Assembly: GCA_020073495.1 (NCBI GenBank)
Contig: JAIQFD010000001.1
Location: forward strand, 682,001 to 746,000
DNA from: Terriglobia bacterium
Lineage (GTDB): Bacteria > Acidobacteriota > Terriglobia > Terriglobales > Acidobacteriaceae
Reading direction: 5' to 3'
Length of the DNA: 64,000 nucleotides
Both the position numbers and the translations under genes were made by a program. Shown piece by piece: positions 1 through 64,000 of the stretch (position 1 is its first letter; each line of letters begins with the position of its first letter). The notes beneath the pieces were generated by a model. It was not told where the DNA came from and ran no database searches. It saw only the letters and a program-made list of their open reading frames with translations.

Positions 1-1917
1 TACGACGTCCTTATCCGCGACGGCCGCTTGGTGGACGGCACTGGAAACCCGTGGATCTATGCAGACCTGGGAGTCATCGGTGACCGCATCGCCTTCATCG
101 GCCATGCCGATCCCGCGGTCATTGCCAAGCGCACCATCGACGCCCGCGGACTGGTCGTCGCGCCCGGCTTTATCGACATGCTGGGCCAGTCGGAGTGGCG
201 GTTATTGATCGAACCGCAGGCCGCCAGCAAATTGACGCAAGGCATTACGACCGAGGTTACTGGCGAAGGCGACTCGATCGCCCCGCTCGACGATCGCCTC
301 GCTAAGGAAGCGGCGGAACATTTCAGCCAGCAGAAGCTCGCCGTGGACTGGCGCACCCTCGACGAGTATTTCCGCCGTCTTGAGATACAAGGTTCCGGCA
401 TCAACCTGGCCACTTTCGTAGGCGCCACCCAGGTGCGTCGCATGGTCATCGGCGACAGCGATCGCGCGCCCACCCCAGAAGAGCTCGCCAGGATGGAGGA
501 CATGGTCGGCGACGCCATGTACGACGGCGCGCTCGGCGTGTCCACCTCCCTGCTTTACGCGCCCGCGTACTACGCCAAGACCGACGAGCTGATCGCGCTC
601 GCCAGGCAGGCTGCAAAGTTTGGCGGCCTCTACGCCACCCACATCCGCAATGAAGCGGACTCGGAGCTGCAGGCCCTCGACGAAGCTTTTCGCATCGGCC
701 GCGAGGCCCACATCCCGGTCGAGGTCTGGCACCTGAAGGTTGCCGGCAGACAGAACTGGGGGAAGATGCAGCAGATCATCGACGCCATCGAGAAGGCTCG
801 CGCCTCAGGGGTGGACGTCACTGCCGACCAGTATCCCTACGTCGCCTCTGCGACCTCGCTCAGCACCGTGGTCCCTCCCAAGTACCACGACGGCGGCACC
901 GACGCTCTCCTCCGCCGCCTCAAGGACCCGCAACAGCGCGCCGCCATCCGGAAGGAGTTGGCGTCGCTCCATCCTGCCTATGAGAACCTGTGGCTGGGGT
1001 CAGGCGGCGCGGACGGCATCCTGGTCACGTCTGTACTCAATCCCGATCTGCGCAAACACCAGGGCAAGACCATCGCACAGATCGCCGCAGCCGAGCACAA
1101 AGACCCGTTCGACGCCCTCCTGGACCTGGTCATCGCCGACCATGACAACGTCGGGGCCGCTTACTTCGAGATGACCGAGTTGGACGTCCGCCTCGCCATG
1201 CAGCGACCGTGGGTCGCGGTGAACAACGACTCCGAGGCCACCAGCCCTGACGGTCCGTTCTCCTACGAGCATCCGCATCCCCGCGCCTACGGCACCTTCC
1301 CCCGGATCCTTGGCAAGTATGTCCGCGAAGAGAAGGTCCTGCGCCTGGAAGACGCGATCCGCAAGTTCACTTCCCTGCCCGCACAGCGCGTGAAGCTTCC
1401 CGACCGCGGCCTGCTGCGCACGGGATACTTCGCCGACATCACCGTCTTCGATCCCGCAACCGTTCTCGATGTCGCGACCTTTGAGGATCCGCACCGCGTC
1501 TCAAAGGGCATCGAGTACGTCTTCGTCAACGGTCTGCTCGCGCTGGAGCACGGAAAGGTCACCGGCCTACTCGGCGGGCGCCCCTTGCGCGGCCCCGGCT
1601 GGGGCGCGCGCGAGGTCTCCCCCGACGGTCTGCCGCCGCGCGGCAAAGTCCAGGGCGTCATCACCGACGAGGATGGCTGGCCCGTCCCACGCGCCAAGGT
1701 CTCCCTGGCGGACGCCTCCGGCAAGCTCTTCGGCGCCTGCGAGACAAAGAAGGACGGACGCTACGAGATCATCAGCACCGAGCCCTGCGATGCCTGCAAG
1801 CTCACCGTCGAACGCGTGGGCTTCTCCTCGGCCGAGCAGCCCGTCCACTACAACGGCGCCAACTCCCTCTGGTTCAGCTTCGCCCTGAAGCAGATGCCGA
1901 ATCCGCCGGAGCCGTGA
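1..1917 (+). CDS. N-acyl-D-amino-acid deacylase-type amidohydrolase, 5' partial
   Basis: The reading frame is open from base 1 (YDVLIRDGRLVDGTGNP), so the true start and any signal peptide lie outside the window. The body matches D-aminoacylase/dihydroorotase-like amidohydrolases, which hydrolyse N-acyl-D-amino acids: an N-terminal beta sandwich, then HIRNEAD and HLKVAGR metal-site segments, and a C-terminal YGTFPRILGKYV and GYFADITVFDP region. The usual HxH/HxD of the first metal site is replaced by GFIDMLGQSEW, so one metal site is probably lost. The last ~90 residues, from about base 1645, look like a carboxypeptidase-regulatory-type beta sandwich (GVITDEDGWPVPRAKVSL) fused to the enzyme, which suggests an envelope location. 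It could be another class of cyclic amidohydrolase; substrate is not established. Confidence 0.8.
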   Translation, partial: YDVLIRDGRLVDGTGNPWIYADLGVIGDRIAFIGHADPAVIAKRTIDARGLVVAPGFIDMLGQSEWRLLIEPQAASKLTQGITTEVTGEGDSIAPLDDRLAKEAAEHFSQQKLAVDWRTLDEYFRRLEIQGSGINLATFVGATQVRRMVIGDSDRAPTPEELARMEDMVGDAMYDGALGVSTSLLYAPAYYAKTDELIALARQAAKFGGLYATHIRNEADSELQALDEAFRIGREAHIPVEVWHLKVAGRQNWGKMQQIIDAIEKARASGVDVTADQYPYVASATSLSTVVPPKYHDGGTDALLRRLKDPQQRAAIRKELASLHPAYENLWLGSGGADGILVTSVLNPDLRKHQGKTIAQIAAAEHKDPFDALLDLVIADHDNVGAAYFEMTELDVRLAMQRPWVAVNNDSEATSPDGPFSYEHPHPRAYGTFPRILGKYVREEKVLRLEDAIRKFTSLPAQRVKLPDRGLLRTGYFADITVFDPATVLDVATFEDPHRVSKGIEYVFVNGLLALEHGKVTGLLGGRPLRGPGWGAREVSPDGLPPRGKVQGVITDEDGWPVPRAKVSLADASGKLFGACETKKDGRYEIISTEPCDACKLTVERVGFSSAEQPVHYNGANSLWFSFALKQMPNPPEP

Positions 1918-2107
1918 CTTGAGGGCTTGCGGCTTACGACTTGAGAGTCACGACCTGCGACTCTGTCCTCCACCCACGACCTCCCGCAGCCATCCCTCGC
2001 CCCCGCTCCGCCATCCCGCTTGTATGGCCGCTCCTCCCCAACCTGTTCCCACTTTAGCAACGGATTCACAGCAACTTTTTCCGCCAAACTTCGTCAATAG
2101 TTAGTAC

Positions 2108-2893
2108 ATGAAGCTGAAGACCTTCGCCGTCGCGGTCGCTCTCCTGCTCGGGTTGTTCCTGTTCGCCCAGCGGCGTACGTCGCTGGCGCCGCAGGCCCAG
2201 TTCAAGGCCGCCGTGGATCTCACGCATTCGATCAGCGAGAAATCGCCCAACTGGGAAGGCACCGAAAAGAGTCCCTTCGAGGCCAGGCAACTCGGACACC
2301 TCGACAAGGACGGATACTTCTCGCGCTACATCTCTTTACCCGAGCACTTCTCCACTCACATCGACGCGCCCGCGCACTTCGCCTCCGGCGCCTGGACCGT
2401 GGATCAGATCCCGCCCGAGCGCCTCATCGCTCCGCTCGTGGTGCTCGATGTCACGAAGAAAGTCGATGCCGATCCCGAGCACGTGGTTTCGGTCGAGGAC
2501 ATCGCCGCCTGGGAGCAGGCCAACGGACAGATCCCATCGGGCGCGGTGGTCGTGGCCCGCACCGGGTGGTCCGCGCGCTGGTATTCGATGGAGAAGTACC
2601 GCAACGCCGACGCCAAGGGCATGCATTTTCCCGGCTTCGGCGAACCCGCGGTCCGCTTCCTGGTCGAGGCGCGCAGCATCGTCGGCCTGGGCATCGACAC
2701 TCTCAGCGTGGATCCCGGCTCGTCGAAGACCTTCCCCGTCCACCAGTACGTAGCCGCGCACAACGTCTACAACCTGGAGAACGTCGCCTATCTGGAGCAG
2801 GTGCCTCCCAGTGGCGCCTTACTGGTGGTGGCGCCGGCCAAGCTCGAAGGCGGCTCCGGCGGCCCCGTCCGCCTCCTCGCTCTCATCCGATAG
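2108..2893 (+). CDS. Secreted cyclase/kynurenine formamidase-family hydrolase
   Basis: A 261-residue protein with an N-terminal hydrophobic signal segment (residues 5-20). The metal-binding signature of the cyclase family (PF04199-type) is seen at residues 80-91 as HFSTHIDAPAHF, close to the family pattern HxGTHxDxPxHF. A conserved GIDTLSVDPGSSKTFPVH stretch follows near residue 197. Such enzymes are Mn- or Zn-dependent amide or lactone hydrolases. The signal segment suggests export. The preceding 190 bp show no clear promoter. It follows the amidohydrolase on the same strand, but the gap argues for a separate unit. Substrate unknown. Confidence 0.8.
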   Translation: MKLKTFAVAVALLLGLFLFAQRRTSLAPQAQFKAAVDLTHSISEKSPNWEGTEKSPFEARQLGHLDKDGYFSRYISLPEHFSTHIDAPAHFASGAWTVDQIPPERLIAPLVVLDVTKKVDADPEHVVSVEDIAAWEQANGQIPSGAVVVARTGWSARWYSMEKYRNADAKGMHFPGFGEPAVRFLVEARSIVGLGIDTLSVDPGSSKTFPVHQYVAAHNVYNLENVAYLEQVPPSGALLVVAPAKLEGGSGGPVRLLALIR

Positions 2894-2941
2894 TCTTGGC
2901 CTGCATTTGGAGTTCCGAGATCGTTTCCGGATCGCCCTGAC

Positions 2942-2982
2942 TCTTCTGAGTACTTGTTACTGGGTACTGGGTACTCGTTCCT
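2942..2982. repeat. GTACT-type intergenic short repeat
   Basis: Tandem imperfect units of the form ACTGGGTACTC/GAGTACTTG occupy the gap between two convergent genes. Related blocks occur at 11276-11320 and 32706-32742. They are AC/GT-alternating, partly self-complementary, and abut gene ends. Confidence 0.6.
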
Positions 2983-3580
2983 AGGTGATGTGCAACCGCC
3001 AGAGGGTGTAGCTGAGGACCTCCCGCAGCACCAGGGAAACCCGCTGCCAGCGGCTCCGCGGGCGGGACTGCGGACGCGGCGCGCCGTACACCTGCACTCC
3101 GTAACGCCCCAGCATGCGCTTGACCCGGAAGATGTGGTACCCGTCGCTCACCACCACGCAGCTTCTCATGCCGTTCACCTGCATGATGGTGGCCACCCGC
3201 TCGGTGGATTCGTCCGTGTTGTCGCTCTGCGTCTCGGCGATGATCTTCTGTTCGGGCACGCCGTGCTCCACCAGGTATTTGCGCCCGACGCCGCCTTCGC
3301 TGAACTTCGGGTCCTCGCCCTGCCCGCCGGTGGTGATCATGACCGGCGCGATGCCCCGCTGGTAGAGCGCGAGCGCGTGGTCCAGACGCGCCTTGAAAAT
3401 GGGAGACGGGCGCCCCGCGTATTCCGCCGCGCCCAGCACCACGATAGCGTCCGCCGGCCGCGTCTCGTCCACCCACATCTGCTGCTGGATGCGCCGGTAG
3501 ACCACGGCCGTGTATGCCACGACCGCAAGCAAGACTGCGGCCAGCAGCCACGCGAGCCGATTGTGTCGTCGCGCACTCAA
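2981..3580 (-). CDS. YdcF/ElyC/SanA-family envelope protein
   Basis: A 199-residue protein with one N-terminal transmembrane segment (about residues 9-27) and a DUF218 domain. Conserved stretches include ADAIVVLGAAEYAGRPSP, a TTGGQGED loop and VVVSDGYHIFRVKRM. Family members such as SanA and ElyC act in envelope and cell-wall homeostasis, but their reaction is unclear. The start is a TTG directly before SARRHNR; no strong ribosome site is visible. The gene lies just downstream of tsaC on the same strand (28 bp gap) and is probably cotranscribed with it. Confidence 0.8.
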   Translation of the reverse strand: MSARRHNRLAWLLAAVLLAVVAYTAVVYRRIQQQMWVDETRPADAIVVLGAAEYAGRPSPIFKARLDHALALYQRGIAPVMITTGGQGEDPKFSEGGVGRKYLVEHGVPEQKIIAETQSDNTDESTERVATIMQVNGMRSCVVVSDGYHIFRVKRMLGRYGVQVYGAPRPQSRPRSRWQRVSLVLREVLSYTLWRLHIT

Positions 3581-3608
3581 TGCGGGAGACCCCTGGGGCG
3601 GGATGCGG

Positions 3609-4265
3609 CTATGCCAGGCCCTCGTGGCCGAGGAATTCCGCGATCTCCTGGGTGGTGATGGCGCCTTCGCGCAGCACGCGCCAGCGCCCCTTTTCGTCGG
3701 TCAGGTCGATGATAGTCGAGGCCACGTTGCGCGGCGACGGCCCTCCGTCCACGATCACCGGGATCTTGGTGCCCAGTTGCTCGCGCACCCCTTCCGCTGT
3801 GGTGCACTCTGCGGCGCCGCTCACGTTGGCCGAGGTCGCGGTGATCGGCACCTGCGCCGCGCGCACCACTTCGATCGGGATCTTGGCCGCGGGCACGCGC
3901 AGCGCCACGTTCCCCGTGTTCGCCGTCACCTTCAGCGGCAGCCGCGACGCCCCGCGCACAATCAGCGTCAGCGGCCCCGGCCAGAACTTCCGCGCCAGGG
4001 CGTAGAACTGCTCGGAGAGCGGTTTGGTGAGTTCTTCCGCCTGGTCCACGCTCTCGATCAGCAGCGACAGCGGCTTGTGCTTGGAGCGCGACTTCACGTC
4101 GTAGATGTGCTCCACGGCGCGCAGGTTGAACGGGTCCGCCGCCAGGCCGTAAAACGTGTCCGTGGGCATGCCCAGCACCTGTCCGGCCCGGATCTGCTCG
4201 GCAACGTATTGGATGAGCCGGGATTCGGGCGTGGCGGGATTGATCCTGATGATCTCGGCGGGCAA
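3609..4265 (-). CDS. tsaC: Threonylcarbamoyl-AMP synthase (Sua5/YciO/YrdC family)
   Basis: A 218-residue protein consisting of the YrdC domain alone. It makes threonylcarbamoyl-AMP from threonine, bicarbonate and ATP for the t6A37 modification of ANN-decoding tRNAs. Recognisable motifs are LGMPTDTFYGLAADP, the KxR and K-S-x-S loop SRSKHKPLSLLI, FWPGPLTLI, and ITATSANVSG. The C-terminal Sua5 domain is absent, which fits the short TsaC form. It starts at an ATG and is divergent from the repeats upstream of the rRNA/tRNA methyltransferase. Confidence 0.92.
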   Translation of the reverse strand: MPAEIIRINPATPESRLIQYVAEQIRAGQVLGMPTDTFYGLAADPFNLRAVEHIYDVKSRSKHKPLSLLIESVDQAEELTKPLSEQFYALARKFWPGPLTLIVRGASRLPLKVTANTGNVALRVPAAKIPIEVVRAAQVPITATSANVSGAAECTTAEGVREQLGTKIPVIVDGGPSPRNVASTIIDLTDEKGRWRVLREGAITTQEIAEFLGHEGLA

Positions 4266-4344
4266 ATGTTCCCTTTCTTCCCTGCTGAACGGCGAAAACT
4301 AACATATCAGTTTACTGGCTGCAAGGACGAGCCCGTTGAACGGC

Positions 4345-4482
4345 GTCATCCTGAGCGAGGCCGCGCCGCGCGGCCGAGTCGAAGGACCCCTACCGGGGGA
4401 ATGTCATCCCGAGCGAAGACGCGCCCGCGCTTTTCAGCACGCACGCTTTTCGCGTGCTGGGCGCGTCGCAGTCGAGGGACCT
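4345..4482 (+). repeat. Two copies of a GTCATCCTGAGCGA...AGTCGAAGGACC repeat
   Basis: Two head-to-tail units, about 4345-4390 and 4403-4482, each start with GTCATCC(T/C)(G)AGCGA and end with (A)GTCGA(A/G)GGACC. This layout is familiar from dispersed intergenic repeats in many environmental bacterial genomes. It fills the gap between tsaC and the methyltransferase gene. Confidence 0.6.
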
Positions 4483-4511
4483 GCTCTTTCGCTGGCGTAT
4501 CATTATCAACC

Positions 4512-5330
4512 GTGCCCTCCACCACCCGCGCTCGCTTGCGCCACATCACCAGCGCCCAGAACGCGCTGGTCAAGGAGCTGCGCCGTGCCTTCTCCCGCGG
4601 CGAGCTGACTTCTGACGGGAACTGCGCCATCGAAGGCATCCGCATCACCGAGGAGGCCATCCGCAGCGGCCTGCGCTTCCGCGCCGTGTTCTTCCGCGAG
4701 TCGGCGACGTCGGCCGCCGAACGCCTGCTGCCGCAGATCGGCGCCAACGTCGAGACCGTCACCGTGCCCGACGCCGTCTTCGACAGTGTGGTCGCGACCG
4801 AAACTCCTCAAGGCATCGCCGCCCTGGTGAAACTGAAGTCGTTCGAACTCGAAGACGCATTGCGCGCGCCTGTGCCCCTGGTGGTGGTCGCTGCCGGCGT
4901 GCAGGATCCGGGCAACCTCGGCACCTTGCTGCGCTCCGCCGAAGCCTTCGGCGCGACGGGGATCCTGGTCGGCGAAAAGACCGTGAGCCACCTTTCGCCC
5001 AAGACCGTGCGCGCCTCGGCGGGCTCGGTCTTTCGTCTGCCCATTATTTCCGTGACTCTTGCCGACGTTCTGCCGCGTCTTCGCGAGGCCGGCCTGCGCC
5101 TGGTGGCGACCTCCTCGCACAAGGGCACTCCCGCGGATGGGGCCGATCTCGCGGGCAAGCTGGCGCTGTTCATCGGCAACGAGGGCGCGGGCCTCCCGCG
5201 CGACGTGATGAAAGATATGGACGAGGTCATCGTCATCCCCCACTCGCCCAAGGTCGAATCCCTCAATGCCGGGATTGCCGCGAGTATCCTTCTGTATGAA
5301 GCTGCGCGGCAGAGGCGCGCAAATTTGTAA
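4512..5330 (+). CDS. TrmH/SpoU-family 2'-O-ribose RNA methyltransferase
   Basis: A 272-residue protein from a GTG start. It has an N-terminal substrate-binding domain (HITSAQNALVKEL, about residues 8-20) and a C-terminal SpoU knot domain. The knot motifs are VVVAAGVQDPGNLGTLLRSA, LFIGNEGAGLPRDV and VIPHSPKVESLNAGIAASIL. The enzyme uses S-adenosylmethionine to methylate the ribose of a nucleotide in rRNA or tRNA; the target base cannot be read from the sequence. The open frame extends far upstream, but that part is antisense to tsaC and repeat sequence, so the GTG is preferred. The stop codon lies in the left arm of the next inverted repeat. Confidence 0.85.
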   Translation: MPSTTRARLRHITSAQNALVKELRRAFSRGELTSDGNCAIEGIRITEEAIRSGLRFRAVFFRESATSAAERLLPQIGANVETVTVPDAVFDSVVATETPQGIAALVKLKSFELEDALRAPVPLVVVAAGVQDPGNLGTLLRSAEAFGATGILVGEKTVSHLSPKTVRASAGSVFRLPIISVTLADVLPRLREAGLRLVATSSHKGTPADGADLAGKLALFIGNEGAGLPRDVMKDMDEVIVIPHSPKVESLNAGIAASILLYEAARQRRANL

Positions 5331-5422
5331 TTGGTAATTTGTAATTTGGAAGATTCAAGCAGTGCTGGGAACGCACGCTCTCGCGTTTCAATTACCAATT
5401 ACAAATTACCAATTACCAATTT
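5322..5422. repeat. AT-rich inverted repeat (TTGGTAATTTG type)
   Basis: The left arm (5322-5350, units of AATTTGTAATTGG) and the right arm (5389-5422, units of CCAATTACAAATT) are complementary and flank about 38 bp of GC-rich sequence. The pair could form a long hairpin. The left arm contains the stop of the methyltransferase gene; the right arm ends one base before the RarA start. Similar pairs lie at 7771-7860 and 25415-25489. Confidence 0.75.
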
Positions 5423-5423
5423 C

Positions 5424-6743
5424 ATGGGCTTGTTCCAACCGCTTCCGAAAGACGAGAGTCTCGACCGCACGCAGCCTCTGGCGGCGCGCATGCGGCCGCG
5501 CACGCTCGAGGAATTCGTCGGCCAGGAGCACATCCTCGCGCCCGGCAAGCCGTTGCGCCTGCAGATCGAGCGCGACGACCCCGGCTCGCTCATTTTCTGG
5601 GGACCTCCGGGCGTGGGCAAGACCACTCTGGCGCGGATCATCGCCAACATGACCCGCTCGGAATTCATCCAGTTCTCCGCCGTGCTCTCCGGCATCAAGG
5701 AGATCAAAGCGGTGATGGCCGACGCCGACAAGGCCCGCCAGTACGGCACCCGCACCATCGTCTTCGTGGACGAGATCCACCGCTTCAACAAGGCGCAGCA
5801 GGACGCCTTCCTGCCCTACGTCGAGTCCGGCGCCATCCGCCTCATCGGCGCCACCACCGAGAATCCCTCGTTCGAGATCATCTCCGCCCTGCTCTCACGC
5901 ACCCGCGTGTACGTGCTCAACCCGCTGACCGAAGAGCAGATCGTAACGCTGCTCCGCCGCGCGCTGGCCGACCGCGAGCACGGCCTGGGCGACATGGAGA
6001 TGAAGATGGCCGACGCCGTGCTGGAGAAGATCGCCAGCTACTCCAGCGGCGACGCCCGCAGCGCCTACAACGTGCTCGAGCTTGCCGCCAAGGCCGCGGG
6101 CAAGGGCGGCATCATCACCGATGAAATCGTTAAAGACGCGCTCCAGAAGCGCGTCCTGCTCTACGACAAGGCGGGCGAGGAGCACTACAACCTCATCTCC
6201 GCGCTGCACAAGTCGGTGCGCAACTCCGATCCCGACGCCGCCCTCTACTGGCTGGCGCGCATGTTGGAAGCCGGCGAGGAGCCGCTCTACATCGCGCGCC
6301 GCGTGGTGCGCATGGCGGTCGAGGACATCGGCTTGGCCGATCCCAACGCGCTCGCCGTCACCCTCGCAGTAAAAGATGCCGTGGATTTCTTGGGGCAACC
6401 GGAAGGCGATCTCGCGCTGGCTGAAGCGGTCGTCTATCTCTCGGTCGCGCCCAAATCGAACGCGCTCTACACCGCGTACGGTGCGGTGCGGGGCGATGTC
6501 GAACAGACCGTCGCCGAACCGGTGCCGCTCCACCTGCGTAACGCGCCCACCGGTTTGATGAAGAATATCGGCTACGGCAAGGGCTACCAGTATGCCCACG
6601 ACCTCGACGAAAAAGTGGCGGACATGCAGTGCCTGCCCGACAATCTGAAAAACCGCCGCTACTACCACCCGACCGATCAGGGCGTGGAGAAGCGCATCCG
6701 CGAGCGCCTCGAAGAGATCCGGAAGCTACGCAAGTCTCGGTAA
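5424..6743 (+). CDS. rarA: Replication-associated recombination protein A (AAA+ ATPase)
   Basis: A 439-residue clamp-loader-like ATPase of the RarA/MgsA/WRNIP1 family. It acts at stalled replication forks. The Walker A is GPPGVGKTT (residues 60-68), Walker B FVDEIHRF (about 113-120), sensor 1 GATTENPSFE, and the C-terminal tetramerisation region contains the typical NLISALHKSVRNSDPDAALYW core and the YHPTDQGVE tail. The ATG (MGLFQPLPKD) is chosen because the open frame further upstream is only the AT-rich repeat. No other gene shares its transcript downstream. Confidence 0.95.
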   Translation: MGLFQPLPKDESLDRTQPLAARMRPRTLEEFVGQEHILAPGKPLRLQIERDDPGSLIFWGPPGVGKTTLARIIANMTRSEFIQFSAVLSGIKEIKAVMADADKARQYGTRTIVFVDEIHRFNKAQQDAFLPYVESGAIRLIGATTENPSFEIISALLSRTRVYVLNPLTEEQIVTLLRRALADREHGLGDMEMKMADAVLEKIASYSSGDARSAYNVLELAAKAAGKGGIITDEIVKDALQKRVLLYDKAGEEHYNLISALHKSVRNSDPDAALYWLARMLEAGEEPLYIARRVVRMAVEDIGLADPNALAVTLAVKDAVDFLGQPEGDLALAEAVVYLSVAPKSNALYTAYGAVRGDVEQTVAEPVPLHLRNAPTGLMKNIGYGKGYQYAHDLDEKVADMQCLPDNLKNRRYYHPTDQGVEKRIRERLEEIRKLRKSR

Positions 6744-6855
6744 CTTCTGCATTCTTCGTTCTGCGCTCTTCGTTGCCGTTCGAGATTGCAAAAGCATCGC
6801 AGAAGTGAGAACGAGGATCGCAGAAGTGCCAGAATGACTCACATCTCCGTGGAAG

Positions 6856-6875
6856 CCCACGCCTTCAGGCGTGGG
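6856..6875. repeat. Perfect 8-bp hairpin CCCACGCC-ttca-GGCGTGGG
   Basis: CCCACGCC and GGCGTGGG flank the loop TTCA, preceded by GAAG. The form resembles terminal hairpins of IS200/IS605-type elements, but no tnpA or tnpB is nearby. It may be an ordinary REP or the terminator of rarA, although no T-tract follows. Confidence 0.55.
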
Positions 6876-6893
6876 AAATAGCGAGCCGGGTGC

Positions 6894-6924
6894 CCCACCC
6901 TTCCCGCGCCAGCGGGAGGGTGGG
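6894..6924. repeat. REP-like hairpin with GGTGGGGCACC-type stem
   Basis: CCCACCC-T-TCCCGC pairs with GCGGGAGGGTGGG around the loop GCCA, leaving one bulged T. It is the same general family as the hairpins at 11375, 13361, 15041 and 16124 (CCCAC... paired with ...GTGGG, flanked by GTGCC and GGCC). Confidence 0.65.
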
Positions 6925-7005
6925 CCATCTTTCTTCGTGCGCCTTCGTATTCCTTGGTGTTCCTTCGTGTTGAGTCTTTATTCTTGAGCTCCCACTCAAC
7001 TAACT

Positions 7006-7340
7006 ATAGCTTTTGGCAATGTCAAGAGCTTTATTTTTCTGCTCTGCAACTCATTGATCCCGCAGCGCCTTCCGTTCCGTACCTCGCCGTCCACAACTCT
7101 TGAACTTGCTATGCTGGATGTAGCGAGCTTTGTTCTCGCACGTTCTTTGACAACTCGCGCCCGTTGCTAAGTCCTTTGAAAAACTTATTTTGCAGATCTC
7201 GCGCTGAAAACAAATGACTTCACAACAGATCTCCTAACCTGCTGATTCCGCAGGTGGTTTAACTCTATTGTTTGACTGATCTTGCGGCTAAGTCGCTGAA
7301 AATAAAGGATCACGGCACAGGGGGGGGTACCCCCTCGGAG
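7006..7340. repeat. Long dispersed intergenic repeat, copy 1
   Basis: Shared landmarks with 16237-16587 plus 19177-19250 occur in the same order: TATAGCTTTTGGCAATGTCA, AACTCATTGATCCCG, GTCCACAACTCTTGA, TGCTATGCTGGATGTAGCG, TCCTTTGAA, a GCTAAGTC block and a terminal G-run. This copy also has a hairpin ACCTGC-TGATTCC-GCAGGT (7237-7255) and ends with an octa-G tract followed by TACCCCCT. No coding potential is seen. Confidence 0.6.
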
Positions 7341-7355
7341 ATATGTCTCTGCGCG

Positions 7356-7754
7356 CTAGAACCGCGTGCGGTGCTCTTTCAGGATGCAGCGGTCCATGAC
7401 CACGAACAGGCCCGCCCTCTTCGCCCGCTCGTAGGCCTGCTGGTTGACGACTTCCTCCTGCATCCAGACGGCGGGGATCTTGAGCCTGATGGCCTGGGCC
7501 ACGATGTCGGGGACGAACTCGGGCCGGCGGAAGATGTCCACGATGTCGATCTTTTCTTTCACCGCGTCGAGCGACGGATACGCTTTCTCGCCCAGCGCCG
7601 ACTCGATCTTGGGATTCACCGGGATGATGCGGTAGCCGTGCTGCTGCAGATACAAGGCGACGCCGTGGCTGGGCCGCAGCGGGCTGTTGGAGAGCCCCAC
7701 CACGGCGATGGTCTTTGCGTTGTTTAGAAGATCGTAGATGGGATCGGAGGGCAC
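7356..7754 (-). CDS. CoA-binding domain protein (YccU-like)
   Basis: A 132-residue single-domain protein of the CoA-binding (succinyl-CoA-synthetase-like Rossmann) family. Typical features are the start PIYDLLNNAKTIAVVGLSNS, the HGVALYLQQHGYRIIPVNP stretch and the VWMQEEVVN motif. Family members bind CoA or a nucleotide, and their cellular role is largely unknown. A GTG start is chosen; longer versions read into the AT-rich repeat. A TATAAT hexamer sits six bases before the GTG, so the transcript might be leaderless. Confidence 0.85.
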   Translation of the reverse strand: MPSDPIYDLLNNAKTIAVVGLSNSPLRPSHGVALYLQQHGYRIIPVNPKIESALGEKAYPSLDAVKEKIDIVDIFRRPEFVPDIVAQAIRLKIPAVWMQEEVVNQQAYERAKRAGLFVVMDRCILKEHRTRF

Positions 7755-7760
7755 GGGGGG

Positions 7761-7766
7761 ATTATA
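7761..7766 (-). promoter_or_regulatory. Possible -10 box immediately before the CoA-binding gene
   Basis: TATAAT on the minus strand ends 6 nt upstream of the GTG start. No convincing -35 is seen in the AT-rich repeat behind it. If used, transcription would begin at or within the start codon. Confidence 0.35.
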
Positions 7767-7770
7767 ACGA

Positions 7771-7860
7771 TTGGAAATTGGTAATTTGTAATTGGTGATT
7801 TGAAAGTTGCGATCCTGCAGATTTCTTACAATTACAAATTTCAGATTACAAATTACCAAT
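7771..7860. repeat. AT-rich inverted repeat, second copy
   Basis: The left arm (7771-7801, TTGGTAATTTGTAATTGG) and right arm (7829-7860, CAATTACAAATT and AAATTACCAAT) are complementary and flank a short GC-rich core. It lies between the CoA-binding gene and the gene at 7868. Confidence 0.7.
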
Positions 7861-7867
7861 CAACGAA

Positions 7868-9064
7868 TCACTCGCTTTTCTTGCCGCCTGCGGGCTGGGA
7901 TTTCTGTTTGTAGGTCTTGAGCGCCAATTTCCGTAGCGTATCGGAGATGTTCTTGTTCATCGAGAGGTTCTTCAGATCGTTGACCAGCAGGTGGTTCATC
8001 AGGCCCAAGCCGAGGTCGATCGGCAGGCGCGGGTTGTTCACCAGCGCGCGGATCACGGCATAGTTCTTCATGAACTTTCGCTTCTGCGTGATGCCGCGCA
8101 GCACGCTCTCCTGGACGTTTTTCATGGAGGCGAACTGCTCGATCTCGGCGTCGCTCACCTTGGGCGACTCCAGCACGGCGCTGGAGACGACTTTCGAGCC
8201 GTCGCGGATGAGCACGAAGCGCTCGTCCTTGGTGCCTTTCATGGCGAGCTGAACGCGCTCACCGACCGTGCAGCGCGCCAGCTTCTGGATCGTGGAGATG
8301 CGCTCGCGCTCCTTGGGTTCTGCCTTCGCCGCGGGTGCGGCGGCGGCGGGATCGGCGACAGCAGCAGGCGCGGCGGCAGGCGCCGGAGCAGCAGCAGGGT
8401 TTGGCGCTTGTCCCGTGACCGCGGCGATGGCCGCGATCTCCTCGTGGTTCTCGTGCGCGCCGACTAGTTCGAAGGCCTTCCCTTCCTCGGCGGCGATCTC
8501 GGCGGCGTGCTCGGCCAGGTACTTGGCGGTCTCTTCTTCGTGGGCAGCGGAGGCCAGCTCCGCATCGGCCGCGGGTGCGGCGGCGATCTCTTCTCCCAGT
8601 TCGCGCAGCGCCTCCTGCACTTTTTGCAGCTCGTCCGGACTGAGGTGCGGGTTCGTGGCCAGCGCCTGCAGCACGTGCGACGACTTCTGCACTCGCGGGC
8701 TGGCCAGCATCATATCCACCAGTTCGCGCGATTCCGCTTGCGCCATGTCGATCAGGTACTTCTCCTCGACGGCAACGTTCTCCACCAGCGTAGGAATGAG
8801 TCTGGGACGCCGATTCTGCGGGTCAACGAGATATTCCAGCACCTCTTTTGGCGTGCCGGGATCGCCCGCGACAAGGATCGACGAAGATTCTTCCCACCCC
8901 GCCAGAGTCATCTTGGCCTGCTCGGCGAAGACCGGATTGGTGGTCAGATACACCAGGATCTCGATCATCTCCGGCGGCGGCAGAGCAAGGGCGCCGCGGG
9001 CGGCCGAGCGCATGACGTTGGCGGGCACGGCCGACTGGCGCATCAACTCGATCATTCGCGGCAC
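7868..9064 (-). CDS. Alpha-helical repeat protein of unknown function in the RodZ-like operon
   Basis: A 398-residue protein from a GTG start, preceded by AGAGGA at 6-nt spacing. Residues ~10-170 are amphipathic helices with spaced LATNP/LTTNP/ASPRV-like repeats that resemble leucine-rich-variant or HEAT-like solenoids. A long Ala/Glu/Pro linker (about residues 175-260) follows. A conserved C-terminal helical region (KERERISTIQKLARCTVGER, then QKRKFMKNYAVIRALVNNPR) carries ~130 residues. No signal peptide or membrane segment is seen. It begins 10 bp after the RodZ-like gene, so cotranscription is likely. I do not recognise a named family; a scaffold role is inference only. Confidence 0.7.
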   Translation of the reverse strand: MPRMIELMRQSAVPANVMRSAARGALALPPPEMIEILVYLTTNPVFAEQAKMTLAGWEESSSILVAGDPGTPKEVLEYLVDPQNRRPRLIPTLVENVAVEEKYLIDMAQAESRELVDMMLASPRVQKSSHVLQALATNPHLSPDELQKVQEALRELGEEIAAAPAADAELASAAHEEETAKYLAEHAAEIAAEEGKAFELVGAHENHEEIAAIAAVTGQAPNPAAAPAPAAAPAAVADPAAAAPAAKAEPKERERISTIQKLARCTVGERVQLAMKGTKDERFVLIRDGSKVVSSAVLESPKVSDAEIEQFASMKNVQESVLRGITQKRKFMKNYAVIRALVNNPRLPIDLGLGLMNHLLVNDLKNLSMNKNISDTLRKLALKTYKQKSQPAGGKKSE

Positions 9065-9074
9065 GGAGGATCCT

Positions 9075-9956
9075 CTATCGCTGCAAGCCGTCGGGAGTAA
9101 AAACGACGGTCTTGACCTGGTTGCCGGCGCCGAGCGTCGGTTGCGGCTGGCCATTGAACGAGAGCTCGACCGCCCCGGCGTTGCCCGTGGTGAGGACGAC
9201 CTTGTTCTTCGCCCGGATGGTCTTCTCGCCCTTCAAGGTGCCTTGCATGAGGACCTTGTCGTCGGCGGTGATCGAGACCCAGGAATCCTGGCGGGCGCGG
9301 ATCTGAAGCACGAACTCGCCGGGAAGCGCCGCTACCGCGGGACTCACCGTGCTGGCGCCGGACAACATGGGATTCTGCGACGCCGCGGAAGCCGTCGTGC
9401 GAGCGGCGCCAGGAACGCCTGCCGGCGAGTTACTGGCCGCCCCGGGCGTGGAGATGTTGTCCAGAGGAGCGGCCGCAGGAGCCGCCGGGGCGGGCTTCGG
9501 AGCGGCCGCGACGGTCGAGGGCACCTGCGCCGCCGGTGCGGGCTTCGCCCGGTGCACCATGCGGCTGGCAGCTCCGGCGATGGGTTCGTGGAAGCGCCAG
9601 GCGGCAAAGATCAGCACCAGCAGGACGATCGCGCCGCCCACCACCAGCATGTTCAGTGACAGCAGCGGCTCCTCGGCTGCCGGGGTTTCGGGCGTAGTGG
9701 ACGCCGGCTGTTGCTGCTGGAACTCCCCGTAGGCGGCCATGAAATCGGTGACCGCCTGTTCCTCATCGATGCCGAGATACTTGGCGTAGGCGCGGACGAA
9801 TCCTTTGTTGAAGATGCCGCCGGGAAGCTTGTCGAAATCCTCCCCCTCGAGCGCGCGCAGGGAGCGGGTGCCGATCTTGGTGGATTCGGCAATCTCCTCC
9901 AGCGTGATCCCGCGCATTTCGCGCTCACGCTGCATGCGTTCGCCAAACGATCCCAT
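9075..9956 (-). CDS. RodZ-like HTH and DUF4115 membrane protein
   Basis: A 293-residue protein. It has an N-terminal Xre/Cro-type helix-turn-helix (SFGERMQREREMRGITLEEI through KYLGIDEEQ, residues ~3-75), a proline/threonine-rich linker, one transmembrane segment (LNMLVVGGAIVLLVLIFAAW, about 105-124), an Ala/Pro-rich periplasmic stretch and a C-terminal DUF4115 beta domain (VLQIRARQDSWVSITADDKV). This is the RodZ layout; RodZ links MreB to the elongation machinery. The ATG before GSFGERM is chosen with AGGA upstream. A strong promoter lies at 10021-10049. Confidence 0.82.
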   Translation of the reverse strand: MGSFGERMQREREMRGITLEEIAESTKIGTRSLRALEGEDFDKLPGGIFNKGFVRAYAKYLGIDEEQAVTDFMAAYGEFQQQQPASTTPETPAAEEPLLSLNMLVVGGAIVLLVLIFAAWRFHEPIAGAASRMVHRAKPAPAAQVPSTVAAAPKPAPAAPAAAPLDNISTPGAASNSPAGVPGAARTTASAASQNPMLSGASTVSPAVAALPGEFVLQIRARQDSWVSITADDKVLMQGTLKGEKTIRAKNKVVLTTGNAGAVELSFNGQPQPTLGAGNQVKTVVFTPDGLQR

Positions 9957-10020
9957 GGTCCTGCGCACCTTTCCCGGCCAGACGGCAAGAGAGCGGGAGG
10001 TTTACTGGTAGATGGCGGCC

Positions 10021-10049
10021 ATGATAGGTATGTAGGGGAAAGCTGTCAA
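10021..10049 (-). promoter_or_regulatory. Sigma-70 promoter of the RodZ-like operon
   Basis: On the minus strand TTGACA (10049-10044) is separated by 17 bp from TATCAT (10026-10021), about 65 bp upstream of the RodZ-like start codon. The -35 is perfect and the -10 matches 5 of 6. Confidence 0.75.
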
Positions 10050-10139
10050 ACGGAAATCGAGGCCGAAAGCCTTTGTCAGCAATGACTTTGGGGCAATGCC
10101 AGGGTTGTTACCGAAGCTACTCCGGGTCCAGAAAGGTTG

Positions 10140-10169
10140 TTGCTGCTGCAGAAATAGTCCGCATATAAT
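10140..10169 (+). promoter_or_regulatory. Sigma-70 promoter of the diguanylate cyclase gene
   Basis: TTGCTG (10140-10145), 18-bp spacer, then TATAAT (10164-10169), 40 bp upstream of the chosen ATG. The perfect -10 overlaps an in-frame upstream ATG, which excludes that ATG as the start. Confidence 0.65.
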
Positions 10170-10209
10170 GAGCCGCGCTTCTCCGCCAGGACGAGGGACT
10201 CTCGCACTC

Positions 10210-11262
10210 ATGTCTGAGGCTGCCGCGGCCGACCGTCATCGACAGATCCAGGAGCTCAACATCTTCCACGATGTTGCGAAGGCACTTACGTCTTCGCTCA
10301 ACCTGGACTCCGTCCTGCAGACCATCATGGACAAAATGGCGGAGTACTTCCGGCCGGACACCTGGTCGCTGCTGATGGTGGACGAGGCCAAGGATGAGCT
10401 GTATTTCGCCATCGCAGTGGGCGACGCCGCCGAGGCCCTGAAGACGGTCCGGCTGAAGATGGGCGAGGGCATCGCGGGATGGGTGGCGCGGCACGGCGAG
10501 TCGCTGATCGTGCCCGACGTGCGCACCGACCCGCGCTTCGCCAAGCGCATCGACGAGATGACCAAGTGGCAGACCCGCTCCATCATCTGCGTGCCGCTGA
10601 AGTCCAAGCAGCGGGTGCTGGGCGTGATCCAGCTCATCAACTGCGCGGTCGAGACCTTCGTCGAGAAGGAGATGTTCTTCCTGCACGCGCTCTGCGACTA
10701 CGCCGCCATCGCCATCGACAACGCGCGCGCGGTGGAGAAGATCCAGGAACTCACCATCACCGACGACTGCACCGGCCTGTACAATGCGCGGCACCTGTAC
10801 AAGACGCTGGAAGCCGAGGTCTACCGCTCGGCCCGCTTCGGCTACGAATTCAGCGTGTTGTTCATCGATCTGGACCATTTCAAGCAGGTCAACGACACCC
10901 ACGGCCACCTGGTCGGAAGCAAGCTGCTGGCCGAGGTGGGATACAGCATCAAGAGCCACCTGCGCCTGATCGACTACGCCTTCCGCTACGGCGGCGACGA
11001 GTTCGTGATCCTGCTGCCACAGACCAGCAAGGAAGCGGCGCTGGTGGTGGCCAAGCGCATCCGCGACGTCTTCCGCACCGCTCCCATGCTGAAGGACGAC
11101 AATCTTAACCTCAACATCCGGGCGAGCCTCGGCCTTGCCTCCTACCCCGACGACGCCAAAAGCGCGCACGAGATCATCCGCCAGGCAGACGAGATGATGT
11201 ACATGGTCAAGAACTCGACCCGCGACAACATTGCGGTGGCGCAGCAGGGGATCGTGAAGTAA
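10210..11262 (+). CDS. GAF-GGDEF diguanylate cyclase
   Basis: A 350-residue soluble protein. A GAF sensor domain (about residues 15-170, e.g. GEGIAGWVARHGESLIVPDV) is followed by a GGDEF domain. The active-site motif GGDEF is intact at residues 261-265. An RxxD product-inhibition site (RLID, residues 252-255) sits exactly five residues before it, so the enzyme should make cyclic di-GMP from two GTP and be feedback-inhibited. No membrane segment or EAL domain is present. The ligand of the GAF domain is unknown. It is divergent from the RodZ-like operon, and each has its own promoter. Confidence 0.92.
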   Translation: MSEAAAADRHRQIQELNIFHDVAKALTSSLNLDSVLQTIMDKMAEYFRPDTWSLLMVDEAKDELYFAIAVGDAAEALKTVRLKMGEGIAGWVARHGESLIVPDVRTDPRFAKRIDEMTKWQTRSIICVPLKSKQRVLGVIQLINCAVETFVEKEMFFLHALCDYAAIAIDNARAVEKIQELTITDDCTGLYNARHLYKTLEAEVYRSARFGYEFSVLFIDLDHFKQVNDTHGHLVGSKLLAEVGYSIKSHLRLIDYAFRYGGDEFVILLPQTSKEAALVVAKRIRDVFRTAPMLKDDNLNLNIRASLGLASYPDDAKSAHEIIRQADEMMYMVKNSTRDNIAVAQQGIVK

Positions 11263-11275
11263 GGGTTTAGTTCGG

Positions 11276-11320
11276 AACTGAGTACTCGGTACTCATTACT
11301 CAGTACTCAGTACTCGGTTA
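11276..11320. repeat. GAGTACTCGGTACTC repeat block
   Basis: Five imperfect copies of an ACTC(A/G)GTACTCA unit follow the stop of the diguanylate cyclase gene. The units are self-complementary (GAGTAC/GTACTC). Similar blocks lie at 2942-2982 and 32706-32742. Confidence 0.65.
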
Positions 11321-11374
11321 ACTTCCAGAGCGTTCTTACAAGCCATCGGCGCACCGCAATCAAGACGGTTGGTG

Positions 11375-11403
11375 CCCACACGAGCAAAACCGGCTCGTGT
11401 GGG
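11375..11403. repeat. REP-like hairpin, loop AAAACCG, member 1
   Basis: CCCACACGAGC (11375-11385) pairs perfectly with GCTCGTGTGGG (11393-11403) around AAAACCG. It is flanked by GGTG and GGCACC. The same loop occurs at 15041-15069 with a different stem, and inverted at 16124-16154. Confidence 0.8.
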
Positions 11404-11409
11404 GCACCC

Positions 11410-11464
11410 GGCACCCCCATCATGGAGAGGTGTAACATTCTGGCGTTGTCTGGGCCACCCGCCA
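11410..11464. repeat. 55-bp repeat module A, copy 1
   Basis: It is identical over 55 bp to 15069-15123 (begins GGCACCCCCATCATGGAG, ends GGGCCACCCGCCA). It is non-coding in context and sits directly before a 61-bp module B. Confidence 0.85.
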
Positions 11465-11525
11465 CCCTCAGATTTTATTCTGTGAGTGAGCAAGAAACTC
11501 GGCGCGAACGGTGGGCCACCCGCCA
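11465..11525. repeat. 61-bp repeat module B, copy 1
   Basis: One of three perfectly identical 61-bp copies (also 13405-13465 and 15150-15210), starting CCCTCAGATTTTATTCTGTG and ending GTGGGCCACCCGCCA. Each copy is followed at once by a short reading frame and then a small exported-protein gene. Confidence 0.9.
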
Positions 11526-11732
11526 AACTATGTGTACGGGGTTTACATGAGCGCTGCGGGATACACTCTCAATCAGGCGCTAACCGGGGCGGACATCTAC
11601 GCGCAATATAGATCCTCCTACCCGGCAGGCACAGTGATGGATCCGAAATACCAGTTCACGCCCGAAGTCAATGTCATGAATATCACTTACGGGTTTAGCG
11701 CGCAGCAGATGGGGACTCTATGCCACAAGTAG
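11526..11732 (+). pseudogene. Orphan C-terminal-like reading frame after repeat B, copy 1
   Basis: About 68 residues (NYVYGVYMSAAGYTLNQALT and onward, ending GTLCHK) are open directly from the end of repeat B and stop inside the start of the following lipoprotein gene. Base composition is lower in GC than neighbouring housekeeping genes. The stretch has no start codon with a ribosome site near its beginning; an internal ATG exists at 11547. It looks like the detached tail of a larger protein rather than a complete gene. I cannot name the parent family. Confidence 0.45.
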
Positions 11733-12277
11733 AGAATAATCTTGAGGGATGTACGGACGACCCGACCATCCAGCGTGTCAGAGACAGCCGCTCTGCACTC
11801 CGCAAGACGATGCTGATCCTAGCCATTTCAGGGTGCGCCTTTCTGTCTGGCTGTAGCAATGTCGCGACGATCTGGTCCACAGAAGTTCGATCTCCAGATG
11901 GGCGGTGGGTTGCGATAGCTCGCACAGATCAATACAGTGGTCCCGGAAACGCTGCCTTGCTAACCACTGTGTTTCTGAAGCATACCAAGGGTCCCAAGGC
12001 TCCAATCGAAGTCTTGCTCTTCATGCAAGATGCAAAATCTATAGACCTGAAGATGAACTGGCCGACGTCATCGCGTCTGGAGGTCACTTACAAACAACCC
12101 GCAGTAATCGACTTCCAGGCCATCAAGTGCGGTGGGGTCGACATCTCGGTGCAGGACGTCTCAAGTGCGATGCCCGAGACCGGTGCCGTGGACCTGAAGA
12201 ATGGGACGCTGAGCCTACAAGTCCCGATCCCGGCCACTCAACAGAAAACGACAGCGCCGCGATCCGGGAGCGGGTGA
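11720..12277 (+). CDS. Small lipoprotein of unknown function
   Basis: A 185-residue frame from the ATG at 11720, which overlaps the preceding tail fragment by 13 bp. An internal ATG at 11810 gives a compact lipoprotein signal (MLILAISGCAFLSGCSNV) with lipobox LSGC, and may be the real start of a 155-residue protein. The mature part has a VRSPDGRWVAIARTDQYSG strand motif and no recognised domain. It follows a repeat-B cassette, as do two other small exported proteins here. An immunity-type role is only a guess from layout. Confidence 0.6.
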   Translation: MPQVENNLEGCTDDPTIQRVRDSRSALRKTMLILAISGCAFLSGCSNVATIWSTEVRSPDGRWVAIARTDQYSGPGNAALLTTVFLKHTKGPKAPIEVLLFMQDAKSIDLKMNWPTSSRLEVTYKQPAVIDFQAIKCGGVDISVQDVSSAMPETGAVDLKNGTLSLQVPIPATQQKTTAPRSGSG

Positions 12278-12504
12278 GGGTCAGGCAGGGTACTCAGGGT
12301 TCTGGCAGGTGTCCTGAGAGTTTTTTCTTTAGCTGCGGGTTTGGTTTTCTGGCCGCGCCGATCTGTGGCGCGGCCTTGCCGTCTTGCCGCTGCCGATCCC
12401 GTTCCTGAGTGACCTGCTCCCCGAATTCCGCACACAGCCAAGTATGATTTCGAACGAAGGAGAGGGGACGGGGCCGTAGTAGGTTCCAGCCCACCTACAA
12501 CCCG

Positions 12505-12575
12505 GGCGGTGGCCCAGGTAAGCCGGGGTGACAAAAATGAAGTTTCCCTTGCGCCGGTTCGCCTGTCGGACGCTT
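12505..12575. repeat. Repeat module C, copy 1 (diverged)
   Basis: It shares GGTGGCCCAGGTAA, GGGGTG, an AAAATGAA/AAAATAAA box, CTTGCG/CTTGTG and TTCGCCTGT(C/A)(G/A)GACGCT in order with 16100-16203. Here the central hairpin of the second copy is missing. Confidence 0.55.
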
Positions 12576-12622
12576 ACTCTGCCAGCCGCTCTGCTTGGCA
12601 AATCTTAAGCTGCCGAAATAAG

Positions 12623-12654
12623 AGTTCTAAAATCGTCCTCTAAGGCCGACCATT
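12623..12654. repeat. 32-bp repeat module D, copy 1
   Basis: AGTTCTAAAATCGTCCTCTA followed by AGGCCGACCATT. It matches 14964-14995 with a single A/G difference. Both copies lie between cassette units. Confidence 0.8.
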
Positions 12655-12780
12655 TCCAGCCACCAGCCGTCAGCACTCAGTGTTGAGGAGAGGGCCCCTC
12701 CCGTTGCAGCCTTCGGTTCAGCGGAAACTGAACGAGAGATGTCCTGCGCCCGAACCGAGTTGGCGGGCTAGACTGGCAGC

Positions 12781-13350
12781 GTGACCAAGGGTCTGAAACG
12801 GGTCTACAACGGGCGAGACCTGCACTACATCACCTGCAGTTGTTACCGCCGGCGGCCGCTGTTGGGGACGGCGAAGCGGCGCGACACCTTCGCGAAGATA
12901 CTGGAGCAAGTACGCCAGCGGTACCGATTCGTGGTGGTGGGATACGTGGTCATGCCGGAGCACATTCTTCTGCTGATCAGTGAACCGGAGGTCGGAGATC
13001 CGTCCGCGGTCATGCAGGTGCTGAAGCAGCGGGTGGCGCGCCGGCTGCTGCCGAAAGGCCCGCGCCAGTCCCTGCACCACGGCTGGGAACAATCAGAACT
13101 GTGGCCATTCCAAGCCGAGCCGCACTTCTGGCAGCGGCGGTTCTATGATCTCAATGTCTGGAGCCAACGCAAACGAGTGGAGAAGCTGGATTATATGCAC
13201 CAGAATCCAGTGAGACGCAGGCTGGTGAGCACGCCGGAACTGTGGCGGTGGAGCAGCTTCCGGGCTTATGCTTTCGGGGAGGAAGGGTTGGTGAAGATCA
13301 ACTACGGCTGGAGGCCGGCGAAGTTACGGCGGATTCAGCCTGCCGCGTGA
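12781..13350 (+). CDS. REP-associated tyrosine transposase (RAYT), HUH motif altered
   Basis: A 189-residue Y1-type transposase of the TnpA_REP class, from a GTG start. It shows the family order HYITCSCYRRRPLLG, VVGYVVMPEHILLLISEP, FWQRRFYDLNVWS, the tyrosine helix DYMHQNPVRRRLV and WRWSSFRAYAFGE. RAYTs move or maintain REP hairpins. In the usual MPEHVHLL the two histidines form the HUH metal site; here the second one is Leu (EHILLL). The catalytic Tyr is present. Catalysis may be impaired unless another residue substitutes. A REP-like hairpin begins 11 bp after the stop codon. Confidence 0.88.
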   Translation: MTKGLKRVYNGRDLHYITCSCYRRRPLLGTAKRRDTFAKILEQVRQRYRFVVVGYVVMPEHILLLISEPEVGDPSAVMQVLKQRVARRLLPKGPRQSLHHGWEQSELWPFQAEPHFWQRRFYDLNVWSQRKRVEKLDYMHQNPVRRRLVSTPELWRWSSFRAYAFGEEGLVKINYGWRPAKLRRIQPAA

Positions 13351-13360
13351 AACCTGGTAG

Positions 13361-13401
13361 CCCACCCTTTGCGGCGCAAAGACGGTGCCGCAAACGGTGG
13401 G
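13361..13401. repeat. REP-like hairpin directly after the RAYT gene
   Basis: CCCACCCTTTGCGGC (13361-13375) pairs with GCCGCAAACGGTGGG (13387-13401), with one central C-C mismatch, around an 11-nt loop. A truncated copy of the right half precedes repeat B at 15124-15149. Confidence 0.8.
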
Positions 13402-13404
13402 GCA

Positions 13405-13465
13405 CCCTCAGATTTTATTCTGTGAGTGAGCAAGAAACTCGGCGCGAACGGTGGGCCACCCGCCA
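13405..13465. repeat. 61-bp repeat module B, copy 2
   Basis: Identical to 11465-11525 and 15150-15210. It is followed by a 22-codon tail fragment and a lipoprotein gene. Confidence 0.9.
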
Positions 13466-13533
13466 ATCACTGGTACCCAACATCGATGGGAAATACTCAC
13501 CAGACGTACAACATCACTGCGACGTGCCATTGA
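13465..13533 (+). pseudogene. Orphan tail fragment after repeat B, copy 2
   Basis: Twenty-two codons (NHWYPTSMGNTHQTYNITAT, then CH and TGA) are open from the last base of repeat B to two bases before the ATG of the lipoprotein gene. There is no start codon of its own. The position is the same as in the other two cassettes, so I read it as the residual 3' end of a larger gene. This is weak evidence on its own. Confidence 0.3.
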
Positions 13534-13535
13534 TC

Positions 13536-13913
13536 ATGAAACTACGATTATTACTGATACTGATGACGATAGCCTGTGTGCTGGTGGGGTGTCATACGAC
13601 ACAGCCGCCGGTCACGCCACACGACGTTGCAGGCAACTACACGTTTGTTTCGAAGGACCCAGAAAGCCGGGCGACGGATCACAATCTGAACCATCTGGTT
13701 CTGCAATCGGATGGAACATACGATCTCGTCGAGGGAGGAGCAACTAAGGCTGTATCAGAAAGGAAGGGTGTTTGGAGGATAGAGCCTGGAACTCCCCCCG
13801 ATCATGTCAACGTCGTCCTCGATCACTCTGGCTATCCGGTTGAGATGAAGCGACATGAAGTCCGGTTATTGATCGATTTGGATACGGGAGTGTGGTGGGT
13901 CAAGCCTAGGTGA
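13536..13913 (+). CDS. Small lipoprotein of unknown function
   Basis: A 125-residue protein with a clear lipoprotein signal peptide (MKLRLLLILMTIACVLVGCH, lipobox LVGC). The mature part has DVAGNYTFVSKDPES and LVLQSDGTYDLVEGG, a beta-rich lipocalin-like pattern seen in many small bacterial lipoproteins, and a GVWRIE strand. It starts two bases after the orphan tail fragment and ends overlapping the GTG of the next glycine-rich frame. It is AT-richer than the surrounding core genes. Function unknown. Confidence 0.7.
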   Translation: MKLRLLLILMTIACVLVGCHTTQPPVTPHDVAGNYTFVSKDPESRATDHNLNHLVLQSDGTYDLVEGGATKAVSERKGVWRIEPGTPPDHVNVVLDHSGYPVEMKRHEVRLLIDLDTGVWWVKPR

Positions 13914-14431
13914 ACGGGACTGGTGTAGCCGCAAACAACGGGTTAAAACAAAAGATATGCAGCGCCATTCCGCAGGGAAGGATGACGAGTGCTGGCGGCT
14001 CGGTCGGACTGATCGGTGGAGAAACCGGCTCCCTTCAACAGGTCGTGAACTACAACAGCGGCGAAGTGAGCAATTTTGCCAGTGGTGGTGTACAAGGAGG
14101 CTGGAACGGGGGCGCATCGGCCTCGGGTTCTGTCGGGCTGATTTTTCAGGGAAACGGCCAATTCACTAATTCGGATTTCAGCGGGCCTTTTAGCAACGTC
14201 ACCGTGAGCGCACGCGAAGGCCCGGGCGGCTCTGTTTCTTGGGCGTCGAATGGAGTCAAGGTCGTCTCTGGAAGTGTCAGTGCGACCCTGATCCCAGGAC
14301 CACCCACAGTGAGCTATTCTTACACTTGGACTACGAAACCCAAGCCTGCGGGGAATATTTGGACCAATCTCAGTAACCCGCTCGGGTTGGCAGATTTGGC
14401 CTTATATGGCCTGCGGCAGCTGTGCAAGTAG
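13910..14431 (+). CDS. Glycine/serine-rich beta-repeat protein, possibly a detached polymorphic-toxin tail
   Basis: A 173-codon frame. Its GTG overlaps the stop of the lipoprotein gene (GTGA), and an in-frame TAG lies directly before it. The sequence is rich in Gly/Ser and beta-forming residues (GGSVGLIGGETGSLQQVVNY, FASGGVQGGWNGGASASG, GPPTVSYSYTWTTKPK) and ends LALYGLRQLCK. This composition recalls the variable C-terminal ends of acidobacterial RHS-like proteins (from memory, unverified). There is no signal peptide. It could be translated by coupling to the lipoprotein gene or be a decaying fragment. Confidence 0.45.
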   Translation: MNGTGVAANNGLKQKICSAIPQGRMTSAGGSVGLIGGETGSLQQVVNYNSGEVSNFASGGVQGGWNGGASASGSVGLIFQGNGQFTNSDFSGPFSNVTVSAREGPGGSVSWASNGVKVVSGSVSATLIPGPPTVSYSYTWTTKPKPAGNIWTNLSNPLGLADLALYGLRQLCK

Positions 14432-14439
14432 GCAGCGAC

Positions 14440-14727
14440 ATGATCACATTTAGCGTATCTGCCGCCATACTCCTTGCCCTCGGGTCCAGCTGCGGCATAC
14501 TGTCCGCATTTTTCTTGTGGCAGGAGATCGGGGAGGTCAATCGAAAATTACCTGACGGTGAACAAATTTCCTACTGGGGAATGCATCCGGCGAAAATGGC
14601 GAGGGTGAGGAGGGAATATAGACGGTTGTATCCATCGGGCAAGATTGATCTCATGAGTCGCATCTTTCAGTATGCAGCGTTTGTATTCGCAGTGCTTTTG
14701 TTGATTCCGCTAGGGTTCTTTAGGTGA
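14440..14727 (+). CDS. Small two-helix membrane protein
   Basis: A 95-residue protein with two hydrophobic segments (residues ~5-24, FSVSAAILLALGSSCGILSA, and ~76-92). A charged cytosolic or periplasmic loop with EIGEVNRKLPDGEQISYWGM lies between them. It begins 9 bp after the glycine-rich frame, so the two may form a pair. No family recognised. Its place after a tail-like fragment would suit an immunity protein, but that is inference. Confidence 0.6.
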   Translation: MITFSVSAAILLALGSSCGILSAFFLWQEIGEVNRKLPDGEQISYWGMHPAKMARVRREYRRLYPSGKIDLMSRIFQYAAFVFAVLLLIPLGFFR

Positions 14728-15040
14728 ATGCCGTCATCGACCTTGTTCTCGTCACCGGCCTCGGAGACGCGTGACCCTCGATAACAGCGAAGGCACTGTC
14801 AAGGACACACGGGGGCACGTGGCCACCTGGTGGGTGGCCCGGGCAACCGCCTCTGCGAGAATTCCGAGGGTGCCCCGTCCGAGCGCGGTGTTCGCTCGGG
14901 CGGGGGTCTTGGTCAGAGTCGAGCCCGTATCGGGAGCAGGTCAGGCATCCCGAGCCTGAGAAAAGTTCTAAAATCGTCCTCTAGGGCCGACCATTCATTT
15001 CTTTAAGAATCAACCGCCGATGCGCCGAGGCAGAATCACG
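14728..15040. other. Gene-free spacer
   Basis: No gene is supported. It includes GGTGGCCCGGGCAACCGCC and GTGCCCCGTCCGAGCGCGG stretches of REP character, and module D at 14964-14995. Confidence 0.55.
14964..14995. repeat. 32-bp repeat module D, copy 2
   Basis: Matches 12623-12654 with one substitution (CTCTAGGGCC in place of CTCTAAGGCC). Confidence 0.8.
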
Positions 15041-15069
15041 CCCACCCAACGAAAACCGCGTTGGGTGGG
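15041..15069. repeat. REP-like hairpin, loop AAAACCG, member 2
   Basis: CCCACCCAACG (15041-15051) pairs perfectly with CGTTGGGTGGG (15059-15069) around AAAACCG, and runs directly into module A. Loop identical to that at 11386-11392; stem different but fully paired. Confidence 0.8.
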
Positions 15070-15123
15070 GCACCCCCATCATGGAGAGGTGTAACATTCT
15101 GGCGTTGTCTGGGCCACCCGCCA
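15069..15123. repeat. 55-bp repeat module A, copy 2
   Basis: Identical to 11410-11464. A 26-bp segment (15124-15149) related to the right part of the REP at 13361 separates it from module B. Confidence 0.85.
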
Positions 15124-15149
15124 AAGACGGTGCCGCAAACGGTGGGGCA

Positions 15150-15210
15150 CCCTCAGATTTTATTCTGTGAGTGAGCAAGAAACTCGGCGCGAACGGTGGG
15201 CCACCCGCCA
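15150..15210. repeat. 61-bp repeat module B, copy 3
   Basis: Identical to 11465-11525 and 13405-13465. It is followed by a 41-codon tail fragment and an exported-protein gene. Confidence 0.9.
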
Positions 15211-15211
15211 A

Positions 15212-15337
15212 TTCTTTACGATCTTGAACCAGCATGGGTATGCGACTGGGAACTCTGGTTATCCAGCTTTTATGGTCAATACGAGTCCGAAAAACCGCGG
15301 TCCGTACACTCTTGTCAGCGCTTGCATGGGAGGGTAA
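15212..15337 (+). pseudogene. Orphan tail fragment after repeat B, copy 3
   Basis: Forty-one codons (FFTILNQHGYATGNSGYPAF through LVSACMGG, then TAA) are open from the end of repeat B and stop within the ribosome-binding region of the next gene. No start codon of its own is apparent. It has the same position as the fragments at 11526 and 13465, although the sequences differ. Confidence 0.35.
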
Positions 15338-15341
15338 TGAA

Positions 15342-15764
15342 ATGAGGAGGGTTATTGTACTTTTCCTTCTGGTCTCTCTCTACTCAACAACAGCCATGGC
15401 GGGTAGACCTGCCGAGCGCAAATTAACGGTCGAGCAAGCCAGAGCGCTCGTTATGGCATCCCTCACCACGCAGGAGAGACGGCTGCCAAAAGTGGAAGCG
15501 GAACACTTCGACGACCCAGATAACCCGAGCCCGAGGTTTTTGATCTTCACGGTGGTTTGGGAAGGGTTACCTAAAGGAAGTGTGGTCGCGGGCATGTATG
15601 CAGTTGACCCCTATACTGGAGATGTCTTTGGCGCCAACAAGGAGTGTGACGAAGTGAAGAACGAAAGGCTTGAGCGTCTCCAAGCGCAAGTTCGCGCCAA
15701 GCTCCATCTCTCGCAGTCGGAATATCGGCGACTGAAAACAAAAGGCCCGCTTTGCGAAGAGTAA
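15342..15764 (+). CDS. Small secreted protein of unknown function
   Basis: A 140-residue protein with a Sec signal peptide (MRRVIVLFLLVSLYSTTAMA, cleavage near AMA-G). The start is fixed by a GGGAGGG ribosome site 7 nt upstream. The mature part carries LTVEQARALVMASLTTQE and GMYAVDPYTGDVFGA, similar to the PepSY-like pattern of small inhibitory domains, followed by a charged C-terminus. It is the third small exported protein behind a repeat-B cassette. Confidence 0.65.
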   Translation: MRRVIVLFLLVSLYSTTAMAGRPAERKLTVEQARALVMASLTTQERRLPKVEAEHFDDPDNPSPRFLIFTVVWEGLPKGSVVAGMYAVDPYTGDVFGANKECDEVKNERLERLQAQVRAKLHLSQSEYRRLKTKGPLCEE

Positions 15765-16099
15765 GTACCGCGTTGAGTCTGGACAGCTCTCTGGCCGCCC
15801 GATGCTGCCGGGGTGACGGTTGCCGGTGGTTGGGGTGACCTTTTCGGGTTCCCGAGGCTCCGGCCTTGGGGCTGGGTTTTTGCGCTGCCTTCGGCATCGG
15901 GTTTAGCCATGACACGTCACCCCAGAATGGGTGCTGCACAGCAACTTTGGTTGCTGTAGGGTAACCACTGAAAACACGGGAGTTAGATAATCTCCGGCGC
16001 AGTGCAGCGCTGGCGGTTGCTGTACAGGCTACCCACTTTCACTTATGGCGTGGACGGGGAGGGCCGTCCGAACGCAGTCACAGCCAGCAGCGGGCCGGC

Positions 16100-16203
16100 G
16101 GGTGGCCCAGGTAAAAGGGGGTGCCCCAGACGAGCCGGTTTTGCTCGTCTGGGGATCATAAAAATAAACTTGCCTTGTGCAGTTTCGCCTGTAAGACGCT
16201 AAG
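16100..16203. repeat. Repeat module C, copy 2, with internal hairpin
   Basis: It has the same ordered landmarks as 12505-12575, but contains the hairpin CCCCAGACGAGC / GCTCGTCTGGGG (16124-16135 with 16143-16154, 12 bp, perfect). The loop is CGGTTTT, the reverse complement of the AAAACCG loop in the other REPs. Confidence 0.7.
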
Positions 16204-16236
16204 CCGCTGAGATCACGCCCCTTAGCAACCCCCAAG

Positions 16237-16587
16237 TATAGCTTTTAGCAATGTCAAGCGCCGCCTTCCCGCCTGTTGTAACTCATTGATTCCGTTGCCC
16301 TTCGCATTCCGCACCCACACGTCCACAACTCTTCGATTTGCTACTCTGGAGGTAGCGCCTCCCGCGCCGCCACTGCCCTCGCGCCGCCGCCGCTCTTTGA
16401 AAATCCGCTGCCTGGACTTCCTTTGTGTACGTTTGTGCTCCTCTGTGTCCTTTGTGTTGAGTCCTTTTCCATTTGGTCCGCGTGAATCCGCGGCAGATGA
16501 ATTTCTCCTCCGTTAACTCCTTTGAATAACTGATCTTGCAAGCACCGCATTGCAAACAAAGGGACTTCCCGACAGACCGTACGGATA
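16237..16587. repeat. Long dispersed intergenic repeat, copy 2 (interrupted)
   Basis: Parallels 7006-7340 (TATAGCTTTTAGCAATGTCA, AACTCATTGATTCCG, GTCCACAACTCTTCGA, TCCTTTGAA). The transposon at 16588 interrupts it, and the copy resumes at 19177 with CAGCTAAGTCCTTTG and a G-run ending near 19245. Confidence 0.6.
16580..16587. repeat. Target-site duplication, left copy
   Basis: TACGGATA, identical to 19177-19184, directly flanking the inverted repeat. Confidence 0.9.
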
Positions 16588-16674
16588 GGTAAGAATATAG
16601 TTGGCTAACCCAAATGCAAATAAAAGCGGGGGTATCAATCTATCTGGCTAACCAAGAGTGCTAAAAAATGAAGG

Positions 16675-17523
16675 GTGAAGAGCACTTTAGAGTTGCCAGT
16701 AAGCGACAATGACCCATCGTGGTGGGACGATGGAGATTTGTTAATGGCGATTGATCTGGGCTATGACGAAAGCGGAAGCGACCAAATCCTGCTCGTGTCA
16801 ATGCAACTCGGGGTCGGGGAAGATGCGCGTAAACTAAAACGTCGCTGGCGGGCCTTTCTGAGAAAACACCACCTCCCGTATTTCCATTCAAAGGAATTCT
16901 CCGATTCATTGGGCGGAATATTCGCAGGGATAAATAGGCCCAAGCGGGAGCGCCTGCTGCAAAATCTCGTGAACCTTATTCGGCTGAGGTTACGTATTGG
17001 AATGACTGTCCGAATTGATCTCAGTAAATATGAAGAGACTACCTCTCCTGAATTTCGCTCACGATATGGAACCGCGTATAGCTGTGCAATTAATGTACTG
17101 TTACTGGGCGCTTCACTGTACATGGACGTATTTAAGTTAGGCAAAGATGTGAACATTCTGGTTGAGGATGGGCACAGAAATTCGCGGCAGGCGCTTGAGA
17201 TTTTGAATGACCTGAAAAAGTCTGAACCGCCGCAAGCTCCAGTGAGAATCCTTACTGCCGCGCTCGGCTCCAAGAGAGACCACCCGATTCTGCAAGCCGC
17301 TGATATGCTGGCCTATTCGGAATGGCAAAAGATTTCCGCTGGAGACTTGGCTATTTACCATCATCTCCATGCCCCAGGGAACGCCTATCAGCCAGAAATG
17401 ATTGACGATTGCATACCTGATTTGGTTAAGGTGTTCACCGATGGCGCGGCGGAAATACAGCGGCAGAGAATTGAATTCGGTCGAAAACGAACTCAGGAGA
17501 TTGAATTAAGGCAGAAGAAATAG
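16675..17523 (+). CDS. DUF3800 protein carried as transposon cargo
   Basis: A 282-residue protein. It shows the DUF3800 signature: an early acidic DESG motif (LMAIDLGYDESGSDQILLVS, about residues 23-42), a mid LVEDGHRNSR, and the C-terminal LQAADMLAYSEW helix. DUF3800 is predicted to have an RNase-H-like fold; biochemical function is unproven. The GTG at 16675 keeps a 22-residue lead; an ATG at 16744 just before AIDLGYDESG is an alternative. It lies inside the transposon beside the left end, has lower GC than chromosomal genes and points toward the transposase. Confidence 0.82.
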   Translation: MKSTLELPVSDNDPSWWDDGDLLMAIDLGYDESGSDQILLVSMQLGVGEDARKLKRRWRAFLRKHHLPYFHSKEFSDSLGGIFAGINRPKRERLLQNLVNLIRLRLRIGMTVRIDLSKYEETTSPEFRSRYGTAYSCAINVLLLGASLYMDVFKLGKDVNILVEDGHRNSRQALEILNDLKKSEPPQAPVRILTAALGSKRDHPILQAADMLAYSEWQKISAGDLAIYHHLHAPGNAYQPEMIDDCIPDLVKVFTDGAAEIQRQRIEFGRKRTQEIELRQKK

Positions 17524-17619
17524 AAAAGCCACGATGCCAGTCGGGGCCACAATTCGCAATCTCTAAGCGCACATTAGCGCAGAGGATTGCGTGTGTCAAT
17601 TGCCTCTCTGCTCCATTAT

Positions 17620-17889
17620 TCAGTTAACTGGGCCCGACGTTGGTATAGGAATATCTATAAGTCGGTCATTGCTCTTGGGCGGAGTCCATCCAAAACCGCG
17701 GAGGAATGTGGCCGTGCGATCGGCTGGGCCATCGAGCCGAATGGTGCAATTAGCGAACATAGAGTCCACCCATACACAATCGCTACCTCCATACACGAGT
17801 ATGCACTCGGTGAAGGAACAGCAGATAAAACGTTTACCGTCCATGTAGATTGTGATTCCACGCGCGGTCTGATTCTCTATGGTGTCCAT
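17620..17889 (-). CDS. Small cysteine-patterned protein, transposon cargo
   Basis: An 89-residue protein (MDTIENQTARGITIYMDGKR...). The pattern DGKRF-C-FTEC-LVYGG...ANCTIRLDGPADRT..FL resembles a widespread family of small pentapeptide-like beta proteins with conserved Cys positions, whose function is unknown to me. The ATG at 17889 is preceded by GAGGA at 9-nt spacing. The opposite strand is also open over this stretch but lacks such a pattern. Its presence inside the IS1595 ends makes it cargo. Confidence 0.65.
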   Translation of the reverse strand: MDTIENQTARGITIYMDGKRFICCSFTECILVYGGSDCVWVDSMFANCTIRLDGPADRTATFLRGFGWTPPKSNDRLIDIPIPTSGPVN

Positions 17890-17950
17890 AACTGCACTTC
17901 CTCTCTTTTGCACGCAACCGAATACCACGATGTGAGTTATGATTGGAAGC

Positions 17951-18142
17951 ATGAAGTCTAAACCCAAGCCCTCGGACGAGTACACGGCTTTCCAAAGCAC
18001 ACTTCGGCGCGTGCTCCAATGCAGCAAAGAGGAGCTGAAAGCGCGTGAACTGGAATATCAGAAATCGCGTGAGGGATTGCCGAAGCGCGGCCCCAAACCT
18101 AAGACTTCCGCTTCGGGCCGCGCTTCCCGCGCACAGGGTTAG
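17951..18142 (+). CDS. Small basic protein, transposon cargo
   Basis: A 63-residue protein (MKSKPKPSDEYTAFQSTLRR...). It has a helical DEYTAFQSTLRRVLQCSKEE core and a Lys/Pro/Arg-rich tail (LPKRGPKPKTSASGRASR). Short proteins with a DE(F/Y)xxFxxxLxxVLxxSKEE pattern are common in acidobacterial genomes (from memory). The stop codon overlaps that of the convergent transposase gene. Promoter sequence would have to lie within the divergent gap shared with the 89-residue gene. Confidence 0.6.
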   Translation: MKSKPKPSDEYTAFQSTLRRVLQCSKEELKARELEYQKSREGLPKRGPKPKTSASGRASRAQG

Positions 18143-19125
18143 TTAGTCGTTTCTCCCACCTTGCCAGTGACTTCCGCAAAAGTCAGCCTGCGTCCCGCGA
18201 TCTGCGATAGCAATTCTGCGAAGCGCACACTGTCCGGCACAGGCTTATCGTTTTCGTCTTTTCGATTGTTGTAGCGGAAAACCTGCTCATCCAAATAGCG
18301 ATGCAGATGGAACGGTTCGACTGAGACGTAAGTGCCATTCAATCCGCGTTTCAGCAGCGACCAGAAATTCTCGATTCCCTGAGTGTGTACGCGGCCACGG
18401 ACGTACTCTTCCATGTGATTCACGACCGCATGGTTGTACCGCCATCCCAAGTGGTCGTATCCGATGTGGCTGTCGGTGTAGACAGTGGAACCATACTTGA
18501 CGTGCTTCCGCACCATCGCATCCATAGTGTCCCGATGCAGGTACGGCACGACTTCAGCACGCGCTTTGCCAGCAGTACGGTCAATAGTTCCCATCACAAT
18601 CGCCTTGTTGCGGATAGCGCCGCCCGATCCGCGCAATTCGGCGCGTTTGCGAACGTGCATATTGCGCAGCTTGCCGCCAACGTAAGTTTCGTCCGCTTCG
18701 CACTCCGAACCTGGGCCGCCAAGCTTAAAGCCAGAACGATTCCGCATGGCGAGTCTGAGCCGATGCAGCATGAACCATGCGCTCTTTTGGGTAACTCCGG
18801 TAGCGCGTGCAATCTCGTAAGAACTGACACCGTTGCGGCAGTTCGCCAGCATCCAAGTCGCGATCAGCCACTTGGAGAGCGGGATAGGCGAGTCCTCGAA
18901 AATGCTGCCTTGCTTGACGGAGAACTGATGGCGACACGCCTTGCATTTGAATCGCTGCTGAGTGCTTATGTAGTAGTGCTCAGTCTTAGCGCACTTCGGG
19001 CAGCGCGGCACGCCATCGGGCCAACGTAGCGCAGCAACAGTATCCACGCAGGTCTGCCCGTCGCTGTACATCTGCACGGCTTGCTGCAAGGTGCGTGGGA
19101 GTTTGATTTCTTTGGGGTCTTTCAT
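18139..19125 (-). CDS. IS1595-family (ISXO2-like) transposase
   Basis: A 328-residue transposase. Residues ~35-65 form a zinc ribbon (CPKC, then CKAC, with RFKCKACRHQFSVKQGSIFE). A helix-turn-helix-like segment follows (GVSSYEIARATGVTQKSAWF). The DDE_Tnp_ISXO2 catalytic core has ECEADETYVGG, VYTDSHIGYD and QGIENFWSLLKRGLNGTY. The gene is full length and undisrupted. It reads inward from the right end of the element, and its start is about 25 bp from the right inverted repeat. Confidence 0.95.
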   Translation of the reverse strand: MKDPKEIKLPRTLQQAVQMYSDGQTCVDTVAALRWPDGVPRCPKCAKTEHYYISTQQRFKCKACRHQFSVKQGSIFEDSPIPLSKWLIATWMLANCRNGVSSYEIARATGVTQKSAWFMLHRLRLAMRNRSGFKLGGPGSECEADETYVGGKLRNMHVRKRAELRGSGGAIRNKAIVMGTIDRTAGKARAEVVPYLHRDTMDAMVRKHVKYGSTVYTDSHIGYDHLGWRYNHAVVNHMEEYVRGRVHTQGIENFWSLLKRGLNGTYVSVEPFHLHRYLDEQVFRYNNRKDENDKPVPDSVRFAELLSQIAGRRLTFAEVTGKVGETTN

Positions 19126-19176
19126 AGCAAGGAAAGGATAGCCGAAAGACTTGGGTTAGTCAAGTATATTTTTACC

Positions 19177-19184
19177 TACGGATA
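19177..19184. repeat. Target-site duplication, right copy
   Basis: TACGGATA, identical to 16580-16587. Confidence 0.9.
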
Positions 19185-19250
19185 TCAGCAGCTAAGTCCT
19201 TTGTTTCAACAGATTCGGGTGGGGGGTAGGGGGTTAACCAGGGTCCCTCC

Positions 19251-20072
19251 CTACTGAGGTATCGCTTGCGGCCTGGAGTTCATCAGCTCCTCGAAGCGCG
19301 GGTCCTTGCGCAAGGCGGCGAATTCCTCGTCTTTATAGACCGACTCGATGTGCGGGTAGCCTTCTTCTATGGCCTTGCGGAGATAGTGCAGCGAGCGCTC
19401 GAAATTGCCGTTGCGCGCGTACAGCTTGGCCACGACGTAGGAGTAGCGGGCGCGGTCCTGGGGGGAGGCGATATGCGCCTGGATCCCGCCGCTGGATTGG
19501 CGTTCGAGGATGTCGGGATCGAGTTCGAGGGCTCGGAGGTACTCAGCACTGGCTTTGTCGAACTCCTGGCGTGAAAAGAGTGCGGTCGCCAGGTTGCTGT
19601 GGAAGGACGCTGATCCGGGCCGCAATCCGATGGCTTTGCGATACAGCTTGATGGCTTTCTTGTAATCCTGCTGGATATAGAAGACGACGCCCCTGTTGTT
19701 GACCGCGTCGGACAGCCCCGGTTCGAGTTTCACGGCGCGATCGAAGTCCTTCCCGGCATCGACGTATCGCATGAGCTGGAGCTCCGCGATCCCCAGCTTG
19801 TTCCACAGCGAGGCCGCTTTGGGCGATTTGGCGAGCGCAGCCCGGTAATAATCGATGGCGTCGGCGTAATACTTCTGGGCGCGCAGGGTATCGGCCTGAC
19901 CTTCCAGTTGCGACGCGGTCATGTTGGGATCCGGCGGCTCAGCATGATGGAATTGCGATGGGGCCAGGGCCGTGCTTTCCTGGGTGGCCGGGCCGGTCAG
20001 CGGAGTGGGCCCCTGCGCGAAAGCGACGGCAGCGGCCAGGATGCACGTGGTCAGTGCGAGAAGGCGAAGCAT
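19251..20072 (-). CDS. Secreted TPR protein
   Basis: A 273-residue protein with a signal peptide (MLRLLALTTCILAAAVAFAQ) and at least four tetratricopeptide repeats from about residue 55 (e.g. YADAIDYYRAALAKSPKAAS, AVNNRGVVFYIQQDYKKAIK, SNLATALFSRQEFDKASAEY). The ATG is chosen with GAGGG six bases upstream. It lies 78 bp downstream of the PBP gene on the same strand and may be part of its transcript. Partner unknown. Confidence 0.8.
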   Translation of the reverse strand: MLRLLALTTCILAAAVAFAQGPTPLTGPATQESTALAPSQFHHAEPPDPNMTASQLEGQADTLRAQKYYADAIDYYRAALAKSPKAASLWNKLGIAELQLMRYVDAGKDFDRAVKLEPGLSDAVNNRGVVFYIQQDYKKAIKLYRKAIGLRPGSASFHSNLATALFSRQEFDKASAEYLRALELDPDILERQSSGGIQAHIASPQDRARYSYVVAKLYARNGNFERSLHYLRKAIEEGYPHIESVYKDEEFAALRKDPRFEELMNSRPQAIPQ

Positions 20073-20150
20073 GGCGGACCCTCTTTCTCTCCAGTTACTC
20101 CAACCACTCGCCGCTCCGCAAGGACAGTGGCCCGGCAACGGGGCCGCAGC

Positions 20151-22748
20151 CTAGCGAGGAGCGCTGCCGCCCGCGTTGGGAGGCGGGGGCGGATTGGCGG
20201 GCGGTGGCTGCTTGTTCTGGTCGTCCTCACCCTTGAAGACACCAAAGATTTTCCCAAAGAAACCTTTTTTCTTTTTCTCCGGTGGCTGCTGGCCGACTTG
20301 CTGCTGGGCCTGTGCCCCGGATTGCGGTTGAGGGTTAGACACCGGAGGGGCCGGCTTGGCTCCGAGGCCGAAGATGCGGGAGAACAAACTGCGGTGGTCG
20401 CTCTGGTCGCAGGTGTCGCGCGGTTCGGTGCCGGCGATGAACTCGGCGGTGTAGTCGTCGGGGCAGGTGGAGGTGGCCAGGCGGTTGGTCACCTTGTCGA
20501 GGGTGACTTCGACCACGCCGGGAGGCTGGGGAAACGACTGGACATCGCGGTACTGCGGCATCTGCACGGCCCGTTTCATGAATTCGGCCCAGATGGGCGC
20601 CGCGGTCACCGCCCCGCTCAGGCGCAGGTCGCTGTAGTCGTCGAAGCCGATCCAGACAATGCAGAGCAGGTTGCTGGTGTAGCCGGCGAACCAGCCGTCG
20701 TGCGAAGTGCCGGTCTTCCCTGCGGCGGGGGCGCTGAAGCCGCGAGCGCGCACCGGGTAAGCGGTGCCGAAATTGACCACGCCCTCCATCATGTTGGTCA
20801 TGACAGCGGCAACGCGGGGATCGAGCACATCGCGCCTTTCGGGGCTGTAGTCTTCGATGACGTTGCCCTGAGCGTCGCGCACGGACTTGACCATGATGGG
20901 CGACACATGAGTGCCGCCATTGGCGAAGACGGTGTAGGCGCTGGCCATGTCGAGCGGGCTGGCGTCGTAGGCACCGAGGGCCATGGCAGGCGTGGCCTTC
21001 ACGGAGGTGATGCCCGCGGCGTTCGCCAGAGCGGCGACGTTCTCATAGCCGGCCATCTCCGCCACCTTCACCGTCGCATTATTCAAGGATTGCGCCAGCG
21101 CATACCGGGCGGTCACCGGGCCGTGGTACTCCTCTTTGTAGTTCCGCGGCTCGTAGATCTGGTCGCCGAAGCTGAAGGTGGTCGGGGAATCGTCCACCAT
21201 CGACGCGGGAGTGAAGGCGCCCTCGGGATTGGTGAGAGCGGTATTGATGGCCGCCCCGTAGACGAACGGCTTGAAGATCGAGCCGGTGGGACGCCTGGCG
21301 ACAGCGTGGTTCAACTGGCTGGCGCCGTAGTTGCGGCCGCCGATCAGCGCCAGCACCGCTCCGCTGTGGGGATCGAGGGCGACGAGCGCGACCTGGGCCT
21401 GCGGGCCGGGCAGGACTTTGGTCTCGGTCCTGGCGGTCTGGCCGGCGCCTACCTTCACGCGCTTGGTGCGCAGCCTGGCGACCTGCTCGTCCACCAGCTT
21501 GATGCCTGCCTGGACCGCCTCGGCGGCGGCCCGCTGCAGGTCTGGATCGAGCGTGGTGTAGATGCGATAGGAGTTCTCGTTCAGTTCCCGCTCGTTGTAA
21601 CGCTGGGTGAGCGTGTCTTTGACCAGGTCCACGAAGTAGGGAGCGTCGGTGGCGTCGACGTTGGGGGGCGCGAGCTTGAGCGGCGTGGCCTTGGCACGGT
21701 CGGCCTCGTCGCGGTTGATGGCGCCGGTCTCGACCATGGACTCCAGCACCAGGTTGCGGCGCTCGAGAGCGCGCTCGGGGTTCTTGTAGGGATTCAGGTA
21801 GTTGGGGCGCTGGATCATGCCCGCGATCAAGGCCGCTTCAGGCAGGGTCAGCGATTTGATGTCCTTGCCGAAATAGGCCTGCGCGGCCTCACCGAAGCCG
21901 TTGATGGTGAACGAGCCGCGCTGGCCCATGTACACCGAATTGGCGTAGAGCTCGAAGATCTGCTGCTTGCTGAAGCGTTGCTCCAACTGCACGGCGATGA
22001 GCATCTCGGAGAGCTTGCGGGTGAACTTCTTCTCCGGGGTCAGAAAGAAGCCGCGGGCGATCTGCATGGTGATGGTGGAGCCGCCCTGCTGCGGCTTGCC
22101 GCCGAAGCGGAGGTCCACCAGCGCGGCCTCGGCCAGCCGGTAGTAGTTCACGCCGCCGTGTTCGAAGAAGCGGCGATCCTCGATGGCGAGGACGGCGTCG
22201 ACCAGGACCTTGGGAATGTCGTAGTAGCTGATGAGGCGCCGCTTGGAGCGCTGTTCGCCTTCGAACAGGGCGGTGACCAGCTGCGGCTCGAGCTCGTAGG
22301 CGGACAGGTCCTGGCCGTTCTTGTCGGCCGTGGAGGCGATGCGGTCCACCCTGCCGTCAGTGATGTGGATCACCGCCCCATCGGCGCTGTGATAAGACTC
22401 CGTGCCGGGGACGATCTGGATCCCACCGCTCTGCAGGTGGTACGTGCCGAAGCGACTGTCGCCGGCGTCGTTGTAGCCGGCGCGGCGAAGCTGGTTGGCG
22501 ATCTCCTGGCTCGTGACCTTTTCGCCCAGGCGGACTTCCCTGGGCAAGGCATAGATCTTGGCGGCGTTGGAGAAGATGCGACCGCTCATGCGGCGGTCCA
22601 CGATCCTCTGATACTTCACGTAATACCAGGCAAAGACGCTCAACAGGAAGGTGCAGACGACGATGAGCGCCGCCGCCGCTGCCTTGACGGCGGCCGGTGG
22701 GATTGGGGCGCTCTTCCTAGCCTTCGATAGCTTCAGCTTGACTGCCAT
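20151..22748 (-). CDS. Class A penicillin-binding protein (PBP1A type)
   Basis: An 865-residue bifunctional peptidoglycan synthase. One transmembrane anchor sits at residues ~21-43. The glycosyltransferase-51 domain carries the catalytic EDRRFFEH at 190-197 and GGSTITMQIAR at 222-232. The transpeptidase domain has all three motifs: SIFK at 490-493, SLN at 554-556 and KTGT at 678-681. The C-terminus ends in a Pro/Gln/Lys-rich low-complexity tail (residues ~790-865). It polymerises lipid II and crosslinks glycan strands at the outer face of the inner membrane. Confidence 0.94.
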   Translation of the reverse strand: MAVKLKLSKARKSAPIPPAAVKAAAAALIVVCTFLLSVFAWYYVKYQRIVDRRMSGRIFSNAAKIYALPREVRLGEKVTSQEIANQLRRAGYNDAGDSRFGTYHLQSGGIQIVPGTESYHSADGAVIHITDGRVDRIASTADKNGQDLSAYELEPQLVTALFEGEQRSKRRLISYYDIPKVLVDAVLAIEDRRFFEHGGVNYYRLAEAALVDLRFGGKPQQGGSTITMQIARGFFLTPEKKFTRKLSEMLIAVQLEQRFSKQQIFELYANSVYMGQRGSFTINGFGEAAQAYFGKDIKSLTLPEAALIAGMIQRPNYLNPYKNPERALERRNLVLESMVETGAINRDEADRAKATPLKLAPPNVDATDAPYFVDLVKDTLTQRYNERELNENSYRIYTTLDPDLQRAAAEAVQAGIKLVDEQVARLRTKRVKVGAGQTARTETKVLPGPQAQVALVALDPHSGAVLALIGGRNYGASQLNHAVARRPTGSIFKPFVYGAAINTALTNPEGAFTPASMVDDSPTTFSFGDQIYEPRNYKEEYHGPVTARYALAQSLNNATVKVAEMAGYENVAALANAAGITSVKATPAMALGAYDASPLDMASAYTVFANGGTHVSPIMVKSVRDAQGNVIEDYSPERRDVLDPRVAAVMTNMMEGVVNFGTAYPVRARGFSAPAAGKTGTSHDGWFAGYTSNLLCIVWIGFDDYSDLRLSGAVTAAPIWAEFMKRAVQMPQYRDVQSFPQPPGVVEVTLDKVTNRLATSTCPDDYTAEFIAGTEPRDTCDQSDHRSLFSRIFGLGAKPAPPVSNPQPQSGAQAQQQVGQQPPEKKKKGFFGKIFGVFKGEDDQNKQPPPANPPPPPNAGGSAPR

Positions 22749-22914
22749 GGATAGAATGCGCGGAGCACCAGGCCCTACTTACCTGAGACGGCATAAAAGG
22801 CCAGAGCGTTATCCAGCCGAGCCCAGAATCTCACCCCCGGGTATTCGGCTGCCATCATTTTAGATGTTTTCACGGAGGGGCGCTTGGTAGCCCACCGGCC
22901 AGAGCTTCGCCAGA

Positions 22915-23256
22915 TCAAATCCGCCGGTTCTTGGTCGCCGGCGAGAAATGCAGATCGAAGGGATACATCGGGATATCGATGTGGACCGTGTAATCGGCCG
23001 AGATGGCCAGGTCGTTCCCCATACGCTGGATCTTGACCTGTTCGGAGGTCAAGGGAATGTCGTATTCGTGGGCCTTCTTCGCGATGGTGTCCCGGATCTC
23101 CTGCTCGCTTTTCGGAGTGTAGGAGAAGTACCGGGCCTGATTTTCGAGCTCATCCTGGAACTGGTAGTTGGAAAAATAGGGCGGCAAGACCTTCCAAGCC
23201 ATATAAAACATCGCCACGATAACGCATAAGCCAAACAGAGCCTTGATCGTTTTCAT
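22915..23256 (-). CDS. Small membrane-anchored DUF4845-like protein
   Basis: A 113-residue protein with one N-terminal membrane segment (LFGLCVIVAMFYMAWKVLP, about 7-25) followed by a short alpha-beta periplasmic domain (NYQFQDELENQARYFSYTPK). This resembles the DUF4845 pattern of small anchored proteins next to cell-wall or protein-processing genes. It lies between proS and the PBP gene with the same orientation. Function unknown. Confidence 0.65.
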   Translation of the reverse strand: MKTIKALFGLCVIVAMFYMAWKVLPPYFSNYQFQDELENQARYFSYTPKSEQEIRDTIAKKAHEYDIPLTSEQVKIQRMGNDLAISADYTVHIDIPMYPFDLHFSPATKNRRI

Positions 23257-23292
23257 CGCCCTTGTCCCTCAGCGGCGCCGGGAATCGGGCCC

Positions 23293-25062
23293 CTAGGCCG
23301 CCGGATGTTGGAGAAGACGCTTCAACTGGCTTGCAACCGCGCTGATGTTAGCATCCTGCTTATTCCCTGTCGAGCGAACGACGACCTCCACATTTCCTTC
23401 GGAAACCTTCTTGCCAACCGTCACCCGGAAGGGGACGCCGACCAGGTCGGCGTCGTTGAATTTCACGCCCGGACGCTCGTCGCGGTCGTCGAGCAGGACG
23501 TCGAGGCCGGCGGCTTCGAGGTCGCGCGCGATCTTCTCGGCGGCCTCGGCCTGAGCTTTGTCCTTGCTGTTGATGACGACCACGATCACGTGAAAGGGTG
23601 CGATCGAGGCGGGCAGCCAGAAGCCGCGCTCGTCGTGGTTCTGCTCGATGGCGGCGGTGAGGATGCGCTCGATGCCGATGCCGTAGCTGCCCATGATGGG
23701 GGTGACTTCCTTGCCGTCCTTGTCGAGCACCGTCGCGCCCATGGACTCGGAGTACTTGTAGCCCAGCTTGAAGATGTGTCCGACCTCGACCGCCTTGGCG
23801 ACAACCAGAGGGGCGCCGCAGTTGGGGCAGCCTTCGCCGGCTTCGACCGCGCGCAGGTCGGCCCACTCGTGCTCCGCCACCTGAAAGTCGCGCCCGGGCG
23901 TGACGTTGCGCAAGTGGTAGTCCTCCTTGTTGGCGCCGGCGATCAGGTTCTTGCGGCCGAGCAGCGCGCGGTCCACAAACACCTTGGCCTTGATACCCTT
24001 GTACTCGCGCTCGTTCAAGCCGATGGGACCGAGGAACCCGGCGGGTGACTTGAAGACCGCCTGGATCTCTTCGGGATGCATGGGGCGAGTCTCGGCGACG
24101 GAAAGCACGGAGACGAGCTTGGCGTCGTTGAGCTGGTGGTCACCGCGGAGGAAGAGGATGACGGGCGTCGCTTTCGTCTCCTTGCCGTCCTCGTGCTCCA
24201 CCGCCATCAGCGCGAGGGTCTTCATTTTGTTCTTCGGTGAGACGTTGAGGAACTTGGCGACGTCTTCGATGGTCTTCATTCCCGGCGTATGCACCGGCGT
24301 AGGGGATCCGTCGCCGACTGGCGGATAGTCCTCGACCACATCGAGACGCGAGGTCGCCTTTTCGAGGTTCGCGGCGTACTTGCACTTGGGGCAGCTCACC
24401 ACCAGGTCTTCGCCGGCGTCGGTGTAGACCATGAACTCGTGCGACTGCGAGCCGCCCATGGCCCCGGAGTGCGCCTCGACCACCACGTACTTCAGCCCGC
24501 AACGGTCGAAGATGCGGCAATAGGCGTCGTAGTGCTTCTGGTAGGAAATGTCGAGTCCCGCCGGATCGATGTCGAAGGAGTACGAGTCCTTCATGGTGAA
24601 CTGGCGGACGCGCAGCAAGCCGGATTTCGGGCGGGGCTCGTCGCGGAACTTGGCCTGGATCTGGTACCAGATCTGCGGCAACTGCTTGTAACTGCGCAGC
24701 TCCTTGCGCGCGATCTCGGTCATGACCTCTTCTTCGGTCATGCCCAGGCAGAAATCGGCGCCCTTGCGGTCCTTGAGGCGGAACATGTTGTCGCCCATGG
24801 CGGACCAGCGGCCGCTGGCTTCCCACAGCTCGCGGGGATGGATGGCGGGCAGGTAGAACTCCTGGCCGATCTTGTCCATCTCCTCGCGGACGATCTGCGT
24901 GATCTTCAGCTCGGCGCGGTGGCCGAGGAAGAGGAACGAGTAGATGCCTGCCCCGAGCTGGCGGATGTAGCCGGCGCGGAGGAGGAATTTGTGGCTAGCC
25001 ACTTCCGCGTCGGCGGGCGCTTCACGCAACGTGGGGATGAAGAGTTGTGACCATCTGTGCAT
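23293..25062 (-). CDS. proS: Prolyl-tRNA synthetase, bacterial type with editing domain
   Basis: A 589-residue class II synthetase that charges tRNA-Pro. Motif 1 region [16 protein letters not shown], motif 2 [21 protein letters not shown], motif 3 [20 protein letters not shown]. The YbaK-like INS editing insertion (about residues 240-390) includes [19 protein letters not shown], so it should clear Ala-tRNA-Pro. A C-terminal anticodon-binding domain ends the protein. A TACAAT hexamer lies about 35 bp upstream of the ATG without a clear -35. Confidence 0.96.
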
Positions 25063-25169
25063 GAATTCGATCCTTATCGAGAACAGAAATTTTTATTGTA
25101 ACGGATAGGCGAAGTTAGAAGGCAGAAGTACTGGCCGGCGGCGAGGTAGTCGCGACTAGAGCGGAACGC

Positions 25170-25189
25170 GACAGCCGAGGGCGGCTGTC
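25170..25189. repeat. GACAGCCG palindrome
   Basis: GACAGCCG (25170-25177) and CGGCTGTC (25182-25189) flank the loop AGGG and are followed by CCAC. The same motif is embedded in the lhr coding sequence at 36599-36620. Confidence 0.7.
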
Positions 25190-25201
25190 CCACGCGGACG
25201 C

Positions 25202-25411
25202 TCAGCGGGCCAGTTGCTCGAGGATGTCGCGCGCCAGCTTCTGAAGTTCCGCGAAGTCCTTCTGGTAGGCCAGGAACTTGCGGTTCAGCTCCAGCGACTG
25301 GCCGGCCGACGGGTGCTTGCGCAGGATCATGTCGCGTACGTGCACCGGGTTGGGCAGCACGACATCTTCTTTCAGCTCTTCGAGGGCGGTGTTGGGATCG
25401 TAGTGGTACAT
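25202..25411 (-). CDS. Small conserved helical protein
   Basis: A 69-residue protein (MYHYDPNTALEELKEDVVLP...). It is entirely alpha-helical in appearance with a KFLAYQKDFAELQKLARDIL core. No signal peptide or cysteine pattern. It lies between kdsD and proS in the same direction, and the AT-rich inverted repeat begins directly upstream of its ATG. No function recognised. Confidence 0.6.
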   Translation of the reverse strand: MYHYDPNTALEELKEDVVLPNPVHVRDMILRKHPSAGQSLELNRKFLAYQKDFAELQKLARDILEQLAR

Positions 25412-25414
25412 AGC

Positions 25415-25489
25415 ATTTGTGATTGGTGATTTGTGATTTGTGGTTCAGTTTATCGCCAGCCCGAATCACAAATCGCAAATCACAAATCG
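25415..25489. repeat. AT-rich inverted repeat (GATTTGTGATTTG type)
   Basis: The left arm (25415-25442, GATTGGTGATTTGTGATTTG) and right arm (25463-25489, AATCACAAATCGCAAATCAC) flank a 20-bp GC-rich core. It is a variant of the units at 5322 and 7771. Confidence 0.7.
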
Positions 25490-25494
25490 AAGAA

Positions 25495-26487
25495 TTACAC
25501 CATTTCGGTTCCCCACAGGTCGTGCAGGTGCAGGATGCCGGCGATGCGGCCGCTGGCGTCCACCACGGCCAGCGACGTGATCTTCTTCTGCTCCATGATA
25601 TTAAGCGCCTTGGTGGCGAACTCGTCGGGGGAAATGGTTTTGGGATCCCGGGTCATGCACTCGCCTGCGGTGAGGTCGAGGACGTCTTTGCCGCGGCGCT
25701 CCAGCAGGCGGCGCAGGTCGCCGTCGCTGATGATGCCCAGCAGCTTCTCCCCTTCGACCACGGTGGTGATGCCCAGCTTCTTGCGCGACATCTCGTAAAT
25801 GACGTCGGGCATTTTGGTCTGCGGGGTGACGCGCGGGATGGCGTCGCCGGTGTGCATCAGTTGCGAGACGCGGGCCAGCTTCTTGCCCAGCTTGCCGCCA
25901 GGATGGAGCTCGGCAAAATCTTCTTCGCGGAAGCCGCGGCGCTCGGCCAGCGCGACCGCGAGCGCGTCGCCGAGCGCGAGCATGGTTGTCGTGGAGGCGG
26001 TCGGGGCCAAGCCAAGGGAGCACGCTTCTTTGGCAATCGAGCAGTCGAGCGCGATGTCGGCGGCCTGCGCGAGAGTGGAAACGCGCGCCGGCGATTGCGG
26101 GGCGTAGAGCGAATCACCGGTGAACGACACCAGCGGCACACCCAGGCGCTTGAGGATCGGGAGCAGCGTGACGATCTCGTCGGTTTCGCCGCTGGCGGAA
26201 AGGGCGATGACGACGTCTCCGACGACCACCATGCCCAGATCGCCATGCAGCGCCTCTGCCGGATGCAGGTAGAGCGAGGGTGTGCCGGTGGAACTGAGGG
26301 TGGCGGCGATCTTGCGAGCGATCAGGCCGCTTTTGCCCATGCCGGTGACGACCACGCGCCCGGCACAGCCGAACAGCAGGTCTACGGCGCGCTGGAAAGC
26401 GCCCGCCATGGGGCCGGCGATGCGCTCGGCCAGTTCGCGCAGGGCCTCGGCTTCGATGCGCACCACGTTTTCGCCGATGCGGTTCAC
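25495..26487 (-). CDS. kdsD: Arabinose-5-phosphate isomerase (KdsD/KpsF/GutQ family)
   Basis: A 330-residue protein from a GTG start. An N-terminal SIS sugar-isomerase domain (GRVVVTGMGKSGLIARKIAA, then LHPAEALHGDLGMV and IALSASGETDEIVTLLPI) is followed by two CBS domains (about residues 205-330, ending GILHLHDLWG). It converts ribulose-5-phosphate to arabinose-5-phosphate, the first step of KDO synthesis. kdsA and kdsC lie within 7 kb on the same strand, which supports the pathway role. Confidence 0.92.
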   Translation of the reverse strand: MNRIGENVVRIEAEALRELAERIAGPMAGAFQRAVDLLFGCAGRVVVTGMGKSGLIARKIAATLSSTGTPSLYLHPAEALHGDLGMVVVGDVVIALSASGETDEIVTLLPILKRLGVPLVSFTGDSLYAPQSPARVSTLAQAADIALDCSIAKEACSLGLAPTASTTTMLALGDALAVALAERRGFREEDFAELHPGGKLGKKLARVSQLMHTGDAIPRVTPQTKMPDVIYEMSRKKLGITTVVEGEKLLGIISDGDLRRLLERRGKDVLDLTAGECMTRDPKTISPDEFATKALNIMEQKKITSLAVVDASGRIAGILHLHDLWGTEMV

Positions 26488-26512
26488 GGGAAGCAGAGAT
26501 GGTAACAGACCA

Positions 26513-27394
26513 TCAGCGGGCGTGAGACGCCGGTTTCCATTTCCGCAGGAAGGCGACCACGTCCTCGGGCGACAGGGAGCGCGCCGCCTGGAACTCGCCC
26601 GCCTGCTGGCTGAAGATCAGCTTGTCCGCGGGATCGAGCACTGCGATGGCGGGAACACCCTTCTTCAGCGGGATCTGGTACTTCTCCGCCAGGTCGAGAT
26701 TCTTGTCGTACTCGCCGACGTCCACGTGAACCACGATGTAGTTCCTGTCGAGCGTGGGCTCGACGTCGCCGCTGTGGAAGGCGAGGTCGAGCACGTGGCA
26801 GTCGTAGCACCAGTTGCCGCCGAACATCAGCAGCACGCGTTTGTGCTCGCGCCCGGCGCGCTGCTCCGCCTCGCGGATCTCGGCTCTGGCGTCGGCGGCG
26901 GGATCGTAGAGCTTGGGATTGAGCCGGACCGGCTGCTTGATGCGCAGGATGCTGGTGCGCGTCTCCGAGGCTATCCTGGGCGCGGAGCCCACCTGCCAGC
27001 CTTGGATGGCAACGACGTAATTCGTCCTCGCGCCCGCAGCGGTCTTGTTCTTCAGCTCGGCTTCGAATTTGACGTACTGGATGCCATTCTGCGGCGGGTC
27101 CACCTTCACTATGTCGAGCGCGATCGATTGCAGGCCATTCTTCTTTTGCGAAGTCCAGAACTGGAGCTCGTCGGGCAGGCTGATGGACTCTTTCTTCGGG
27201 TTCTGGATCTGCGGGGCGGCGGTATAGACCCGCTTCAGGGCCTCTGCGTTACCGGAAAGCACCGCTGCCCGCCAGTGCTCGAGCGCGGACGAGAGCGCGG
27301 GAGGAAGGAGTTGATCGACGGCTTGCGGAAGAGCAGAGACCGAGAGGACGAGAATCAGGACGGGTATAGACGCGAATCTCACCTGGGTCCTCAT
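26513..27394 (-). CDS. Exported thioredoxin-fold protein
   Basis: A 293-residue protein with a signal peptide (SIPVLILVLSVSALPQA). A middle domain of about 130 residues resembles an NTF2-like or SnoaL-like fold (ALEHWRAAVLSGNAEALKRV). The C-terminal thioredoxin domain has the redox motif CYDC in LLMFGGNWCYDCHVLDLAF and a later cis-Pro segment KKGVPAIAVLD. Likely a periplasmic disulfide reductase or related redox protein; partner unknown. It is 25 bp upstream of kdsD and likely cotranscribed. Confidence 0.8.
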   Translation of the reverse strand: MRTQVRFASIPVLILVLSVSALPQAVDQLLPPALSSALEHWRAAVLSGNAEALKRVYTAAPQIQNPKKESISLPDELQFWTSQKKNGLQSIALDIVKVDPPQNGIQYVKFEAELKNKTAAGARTNYVVAIQGWQVGSAPRIASETRTSILRIKQPVRLNPKLYDPAADARAEIREAEQRAGREHKRVLLMFGGNWCYDCHVLDLAFHSGDVEPTLDRNYIVVHVDVGEYDKNLDLAEKYQIPLKKGVPAIAVLDPADKLIFSQQAGEFQAARSLSPEDVVAFLRKWKPASHAR

Positions 27395-27438
27395 GATTGA
27401 GACGAGCCGGTCGAGGGATCGTAACGTGCGCGCAGTCG

Positions 27439-28224
27439 CTATGAACGCTCCCCGACAATGTACAACACAAGGTTATGGAAAGTGCGCGGGGCGGCTGGGT
27501 CGGGCCACATCTGTTTCATGATTTCGGAACGCGCCGCTTCCTGTTGCTCAGGCGACATGCGCAACGCGGTGACGTTGGTGAAGGTGTCCCAGGCATGTTG
27601 CAGGTTAGGATGGCCCCAGGTGATCATCTCCGGCTCGACGTGCGCCAAAACGCCATGGCGCGATAGCACGTGCAAGAAGGGTTTCGGGTCGGCCAGGGAG
27701 CCGGGGCCGACACCTTTGACCGGGGGTTCGGGCGCGAACGATCCGACCAGGCGCTGGAAGCGGACGATATCGCACTGCTCCGGGGTACCCCAGACGGAGG
27801 CGACGAAGCGTCCGCCGGGCCTGAGGACGCGGGCGATCTCGGCGGCGGCCGCGGCTTTGTCGGCGACGAACATCAGGCTGAGGCTGGCGGTGACCAGGTC
27901 GCAGGAGGCGTCGAGCGCGGGAATGTGCTCGGCGCGGCCTTCGTCCACCCGGACGTCGAAGCCGGCACGGGCGGCCCGGGCCTCGGTGATGCGCAGCATC
28001 TCCTCGCTGATATCGATGGCGCGCACGCGTGCTCCGGCAGCGGCAAGTTTCATGGCCACGCTTCCCGTCCCGCAGCCGAGATCGAGTGCCGTGGTGTTGG
28101 CCCGCGGCGCGGCGCGGCGCACCACCCCGGCGACAATGGGCGCCATGCGCGGATCTATCTCCTGCTCGTAGGCGCGGGACATCGCGTCCCAGACGTCCTT
28201 CTGCCAGGAGAGGAAATCGTCCAC
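27439..28224 (-). CDS. Class I SAM-dependent methyltransferase
   Basis: A 261-residue protein with the Methyltransf_11-type Rossmann core. Motif I is ALDLGCGTGSVAMKLAAAG, motif II VRAIDISEEML, and the acidic post-II segment is CDLVTASLSLMFV, followed by EIARVLRPGGRFVASVWG. This resembles small-molecule methyltransferases of the UbiE type. The GTG at 28224 is chosen because the open frame further upstream is antisense to kdsA. It starts 16 bp after the kdsA stop. Substrate unknown. Confidence 0.82.
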   Translation of the reverse strand: MDDFLSWQKDVWDAMSRAYEQEIDPRMAPIVAGVVRRAAPRANTTALDLGCGTGSVAMKLAAAGARVRAIDISEEMLRITEARAARAGFDVRVDEGRAEHIPALDASCDLVTASLSLMFVADKAAAAAEIARVLRPGGRFVASVWGTPEQCDIVRFQRLVGSFAPEPPVKGVGPGSLADPKPFLHVLSRHGVLAHVEPEMITWGHPNLQHAWDTFTNVTALRMSPEQQEAARSEIMKQMWPDPAAPRTFHNLVLYIVGERS

Positions 28225-28240
28225 GATGGCTGGCTTTGGA

Positions 28241-29077
28241 TCAGTGGGCAGGCGTGACCGCCTTTCGCACCGCCAGCAGCTCGTTGAGCACGCCACGGAG
28301 TTTCTTGAGATCGAGGGCGTTGGGGCCGTCGGACTTGGCCCGCGCCGGATCATCGTGGACTTCCATGAAGACTCCGTCGACGCCGGCGGCGACGGCGGCG
28401 CGCGCCAGTACGGGGATGAACTGGGGTTGGCCACCGGACTGGGCGCCGTCGCCAGCGGAGGGCAACTGAACCGAGTGCGTGGCGTCGAAGACCACGGGCG
28501 CGAACTCGCGCATGATGGCCAGGGAACGCATGTCCACCACCAGATTGTTGTAGCCGAACGAGCTGCCACGCTCGGTGACAAAGACTTTGTCGTTGTCGGA
28601 GGAGCGGCACTTCTCGACCGCGTGACGCATGTCCCAGGGCGAGACGAACTGTCCTTTCTTGATGTTCACCGCGCGCCCACTGCGCGCGGCGGCGACGATC
28701 AGGTCAGTCTGGCGGCAGAGGAAGGCGGGGATCTGTAGGACGTCTGCGACTTCGGCGACGCGCTGCACATCCACGGCTTCATGCACGTCGGTGAGCACGG
28801 GGACCTTCACCGTATCCCGGACCTTCTTGAGGATGCGCAGGCCTTCCTTCACCCCCAGACCTCGAAAACTCTTGATGGAGGTGCGGTTGGCCTTGTCGTA
28901 GGAGGCTTTGAAGATGTAGGGCAGGCGCAGGGCGCGGCAGACACCGGCGATCGACTCCGCCATCTTGATGGCGTGGTCCTCGCTCTCGATCACGCAAGGA
29001 CCGGCGATCAGGAACAGCTCGGGCCCGCCGATGGTGATCTTGTCGAGTTTGAAGGAGCGGTCGATGTGGGTCGTCAT
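28241..29077 (-). CDS. kdsA: KDO-8-phosphate synthase
   Basis: A 278-residue TIM-barrel aldolase that condenses phosphoenolpyruvate with arabinose-5-phosphate to give KDO-8-phosphate. Signatures include [67 protein letters not shown] and [12 protein letters not shown]. The Cys in IAGPCVIES sits at the metal-site position of the metal-dependent form. The start lies 21 bp downstream of the pyrG stop. Confidence 0.96.
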
Positions 29078-29098
29078 GCGGTCAGCCGTCAGGAAATC

Positions 29099-30892
<1,794 letters not shown>

Positions 30893-30943
30893 CTAGTCTT
30901 GCCGCGCCGGTAACGGGAGGCGGCAGGAGCGCATCCAAACAAA

Positions 30944-31960
30944 GTGCAGAAGATCCCTGGATTCCGCGTGCGCGTGTTTGCCAAAGCCGCAATGCTGACC
31001 CTGGTGCTGGCGGCGCTGTCGTGCCTGCTGTCGCCGGCTGCCAACGCCGACGGCGCCAAGCGCCTGATCCTGAAGGATGGCAGCTACCAGTCGGTCTCGA
31101 AGTACGAGATCAAGGGGAACCGCGTCCGCTACCTAAGCGCCGAGCGCTTCGAGTGGGAGGAGCTCCCGAAGGACCTGGTGGACTGGCCAGCGACCGAAAA
31201 ATGGGAGAAGGACCGGGAGTCGGGCAAGGAATCGGCGGAAATCAAGGAGCTTTCGGAAGAGTTTGAGGCCGAGCGCAAGGAAGAGGATGCGAAGTCGCCG
31301 ACCGTGGCACCGGGGCTGCGCCTGCCGTCCCAGGGGGGCGTGTACCTGCTGGATGACTTCCAGGGCAAGAAACAGATCGCCGAACTGGTGCAGAGCGGAA
31401 GCGAGCTCAACAAGCAGACCAGCAGGAACATCCTGCGGGCGGCGCTCAACCCCTTCTCGGGGGCCAGGCAGAGCATCGAGTTGAAGGGCGCGCGGGCGAC
31501 CGTACAGGCGCACGAGACCCTGCCGGTCATATACGTGAATGTGGACAGCGATTCGAACGATTCGGGCGCGACAGCGCGCGTCGGTAGCCAGGAGCCGCCG
31601 CCCGCGCCGGCCGAACGCTACCGCATCGTGCGCCTGGAGAAAAAGAAAGACGCGCGCGTGGTCGGGAACCTGAAGATCGCCATCACCGGCAGCGTAAAAC
31701 AGCAGCAGACATTCGTGGAGGCCGCCGTGACCCGGATGCCCGGCGGCTGGATGAAGGTCACACCGGCGGCGCCGCTGCCAACGGGCGAGTACGCCATCGT
31801 GGAGATGCTGAGCTCCAAGGAGATCAACGTGTACGTCTGGGATTTCGGCGTGGACCCGGCGGCGCCCGCCAATGCCACTGCCTGGAAATCTACGCCGGCC
31901 CAGAATACCGAGAGCGGCACGACGCCGTCACCGGTGCTGCAAGGACGTCCGCCGAAATAG
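30944..31960 (+). CDS. Secreted protein of unknown function with charged mid region
   Basis: A 338-residue protein from a GTG start, with a signal peptide ending near SPAANA (about residue 35). After KRLILKDGSYQSVSKYEIKG, which resembles a short SH3-like strand repeat found in exported acidobacterial proteins, there is a Lys/Glu-rich helical stretch (EKWEKDRESGKESAEIKELS) and two beta-rich parts (RYRIVRLEKKKDARVVGNLK). The tail is Pro/Thr-rich. No enzymatic motif. It is divergent from pyrG. Confidence 0.65.
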   Translation: MQKIPGFRVRVFAKAAMLTLVLAALSCLLSPAANADGAKRLILKDGSYQSVSKYEIKGNRVRYLSAERFEWEELPKDLVDWPATEKWEKDRESGKESAEIKELSEEFEAERKEEDAKSPTVAPGLRLPSQGGVYLLDDFQGKKQIAELVQSGSELNKQTSRNILRAALNPFSGARQSIELKGARATVQAHETLPVIYVNVDSDSNDSGATARVGSQEPPPAPAERYRIVRLEKKKDARVVGNLKIAITGSVKQQQTFVEAAVTRMPGGWMKVTPAAPLPTGEYAIVEMLSSKEINVYVWDFGVDPAAPANATAWKSTPAQNTESGTTPSPVLQGRPPK

Positions 31961-32010
31961 TTGATTTCACCGCAGAGATCGCAGAGAACGCAGAGAGATT
32001 CAGAAATAAA

Positions 32011-32073
32011 CCACGGATTCACACGGATGGTCACGGATTCTTCCATCTCTTTCTGATCCGTGAGGATCCGTGG
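32011..32073. repeat. Inverted ACCACGGAT...ATCCGTGG repeat
   Basis: CCACGGATTCACACGGAT (32011-32028) and ATCCGTGAGGATCCGTGG (32056-32073) are mutually inverted, preceded by CGCAGAGA units. This is a common dispersed intergenic motif in bacterial genomes. It lies between two convergent genes and could serve as a bidirectional terminator hairpin. Confidence 0.55.
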
Positions 32074-32083
32074 TCGGCCGTCC

Positions 32084-32707
32084 TTATTTTTTCGTGTTAG
32101 GAGCGCGGTCGGAGACGTAGCTCTTCACGACTTCGTCCCACTTGCCTTGCGCGCGCAGTATGTATTCGACCGCGTCGCGCACGGCGCCGGCGCCGCCCGC
32201 GTGGTCGGTGATCAGGTGGGCTTCGTCCTTCACCTCTTCGCGGGCATTGGCGACGGCGATGGCCAGCCCGCAGCGGCGCATGACCGGAAGGTCGATCACG
32301 TCGTCGCCGACGTAACACGCCTCGTCTTCTTTCAGGCGCTCCTTCTCGATGATCTCGCGGAAGGCGGCGACCTTGTCGGCGCAGCCCTGGTACACGTGGT
32401 CCATCTTCAGGTCGCGCGCCCGCAGCGCCACGGTCTCGGAGATGCGCTTGGTGATGAGGCCGACCTTGATGCCGCCGAGCCGCGCCAGCGACATGGCGGT
32501 GCCGTCGTGGGCGTGGAATCCCTTGGCCTCAACGAACTGGTCGCTGGAGATGGCGTAGCCGCCCTTGCCGGCGTGGGCGCGGGCGTCTTCGCGCAGGCTC
32601 TGCTGCGCGCCCGCCGGCGCGGGAAAGAACCAGATGGTGCCGTCGGTGAGGACGCCGTCCACATCGAGGAGGAGGAGCTTGATCTTTCTTGCGCGGGCTT
32701 TGGACAT
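32084..32707 (-). CDS. kdsC: KDO-8-phosphate phosphatase (HAD superfamily)
   Basis: A 207-residue HAD phosphatase without a cap. The nucleophile motif is LLLLDVDGVLTDGTIWF, motif II LGGIKVGLITKRIS, and motif IV EACYVGDDVIDLPVMRRCGL. It removes phosphate from KDO-8-phosphate to yield KDO. A short Pro/Ala/Gln-rich insertion (APAGAQQSLREDARAHAGKG) separates the first motif from the FHAHDG segment, where other KdsC proteins are more compact. The start abuts a GTACTC repeat. Confidence 0.92.
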   Translation of the reverse strand: MSKARARKIKLLLLDVDGVLTDGTIWFFPAPAGAQQSLREDARAHAGKGGYAISSDQFVEAKGFHAHDGTAMSLARLGGIKVGLITKRISETVALRARDLKMDHVYQGCADKVAAFREIIEKERLKEDEACYVGDDVIDLPVMRRCGLAIAVANAREEVKDEAHLITDHAGGAGAVRDAVEYILRAQGKWDEVVKSYVSDRAPNTKK

Positions 32708-32742
32708 AAGTACTCGGTGCTCATTACTCGGTACTCAGTTGG
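32706..32742. repeat. GTACTC repeat block
   Basis: AAGTACTCGGTGCTCATTAC followed by TCGGTACTCAGTT. It overlaps the kdsC start by two bases, so it would supply the 5' leader of kdsC. Confidence 0.6.
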
Positions 32743-32766
32743 GGAACACGTGATTGTACACGCGGG

Positions 32767-33102
32767 CTAAAACGTCCCAGGGACGAACTCTTCGATCGCG
32801 AGCTTCAGCACCGCGCGGCACTTGCCGCAGACCAGCAGCGTTTCGCTCGGATCGCTGCGCAGGACCGCGAGGTTCAGGCTGTCGCAAGCAGCGCAGCCAG
32901 TCGTGGGGTCGCCCGAGTCTGGCTCGCGGAACTCCAGCTTGGACTCGCGGTCGAACTGACCGGTCTTGTGGGTGTTGATCTCGAAGGTGCTGCGGCAGTC
33001 GGCGCAGACGTGGTTGAAGCAGCACTTGGGCTCGCAGGAATAGACGATCTCCGAGCCGCCGCACTTGGGGCATCGGATCAGGTCTTTGAGTGTGGTCCCC
33101 AT
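32767..33102 (-). CDS. Small zinc-ribbon protein
   Basis: A 111-residue protein with three or four CxxC knuckles: CPKC (residues ~11-14), CCFNHVCADC, CAAC and CGKC. This suggests one or two structural zinc sites. No membrane segment. Function not recognised; a nucleic-acid or protein-binding role is possible. It has the same orientation as kdsC, but the GTACTC repeat separates them. Confidence 0.65.
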   Translation of the reverse strand: MGTTLKDLIRCPKCGGSEIVYSCEPKCCFNHVCADCRSTFEINTHKTGQFDRESKLEFREPDSGDPTTGCAACDSLNLAVLRSDPSETLLVCGKCRAVLKLAIEEFVPGTF

Positions 33103-33113
33103 CCCGCGGGATT

Positions 33114-33323
33114 CTACAAGAAGCTCGACAGGCGTCCGGGGCCGCGGTAGATGAGCGACAGCGCCAGCCAGACCACCAGCGCCAGCACCGCTACGCGGAA
33201 GCCGATGGCTGTGGCGAAGACTGCGTACGGCCCAAAGTGTCCTACCCAGCGGAGCAGGTATCCCGCCAGGAAGACGGTCAGGACGAAGGCGACCACCACG
33301 CCGGCAAGCGCGTACTTGTACAT
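33114..33323 (-). CDS. Small membrane protein
   Basis: A 69-residue protein with two hydrophobic helices (about residues 5-25 and 36-60) and a basic C-terminus (YRGPGRLSSF). It is 11 bp upstream of the zinc-ribbon gene in the same direction. No family recognised. Confidence 0.55.
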   Translation of the reverse strand: MYKYALAGVVVAFVLTVFLAGYLLRWVGHFGPYAVFATAIGFRVAVLALVVWLALSLIYRGPGRLSSFL

Positions 33324-33412
33324 GACGCGGTCTCCCCGCTCGTCCCCATGATACTCCTTTCGTCCGGGGCGAAGAATTTGCGAAACTGTGGCCGAAGTCC
33401 TAAAATGGCAGG

Positions 33413-37771
<4,359 letters not shown>

Positions 37772-37842
37772 CGTTCAGACGCCAAGCGCGAAACCTTTTT
37801 CCATCCCAACTGTCATAGAATATTGAGAAGTGTAGGTGCGGT

Positions 37843-38154
37843 ATGCGTCCCCTCGTTGTTTTCGTTCTCGCGTTATCCCTGACCAACTGCGGCAGCATCA
37901 CAGCGACCGGCGGTTTCACACCCGGACAAATGATGGTGGTGAGCGGAACCGTGAGCTCGGTTCAGGTCTCCACGACTTCCGCCAACGGGAGCATGATCCA
38001 GGTCACCTTCGTGACCCTGCAAACCAGCGGCATGCCCAACCAGTTGACGTTCTGTGGCAACACGGCCAGCCAATTCCCCATGAACACCTCGGTCAAGGTG
38101 AACTTCAATCCCGGGCAGAACTGTAACCAGATTGTCGTAGTCATCACAGCATAG
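37843..38154 (+). CDS. Small exported protein, probable lipoprotein
   Basis: A 103-residue protein with a short hydrophobic signal (MRPLVVFVLALSLTNCGSIT). The LTNC sequence is a near lipobox with Asn in place of the usual small residue at -1. The mature part is Thr/Ser-rich and beta-forming (VVSGTVSSVQVSTTSANGSM, and CGN...QNC), with two further cysteines that could form a disulfide. It follows lhr by 71 bp. No family recognised. Confidence 0.6.
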   Translation: MRPLVVFVLALSLTNCGSITATGGFTPGQMMVVSGTVSSVQVSTTSANGSMIQVTFVTLQTSGMPNQLTFCGNTASQFPMNTSVKVNFNPGQNCNQIVVVITA

Positions 38155-38159
38155 AAAGG

Positions 38160-38185
38160 ATTGGTGGACCTGGTCGGGATCGAAC
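38160..38185. repeat. Duplicated 3' end of tRNA-Ala
   Basis: These 26 bp are identical to 38305-38330, which holds the last 24 bases of the tRNA gene (CCA, acceptor and T arm, on the minus strand). The remainder of a tRNA is absent. The two copies are 145 bp apart in direct orientation. Confidence 0.8.
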
Positions 38186-38306
38186 TTGAGGCGCTTAGCG
38201 GGCGTGAGCCGGAGCGCAGCGGAGGCGGGAGCCCGCTGCGGAAATCCTGAGGCGGGGCGCAGCGCTGCCGAAGGACCTCCTCCGAAGACTCTGCCAACAA
38301 AGAGAT

Positions 38307-38382
38307 TGGTGGACCTGGTCGGGATCGAACCGACGACCTCTTCCATGCCATGGAAGCGCGCTCCCAGCTGCGCCACAGGCCC
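38307..38382 (-). tRNA. tRNA-Ala (GGC)
   Basis: A 76-nt cloverleaf with encoded CCA. The acceptor GGGCCTG pairs with CAGGTCC (one G-T). D arm GCGC-AGCTGGGA-GCGC. Anticodon arm CTTCC-ATGGCAT-GGAAG with anticodon GGC. T arm GTCGG-TTCGATC-CCGAC. Reading direction is leftward. It serves GCC and GCU alanine codons. Confidence 0.97.
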
Positions 38383-38420
38383 ACACAAGGCGGGAAAACC
38401 GGCTGACGTCGTGCTTAAAG

Positions 38421-38449
38421 ATTCTCGCCCAGGCTGCGCGCTTAGTCAA
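38421..38449 (-). promoter_or_regulatory. Likely promoter of tRNA-Ala
   Basis: TTGACT (38449-38444), 17-bp spacer, GAGAAT (38426-38421) on the minus strand, about 39 bp upstream of the tRNA 5' end. The -10 is weak (4 of 6), the position is right. The remaining spacer to 38663 shows nothing else that I can identify. Confidence 0.45.
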
Positions 38450-38663
38450 ATGCCGGGCCGTTCTGATATTGACTGCAAGCCGGAGGTCTTTCACCGTTCT
38501 CTCAACAGGACGGTGACTCGGCTTGTGATCCGAGGTACCGGACCGAAGGTCAGCGGGCGGGGGTGCAAAACGGCCCTAAACGCCTGGGACGTGGGAACTT
38601 CCGCGGCTCCGGCGGCGTCTATATGTATGGAACGCAAGCAACTGCAGGGCTGTAGAAGGGCTG

Positions 38664-38692
38664 TTGTTGCCGTATCTGTATCCTGCTAACCT
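38664..38692 (+). promoter_or_regulatory. Possible promoter of the sigma/anti-sigma operon
   Basis: TTGTTG (38664-38669), 17-bp spacer, TAACCT (38687-38692). It ends 15 bp before the sigma-factor ATG. A GAGGTG ribosome site follows the -10 directly, which leaves a very short leader. Confidence 0.35.
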
Positions 38693-38707
38693 TGAGGTGT
38701 ACACGCC

Positions 38708-39436
38708 ATGAGATCCGTGGCGGGAGCAGCTACTTTGGGCAACTTGGCCAGCGCTATTGCAGCTCGGGCGGAAGAAGCCTCGGTGGTAGCCGAGCTGAAA
38801 GCCGGCTCCGAGGACGCTTACGCCTGGCTCATCGCGCAATTCCACCAGTCCATCTACAGCCTGGTGTATCGCGTGCTGAACGATCCCAGCGATGCGGCCG
38901 ACGTCACCCAGGAAGTCTTCCTCAAGGTGTTCCGGGGCATGAAACATTTTAACGGCCAAGCCAGCCTGAAGACCTGGATCTACCGCATCGCCATCCACGA
39001 GGCTTCCAACCAGCGCCGCTGGTGGTTCCGCCACAAGAGCCGGGAACGCTCGCTGGAGCCGCTGGAGCCGCAAGAAAGCCGTGGCCTGGGAGAGTTCCTG
39101 GTGGACGACGCGGAGTCGCCGTTCGACGCCGTCTCGCATGAGGAAGTCCGTTCGCGCGTGGAGATGGAGCTGAAGCAGGTGCCCGAGCCGTACCGCACCA
39201 CCGTGGTCCTGCGCGACATCGAGGAGTTCTCCTACGAGGAGATTGCGGAGATCCTGCAAGTCTCGCTGGGCACGGTGAAGTCGCGGCTGATGCGCGGCCG
39301 CGAAGCGCTGAAGAAACGCTTGACGGCATACGTCGAGCAAACCGGGCCGGAACTGGGATTGCGCGGTGGTTCTGCGGCGCGCTCCGCGAAAGCAGGCGCG
39401 GGAGTCACCGCCAGGAATATCGAGGTCACGTCATGA
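38708..39436 (+). CDS. ECF-type RNA polymerase sigma factor
   Basis: A 242-residue sigma-70-family protein. Region 2 spans residues ~30-100 (AWLIAQFHQSIYSLVYRVLN, DAADVTQEVFLKVFRGM, LKTWIYRIAIHEASNQRRWW). Region 4 spans ~150-205 (PEPYRTTVVLRDIEEFSYEE and EILQVSLGTVKSRLMRGREA). The layout resembles the RpoE group. GAGGTG upstream supports the ATG. The stop overlaps the start of the anti-sigma gene (ATGA), so the two are translationally coupled. Confidence 0.93.
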   Translation: MRSVAGAATLGNLASAIAARAEEASVVAELKAGSEDAYAWLIAQFHQSIYSLVYRVLNDPSDAADVTQEVFLKVFRGMKHFNGQASLKTWIYRIAIHEASNQRRWWFRHKSRERSLEPLEPQESRGLGEFLVDDAESPFDAVSHEEVRSRVEMELKQVPEPYRTTVVLRDIEEFSYEEIAEILQVSLGTVKSRLMRGREALKKRLTAYVEQTGPELGLRGGSAARSAKAGAGVTARNIEVTS

Positions 39437-40101
39437 AGTGCACGGATATCCGGTCTTTGTTCTCGTCCTATCTGGATGGCGCGCTGACCGGCGGGCAGAT
39501 GCAGAAATTGTCCGAGCACCTGGAAGGCTGCCCCGCTTGCACCGCCGATTACACAGAGCTGCGCCGAACCCAGCAGATGGTCGCCGCACTGGGGCGCAAG
39601 CGGCCGCCGGCGGACCTGGCGCTGAAGCTGCGGGTCGCCATTTCGCGCGAGGCTGCGCTGCGCCGCCAGCGTGCGTGGAACCGATGGTCGGTCCGTCTCG
39701 AGAATGCGTTGAACGGGTTCATGATCCCGGCGACGGCGGGCCTGGTCAGTGCCGTGATCTTCTTCGGGGTCATGATCGGCTTCTTCGCCCTGCCTTCGTC
39801 GGTCTCGGCTGCGGACCAGGAGGTGCCGATCTTCTATACTCCGCCGCAGCTGGCGACCGTGCCCGTGGAACCGGGGATCGCGAACGCCATTCCCGAGTCG
39901 CTGGTGGTCGAGACCCTGGTGGACGCCAAGGGGCGGGTGCAGGAGTACCGCATCATCTCCGGCCCCAAGGATGCTTCGCATTACACCACGCAGTTGGACA
40001 ATGTGATGATCTTCACCACCTTCCGCCCGGCGACTTCGTTCGGGCGGCCGACGGTGGGCCGCGCGGTAGTGTCGTTTGCCAAGATCAACGTGAAGGGATA
40101 G
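39433..40101 (+). CDS. Zinc-finger anti-sigma factor with TonB-like C-terminal domain
   Basis: A 222-residue membrane protein. The N-terminal anti-sigma zinc finger has His29, Cys33 and Cys36 (SEHLEGCPAC). A transmembrane segment follows at about 100-120 (AGLVSAVIFFGVMIGFFAL). The periplasmic part (residues ~125-222) has a TonB-C-like pattern (PESLVVETLVDAKGRVQEYR, TFRPATSFGRP). It should hold the sigma factor at the membrane and respond to an envelope signal. The C-terminal domain is unusual for this class, so the sensed signal is unknown. Confidence 0.8.
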   Translation: MKCTDIRSLFSSYLDGALTGGQMQKLSEHLEGCPACTADYTELRRTQQMVAALGRKRPPADLALKLRVAISREAALRRQRAWNRWSVRLENALNGFMIPATAGLVSAVIFFGVMIGFFALPSSVSAADQEVPIFYTPPQLATVPVEPGIANAIPESLVVETLVDAKGRVQEYRIISGPKDASHYTTQLDNVMIFTTFRPATSFGRPTVGRAVVSFAKINVKG

Positions 40102-40185
40102 GTCGGGCCCGGCGTTTGACGCTGGCCGGCGGCCGTGAAGTAAACTAGCTGAATCCCACCCAATCGAGGCTCCAGGAGGAGTGGT

Positions 40186-41691
40186 CTGGGTCTGTTTTTC
40201 CGAATCGTTGCGGTCTGCGCGCTGAGCCTGGCGCTGGCGGCGCCATCGCTGGCGCAGCAGGGCTCTGATCTCACACTGGACGTCAGCGAGACCCTGTTCA
40301 GCGTGACCGCCGCCATCAACGCCTGCAGCTACGACGCCGAATTGCGCGCTTCCGAACCGCTGCGCCAGCATGTGCGCGGCGAAGTGGCGCAGGCGGTGGA
40401 GCGCTCCGGCGCGGCGCGCGCGACGCGGGACGAGCTGTGCCGCTTCTACAAGGACCACCAGCAGCCGGATCCGGGGCTCGACCTGGCGCAATACGTCTCC
40501 CTGGCGCTGAACCTGGGAGCACCACCGCGCTTCGACCTGCTGCGGCGCGAATCCGACCTGCCGCCCGATGCCGCGTACGTCCTCGGCATGGTCCCCATCC
40601 TCCAGCGTTTTTACCCGCAGGCCGGTCTGGGCTCGATCTGGCAGAAGCATCGCGTCGACTACGAAGCCCTGGTGGAGCGGTACCACGAGCCGGTCGCCCG
40701 GATGATCCTGACCACCGACGTCTACTTGAAGATGCCGAGCAGCCGCTACGTCGGGCGCCAGTTCGACATCTACATCGAGCCGCTCGCCGCCCCCGGTCAG
40801 GTCAACTCCCGGAATTTCGGCAGCGACTACTTCATGGTCATTGCGCCGGAGAACGGGTCCCTCCGCATGCCGGAGATCCGTCATACCTACCTGCATTACC
40901 TGCTTGACCCGCTCACCCTCAAGCGCGCCAACTCGCTCAAGAAGCTCGATCCCTTGCTGTCGGCAGTCAAGAACGCTCCCATGGCCGACGAGTACAAGCA
41001 CGACACCGCGCTGCTGGTGACCGAGTGCCTGATCCGCGCCATCGAGGCGCGAACGCTGCACGACGGCAAGGCGCCCGAGGCCGAGCAGCGTAAGCTGGTC
41101 GAGGTCTCGACGCGGGAAGGCTTCGTCCTGACCGGGTACTTCTACGCTGTGCTGGGGACGTTTGAAAAAGAACCGACGAGTCTGAAGGACGCGTTCGGTG
41201 ACTTGCTGTACGGCATCGACGTCGGGCGCGAAAAGAAGCTGGCGTTGGAGATCCGTTTCAGCCCGCAAGCTTCTCCCGAGGTTGTGCGCGCATCCAGGCT
41301 GAGACGAGCACAGTTGCTGGATCTGGCGGAGGAGCGGCTGGTTTCCGGAGATCTTCGCTCCGCGGAACGCATGGCGCGGCAGGCGCTCGATGAGGGCAAC
41401 GAGGACCCGGCGCGCGCCCTGTTCATCCTGGCGCGGGCCGCGACTCTGGACCGCGATGTCGAGGGCGCGCGCACCTACTTCGAGCGGACCCTGGCCGTCG
41501 CCCGCGAACCCAGGCTGGTGGCCTGGTCGCATATCTATCTGGGAAGGATCTTTGATCTACAGGACAACCGGGAATCGGCGGTGCAGCATTACCGTGCTGC
41601 ACTGGCCGCCGGAGACACGACGCCCGATACCAAAGCAGCGGCCGAACATGGGTTGAAGGAACCTTACCAGCCGCCGGCGCAGCGTCGTTAG
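40186..41691 (+). CDS. Exported TPR protein with probable CTG start
   Basis: About 501 residues. The frame is open upstream of the first ATG/GTG-type start at 40303. Reading from CTG at 40186 gives a complete signal peptide (LFFRIVAVCALSLALAAPSLAQ), and the CTG has a perfect AGGAGG (40174-40179) at 6-nt spacing. The GTG at 40303 lacks a ribosome site and would delete the signal. The mature protein has an unrecognised helical N-terminal domain (residues ~40-360) and two or three C-terminal TPRs (SAERMARQALDEGNEDPARA, SHIYLGRIFDLQDNRESAVQ). Confidence 0.7.
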   Translation: MGLFFRIVAVCALSLALAAPSLAQQGSDLTLDVSETLFSVTAAINACSYDAELRASEPLRQHVRGEVAQAVERSGAARATRDELCRFYKDHQQPDPGLDLAQYVSLALNLGAPPRFDLLRRESDLPPDAAYVLGMVPILQRFYPQAGLGSIWQKHRVDYEALVERYHEPVARMILTTDVYLKMPSSRYVGRQFDIYIEPLAAPGQVNSRNFGSDYFMVIAPENGSLRMPEIRHTYLHYLLDPLTLKRANSLKKLDPLLSAVKNAPMADEYKHDTALLVTECLIRAIEARTLHDGKAPEAEQRKLVEVSTREGFVLTGYFYAVLGTFEKEPTSLKDAFGDLLYGIDVGREKKLALEIRFSPQASPEVVRASRLRRAQLLDLAEERLVSGDLRSAERMARQALDEGNEDPARALFILARAATLDRDVEGARTYFERTLAVAREPRLVAWSHIYLGRIFDLQDNRESAVQHYRAALAAGDTTPDTKAAAEHGLKEPYQPPAQRR

Positions 41692-41743
41692 CAGCACCGC
41701 AATGAGGGCATACAATCCAGTTCGGAAAAAGGGAGTGATTCTA

Positions 41744-42634
41744 ATGAAGCGAGTTCTTATTGCCGGAGCGGCCGTGCTGGCCATCGCCTCACTTGCCGCA
41801 GCGCAGGCGCAACCGGCAGGCAGCAGCGGCACGCAGACGAAGCCCGCGGCGCAAGCCCATCCCCCCGCACCCGCCCCGTTGAAGGGCGTCAAGCCGCCGC
41901 CGCAGGCCAAGACCCCGGAAGAGTACGCCGCCTTCAACACCGCCTTCGGCTCCGCGCAGGGTCCCGACCTGGCCGCCGGGGAAGCTGCCGCCCGCGAGTT
42001 CCAAGCCAAGTACCCGCAGAGCGAACTCGCCTCCCAGCTATACACGGTGGTGTTCTTCAACAGCATTCAGGCGAACAACGCGGACAAAGCGATTGACATG
42101 GGGCGCGAGGCATTGAAGCTAGAACCCACCAATCCGGTGGCCAGTGTTTACACCGCCACCGTGCTGGCGGAAACCACCCGCGAAACGGACATCGACGCCG
42201 CTGAGAAGTTCGACGAAGCCGTCAAGGATGCCAATGCTGGCCTGCAGAATGTGGACACAAGCCTGACGCTCGCAGCCAACGTCACCCAGGACCAGGTAGA
42301 CGGCATCAGGGCCGACCTCAAGGCGCGCGCCTATGATGCGCTGGGTCTGATAGCCTTCAAGCGCAAGGACGATGCCGGCGCGGAAAAGTACCTCCGCCAG
42401 TCGCTGCAGGCGACGGGCGGGGCCGGCGATCCCATGACGCACCTCCGCCTCGCGGTCACGCTGGACCGCCAGGGCAAGTATGCTGAGGCGCTGACCGAGG
42501 CGAACAAGGCGGCTGCCACCGCCCCCCCAGACCAACCGGTGGCCAAGCAGGCGCAAGCCGAGGTCGACCGGCTGAAGAAGCTGACGGGTTCCGGCGGCAC
42601 GGCGACTCCCGCGCCGCAGACGACCCCGAGGTAG
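41744..42634 (+). CDS. Secreted TPR protein
   Basis: A 296-residue protein with a signal peptide (MKRVLIAGAAVLAIASLAAA). An Ala/Pro/Gln-rich stretch (residues ~22-62) is followed by TPR-like repeats (SQLYTVVFFNSIQANNADKA, YLRQSLQATGGAGDPMTHLR, AVTLDRQGKYAEALTEANKA). GGGAGTG seven bases upstream fixes the ATG. It lies between the preceding TPR gene and rnc, on the same strand. Confidence 0.75.
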   Translation: MKRVLIAGAAVLAIASLAAAQAQPAGSSGTQTKPAAQAHPPAPAPLKGVKPPPQAKTPEEYAAFNTAFGSAQGPDLAAGEAAAREFQAKYPQSELASQLYTVVFFNSIQANNADKAIDMGREALKLEPTNPVASVYTATVLAETTRETDIDAAEKFDEAVKDANAGLQNVDTSLTLAANVTQDQVDGIRADLKARAYDALGLIAFKRKDDAGAEKYLRQSLQATGGAGDPMTHLRLAVTLDRQGKYAEALTEANKAAATAPPDQPVAKQAQAEVDRLKKLTGSGGTATPAPQTTPR

Positions 42635-42683
42635 CAGACGACTAGGTGGGGGCGCGACCCACGCGTCCCTGCCGCTCGCATCT

Positions 42684-43460
42684 ATGGAACAGCAGAAAAT
42701 CTCGGCGTTGGAGCATGCCCTGGGCCACCACTTTGGGCGGCCCGCACTCCTGGAACAGGCGCTCACCCACAGCTCACACGCGCACGAGTCGGAGGCACGC
42801 GCCGACGAGGGCCCCGGCGCCGCGGACAACGAGCAGCTCGAGTTCCTCGGCGATGCCGTGCTCGGCTTCGTGACCAGCCAGGTCCTGTTCGAGCGGTTCC
42901 CTCACTTCCAGGAAGGACAGCTCTCGAAGATGCGTGCCCACCTGGTGAGCGCGCGGCATCTCGTCCGCGTCGCCCGGGATCTCGACCTCGGCCGCTACCT
43001 GCGTCTGGGCCGGGGCGAAGAGAAGAGTGGGGGCCGCGCCAAGTCCGCCTTGCTGGTGGATGCGCTGGAAGCCGTATTGGCGGCGATGTACCTCGATTCC
43101 GGCATCGCAGTCCCGCAGCGCTTCATCGTCGAGCGCATCCTCAACCCCGAGTTGCAGCGTTTGGAGCAGCAGAGCGGCGGTGTCTTCCCGGTCACCGATC
43201 ACAAGTCCGCCTTGCAGGAGTTCCTGCAGGGCGGGGGTCGCCCCCAGCCCATCTACTCGGTCGTCAAGGAGCAGGGCCCGGAACATAACAAGCTGTTCAC
43301 GGTCGAGGTGCGGGTGCGCATGGGGACCAACGGCGCCGGAGACTACGTCACCCACGCCGAGGGGCCGACCAAGAAGACGGCGGAGCAGCGCGCCGCACGG
43401 CAGGCGCTTGCGGACTTGCGCGCGCTACCGGGGCAGGCGGCGCACGGAGCCGACGAATGA
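42684..43460 (+). CDS. rnc: Ribonuclease III
   Basis: A 258-residue endonuclease that cleaves double-stranded RNA, including rRNA precursors. The signature NEQLEFLGDAVLGF lies at about residues 49-62; the second acidic cluster is in LLVDALEAVLAAMYLD. A C-terminal double-stranded-RNA-binding domain follows (SALQEFLQGGGRPQPIYSVV, KKTAEQRAARQALADL). The stop overlaps the start of lepB (ATGA), so the two are coupled. Confidence 0.96.
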   Translation: MEQQKISALEHALGHHFGRPALLEQALTHSSHAHESEARADEGPGAADNEQLEFLGDAVLGFVTSQVLFERFPHFQEGQLSKMRAHLVSARHLVRVARDLDLGRYLRLGRGEEKSGGRAKSALLVDALEAVLAAMYLDSGIAVPQRFIVERILNPELQRLEQQSGGVFPVTDHKSALQEFLQGGGRPQPIYSVVKEQGPEHNKLFTVEVRVRMGTNGAGDYVTHAEGPTKKTAEQRAARQALADLRALPGQAAHGADE

Positions 43461-44299
43461 GCGAAGTGCCTCCCTACGCCCCCCCTCCGGAATCGTCCGC
43501 TCCGGCCCCCGCCCTCGAAGCGGCGCCGCAGCCCGCACTGCCGCCCGCTGACGTGCCCTTGCAAGAGCCGGAATCTTCCGGCGCCAGCATCCTCGGCTCG
43601 ACACAGTCCCTGAGCGTGACCGTCGTCATCGCGGTGTTTGTGATCACTTTCCTCGTACAGGCCTTCCAGATCCCGTCTGAATCGATGGAGAACACACTGC
43701 TGATCGGCGACTACCTGCTGGTGGATAAGGTCCGCTTCGGGCACGGCGGAGTGTGGGGAAGGATCCTGCCCTATCGCGAGATCCAGCGCGGCGACATCAT
43801 CGTGTTCCGCTACCCCGTCCATCCCTCGCAGCACTTCGTGAAGCGGGTGCTGGGTCTGCCGGGTGACCGCGTCCACCTGGTGAACAAGCGCGTCTTCGTG
43901 AATGGCCGGCCGGTCGAAGAAAACTACGTCGTCTACAACGGCCATGGGAAAGACGTCTACCGTGACGATTTCCCTTCCCCTGCCCATGCCGGCGGCTCTG
44001 TCGAGGCGCGCTGGTGGCTCCAGATGCGCAAATGGGTACACGAGGGCGAACTCGTCGTCCCCCCGGAAGCGTACTTCGTGCTAGGCGACAACCGAGACGA
44101 GAGCCTGGATAGCCGCTACTGGGGGTTCGTCCCGCGGGAAAACGTCATCGGCCGTCCCTTGATCATCTACTGGTCGGTGCGCCATCCCGACGGCCCTGAG
44201 AGCGCGTTCGCGGATGATACACTGTCGCGTTTCGCATTCGTGTTGACTCATCTGCTCCAGTTCACACGGTGGGACCGCACGTTCCGCATCGTGAAATAG
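43457..44299 (+). CDS. lepB: Signal peptidase I, paralogue 1
   Basis: A 280-residue membrane serine protease that removes Sec signal peptides. Residues 1-50 form a Pro/Ala-rich cytosolic tail. One transmembrane segment spans ~52-70. The catalytic Ser is Ser76 in IPSESMENTL, and the general-base Lys is Lys129 in HFVKRVLGLPGD. The box VLGDNRDESLDSRYWGFVPR is intact. It overlaps rnc by four bases and is followed by a second lepB. Confidence 0.95.
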   Translation: MSEVPPYAPPPESSAPAPALEAAPQPALPPADVPLQEPESSGASILGSTQSLSVTVVIAVFVITFLVQAFQIPSESMENTLLIGDYLLVDKVRFGHGGVWGRILPYREIQRGDIIVFRYPVHPSQHFVKRVLGLPGDRVHLVNKRVFVNGRPVEENYVVYNGHGKDVYRDDFPSPAHAGGSVEARWWLQMRKWVHEGELVVPPEAYFVLGDNRDESLDSRYWGFVPRENVIGRPLIIYWSVRHPDGPESAFADDTLSRFAFVLTHLLQFTRWDRTFRIVK

Positions 44300-44313
44300 C
44301 CGAAGGACAGCGC

Positions 44314-45096
44314 TTGGCCAAGAAGGCGAAAGAACCCGAAAAATCTGAGGGCAAGAAAAAGAAGCCGGAAGAAACTCCGGCCGAATTCGTCCAATCGCTG
44401 GCGGTCGTCCTGGTCACCGGCCTGTTCATCATCACCTTCATCCTCCAGGCGTTCGAGATCCCGTCGAGCTCCATGGAGGACACGCTCTTGATCGGCGACC
44501 ATGTGTTCGTGGACCGTGTGGCGTACGCGCCCCGGGCGCGGTGGGCCGGCCCGCTCATGCCCTACCGCGACATCCGGCGCAACGACATCGTCGTGTTCCT
44601 CTCGCCGGCCGAAGCCGGACTGTTCGTGGTCAAGCGCATCATCGGCGTCCCCGGCGATCGCCTTCACCTCAAGGACGGTAAGGTTTACCTCAACGGCCAG
44701 CCGCAGGACGAGTCGTACGTCATCCGCAGCCGGGGCGACTACAACCCCTACCGCGACAACTTCCCGGACCTGCCGCCTTCGTTCGGCACCACCATCACGG
44801 CGGACTGGAACCTGGCCATGCACTCCCACATCCAGGACAGCGACCTGGTGGTCCCCGCCGGCAGCTACTTTGCGATGGGAGATAACCGCGACATAAGCTA
44901 CGACAGCCGGTACTGGGGATTCATCCCGCGCGAGAACATCATCGGCCGCCCCATGTTCGTCTACTGGTCGTTCGAGACGCCAAAGGACCAATACCAGAAG
45001 ACCAGCATGGGAGACCGGCTGGCGTTCATTGGGAAAGTGGTCATTCACTTCTTCGACCAGACTCGCTGGCGGCGAATGTTCAAGCTGGTGCGCTGA
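44314..45096 (+). CDS. lepB: Signal peptidase I, paralogue 2
   Basis: A 260-residue protein. TTG at 44314 is preferred, since AAGGA lies 7 nt upstream and residues before it would overlap paralogue 1. It has a Lys-rich N-terminus, one transmembrane segment (~27-47), Ser53 in IPSSSMEDTL, Lys107 in FVVKRIIGVPGD and AMGDNRDISYDSRYWGFIPR. Both catalytic residues are present. Identity to paralogue 1 is moderate, so the duplication is old or the two have specialised. Confidence 0.93.
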   Translation: MAKKAKEPEKSEGKKKKPEETPAEFVQSLAVVLVTGLFIITFILQAFEIPSSSMEDTLLIGDHVFVDRVAYAPRARWAGPLMPYRDIRRNDIVVFLSPAEAGLFVVKRIIGVPGDRLHLKDGKVYLNGQPQDESYVIRSRGDYNPYRDNFPDLPPSFGTTITADWNLAMHSHIQDSDLVVPAGSYFAMGDNRDISYDSRYWGFIPRENIIGRPMFVYWSFETPKDQYQKTSMGDRLAFIGKVVIHFFDQTRWRRMFKLVR

Positions 45097-45097
45097 G

Positions 45098-47674
45098 ATG
45101 TCCGCCGTCCCCCTGCCGGAGCCCGCGGGCGAAGGACCTCGTTTTGATTCCGCGAGGCGAACCCGACGCCGTATCGTATTCGCGCTGTTCGTCAGCCTCA
45201 TGATTGCGCTCTTTGTTCCGCCGTACGTGAACTTGAAGCGCTTCCGCGCGCGCCTGGAAGGCTCGATCGGGGGCGCGCTCGGGCGCAAGGTCACCTTCGG
45301 CGCCGTCAGCCTCCGCCTGCTCCCCCGGCCGGGCTTCGACGTCCAGGACTTCGTCGTCTACGACGATCCGACGATCAGCGCCGAACCCATGCTGCGCGCC
45401 GAGACGGTGACGGCATCGTTGCGCCTGACTTCCCTGTGGGGAGGACGCCTGGAGATTGCCAGCCTCAGCCTTCGCTACACCAGCCTCAACCTGGTCCGGG
45501 CCGTCGACGGGCGCTGGAACGTAGAAGGGCTGCTGGCGCGCGCCTCGCAGGTGCCCACCGCTCCCACCGCCCTGGCCCGCGCCGAAGCCCGCCCGCGCTT
45601 TCCTTACATCGAAGCTGCGGCCGGACGTATCAACTTCAAGCTCGGGCAGGAGAAAAAGGCCTTCGCGCTCACCGACGCCGAATTCTCCCTCTGGCTGGCG
45701 CAGGAAGACGAATGGAACATGCGGCTCAACGCGCGCCCGGTGCGCACCGATTTCAACCTGAGTGACACCGGCCGAATCCGCGTCAGCGGTACCTTCCGCC
45801 GCGCCGGGGCGTTTCGGGAGACTCCGGTAAGCCTCCATCTGACGCTGGAGCGGGCGCAGCTCGGGCAACTCACCACGCTGGTTTATGACCGTGATCGCGG
45901 CTGGCGCGGCTCGGCCGATGTAACCGCCGATCTTGCCGGCACCCCGGCGAAGCTCCAGTTCGCGGTGGACGCCCGGGTCGATGACTTTCGCCGCTACGAC
46001 ATCATGAGCGGCGGGCCGTTCGCTCTCCGCACCAGATGCACCGGGAACTACTCCGTCGATGGCGAAACACTTTCCAACATGTTGTGCATCGTTCCCGCAG
46101 GGGATGGGCAGGTCACCCTGCGCGGGCAGATCGTCCACTTGTTCGGCGAGCGCCAGTACGGCCTCAGTATCGCAGCGAAGGATGTCCCCATGCAGGAGGT
46201 GGTGCGGTTCGCGCAGCACGCCAAGCGCGACCTGCCGGCCGATCTGGGCGCGGACGGAGATGTCGACGCCGCCTTCGCCCTGAAAACCGTGCCCGAGGAC
46301 TCAAAGAGCATCCAGGCCTGGACTGGCGGGGGAAGCACCAACGGGTTCGTTCTCCGCTCCCAGACCCTTGACGCCGCTCTCGAGCTTGGCGCCATCAACT
46401 TCAGCTTCCAGCCCACCCTGGCGGGCGGGCCTCACCGCCGCGCGGCGCCGGATTATCAGCATCTGCAACTCGAAGTCGCTTCGTTTCCCGTTGCCCTAGG
46501 GGGCGCAGCGCCGGCCAGTGTCCACGCGACTGTGACTCGGGCCGGCTACTCGGTCAGCATTCAGGGTGACGCCGATCTCCGGCGTCTGCTCCGGGTCGCG
46601 CAGGGGCTGGGCGTGCCTGCGCCGCGGCGCGACATCCCCGGCGCCGCCCGCGTGGACCTAGACGTTGCTGGAGCCTGGGCCGGTTTCGGCTCGCCGTTGC
46701 CCGTGGGCACAGTCCAACTGAAGAACGTGACGGCGGAACTGCCGGGCGTCGCCGCTCCGCTCCATCTATCGTCGGCAGTGATCGCGCTGGCCCCCGACCG
46801 CGCGAGCATCACCAACATCATCGGCGCGTTTGAGAACCTGCACCTGGCGTTCGGGGGGGGGCTGCAATTTCCCCGCCGCTGCGACTTCGCCGCCACCTGT
46901 ATCGTGCAGTTCGATCTCCGCTCCGACCAGCTCAGCACAGATGAGCTGAACCGCCTGCTGAATCCACAGTTGCGCAGCCGTCCCTGGTACCAGTTCGTCA
47001 GCGGCCAGGCTGCGAACGACATCGCTGCGGTGGGGCGGCTCCGCGCCGAGGGCCGCATCTTGATCGGCCGCTTGCTGCTCAAGTCGGTGGTGGTGACCCA
47101 CGTCTCCGCACAGGTAAAGCTCGGGGACGGGCACTTGCTCCTCAGCGACGTTCGCGGCGAGCTGTTCGGCGGCAAGCAGCAGGGCCGCTGGCAGGCCGAT
47201 TTCTCCGGCAACACGCCCGCCTACTCCGGCACGGGCACGCTCGACGGCATTTCGCTGGCGCAGATCTCGACCGCCATGCGTGACAACTGGGCCAGTGGCA
47301 CGGCGCACGCCACCTACCAGGCCAGCCTGGCTGGCTGGAACGCGTCGGAGCTCTTGGAGTCGCTCTCCGGCATGCTGGACTTCCAGTGGCGCGACGGGGT
47401 CCTGCGCCACCTGTCGTTGCGCGGGTCGGAGGCGCTGCGCTTCCCTCGCTTGCGGGGCCACGCCGCCTTCGACGACGGCAAGCTCACTTTTACCGACAGC
47501 AGCATGGACACCGCTTCCGGCATCTATGAGGTCACTGGAACGGCGTCGCTTGCGCGGGAGCTCGATCTGAAGCTGACCCCGCGGATTGGGCCGGCGATCG
47601 CGGTCGAGGGCACGCTCCAAAAGCCGCAGGTCTCCGTCGAAAAGACGCCAACCGAGGCCGCCCTGCGGCGATGA
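45098..47674 (+). CDS. AsmA-family protein
   Basis: An 858-residue envelope protein. The N-terminus has a transmembrane anchor (RRIVFALFVSLMIALFVPPY, about 24-43) and the AsmA domain (LEGSIGGALGRKVTFGAVSL, RLEIASLSLRYTSLNLVRAV). A long beta-rich repetitive body follows, ending with an AsmA_2-type region (SLSGMLDFQWRDGVLRHLSL, GIYEVTGTASLARELDLKLT). Members are bridge-like proteins thought to move phospholipid between membranes. A run of nine Gs at 46853-46861 lies in the coding sequence without breaking the frame. Confidence 0.85.
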   Translation: MSAVPLPEPAGEGPRFDSARRTRRRIVFALFVSLMIALFVPPYVNLKRFRARLEGSIGGALGRKVTFGAVSLRLLPRPGFDVQDFVVYDDPTISAEPMLRAETVTASLRLTSLWGGRLEIASLSLRYTSLNLVRAVDGRWNVEGLLARASQVPTAPTALARAEARPRFPYIEAAAGRINFKLGQEKKAFALTDAEFSLWLAQEDEWNMRLNARPVRTDFNLSDTGRIRVSGTFRRAGAFRETPVSLHLTLERAQLGQLTTLVYDRDRGWRGSADVTADLAGTPAKLQFAVDARVDDFRRYDIMSGGPFALRTRCTGNYSVDGETLSNMLCIVPAGDGQVTLRGQIVHLFGERQYGLSIAAKDVPMQEVVRFAQHAKRDLPADLGADGDVDAAFALKTVPEDSKSIQAWTGGGSTNGFVLRSQTLDAALELGAINFSFQPTLAGGPHRRAAPDYQHLQLEVASFPVALGGAAPASVHATVTRAGYSVSIQGDADLRRLLRVAQGLGVPAPRRDIPGAARVDLDVAGAWAGFGSPLPVGTVQLKNVTAELPGVAAPLHLSSAVIALAPDRASITNIIGAFENLHLAFGGGLQFPRRCDFAATCIVQFDLRSDQLSTDELNRLLNPQLRSRPWYQFVSGQAANDIAAVGRLRAEGRILIGRLLLKSVVVTHVSAQVKLGDGHLLLSDVRGELFGGKQQGRWQADFSGNTPAYSGTGTLDGISLAQISTAMRDNWASGTAHATYQASLAGWNASELLESLSGMLDFQWRDGVLRHLSLRGSEALRFPRLRGHAAFDDGKLTFTDSSMDTASGIYEVTGTASLARELDLKLTPRIGPAIAVEGTLQKPQVSVEKTPTEAALRR

Positions 47675-47744
47675 AGCGGTGCACACGCGCACCCATCACC
47701 GATTGCGCCACCGTGCTGAGCGGCGTGGCCACGGAGAAGGATCC

Positions 47745-48707
47745 CTAAGAGGCGGCGGCCGCAGGCTGGCCGAAATCGACCTCCACCAGCGGGTAGCCCT
47801 TCTCTTTCCAGCCGAAGAAGCCGCCCAGCAGCGGCCGAACGCGCTGGATGCCCTTCGCTCTCAATTGCAGCGCCACACGGGCGCTGGTCGCTTCATTCGG
47901 TCAAGTGCAGTAAAGGATGATGTCCCGGTCGCGCGGGATCTCCTGGTGCCGCTGCTCCAGCTCCGCGGGCGCCATGCGCAGCGCGTTTCCGATGGTGGAC
48001 GGATAGGGCAGAAAATCGAGCGGGTGCCGGAGATCCACGATGAACACGTCCTCGCCACGCTCCAGCATCCCCTTGAGCTCTTCGGGGGTGATGCGCGCCA
48101 CCTCCAGCTCCTTCAGGAACGCCTTCCGCTGCCGGTACCGCCGGTAGATGTATAACCCGACCGCTGCGAACAGCAGCCAGATCAGGAAGGTCCCCACCTG
48201 GCCGACGTAAGCGGCGACGTCCTCCACCTGATGGCTGAAGATGTAGCCCAGGGCGCCGAAGGAGAAGGCCCAGAGCAGCGCGCCCAGCGCATCGAACAGC
48301 AGGAACCGGCCCAACCCCATGCGCACCACCGCCGACATGGGTGGCGCGGCCACGCTCAGCCCGGGAATGAACTTGGCCACCAGCAGTGTGCGCGGGCCGT
48401 ACTTGGCAAACACGTCCTCGGTGCGGCGGACACACGAATCGGGCTCCAGAGAGATGCGGCAGAGCAGCTCCAGTACCTTCGCCCCCCGGCGCCTTCCCAG
48501 CGCATACCACAGCAGGTCCGCCGCCACCGAGACCGCCACCGAGCCCAGCAGCGCTCCACCGGCATTCATGTGTCCCATGCCGGCCAGCACGCCCGCTCCC
48601 AGCAGCACCGGGACCGCGGGCAGCGGCAGACCCACCTGCTCCGCGAATACCCACGCGAACAGGACGACGTACCCGTGTTGCACCAGGAATTCGAGGATCT
48701 CTTTCAT
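47745..48707 (-). CDS. DedA-rhodanese fusion, candidate selenoprotein (in-frame TGA)
   Basis: The frame from ATG at 48707 reads 268 codons to a TGA at 47903-47901 and then continues open to TAG at 47745, giving 320 residues if TGA is decoded. Residues ~1-170 are a DedA/VTT membrane domain (FVQHGYVVLFAWVFAEQVGL-like start, TLLVAKFIPGLSVAAPPMSA). Residues ~210-318 are a rhodanese domain (FIVDLRHPLDFLPYP). Its active loop reads YC-T-[TGA]-PNEATSARVAL, then RPLLGGFFGWKEKGYP. The catalytic Cys is 267 and the TGA codon is 269; homologues known to me have CTCPNE here. A 7-bp hairpin downstream has SECIS geometry. The alternative is a nonsense mutation or sequencing error. Confidence 0.78.
47868..47886 (-). 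promoter_or_regulatory. Candidate bacterial SECIS element
   Basis: On the minus strand CAGCGCC (47886-47880) pairs with GGCGCTG (47874-47868) around the loop CGTGT. The loop begins 21 nt after the TGA and has G at its second position. Bacterial SECIS elements need an apical loop about 16-37 nt after UGA with a G among the first two loop bases. Confidence 0.6.
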
Positions 48708-48778
48708 GGTCTCTCGTTCATTGGAGTCGCGAACGGCCTGGAGGATTCAGAGTCCGCGGGCCGGACTGCGGTCGGGGT

Positions 48779-49525
48779 CTAGAGGCGGTTGATCACGGAG
48801 GCGACGTATCCCGCGCCAAAGCCGTTGTCGATGTTGACCACGCTCACGTTGGAGGCGCAGGAGTTGAGCATTCCCAACAAGGCCGCCAGGCCTTCAAAAG
48901 AAGCGCCATAGCCCACGCTGGTGGGCACAGCGATCACCGGCACGCGCACCAGGCCGCCCACCACGCTGGGCAACGCCCCTTCCATCCCCGCGCATACGAT
49001 CACCACTCGCGCCCTGGTGAGGGCTTTGCGGTGCGCCAGCAGGCGATGGATCCCGGCGACGCCCACGTCGTAGACGTGCTCCACGTCGTTGCCCATCACC
49101 TCGGCCGTGACCACCGCCTCTTCGGCGACGGGGATGTCGCTGGTGCCGGCCGACACCACCGCGATCGTTCCCTTCCCGTACTTCTTCCGATCCTGCTGCA
49201 AAACAATGGCGCGCGCCAGCTCGTGGTACTCGGTCTTGGGTAACGCGGCATGCACGGCATCGTAGTGCTCGCGGGTGGCGCGCGTGGCCAGGACGTTGGT
49301 TTTGTGCCGCGCCAGCCGTGCGAAGATCTCCGCCACCTGGCCCGGCGGCTTCCCCGCCGCCAGCACCACCTCCGGCATGCCCGCGCGCAGCACGCGATGG
49401 TGGTCCACCTTGGCGAACCCTAGATCTTCGAACGGAAGATGCCGCAGACGCGAGACGGCCTCGTCCGCCGAGAGCTTTCCCCGGCGGACGTCTTCGAACA
49501 ATCTGCGGATGGATTCAGCCTTCAC
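48779..49525 (-). CDS. larB: Nickel-pincer cofactor biosynthesis protein LarB
   Basis: A 248-residue protein. The N-terminal part ([20 protein letters not shown]) precedes an AIR-carboxylase-like domain ([60 protein letters not shown]). LarB carboxylates and hydrolyses nicotinic acid adenine dinucleotide as the first step of the nickel-pincer cofactor of lactate racemase. larC and larE are not in the window. GTG at 49525 is chosen to match the family's N-terminus; a GTG at 49579 is also in frame. The DedA-rhodanese gene follows 71 bp downstream. Confidence 0.9.
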
Positions 49526-49618
49526 GGGAGCACTCGGCAATCGCCAATCAGCCAATGAGATTATCACCTCGACCGGCACTCCATGGGGTGAGTGCTGAAT
49601 GCTGATGGCTGGCTGTTC

Positions 49619-51304
49619 TCAGGCTAGAACGCGCTGCCGGGGGACGCGCGACCGCCGGACGACGTCGAAGTACATCTTCCTCGCCGAATCGGCGGCAGCC
49701 AGCTTGCGGAAGAACAATGCGCGGATGTACCGCTTCGACAGGCGTCCGGCGACGTAGGCGTCGTACAGCTCGCTGCCCAGCATGTGGCCGAGCTTCTCGG
49801 TGACGAAAACAAACCTCTCATCGCGGTAGCGGATGCCATCGCGCAGCAGTTGCGGCATCTGGAAGTATCGGCGAAAGTTTGTCTCCCAGTCCTTGTGCAG
49901 GACGAGGAAGTCGATCGTCTCCATGAACTCGCGGTAGCCGTCGAAGCGCTGCTCGACCGATTCGCAAGGCTGCGTGTACAGCGCGTACAGGTCTGCCTCG
50001 CGCACCGGCGGACGTTCGGGGCTGAGCACCCGCGAACCGAAATAGGCGAGCGCCTCTTCCAGCGTGCGCTGGTAAAAGACGTACTCGGCAAGGGCGTCGT
50101 CGCTTGGAGCGGCGGACTCCGTCACGCTCCCGGCCCACCCGGAGCACGCTGCGTGCACGAAGCGCACCGCCTCTTCGGCCCCGCCCACCATCTGGAACTC
50201 GCGCACGAACACCGTGTTGACCCGGGGCAGGTAGCAGCATCCGTGCGTTTTGAGACGCGTCAGGACCTCTCGTTGCTCGAGCTCCGTGGCGCGCTTGCGC
50301 GCCAGCTGGCGGCGCAGCTGGTCTTCGGCCGCCACGCTGCACACCTCCGGCATCTGGTCCACGAGATAGCGTGGCTGGGTGCCGTTCTGCGAAGCATAGG
50401 TATCGATGTGCAGGAAGCGTGCCATCGCGTCCACCAGGTTGTAGATAGTGGGCTCCAGGTCGGGCCCGGTCCGGCGCTCCTGCCGCCAGCGTTCGATGCA
50501 TTGCCGGTAACTCTCGTACTTCTCCAGCGGCGTGGCGTTGAAGGCGCAGACGACTCCTTCTGTTACCTGCACGGCTTCTACTCGGTCTACTTGCTCGCCC
50601 GCCGCCTTCCAGAACAGCGCGTCCACGTTCTGCAGGACGGTGAGCAGGCGGGCATCCGGCAGGCGCAGCCGCACCTGCTCCGGCAGATGGCCGGGCGCAA
50701 GGTGCGACTCGCCGAACAGCGCCACAACGGGCGCGCCCGGATGGCGCTCGCGGATCTCGGCCAGCTTGGCGGCGGCGTGGCGGTCTCGCGCCGCGATCTT
50801 GCGCAGGTCGTCACGCGGAGGGCAGTCCAATCCATACGCCGCGACTCCAGACCGCCGCGCCGCCTCCAGCACCCCCAGGAACGGCTCCCACTCGTAGCTC
50901 CACTCCAGGTCGAAGCGGATACGTTCCCGCAGCTCGTCGTTGTCGATCTCGCCCGCAAGCCATTCGTCCAGGATGTGCTGGTCGCGCGCGTAGATGAATT
51001 CGACGCCGAGCACGACCGGCTGCCCGGCCGCTCCCGACTCGTGGATGAGGTTAGCGGTGAATTCCTGCGAGCGTCGGAGGGAGTGGTAGTCGCCCACCAG
51101 CAGGACGTCGGAACTGCGGATCCTCCCCCGCAGCTCGCTTTCGCTGAGAATCGTCTCGTACGAGCGGTAGGAAGCGGCGAAATCGCGCAAGTATTTCCTG
51201 CGGCCATTGGGGTCAGTGGCCTGGATTTCGCGCTGCAATGCGGCCAGGGCGTGCAACTGTCCCGCGCTGCGGCGCCGCGATCGGATTCCCGCTGATGGCG
51301 CCAT
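49619..51304 (-). CDS. ChaN-like protein with long C-terminal extension
   Basis: A 561-residue protein. Residues ~40-260 match the ChaN/haem-binding uptake fold (SDVLLVGDYHSLRRSQEFTA, PVVLGVEFIYARDQHILDEW, PVVALFGESHLAPGHLP). ChaN proteins bind haem and are usually short lipoproteins. This one lacks a signal peptide and has ~280 more residues, which contain CCYLPRVNTVFVREFQMVGG and end in a basic tail (DVVRRSRVPRQRVLA). A different role from iron uptake is likely. Confidence 0.72.
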   Translation of the reverse strand: MAPSAGIRSRRRSAGQLHALAALQREIQATDPNGRRKYLRDFAASYRSYETILSESELRGRIRSSDVLLVGDYHSLRRSQEFTANLIHESGAAGQPVVLGVEFIYARDQHILDEWLAGEIDNDELRERIRFDLEWSYEWEPFLGVLEAARRSGVAAYGLDCPPRDDLRKIAARDRHAAAKLAEIRERHPGAPVVALFGESHLAPGHLPEQVRLRLPDARLLTVLQNVDALFWKAAGEQVDRVEAVQVTEGVVCAFNATPLEKYESYRQCIERWRQERRTGPDLEPTIYNLVDAMARFLHIDTYASQNGTQPRYLVDQMPEVCSVAAEDQLRRQLARKRATELEQREVLTRLKTHGCCYLPRVNTVFVREFQMVGGAEEAVRFVHAACSGWAGSVTESAAPSDDALAEYVFYQRTLEEALAYFGSRVLSPERPPVREADLYALYTQPCESVEQRFDGYREFMETIDFLVLHKDWETNFRRYFQMPQLLRDGIRYRDERFVFVTEKLGHMLGSELYDAYVAGRLSKRYIRALFFRKLAAADSARKMYFDVVRRSRVPRQRVLA

Positions 51305-51423
51305 ATTCGCTCGTGCAAGTCACTGATCCTTAAAGGTTTCCTTGACTTGCCTGAGTTCCGCTCCCTATCCTCAATCTTCCGCCTGTCCACGGAACAGCTA
51401 CTTGATTGGATGGCGGCAAAAGC

Positions 51424-52023
51424 ATGAGGGACGCCCCCCAGAACCTCACCGTCGCGAGCACCGGCGCCAGCGGGTCAGTGTTCCTTCGTCACCTGCTGTT
51501 GGCCGTGGAACGCGATCAGCGGGTTCACACCGTGAACTTTATCGTCTCCGATAGCGGCTTACGAGTAATCGCCGAGGAACTGGGGTTGCGCGGCCGCAGC
51601 CGGCTGGTCGAGCAGATCCTGGGCAAGAAGTCGAAGAAGATCCAGCCGCAGAACAACGACGACATCGGGGCCAACGTGGCCAGCGGCTCCTATCCGACCG
51701 ACGCCATGATCGTGATCCCGTGCAGCATGGGCACGCTGGCGCGGATCGCCAACGGCACCGCCGAGCGGCTCATCGAGCGCGCCGCCGACGTTTGCATGAA
51801 GGAGCGCCGCCCGCTGGTGCTCTGCGTGCGCGAGACGCCGCTGAACAAGGTCCACATCCGCAACCTGGGACTCGCTGCCGACGCCGGCGCCACCATTTAT
51901 CCCCTCATCCCCACCTTCTACAACAAGCCCCAGGATTCGGAGGAGATGGCGCGCGAGTTCGCCAATCGGGTGCTGGCGCACATGGGCCTGCCTCAAAACG
52001 AAGCGTATCGCTGGAAGGGATAG
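51424..52023 (+). CDS. ubiX: UbiX-family flavin prenyltransferase
   Basis: A 199-residue flavoprotein. Recognisable parts are LTVASTGASGSVFLRHLLL, the FMN loop DAMIVIPCSMGTLARIANGT and the ending RRPLVLCVRETPLNKVHIRN with AGATIYPLIPTFYNKPQ. UbiX makes prenylated FMN for UbiD-type decarboxylases. The ATG at 51424 is chosen; an upstream TTG at 51406 is in frame. No ubiD lies in the window. Confidence 0.92.
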   Translation: MRDAPQNLTVASTGASGSVFLRHLLLAVERDQRVHTVNFIVSDSGLRVIAEELGLRGRSRLVEQILGKKSKKIQPQNNDDIGANVASGSYPTDAMIVIPCSMGTLARIANGTAERLIERAADVCMKERRPLVLCVRETPLNKVHIRNLGLAADAGATIYPLIPTFYNKPQDSEEMAREFANRVLAHMGLPQNEAYRWKG

Positions 52024-52025
52024 CC

Positions 52026-52068
52026 GCAAAAAGCGCGAAGCGCAATGCCCGTCAGCACTGCGCTTCGC
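52026..52068 (-). terminator. Rho-independent terminator (leftward)
   Basis: GCGAAGCGCA (52035-52044) and TGCGCTTCGC (52059-52068) form a perfect 10-bp stem with a 14-nt loop. On the minus strand it is followed by GC and five Ts (complement of 52028-52032). It would end leftward transcripts from the small unit at 52172-52283 and possibly from the gene at 52303. It also lies just after the ubiX stop. Confidence 0.7.
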
Positions 52069-52171
52069 CGGTAAGCTGTTGGGATTGGCCTGAGGCGGTC
52101 CACTCTATGAATCGTGGCCCGAGGCAGCCTCCATCACAGCCGGAAGTTGCAAGGACATTAGAGCGTTCGCC

Positions 52172-52225
52172 CTAAGCCTCAGCCACCTCACCTGATCTCG
52201 ATCTACTATGGCTTTCCAAACTCAT
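52172..52225 (-). CDS. Seventeen-codon reading frame with strong ribosome site
   Basis: ATG AGT TTG ... TAG encodes MSLESHSRSRSGEVAEA. It is preceded by AAAGGAGG at 7-nt spacing, a near-perfect Shine-Dalgarno site, and by a promoter at 52254-52283. A second 17-codon frame (MSLQLPAVMEAASGHDS) follows within the same transcript. The transcript would end at the terminator at 52026-52068, giving about 210 nt. It could be a small protein gene, a leader or a regulatory RNA. Confidence 0.45.
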   Translation of the reverse strand: MSLESHSRSRSGEVAEA

Positions 52226-52253
52226 CGGACCACCTCCTTTCCGGTGTAAGCGC

Positions 52254-52283
52254 ACATTAGTACACATCAAAAATCGGAGTCAA
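52254..52283 (-). promoter_or_regulatory. Promoter of the small leftward unit
   Basis: TTGACT (52283-52278), 18-bp spacer, TAATGT (52259-52254) on the minus strand, about 20 bp before the AAAGGAGG ribosome site. Confidence 0.55.
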
Positions 52284-52302
52284 GTGGCTCGATGGATTCA
52301 GA

Positions 52303-52791
52303 TCAGCCGATCTGCGGCGCCAGGCGGACACCCGGGACTCGGTTCTGCGACGCCCGTACGATCTTCTCTCCCAGCTTGGCCCACACCCACATGTACACGC
52401 CGGGGACCTGGCGGAACCGCAGCTCGTACCCGGTCACGAAAAACCTCTTCTTCGGCTCGATCTCAAGTTCCTCCCAGGGAATGAGGAGCGGCGGATGTCC
52501 GGCTCGAAGCAGGAAGAACATCGCCACATACAGCCCCTGGGCGTTCCCTCCGAAGGTCAGACAATTGTTGTAGTGGCTCAAGTAGCGCATCTGCACGCTC
52601 TGGAAGTACCACTTCTCGCCTTCGAACGGCGCGTTCGCGCCATAGCGCTCCGCCAGCAGCGACCACCCGCTCAGCCGCGCGACGAGGGATATAACCAGCC
52701 ATCCCCACGCCACTACGAACAGGGGGATCACCCACGGGTTCGCGCGCAGAAACTCGTCCACCGGTCCCTTCGCGGCCGTGGCGATGATCAC
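52303..52791 (-). CDS. Membrane-anchored protein of unknown function
   Basis: A 162-residue protein with one transmembrane segment (NPWVIPLFVVAWGWLVISLV, about 18-37) and a soluble C-terminal region (FEGEKWYFQSVQMRYLSHYN, LLIPWEELEIEPKKRFFVTG). The pattern of a Trp-rich strand region followed by an IPWEEL motif occurs in unnamed bacterial families. Its ATG overlaps the stop of the Nudix gene, making it the last gene of a four-gene overlapping operon. Confidence 0.65.
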   Translation of the reverse strand: MIIATAAKGPVDEFLRANPWVIPLFVVAWGWLVISLVARLSGWSLLAERYGANAPFEGEKWYFQSVQMRYLSHYNNCLTFGGNAQGLYVAMFFLLRAGHPPLLIPWEELEIEPKKRFFVTGYELRFRQVPGVYMWVWAKLGEKIVRASQNRVPGVRLAPQIG

Positions 52792-53219
52792 TTCTCACTC
52801 CGTGCGAAGCCCTTGCGGATGACCTCTGCCGCCGACTCCGCGATGTCGAAGGTCCTCAGCTCGGTCCGGCTGACCCAGCGCACCGCGCTGACGTCGCTGC
52901 CGGCCCGCGCTTCGCCCGCGATCCTCCGGCACAGGAAATCCACCAGCACGTAGTGGTAGCGCGTCTTCCCCTCGTCGTCGGGAATGATGCGATCGACGAC
53001 TTCAAGCACTTCTCCTACTTCGACCTTGAGGCCAGTCTCTTCCAGGGCCTCGCGCGCGGCGCCGGCGCGCAGCGTCTCGCCCAGTTCCAGCACGCCGCCG
53101 GGGATCGACCACTGCCCCTTGAGCGGCTCGGTGGCGCGGCGTACCACCAGCGCGCGGTCGCCGTCCACGATCACGGCTCCGACGCCGACGATCGGCCGAT
53201 CGGGATAATCTCTCTTCAT
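52788..53219 (-). CDS. Nudix hydrolase
   Basis: A 143-residue Nudix-fold hydrolase. The Nudix box is complete at residues 42-64 (GVLELGETLRAGAAREALEE and TG follow the GX5EX7REUXEEXGU pattern). Typical substrates are nucleoside diphosphates linked to another group; the exact one cannot be inferred. The ATG at 53219 overlaps the stop of the upstream gene (ATGA), and the stop overlaps the next start. Confidence 0.9.
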   Translation of the reverse strand: MKRDYPDRPIVGVGAVIVDGDRALVVRRATEPLKGQWSIPGGVLELGETLRAGAAREALEETGLKVEVGEVLEVVDRIIPDDEGKTRYHYVLVDFLCRRIAGEARAGSDVSAVRWVSRTELRTFDIAESAAEVIRKGFARSEK

Positions 53220-53779
53220 CGCGATGACTGGAACGATCCTCGAGCGCCGGTGATCAGGTCCCGGGGCGCGACCTCGACGATGCGCCACCCGTTCGCGCCC
53301 CGTTCGAAGGTGAACCGGGCCTGCCCCGCAGTACGCGTCGGGGGGACCGCATTGAGGGCGAAGCTCTCCTCGATCTGCAGCTCCACGGCCGCCGCGCCGC
53401 CTGCCCCCTCGATGGTCGTGCTCACGATCCGGTAATGGACACGGAACGAATCGTGCTGGCTCAGCCGCGCTCGAATTCGATCCGCGAATGTCCCGTAATC
53501 GGAGAAATGCTGCGCATCGAATGCGGAGAGCAGCACCTTGGGATTCCGGCGCGTGAATCCGTCCGCGATGCGCGACAGGAGAGCGGTCGCGACCTCCTCC
53601 GAGTAGTTCTCGGCCATCAGCGCGGCGGGTTGGCGCGCCGGCTTCGCCTTCTTGGCGGGCGCTTCAGAGCTGCTGGCCGCCGCCTGCCCTGGCGCGGGCG
53701 GTTGAGCGCTTCCCGATTGTTGTCCTGCCGCGAATGTCGCGGCGAGTACGGCCAAGGTGACGGATCTCATTCGCATCAT
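53216..53779 (-). CDS. Secreted protein of unknown function
   Basis: A 187-residue protein with a signal peptide (RMRSVTLAVLAATFAAGQQS region, residues ~2-20) and an Ala/Pro/Lys-rich linker (~20-50). A globular domain (~55-187) contains LLSRIADGFTRRNPKVLLSA and FRVHYRIVSTTIEGAGGAAA, an NTF2-like alpha-beta pattern with late RFTFERGANGWRIVEVAPRD. It is coupled to the cyclase upstream (overlapping ATGA) and to the Nudix gene downstream. Confidence 0.7.
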   Translation of the reverse strand: MMRMRSVTLAVLAATFAAGQQSGSAQPPAPGQAAASSSEAPAKKAKPARQPAALMAENYSEEVATALLSRIADGFTRRNPKVLLSAFDAQHFSDYGTFADRIRARLSQHDSFRVHYRIVSTTIEGAGGAAAVELQIEESFALNAVPPTRTAGQARFTFERGANGWRIVEVAPRDLITGARGSFQSSR

Positions 53780-56151
53780 TTTGTCTTCATGTCGTACACG
53801 CCGTCCCAATCTTCCGCCGGGGATTCGGCGCAGAACTCGATACAGCGCTGCAACAGCACCTGCGACGGACCGTCGTGGGGATACTTCGCCAGCAGGGCCT
53901 CGAACAATTTTAAGGCCTTGTCCCACTCATGCCGGCGATACGCGGCCAGCGCTTCTTCGTACTCCTCCAGCAGGTCAGCGAATTTCTCCCGCTCCGGCAG
54001 GAACCCCATGAGCTCGTAGATCGCCACCGGCTGCATCTTTCCCATCACCCGGATGCGGTCCAGCTCGCGGCACACGAACCCACTCCGGATCTGCTCGTAG
54101 GTGAATTCGCTGACGATGACCGGGCAGTGATATTCCTTGGTCATGCCCTCCAGCCGCGACGCCAGGTTCACGTTGTCTCCCATCACCGTCCAGGAAAGCC
54201 TCTTCTCCGAACCCATGTTGCCCACATTGACCGGGCCCGTATTGAGCCCGATGCCGATACTGAGCTGCTTCTTCCCCGCCGCCGCCCAGGCGGCGTTCAT
54301 CTCGGCCAGCCGGTCGAGCATGTTGAGCGCGCACGATGCCCCGCGCATGGCGTGCTCCTCCTGTGGATACGGCGAGTTCCAGAACGCCATCAGAGCGTCG
54401 CCGATGTACTTGTCGAGCGTGCCCCACGATTTGAAAAGGACATCGGTCATCTGGCCCAGATACTCGTTGAGCACGCTCACCAGCTCTTCCGGTGTCATGT
54501 CCTCGGCGATGGTGGTGAACGACCGGATGTCGCTGAACATCACGGTGATCTCCCGCCGCTCGCCGCCCGGTTTGAAGTACCGTTCCGGGTCCTGCTCCAG
54601 CAGCGCGATCACCCCCGGCGCCACGTACTGCCCGAAAGCGTGGCGGATCTTCCGCTTCTCTCTCTCCTCGAAGATCATGCGGAAGCTGGTGACCGCGGCG
54701 TAGTTGGCGACCAACACGCCCGCCGGCAGCACGAAGCTCAGCCACAGGCTGAATCGGGCAAATGTTTCGTACACGACTGCTGCAAACACGGCCAACGCCA
54801 CGATGGCGACTACCGTCGAGGTGATCGGCTTCGCGTGCCCGAACAAGTACCCCAGCCCCAGCCCGAAGGCCAGCAGGAAGGCGAGGTCGATCATTTCCTC
54901 GCGCCTTCCGTGGGTGAGGAATCCGCGCCCCTTCTCGCCGTTATGCAGGATGTTGTCGATGATGTTGGCGTGGATCTCTACTCCCATGTAATCCGCGCTC
55001 TGAAATGGCGTGGGCCGTATGTCGCCGATGCCGAGAGCGGTTGAGCCTAGCAGCACGATCTTGTTCCGGAAAGTCTGTGGAGGCAGCGCACCATTCATCA
55101 CATCGACCATGGAGTAATGCTGGTAGGTGCGGAATGGCCCGGCGAAGTTGATCAGCATGGTGGCGTCGGGGCGCGTTTTCAGCACGTGCTGGCCCATCTG
55201 GACGTTGTCGAGGCCGGTCGGCCCCATCCACCCGATGATTTGCTCGTTGGGGATCTCCTCGTATTGCCGGACCGCCTCCAGGGCTAGGGAGGGGTACCAC
55301 TCGAAGTTCTGGTAGCGGACCAGCAGGATCGCGCGACGGTAGGTGCCGTCCCCGTCGGGCTCGTTGTTGAAGAATCCGTACGACCGCGCCGCCTCCGCGA
55401 TGATCCGGATGTTCGGCTCGATGCTTACAAAGACTTTCCCCAAGTGGCCTTGCCTGGGGTCAGACCACGCGGTATTGAGATCGAACTTGCCCGCATCCGG
55501 CAGTGGCCGCATCTGCGGGAAGGGCTGCCCCCAGAGGATGTTGTAGTAATCCTCCGCTGCTTGCGGGTCCTGCGATTTCGCGCGCACGGCATCCAGGAAG
55601 ATGTGTCCGAGGATCACGTTCTCTGCGTGTTTCATCGACTCGGCCAGGATGGCGTCGTTGTCGCTGGTGCGTTCGATCTCGCGGATGCGGTCGACGACCG
55701 CCGCAGGAGCCCTCCCGTGCACCTCCGCTTCGAGTTTCTTCAGCGCCTCGACCGCGGAATTTTTCTCCGGCTTAGGGAAGACGATGTCGAACGCGACTAT
55801 GCTGGCCCCATCCTTTTTCAGGTTCTCGATAACCCGCGCGTAGGCATTGCGCGCGATCGGAAATGACCCGACCTTCTCCAGCGTTTTCTCGTCAAGGTCC
55901 ACGATCACGATGCGTGGATCGTGCGGCCTCTCGCCGCGCAGGACGAAACGGGCGTCCAGCGAACGCAGCTCGACGTTCTGGATGAATGAGACGGCGGCCG
56001 CGCTGCTGCCCAGGACTTGAGCGTAGTAGAAGATCAACACCCCGACCGCGGTCACCACCAGGGAGATACCGACGTCCAGCCGCTTGTACCAGGACTTTCC
56101 GGTGACCACCGCGCCCGGCGGCCCTTGTGGCTTCTTATCCCACAGCTTCAT
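53776..56151 (-). CDS. CHASE2-adenylate cyclase
   Basis: A 791-residue class III nucleotide cyclase. One N-terminal transmembrane segment (~30-50), an extracytoplasmic CHASE2 domain (~55-395, LRSLDARFVLRGERPHDPRI and QTFRNKIVLLGSTALGIGD), three further membrane helices (~420-500), and a cytosolic cyclase domain with FSDIRSFT (metal Asp), TLDKYIGDALMAFW (Lys and second Asp) and VMGDNVNLASRLEG (transition-state Asn/Arg). The Lys/Asp pair fits ATP. A C-terminal helical tail contains a TPR-like EEYEEALAAYRRHEWDKALK. It heads an operon with three overlapping genes and responds to an unknown periplasmic signal. Confidence 0.92.
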   Translation of the reverse strand: MKLWDKKPQGPPGAVVTGKSWYKRLDVGISLVVTAVGVLIFYYAQVLGSSAAAVSFIQNVELRSLDARFVLRGERPHDPRIVIVDLDEKTLEKVGSFPIARNAYARVIENLKKDGASIVAFDIVFPKPEKNSAVEALKKLEAEVHGRAPAAVVDRIREIERTSDNDAILAESMKHAENVILGHIFLDAVRAKSQDPQAAEDYYNILWGQPFPQMRPLPDAGKFDLNTAWSDPRQGHLGKVFVSIEPNIRIIAEAARSYGFFNNEPDGDGTYRRAILLVRYQNFEWYPSLALEAVRQYEEIPNEQIIGWMGPTGLDNVQMGQHVLKTRPDATMLINFAGPFRTYQHYSMVDVMNGALPPQTFRNKIVLLGSTALGIGDIRPTPFQSADYMGVEIHANIIDNILHNGEKGRGFLTHGRREEMIDLAFLLAFGLGLGYLFGHAKPITSTVVAIVALAVFAAVVYETFARFSLWLSFVLPAGVLVANYAAVTSFRMIFEEREKRKIRHAFGQYVAPGVIALLEQDPERYFKPGGERREITVMFSDIRSFTTIAEDMTPEELVSVLNEYLGQMTDVLFKSWGTLDKYIGDALMAFWNSPYPQEEHAMRGASCALNMLDRLAEMNAAWAAAGKKQLSIGIGLNTGPVNVGNMGSEKRLSWTVMGDNVNLASRLEGMTKEYHCPVIVSEFTYEQIRSGFVCRELDRIRVMGKMQPVAIYELMGFLPEREKFADLLEEYEEALAAYRRHEWDKALKLFEALLAKYPHDGPSQVLLQRCIEFCAESPAEDWDGVYDMKTK

Positions 56152-56180
56152 TCTTCCGAAGCCTATCCCAAAATGCCGCT

Positions 56181-56210
56181 ACAAACAAAAGGCGCGGCCT
56201 GCGCCGCGCC
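56181..56210 (-). terminator. Rho-independent terminator of the nitroreductase gene
   Basis: GGCGCGG and CCGCGCC (56191-56197 with 56204-56210) flank a 6-nt loop. On the minus strand the hairpin is followed by TTTTGTTTGT (complement of 56181-56190). It lies 35 bp after the nitroreductase stop. Confidence 0.8.
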
Positions 56211-56245
56211 CACCCGCTCCTGCTGCCCCCAGGACTCCGGACCGA

Positions 56246-56923
56246 TTACAGTTGCAGCCCTTTGCCCCACTGGTTGTCGAAGATCACCTTGGACATCGCG
56301 AACCGTCCCCCATAGGGCTTGTCGTCGCCCTTGCGCCGCCCCACCGCCAGCAGCGCCACCACCCGCACCTCGTTGGGGATATTCAGGACCTGCTTCACCT
56401 TGTCTTCCCAGAATCCTTCCATCGGCGCAGTGTCATATCCCAGGCACTCCGCCATCCACATCATCGTGGTGTAGGCGATCATCACGTGGCGGTTCACCCA
56501 CACGTGCGTGTTGCCGCTGATGCCGCCCGCTTCGCCTCCCGCGCCGCTGAGCAGCCCGGTGACGGCTTTGCGCGCACCCTCATTGCCCGCCTCCGGGAAG
56601 CCATGCTCGTTGCCCATGCGCAGCATCTCCTCCAGATCACCCTTCTTCCAGCCCTGCGGATCGCCGCAGGCCACGATGATCACCGGAGCTTCCTCCACCC
56701 TGGGTTGTCCCATCGCCGCTTCGCGCAGCCGTTTGCGCTGTTCCGCATCGCGCACCACCACGAAGCGCCAGGGCTGCAGGTTGTAGCCGCTCGGCGCTTC
56801 CATGCCCGCCTGCAAGATCTTCTTGAGGTCTTCCTCGTGGATGGGAGTGGATTCAAAATGACCGGTCGCGCGGCGCTCGCGCACCGCCTCGCTCAATGGT
56901 CTCTCGCTTGCGACTTTCGCCAT
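56246..56923 (-). CDS. Nitroreductase-family FMN oxidoreductase
   Basis: A 225-residue FMN-dependent NAD(P)H oxidoreductase. FMN-binding motifs are VRERRATGHFESTPIHEEDL (Arg/Ser loop), MEAPSGYNLQPWRFVVVRD and MAECLGYDTAPMEGFWEDKV, with the C-terminal RVVALLAVGRRKGDDKPYGG. Members reduce nitroaromatics, quinones or flavins. It lies between two terminator or spacer regions as a single-gene unit. Confidence 0.9.
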   Translation of the reverse strand: MAKVASERPLSEAVRERRATGHFESTPIHEEDLKKILQAGMEAPSGYNLQPWRFVVVRDAEQRKRLREAAMGQPRVEEAPVIIVACGDPQGWKKGDLEEMLRMGNEHGFPEAGNEGARKAVTGLLSGAGGEAGGISGNTHVWVNRHVMIAYTTMMWMAECLGYDTAPMEGFWEDKVKQVLNIPNEVRVVALLAVGRRKGDDKPYGGRFAMSKVIFDNQWGKGLQL

Positions 56924-56943
56924 GATTGTTGCCTCGCGTCGGA

Positions 56944-56962
56944 TTATTTCAATGTCAAAGTA
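56944..56962 (-). promoter_or_regulatory. Possible operator upstream of the nitroreductase gene
   Basis: TACTTTGACATTGAAATAA on the minus strand is an imperfect palindrome (TACTTTGA and TGAAATAA around CAT) containing TTGACA, 21 bp before the ATG. MarR- or HxlR-type regulators often bind such AT-rich palindromes at nitroreductase genes. No regulator is adjacent. Confidence 0.3.
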
Positions 56963-57107
56963 GATTCCGAAGTCCCGCTGCCGGCTTCAGAAAATCTTCG
57001 ACTGTGCGCTCCCTGGAGGGTTCCGCCGATCGGCGAACGCTCAATACTACGGGCGGCCTCGCGGTCGCCTTTGTTCTTCCGGAGCGCGGACGGCGGATGG
57101 CCGGCTG

Positions 57108-58097
57108 CTATTTCACGTCCTTCATCGCCAGCATGGAACCGTAATCCCGCCCCGAGGGCTCGGTGGCGCGCGCCACCACGCCCGCGAAGGCTTCCCGATA
57201 CTCCGGGTACTGCGTCGTCAGCGCCTTGATCACGTTCACGTTATCGGCGTAGGCCTGCTGCGTGTTCGAGACATCCGGCGATCGGTACCTCACCAGCAGG
57301 TACAGGTCGTTGTCCACCGGGACCATGGAGACGTATGTGACCTTGAAGCTCTTCCCTGTCCCCGCAAGGTCCACCGGCCCATTGAAGGGAAGATCGTTCG
57401 GGCGCATCGGCGCCATCTCGTCCACCAGCCGGTCGAGCTGGCGTGTGCTCATGAAGTCCAGCGGCGAAGTCAGGTCCCATGCCGCCAGGTAATAGAACCA
57501 CGCGTTGTGGATCTCGGCCCGCGCCTTGAAGTCTCGCGCTGTTTGCAGGAACCAGGCCGCGTCGTGCCCCGCCAGTTGCGTCGGCTTCAGGTAGAAGCCG
57601 GCCAGCTTCCAGCTCCCCTCATCCTTCAGGATCTGCGTCAGGAGGAACGGCATCTTTGGCGCGGTGATGTCCTCGATCACGATGGCGTACCGCCCCGGCG
57701 GCAGGTTTGTGATGCTGAACCCCGTCGCTTCCGGCGAGTTTATGATGCCGCAGAAGAACCCCGCGGTCTCCAGCGGCTGCGATCCCCTGGCTTCCAGCAG
57801 GTACAGGCTGCGGATCTTCGCCGTCCCGCCCGCCAGGCTTGGTTTGTATTCCCCGATCAGCGCCTCGATCGCGCCGAAATTCGCCGCCAGGCTGCCGGTC
57901 GAGATCTGCCGCAGGTTGAAGGCGTTGCCCTGCACGGCGTCAGTGGTGAATTGCTGCGCCGCGCGCTCGATGTTCGCGCGCATCGCGGGATCGAGCTCGC
58001 CGGCCGTCGAGCAAGACGTTTTGCCGGCCTCCATCTGCGCCGTTGCCGCCCACGCCCAAACCAGCAGGAACCACGCCACCAGGGTTTTGCGGATCAT
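57108..58097 (-). CDS. Secreted protein of unknown function
   Basis: A 329-residue protein with a signal peptide (TLVAWFLLVWAWAATAQ, residues ~5-21). No enzymatic motif is apparent. Conserved-looking stretches include FNLRQISTGSLAANFGAIEA, IRSLYLLEARGSQPLETAGF, FCGIINSPEATGFSITNLPP, and a C-terminal region with NDLYLLVRYRSPDVSNTQQA. An alpha-beta structure is likely. Family not recognised. Confidence 0.65.
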   Translation of the reverse strand: MIRKTLVAWFLLVWAWAATAQMEAGKTSCSTAGELDPAMRANIERAAQQFTTDAVQGNAFNLRQISTGSLAANFGAIEALIGEYKPSLAGGTAKIRSLYLLEARGSQPLETAGFFCGIINSPEATGFSITNLPPGRYAIVIEDITAPKMPFLLTQILKDEGSWKLAGFYLKPTQLAGHDAAWFLQTARDFKARAEIHNAWFYYLAAWDLTSPLDFMSTRQLDRLVDEMAPMRPNDLPFNGPVDLAGTGKSFKVTYVSMVPVDNDLYLLVRYRSPDVSNTQQAYADNVNVIKALTTQYPEYREAFAGVVARATEPSGRDYGSMLAMKDVK

Positions 58098-58256
58098 AAC
58101 CGTGTTGCCGCTTTCCGGACGCTACTCTGGGAGAGATGCGTCTCCGTCCGTTTCTGATGTCCAACCCGCGCTCCCAGCCGCATCCTGGGCCTTATCCAGG
58201 ACCATGCGCTCGCCGCGGGCCGCTTGGGTGTAAAATCGCGCCACGGGGAGTTCCAC

Positions 58257-59177
<921 letters not shown>

Positions 59178-59263
59178 CCCACTACACGGCACAAAGTCCT
59201 GAGTGCTCGGTATATGTTTGGTGAATAGTGAAGAACCAGGTGGGATGAGTCTCCGCCTGACGG

Positions 59264-59425
59264 CTAACGACCCGCTGCCGTCTCCACCGGCACCAGCGCC
59301 GGTTCCTGGGCGGCTGGGCGGCGTCCGAGCGCGGTCAGGATGCCCCAGATGGCCGCGTACCCGGCAACGATTCCGACTGCGACTGCGGAGACGATGGTGA
59401 AGAGGATGGTGGTCGAGATCAACAT
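59264..59425 (-). CDS. 53-residue membrane protein
   Basis: The frame ATG TTG ATC ... TAG encodes MLISTTILFTIVSAVAVGIV followed by AGYAAIWGILTALGRRP and a Glu/Ala-rich tail. One strongly hydrophobic helix of about 22 residues spans residues ~5-30. Similar single-helix proteins with a GYAAI(W/T)GIL pattern occur in acidobacterial genomes (from memory). There is no convincing ribosome site beyond GGAAAGAAG at 12 nt. Confidence 0.45.
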   Translation of the reverse strand: MLISTTILFTIVSAVAVGIVAGYAAIWGILTALGRRPAAQEPALVPVETAAGR

Positions 59426-59557
59426 GGTCCGCACTTCTTTCCGCCCTTCCAGGATGTCCGGACCGGAGCTCCGGATGTCATTGCCCCGCCCCAGTCAGCC
59501 CTAACAATGTCTCATTCGTTTGCCCCGGTAAACGTCACCGAAGGACATGGACTTGCA

Positions 59558-59606
59558 GTTGTCAGTTGTCAGTCAATCTCGCCGGACTGGCAACCGACAA
59601 CTGGCA
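59558..59606. repeat. TTGTCAGTTGTCAGT inverted repeat
   Basis: GTTGTCAGTTGTCAGT and CAACCGACAACTGGCAACTA units face each other across CTCGCCGGACT. This belongs to the same class of short intergenic repeats as the GTACTC and TTGGTAATTTG blocks, and ends near the stop of the next gene. Confidence 0.5.
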
Positions 59607-59607
59607 A

Positions 59608-59829
59608 CTACTTCTTCTTCTCCGCGTTCCAAATCGTCCGCGAGATCGCCCGCCCGCAGAACGGACAATAATTGATGCAGTACAAGTTCGGCCGGTCTTC
59701 GGGCGAACGCACCGCGTAATCCGAATCGATCTCGTTCAGGATCCTGCCCCGCATTTCCAGCTTGGGCTGGTTCAGGATCGCGTCGCCGTCCACCGCATCT
59801 CGCAGCATTTCGCAGCAGTGTTCGATCAT
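59608..59829 (-). CDS. Small cysteine-rich protein
   Basis: A 73-residue protein. An N-terminal EHCCEM cysteine pair and a C-terminal CINYCPFCGRAI zinc-knuckle-like motif bracket a hydrophilic helix. The pattern CxxYCPFCG is typical of small metal-binding proteins. Function unknown. It points toward the 53-residue membrane gene. Confidence 0.65.
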   Translation of the reverse strand: MIEHCCEMLRDAVDGDAILNQPKLEMRGRILNEIDSDYAVRSPEDRPNLYCINYCPFCGRAISRTIWNAEKKK

Positions 59830-59874
59830 GTGTAGCGCGGCCGCCCATGGCTGCGCTCCTCAATTTCCACCTCG

Positions 59875-59904
59875 TTGACGCTCCCTGCTAGTGACGACTA
59901 AGAT
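59875..59904 (+). promoter_or_regulatory. Likely promoter of uvrA
   Basis: TTGACG (59875-59880), 18-bp spacer, TAAGAT (59899-59904), about 74 bp upstream of the chosen uvrA start. No LexA-type palindrome was seen. Confidence 0.5.
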
Positions 59905-59977
59905 ACGGAGTAGAGCTGTGCTCCTCCCTTTCTGAGGCTTCCAGGTGACCGCACCGCGGGTGGGGCGTTCCGGTCCA

Positions 59978-62776
<2,799 letters not shown>

Positions 62777-62913
62777 CTGCGCGTCTGCGAACAAGAAGCG
62801 CCGTTGACGTGGAGAGGGCAACGGTCACTAGTGAGAAGGTCTGTTATCAACAGCTATGCCCGGGCGAGCCCTTGCTGGTGTCTAACACCGTAGAGAAACA
62901 AATAGCCGCCCTT

Positions 62914-63471
62914 ATGACACGAGCGTTCGTCACTCTCATTGCCATGTGCCTCGCTGCTCAGGGTGGTGCGCAAGAAAGCAGTCAGGCCGGGAGTAACAAG
63001 GCTGGCGGTGCACCTGCGGCTTCGTATGAAGTGTACTCAGCCGTGCTTAGCCAGCGGTACTCATCGTGGTTCAAGGCCCACCGGCCGCTTAGGATTGCCG
63101 CGCTGACGAAGGCGATTCCAGCCGGAGCTATCACGAACGATTGTCGTGCTCAGGTTCAACAAGATCAGCAAGAGGTTCAAGTCCTAAGTAGTCTGCTTGC
63201 AGCGAACAGACAAAGGCAGCGCCTCCAGAAGAAGCTTACTGTTCCGGGTGCGTATTCTCTTATTCGGGACAAAACGCAAATCAAGAATGGCGATTTCCCT
63301 GGCATTGTGTGGCTGTCCGCGATTGGTTTCTCGACGGACCAGCGGCATGCGATGGTGTACGTGCAGAGCTACTGTGGCCCACGTTGCGCTAGCGGGTATT
63401 TGTGGAAGCTCGATAAGAAAGATAATACTTGGCGCGTTGTTGGCGGAGGAATTTGCGGTTTCGTCTCGTAG
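62914..63471 (+). CDS. Secreted protein of unknown function
   Basis: A 185-residue protein with a signal peptide (MTRAFVTLIAMCLAAQGGAQ). The mature part is helical at first (SYEVYSAVLSQRYSSWFK, with QVQQDQQEVQVLSSLLAANR) and beta-rich later (GIVWLSAIGFSTDQRHAMVY, VQSYCGPRCASGYLWKLDKK). The short Cys-Gly-Pro-Arg-Cys turn may form a disulfide. It has lower GC than the neighbouring uvrA. Function unknown. Confidence 0.65.
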   Translation: MTRAFVTLIAMCLAAQGGAQESSQAGSNKAGGAPAASYEVYSAVLSQRYSSWFKAHRPLRIAALTKAIPAGAITNDCRAQVQQDQQEVQVLSSLLAANRQRQRLQKKLTVPGAYSLIRDKTQIKNGDFPGIVWLSAIGFSTDQRHAMVYVQSYCGPRCASGYLWKLDKKDNTWRVVGGGICGFVS

Positions 63472-63634
63472 CCGCTGCGTAACTGTTGTGAAATCCCCTT
63501 CTCACCAGTTACGTTTCCGACCCCGCGCCCGCCCGCACCCCTCTTGTGGTCGTTGCTCCGCACGCGCGCGCCCGCCCCCGAGCCATGGGGGTGTAGGAAT
63601 TTTCCCGCGCCAATAGCTATCCCCCAAGGCAGCG

Positions 63635-63663
63635 TTGACTTGGCGTAGCGGGCCACCTAACAT
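63635..63663 (+). promoter_or_regulatory. Promoter of the kinase gene
   Basis: TTGACT (63635-63640), 17-bp spacer, TAACAT (63658-63663). Transcription would start about 5-10 bp before the first ATG of the kinase gene, giving a very short leader. Confidence 0.55.
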
Positions 63664-63674
63664 GGCCGCCTATC

Positions 63675-64000
63675 ATGGCGTCGCCCGCTTCCATGGTTGG
63701 GAAGACGCTGGGTCATTACCGGATCCTGGATCAGGTCGGTGCGGGTGGCATGGGCGTGGTGTACCGGGCGCGCGACGAGCGTCTGGAACGCGATGTCGCT
63801 CTGAAGGTTTTGCCGCCCGGCTCCCTGGCCGATGACTCCGCCCGCAAGCGTTTCCGCAAGGAAGCCTTGGCCCTCTCCCGCCTCAACCACCCCAACATCG
63901 CCACCGTATTCGACTTCGACTGTCAGGAGGGGATCGACTTCCTGGTCACGGAGCTGATTCCGGGCATAACGTTGGACGAAAAGCTTGCGGCCGGTCCGCT
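63675..64000 (+). CDS. Serine/threonine protein kinase, 3' partial
   Basis: The first ~108 residues of a Hanks-type kinase; the gene runs past the window end. The glycine loop is VGAGGMGVVYRARDE, the ATP-anchoring Lys lies in DVALKVLPP, the alpha-C Glu is in KRFRKEALALSRLNHPNIAT, and VTELIPGITLDEKL is the hinge. The activation segment is outside the window. The ATG at 63675 or the in-frame ATG at 63693 may be used. Such kinases in this type of organism often carry WD40 or TPR tails. Confidence 0.92.
   Translation, partial: MASPASMVGKTLGHYRILDQVGAGGMGVVYRARDERLERDVALKVLPPGSLADDSARKRFRKEALALSRLNHPNIATVFDFDCQEGIDFLVTELIPGITLDEKLAAGP

Follow-up and report, generated by a model that had tools for sequence, protein, structure and literature searches.

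A DedA(VTT)-rhodanese fusion gene on the minus strand of the window (the whole 64,000-nucleotide stretch of DNA analyzed here) most probably encodes a full-length selenoprotein, a reading to which we give a probability of roughly 90%. In this protein, a DedA membrane domain would precede a rhodanese domain whose active-site loop reads Cys267-x-Sec269, with selenocysteine (Sec) insertion guided by an RNA hairpin. The gene occupies positions 47745 to 48707, with an ATG start at 48707 and a TAG stop at 47745 to 47747. Translated with TGA as Sec (U), it comprises 320 codons and contains a single TGA (positions 47901 to 47903, minus strand), which falls at residue 269 in the context ...DIILYCT-U-PNEATSARVAL... 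and is followed by 51 residues up to the TAG. The first-pass annotation of this region had given the same coordinates and frame and had placed the TGA two residues past Cys267, all of which proved correct. Taken together, the evidence below strongly supports the selenoprotein reading, in which selenium incorporation is predicted.

Both domains of the fusion are recognized by Pfam when Cys is substituted at residue 269 for the search. The VTT/DedA membrane domain (PF09335, VTT_dom; E = 1.2e-10, 42.3 bits against a cut-off of 33.9) covers residues 29 to 155 (positions 48243 to 48623, minus strand), and the rhodanese domain (PF00581; E = 1.9e-11, 44.7 bits against a cut-off of 22.2) covers residues 207 to 303 (positions 47799 to 48089, minus strand), so that the TGA falls inside the rhodanese match. 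Cys267 (codon at 47907 to 47909, minus strand), presumably the catalytic residue of the rhodanese loop, is invariant among 38 aligned members, as is Sec or Cys at position 269 (Sec being shown as C in the alignment); the loop in the present protein reads CTU. In an AlphaFold model built from 8 sequences (mean pLDDT of 78, pTM of 0.60), the N-terminal part is helical and the C-terminal domain has a rhodanese-like fold, in which residue 269 sits between a strand (residues 262 to 266) and a helix (residues 270 to 284). Foldseek comparison with the PDB, with 3tp9 as the best match, and a PDB sequence search both returned rhodanese domains for the C-terminal part; no entry named DedA was present among the best 50 of 252 PDB fold matches or the best 10 PDB sequence matches.

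The same TGA is present in the only other genome of the host genus that was examined, where the protein is 77% identical, and in many further genomes. In a first survey, all 61 genomes (the host included) matched the protein somewhere, and the matches listed comprised full-length fusions with exactly one internal TGA, stop-free fusions, DedA-only matches, and rhodanese-only matches. Wider searches matched 257 of 399 genomes across the class (E ≤ 1e-45) and 70 of 396 across the phylum (E ≤ 1e-40), tallies in which Sec and Cys forms are pooled with a small number of DedA-only matches. A pattern scan of GTDB 220 found close relatives (L014 to L020) in Acidobacteria, in Terriglobia, and in one Candidatus Methylomirabilota genome, where the gene lies on a 4.3-kb contig that may be misbinned. 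The window itself probably comes from Acidobacteriota, and within that phylum most likely from the class Terriglobia. Some DedA-only matches also contain one in-frame TGA (G011:C97:77780, G033:C1:773810, G038:C9:81160, and G043:C43:93642).

Extraction of codon 269 from 72 loci gave TGA in 57 and TGC or TGT in the remaining 15; these rows represent 68 different proteins (53 TGA and 15 Cys), as four row pairs are identical. The TGA occurs at the same place in two subfamilies, one with CTUP (mostly followed by NE or SE) and a more distant one with CTU[VQRL][RN]E. In 60 additional regions, picked mostly because they were listed as stop-free, codon 269 encoded Cys in 54, Ser in 4, and Arg in 1 and was TGA in 1, the Ser and Arg rows being distant relatives with 33 to 37% identity. 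The earlier expectation that stop-free orthologues would carry Cys at this position was thus borne out in 15 of 15 non-TGA members and in 54 of the 60 further regions. A quick tree built from the 72 proteins needs 2 changes of the Sec and Cys labels, compared with 13.9 when labels are shuffled. Adding further Cys genes gave a quick tree of 126 proteins on which several long branches are unsure; it requires at least 12 Sec/Cys changes, 4 of them forced by starred (well-supported) branches. The best-supported reading of these sequences is that Sec is exchangeable with Cys at position 269 and that one has replaced the other several times over.

The sequence past the TGA appears to evolve as part of the protein. 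Compared with the same-genus genome, the 41 codons past the TGA contain 12 synonymous and 2 nonsynonymous differences (Jukes-Cantor [JC] distances of 0.505 and 0.022, respectively), and the 62 codons ahead of it are similar, with JC distances of 0.735 (synonymous) and 0.074 (nonsynonymous). For six more distant pairs, nonsynonymous distances were 0.15 to 0.39 past the TGA and 0.24 to 0.36 ahead of it, and protein conservation was no higher past the TGA than ahead of it. The similar nonsynonymous distances on either side indicate that the tail evolves as protein-coding sequence at about an equal pace. The first-pass annotation had named unrelated disruptions past the TGA in close relatives as an observation that would count against Sec. 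We found none: the frame is open in the TGA-form relatives examined, no other stop lies inside the domain in the TGA-form members extracted, and the changes in the closest relative are mostly synonymous.

The host genome (a 3.7-Mb assembly rated 100% complete) contains all four selenocysteine genes for which a search had been proposed, each above its curated cut-off: selA (566 bits against 267.9), selB (373 bits over the whole frame against 242.25), selD (376 bits against 125), and the tRNA-Sec gene selC (65.5 bits against a gathering score of 47), which ARAGORN also reports as tRNA-SeC with anticodon tca. The host selD gene (L010, G000:C4:415672) likewise has a TGA in frame, within the sequence GUASK, so the genome has at least one further predicted Sec codon. 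This context fits the UxxK motif given for selenophosphate synthetase among the selenoproteins treated in the available part of PMC13188914, and the host SelD is therefore a second predicted selenoprotein. In the mechanism that we propose, SelB and tRNA-Sec would decode UGA269 as Sec, directed by a hairpin just downstream of the codon.

This hairpin (CAGCGCC-CGUGU-GGCGCUG; positions 47868 to 47886, minus strand) has a 7-bp stem, with 21 nucleotides between the TGA and the loop CGUGU and a G at loop position 2; the position, spacing, and loop G were all as first described. Its folding stability alone is unremarkable (z = −0.91, with 34 of 200 shuffles folding at least as well). We consequently set aside single-sequence stability as an argument, and the significance of the hairpin rests on the comparison of homologues. 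A search of the region with Rfam returned no SECIS family at E ≤ 10 and gave three weak, unrelated matches far under their gathering scores.

Among homologues, the hairpin is retained with the TGA. Across 46 dereplicated TGA genes, codons +6 to +10 past the TGA hardly vary, reading mostly AGC GCC CG[TG] G[TC]G GCG, and codons +7, +9, and +10 show zero variation at their fourfold sites, versus entropies of 1.0, 1.16, and 1.69 bits at the same sites in 15 Cys genes; neighboring fourfold sites in the TGA genes (+1, +4, +5, +11, and +12) vary, with 0.96 to 1.63 bits. Among distinct sequences, the five-pair core is intact in 49 of 50 with TGA versus 5 of 67 with Cys, and loop position 2 is G in 50 of 50 versus 18 of 67. 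Across all seven positions, TGA genes are 91.7% paired and Cys genes 68.6%. Of 45 distinct TGA sequences, 12 lack one of the two outer pairs and 13 the other, and in 10 others of these 45 the outermost pair is altered on both sides. None of 500 shuffles attained the covariation score of the TGA genes, compared with 61 of 500 for the Cys genes. One TGA-form gene (L045) has a compensatory change from G-C to A-U in which both encoded amino acids are altered. A selected RNA element is the best-supported interpretation of these patterns. One Cys-form gene (L104, in G223, a genome only 57% complete with no selB match) has the complete hairpin and apparently represents a recent change from Sec to Cys. 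The repeated natural Sec/Cys replacements, together with this Cys gene and its whole hairpin, make the family a good system for studying the loss of Sec.

We also compared the form of the gene with the presence of Sec machinery in each genome. In the first sample, selB was found in 24 of 26 TGA-form genomes versus 1 of 11 Cys-form genomes (Fisher P = 1.9e-6, with genomes counted without phylogenetic correction), and selA was found in 25 of 26 versus 1 of 11. Three TGA-form genomes of this sample are missing selA or selB, each having the other gene; G001, a TGA-form genome rated 100% complete, has no selA match. In a second sample of 80 genomes, in which codon 269 was read in 40 of 40 Cys genomes and 25 of 40 TGA genomes, selB was present in 37 of 40 TGA versus 14 of 40 Cys genomes (Fisher P = 9e-8, again without phylogenetic correction), the latter count including a partial match under the cut-off in G296. 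Pooling both samples gave selB in 61 of 66 TGA-form versus 15 of 51 Cys-form genomes; because the trees hold few Sec/Cys changes, such genome counts for selB and selA are not independent trials. The five TGA-form genomes in which the selB profile was unmatched are G025, G030, G138, G208, and G318, of which G030 is 96% complete and the other four are below 90%. Among Cys forms, selB is present in 2 of 22 genomes of the host's family versus 12 of 18 genomes of other families, and loss of the machinery therefore cannot account for every Cys form. Thus, the Cys form accompanies machinery loss in the host's family, and in other families Cys forms also coexist with the machinery. A single genome, G056, has two selB genes above the cut-off.

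Given the conservation of the gene and the content of the genomes, the best-supported reading of UGA269 is as a sense codon, and we predict with very high confidence that the residue inserted is Sec. Under the standard code, the fusion gene resembles a truncated DedA protein, and a standard ORF listing does end it at the TGA, after 268 residues, as it would if UGA were a true stop and the gene a decaying pseudogene with a broken rhodanese. This is highly improbable in view of the open frame past the TGA, the purifying selection evident against the same-genus genome, and the identical TGA in many genomes whose extracted TGA forms have no other stop inside the domain. A sequencing error is likewise very unlikely because the identical TGA appears in dozens of separately listed genomes; this recurrence, along with the coding constraint past the TGA, led us to reject both error and pseudogene as candidates. 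An open frame alone is silent on which residue is inserted, and an ordinary amino acid such as Trp or Cys might be placed at UGA by readthrough or by reassignment of the codon. We give this negligible weight, since the genome has tRNA-Sec, selA, selB, and a Sec-type selD, the stop-free orthologues have Cys and not Trp, and the hairpin is kept in TGA forms and rarely in Cys forms. Moreover, 19 of the 57 TGA-form genes terminate at a TGA stop of their own, so that UGA is both sense and stop within one gene; it has therefore not simply been reassigned, which favors context-dependent Sec insertion and disfavors general reassignment.

Termination competes with Sec insertion in bacterial selenoproteins generally, and UGA269 might act partly as a stop and partly as a Sec codon, with selenium supply setting the ratio of a short DedA protein, its rhodanese broken, to the full selenoenzyme and so forming a selenium switch. 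The membrane domain lies wholly ahead of the UGA and would be retained in the short product. That product would, however, break off within the active-site loop of the rhodanese, and in many genomes the Sec form is replaced by a Cys form, which is incapable of such switching. We consider a dual product unlikely.

The rhodanese part of the predicted selenoprotein resembles a described family. NF041203 (rhodanese_LYCAU), a rhodanese-related (seleno)protein, corresponds to rhodanese form 3, with a CxU motif, in the accessible part of PMC13188914, and like the present protein it has Sec two residues past the loop Cys. The model matches all 38 aligned fusion members at E ≤ 1e-5 (best, 3.1e-28) and is the best NCBIfam match of all four members examined, this protein included. 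The match of this protein (88.4 bits) is under the cut-off of 115, as are those of the three other members (76.7 to 82.2 bits), and no protein of the host genome reaches that cut-off. NF041203 is a 126-position model restricted to the rhodanese, whereas in the present protein a DedA domain lies N-terminal to it. In joining a rhodanese-type selenoprotein to another domain, it is also like TsoB (NF045694), a rhodanese/DsbD fusion-like selenoprotein with two Sec residues in a UxxxxU arrangement (PMC13188914), but it scores only 15.3 bits against the cut-off of 805 for that 572-position model. Four short matches that cover only the rhodanese and contain one in-frame TGA (G005:C20:220643, G028:C1:45651, G040:C50:126424, and G041:C54:31960) are possible standalone Sec rhodaneses.

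The first-pass annotation had suggested that a membrane-anchored DedA fusion with such a redox site would be new. This is true in part: the fusion itself is in print (PMC10127716 and PMC12893004) and CxU rhodanese selenoproteins have been named (NF041203, PMC13188914), while the use of Sec in such a fusion, and the distribution of this Sec form through Acidobacteriota, appear to be new, so far as the available parts of these sources go. We found no DedA-rhodanese selenoprotein or VTT-domain selenoprotein in the open-licence literature, and no DedA selenoprotein is named in the accessible portions of PMC13188914, PMC9312934, PMC2398784, PMC1088965, PMC12013277, PMC5029168, PMC6321198, PMC12893004, PMC1794560, PMC11237513, or PMC10127716. 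Two published counts, as far as those portions extend, may bear on the family: three selenoproteins in Occallatibacter riparius, which may or may not include this fusion family (PMC12013277), and four selenoproteins of three families in Acidobacteria in 2006, this family possibly among them (PMC1794560, Table 2). If true, the present reading extends selenoproteins to a DedA-type membrane fusion.

With respect to function, a membrane-tethered CxU sulfurtransferase or persulfide/disulfide oxidoreductase is the most likely identity of the predicted selenoprotein, and we infer its chemistry and substrate from the following considerations. Rhodaneses hold sulfane sulfur on the loop Cys, and Cys267 may accept sulfane sulfur as other rhodaneses do; Sec269 could then resolve the Cys267 persulfide or make a selenenylsulfide with Cys267. 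The ability of Sec269 to attack a persulfide or form a selenenylsulfide would favor either of these two activities, and we regard CxU thiol/persulfide chemistry as reasonably probable. Sec usually marks a catalytic residue, and its predicted presence at this site makes the link between DedA and rhodanese domains testable. The rhodanese domain probably lies on the cytoplasmic face, as judged by positive-inside reasoning from the YRRYRQRK segment past the last long predicted hydrophobic helix. A link between DedA and selenite was reportedly described by Ledgham in 2005.

The DedA domain contains an invariant Cys, Cys83 (codon at 48459 to 48461, minus strand; 38 of 38 members), and a near-invariant one, Cys92 (48432 to 48434, minus strand; 37 of 38 members), and the pair is present in Sec forms and Cys forms alike. 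More speculatively, the CxU loop could swap electrons with Cys83 and Cys92, linking redox or sulfur chemistry to transport. Two rhodanese-less DedA paralogues, L163 of the host genome (G000:C4), which has His at both positions, and L165 of G004, are without equivalents of both Cys residues; a third, L164 of G595, keeps both, and we therefore treat a relay from the Cys pair to the CxU loop as a hypothesis only. Coupling of the CxU chemistry to the DedA domain is accordingly a tentative proposal. Its more specific version, a redox- or selenium-gated membrane carrier in which the Cys267-x-Sec269 loop of a cytoplasmic rhodanese exchanges electrons or sulfur with Cys83/Cys92 of a repurposed DedA domain, and Sec chemistry is coupled to transport of something other than undecaprenyl (another lipid, for instance, or an oxyanion of sulfur or selenium), seems rather unlikely.

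The DedA part may instead be an ordinary undecaprenyl-phosphate flippase, with the rhodanese as a regulatory or detoxifying appendage. The protein does share a VTT domain with the UptA/DedA flippases and has weak matches to the NCBIfam UptA models (49.1 bits against a cut-off of 250). In the part of PMC10127716 available, known rhodanese fusions are placed in the COG0586 subfamily, the DedA-rhodanese link is called unclear, and four residues (Glu39, Asp51, Arg130, and Arg136 in YghB numbering) are given as typical of the undecaprenyl-phosphate flippases of COG0586. We mapped these residues from YghB to Escherichia coli DedA by residue spacing, without the YghB sequence, and then aligned E. coli DedA to the fusion. 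On this mapping, the Glu39 equivalent is kept (Glu23 in 37 of 38 members). The Asp51 equivalent is absent, as the GD of the E. coli DedA PGD lies opposite a gap and positions 32 to 35 are without an acidic residue in 38 of 38 members; the Arg130 equivalent is Lys112 in 38 of 38 members, which is basic but not Arg; and the Arg136 equivalent is absent, with Ser, Asn, Gly, Ala, or Thr in its place in 38 of 38 members. With two of the four named residues absent and one replaced, ordinary flippase activity is doubtful. By domain order (PF09335 and then PF00581) and by length, the protein is like published COG0586 fusions such as PA1209 of Pseudomonas aeruginosa, a DedA-rhodanese fusion of 311 residues (PMC12893004); unlike the predicted Sec here, selenocysteine goes unmentioned for those fusions in the accessible parts of PMC10127716 and PMC12893004.

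The genes around the fusion gene differ between lineages, so we drew no functional inference from them. Upstream of it on the minus strand are an AIR-carboxylase-domain gene (positions 48779 to 49579; Pfam AIRC), which we take to be LarB-like and which is possibly cotranscribed with the fusion gene, and a gene with a match to a ChaN/Tiki-type heme-binding domain (positions 49619 to 51304). Among the 72 loci, most with approximately 1.5 kb of flanking sequence, these two genes lie beside the fusion gene only in the two genomes of the host genus, and this confinement of the AIRC/LarB-like neighbor led us to drop operon logic as a functional clue. In another lineage, the genes upstream of the fusion gene are YceI (presumably of the polyisoprenoid-binding family) and nitroreductase (L017), nitroreductase (L025), or YceI (L077). 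Elsewhere in the window, on the plus strand, a tandem pair of signal peptidase S26 genes with a slight overlap (positions 43457 to 44299 and 44269 to 45096) is followed by an AsmA-family gene.
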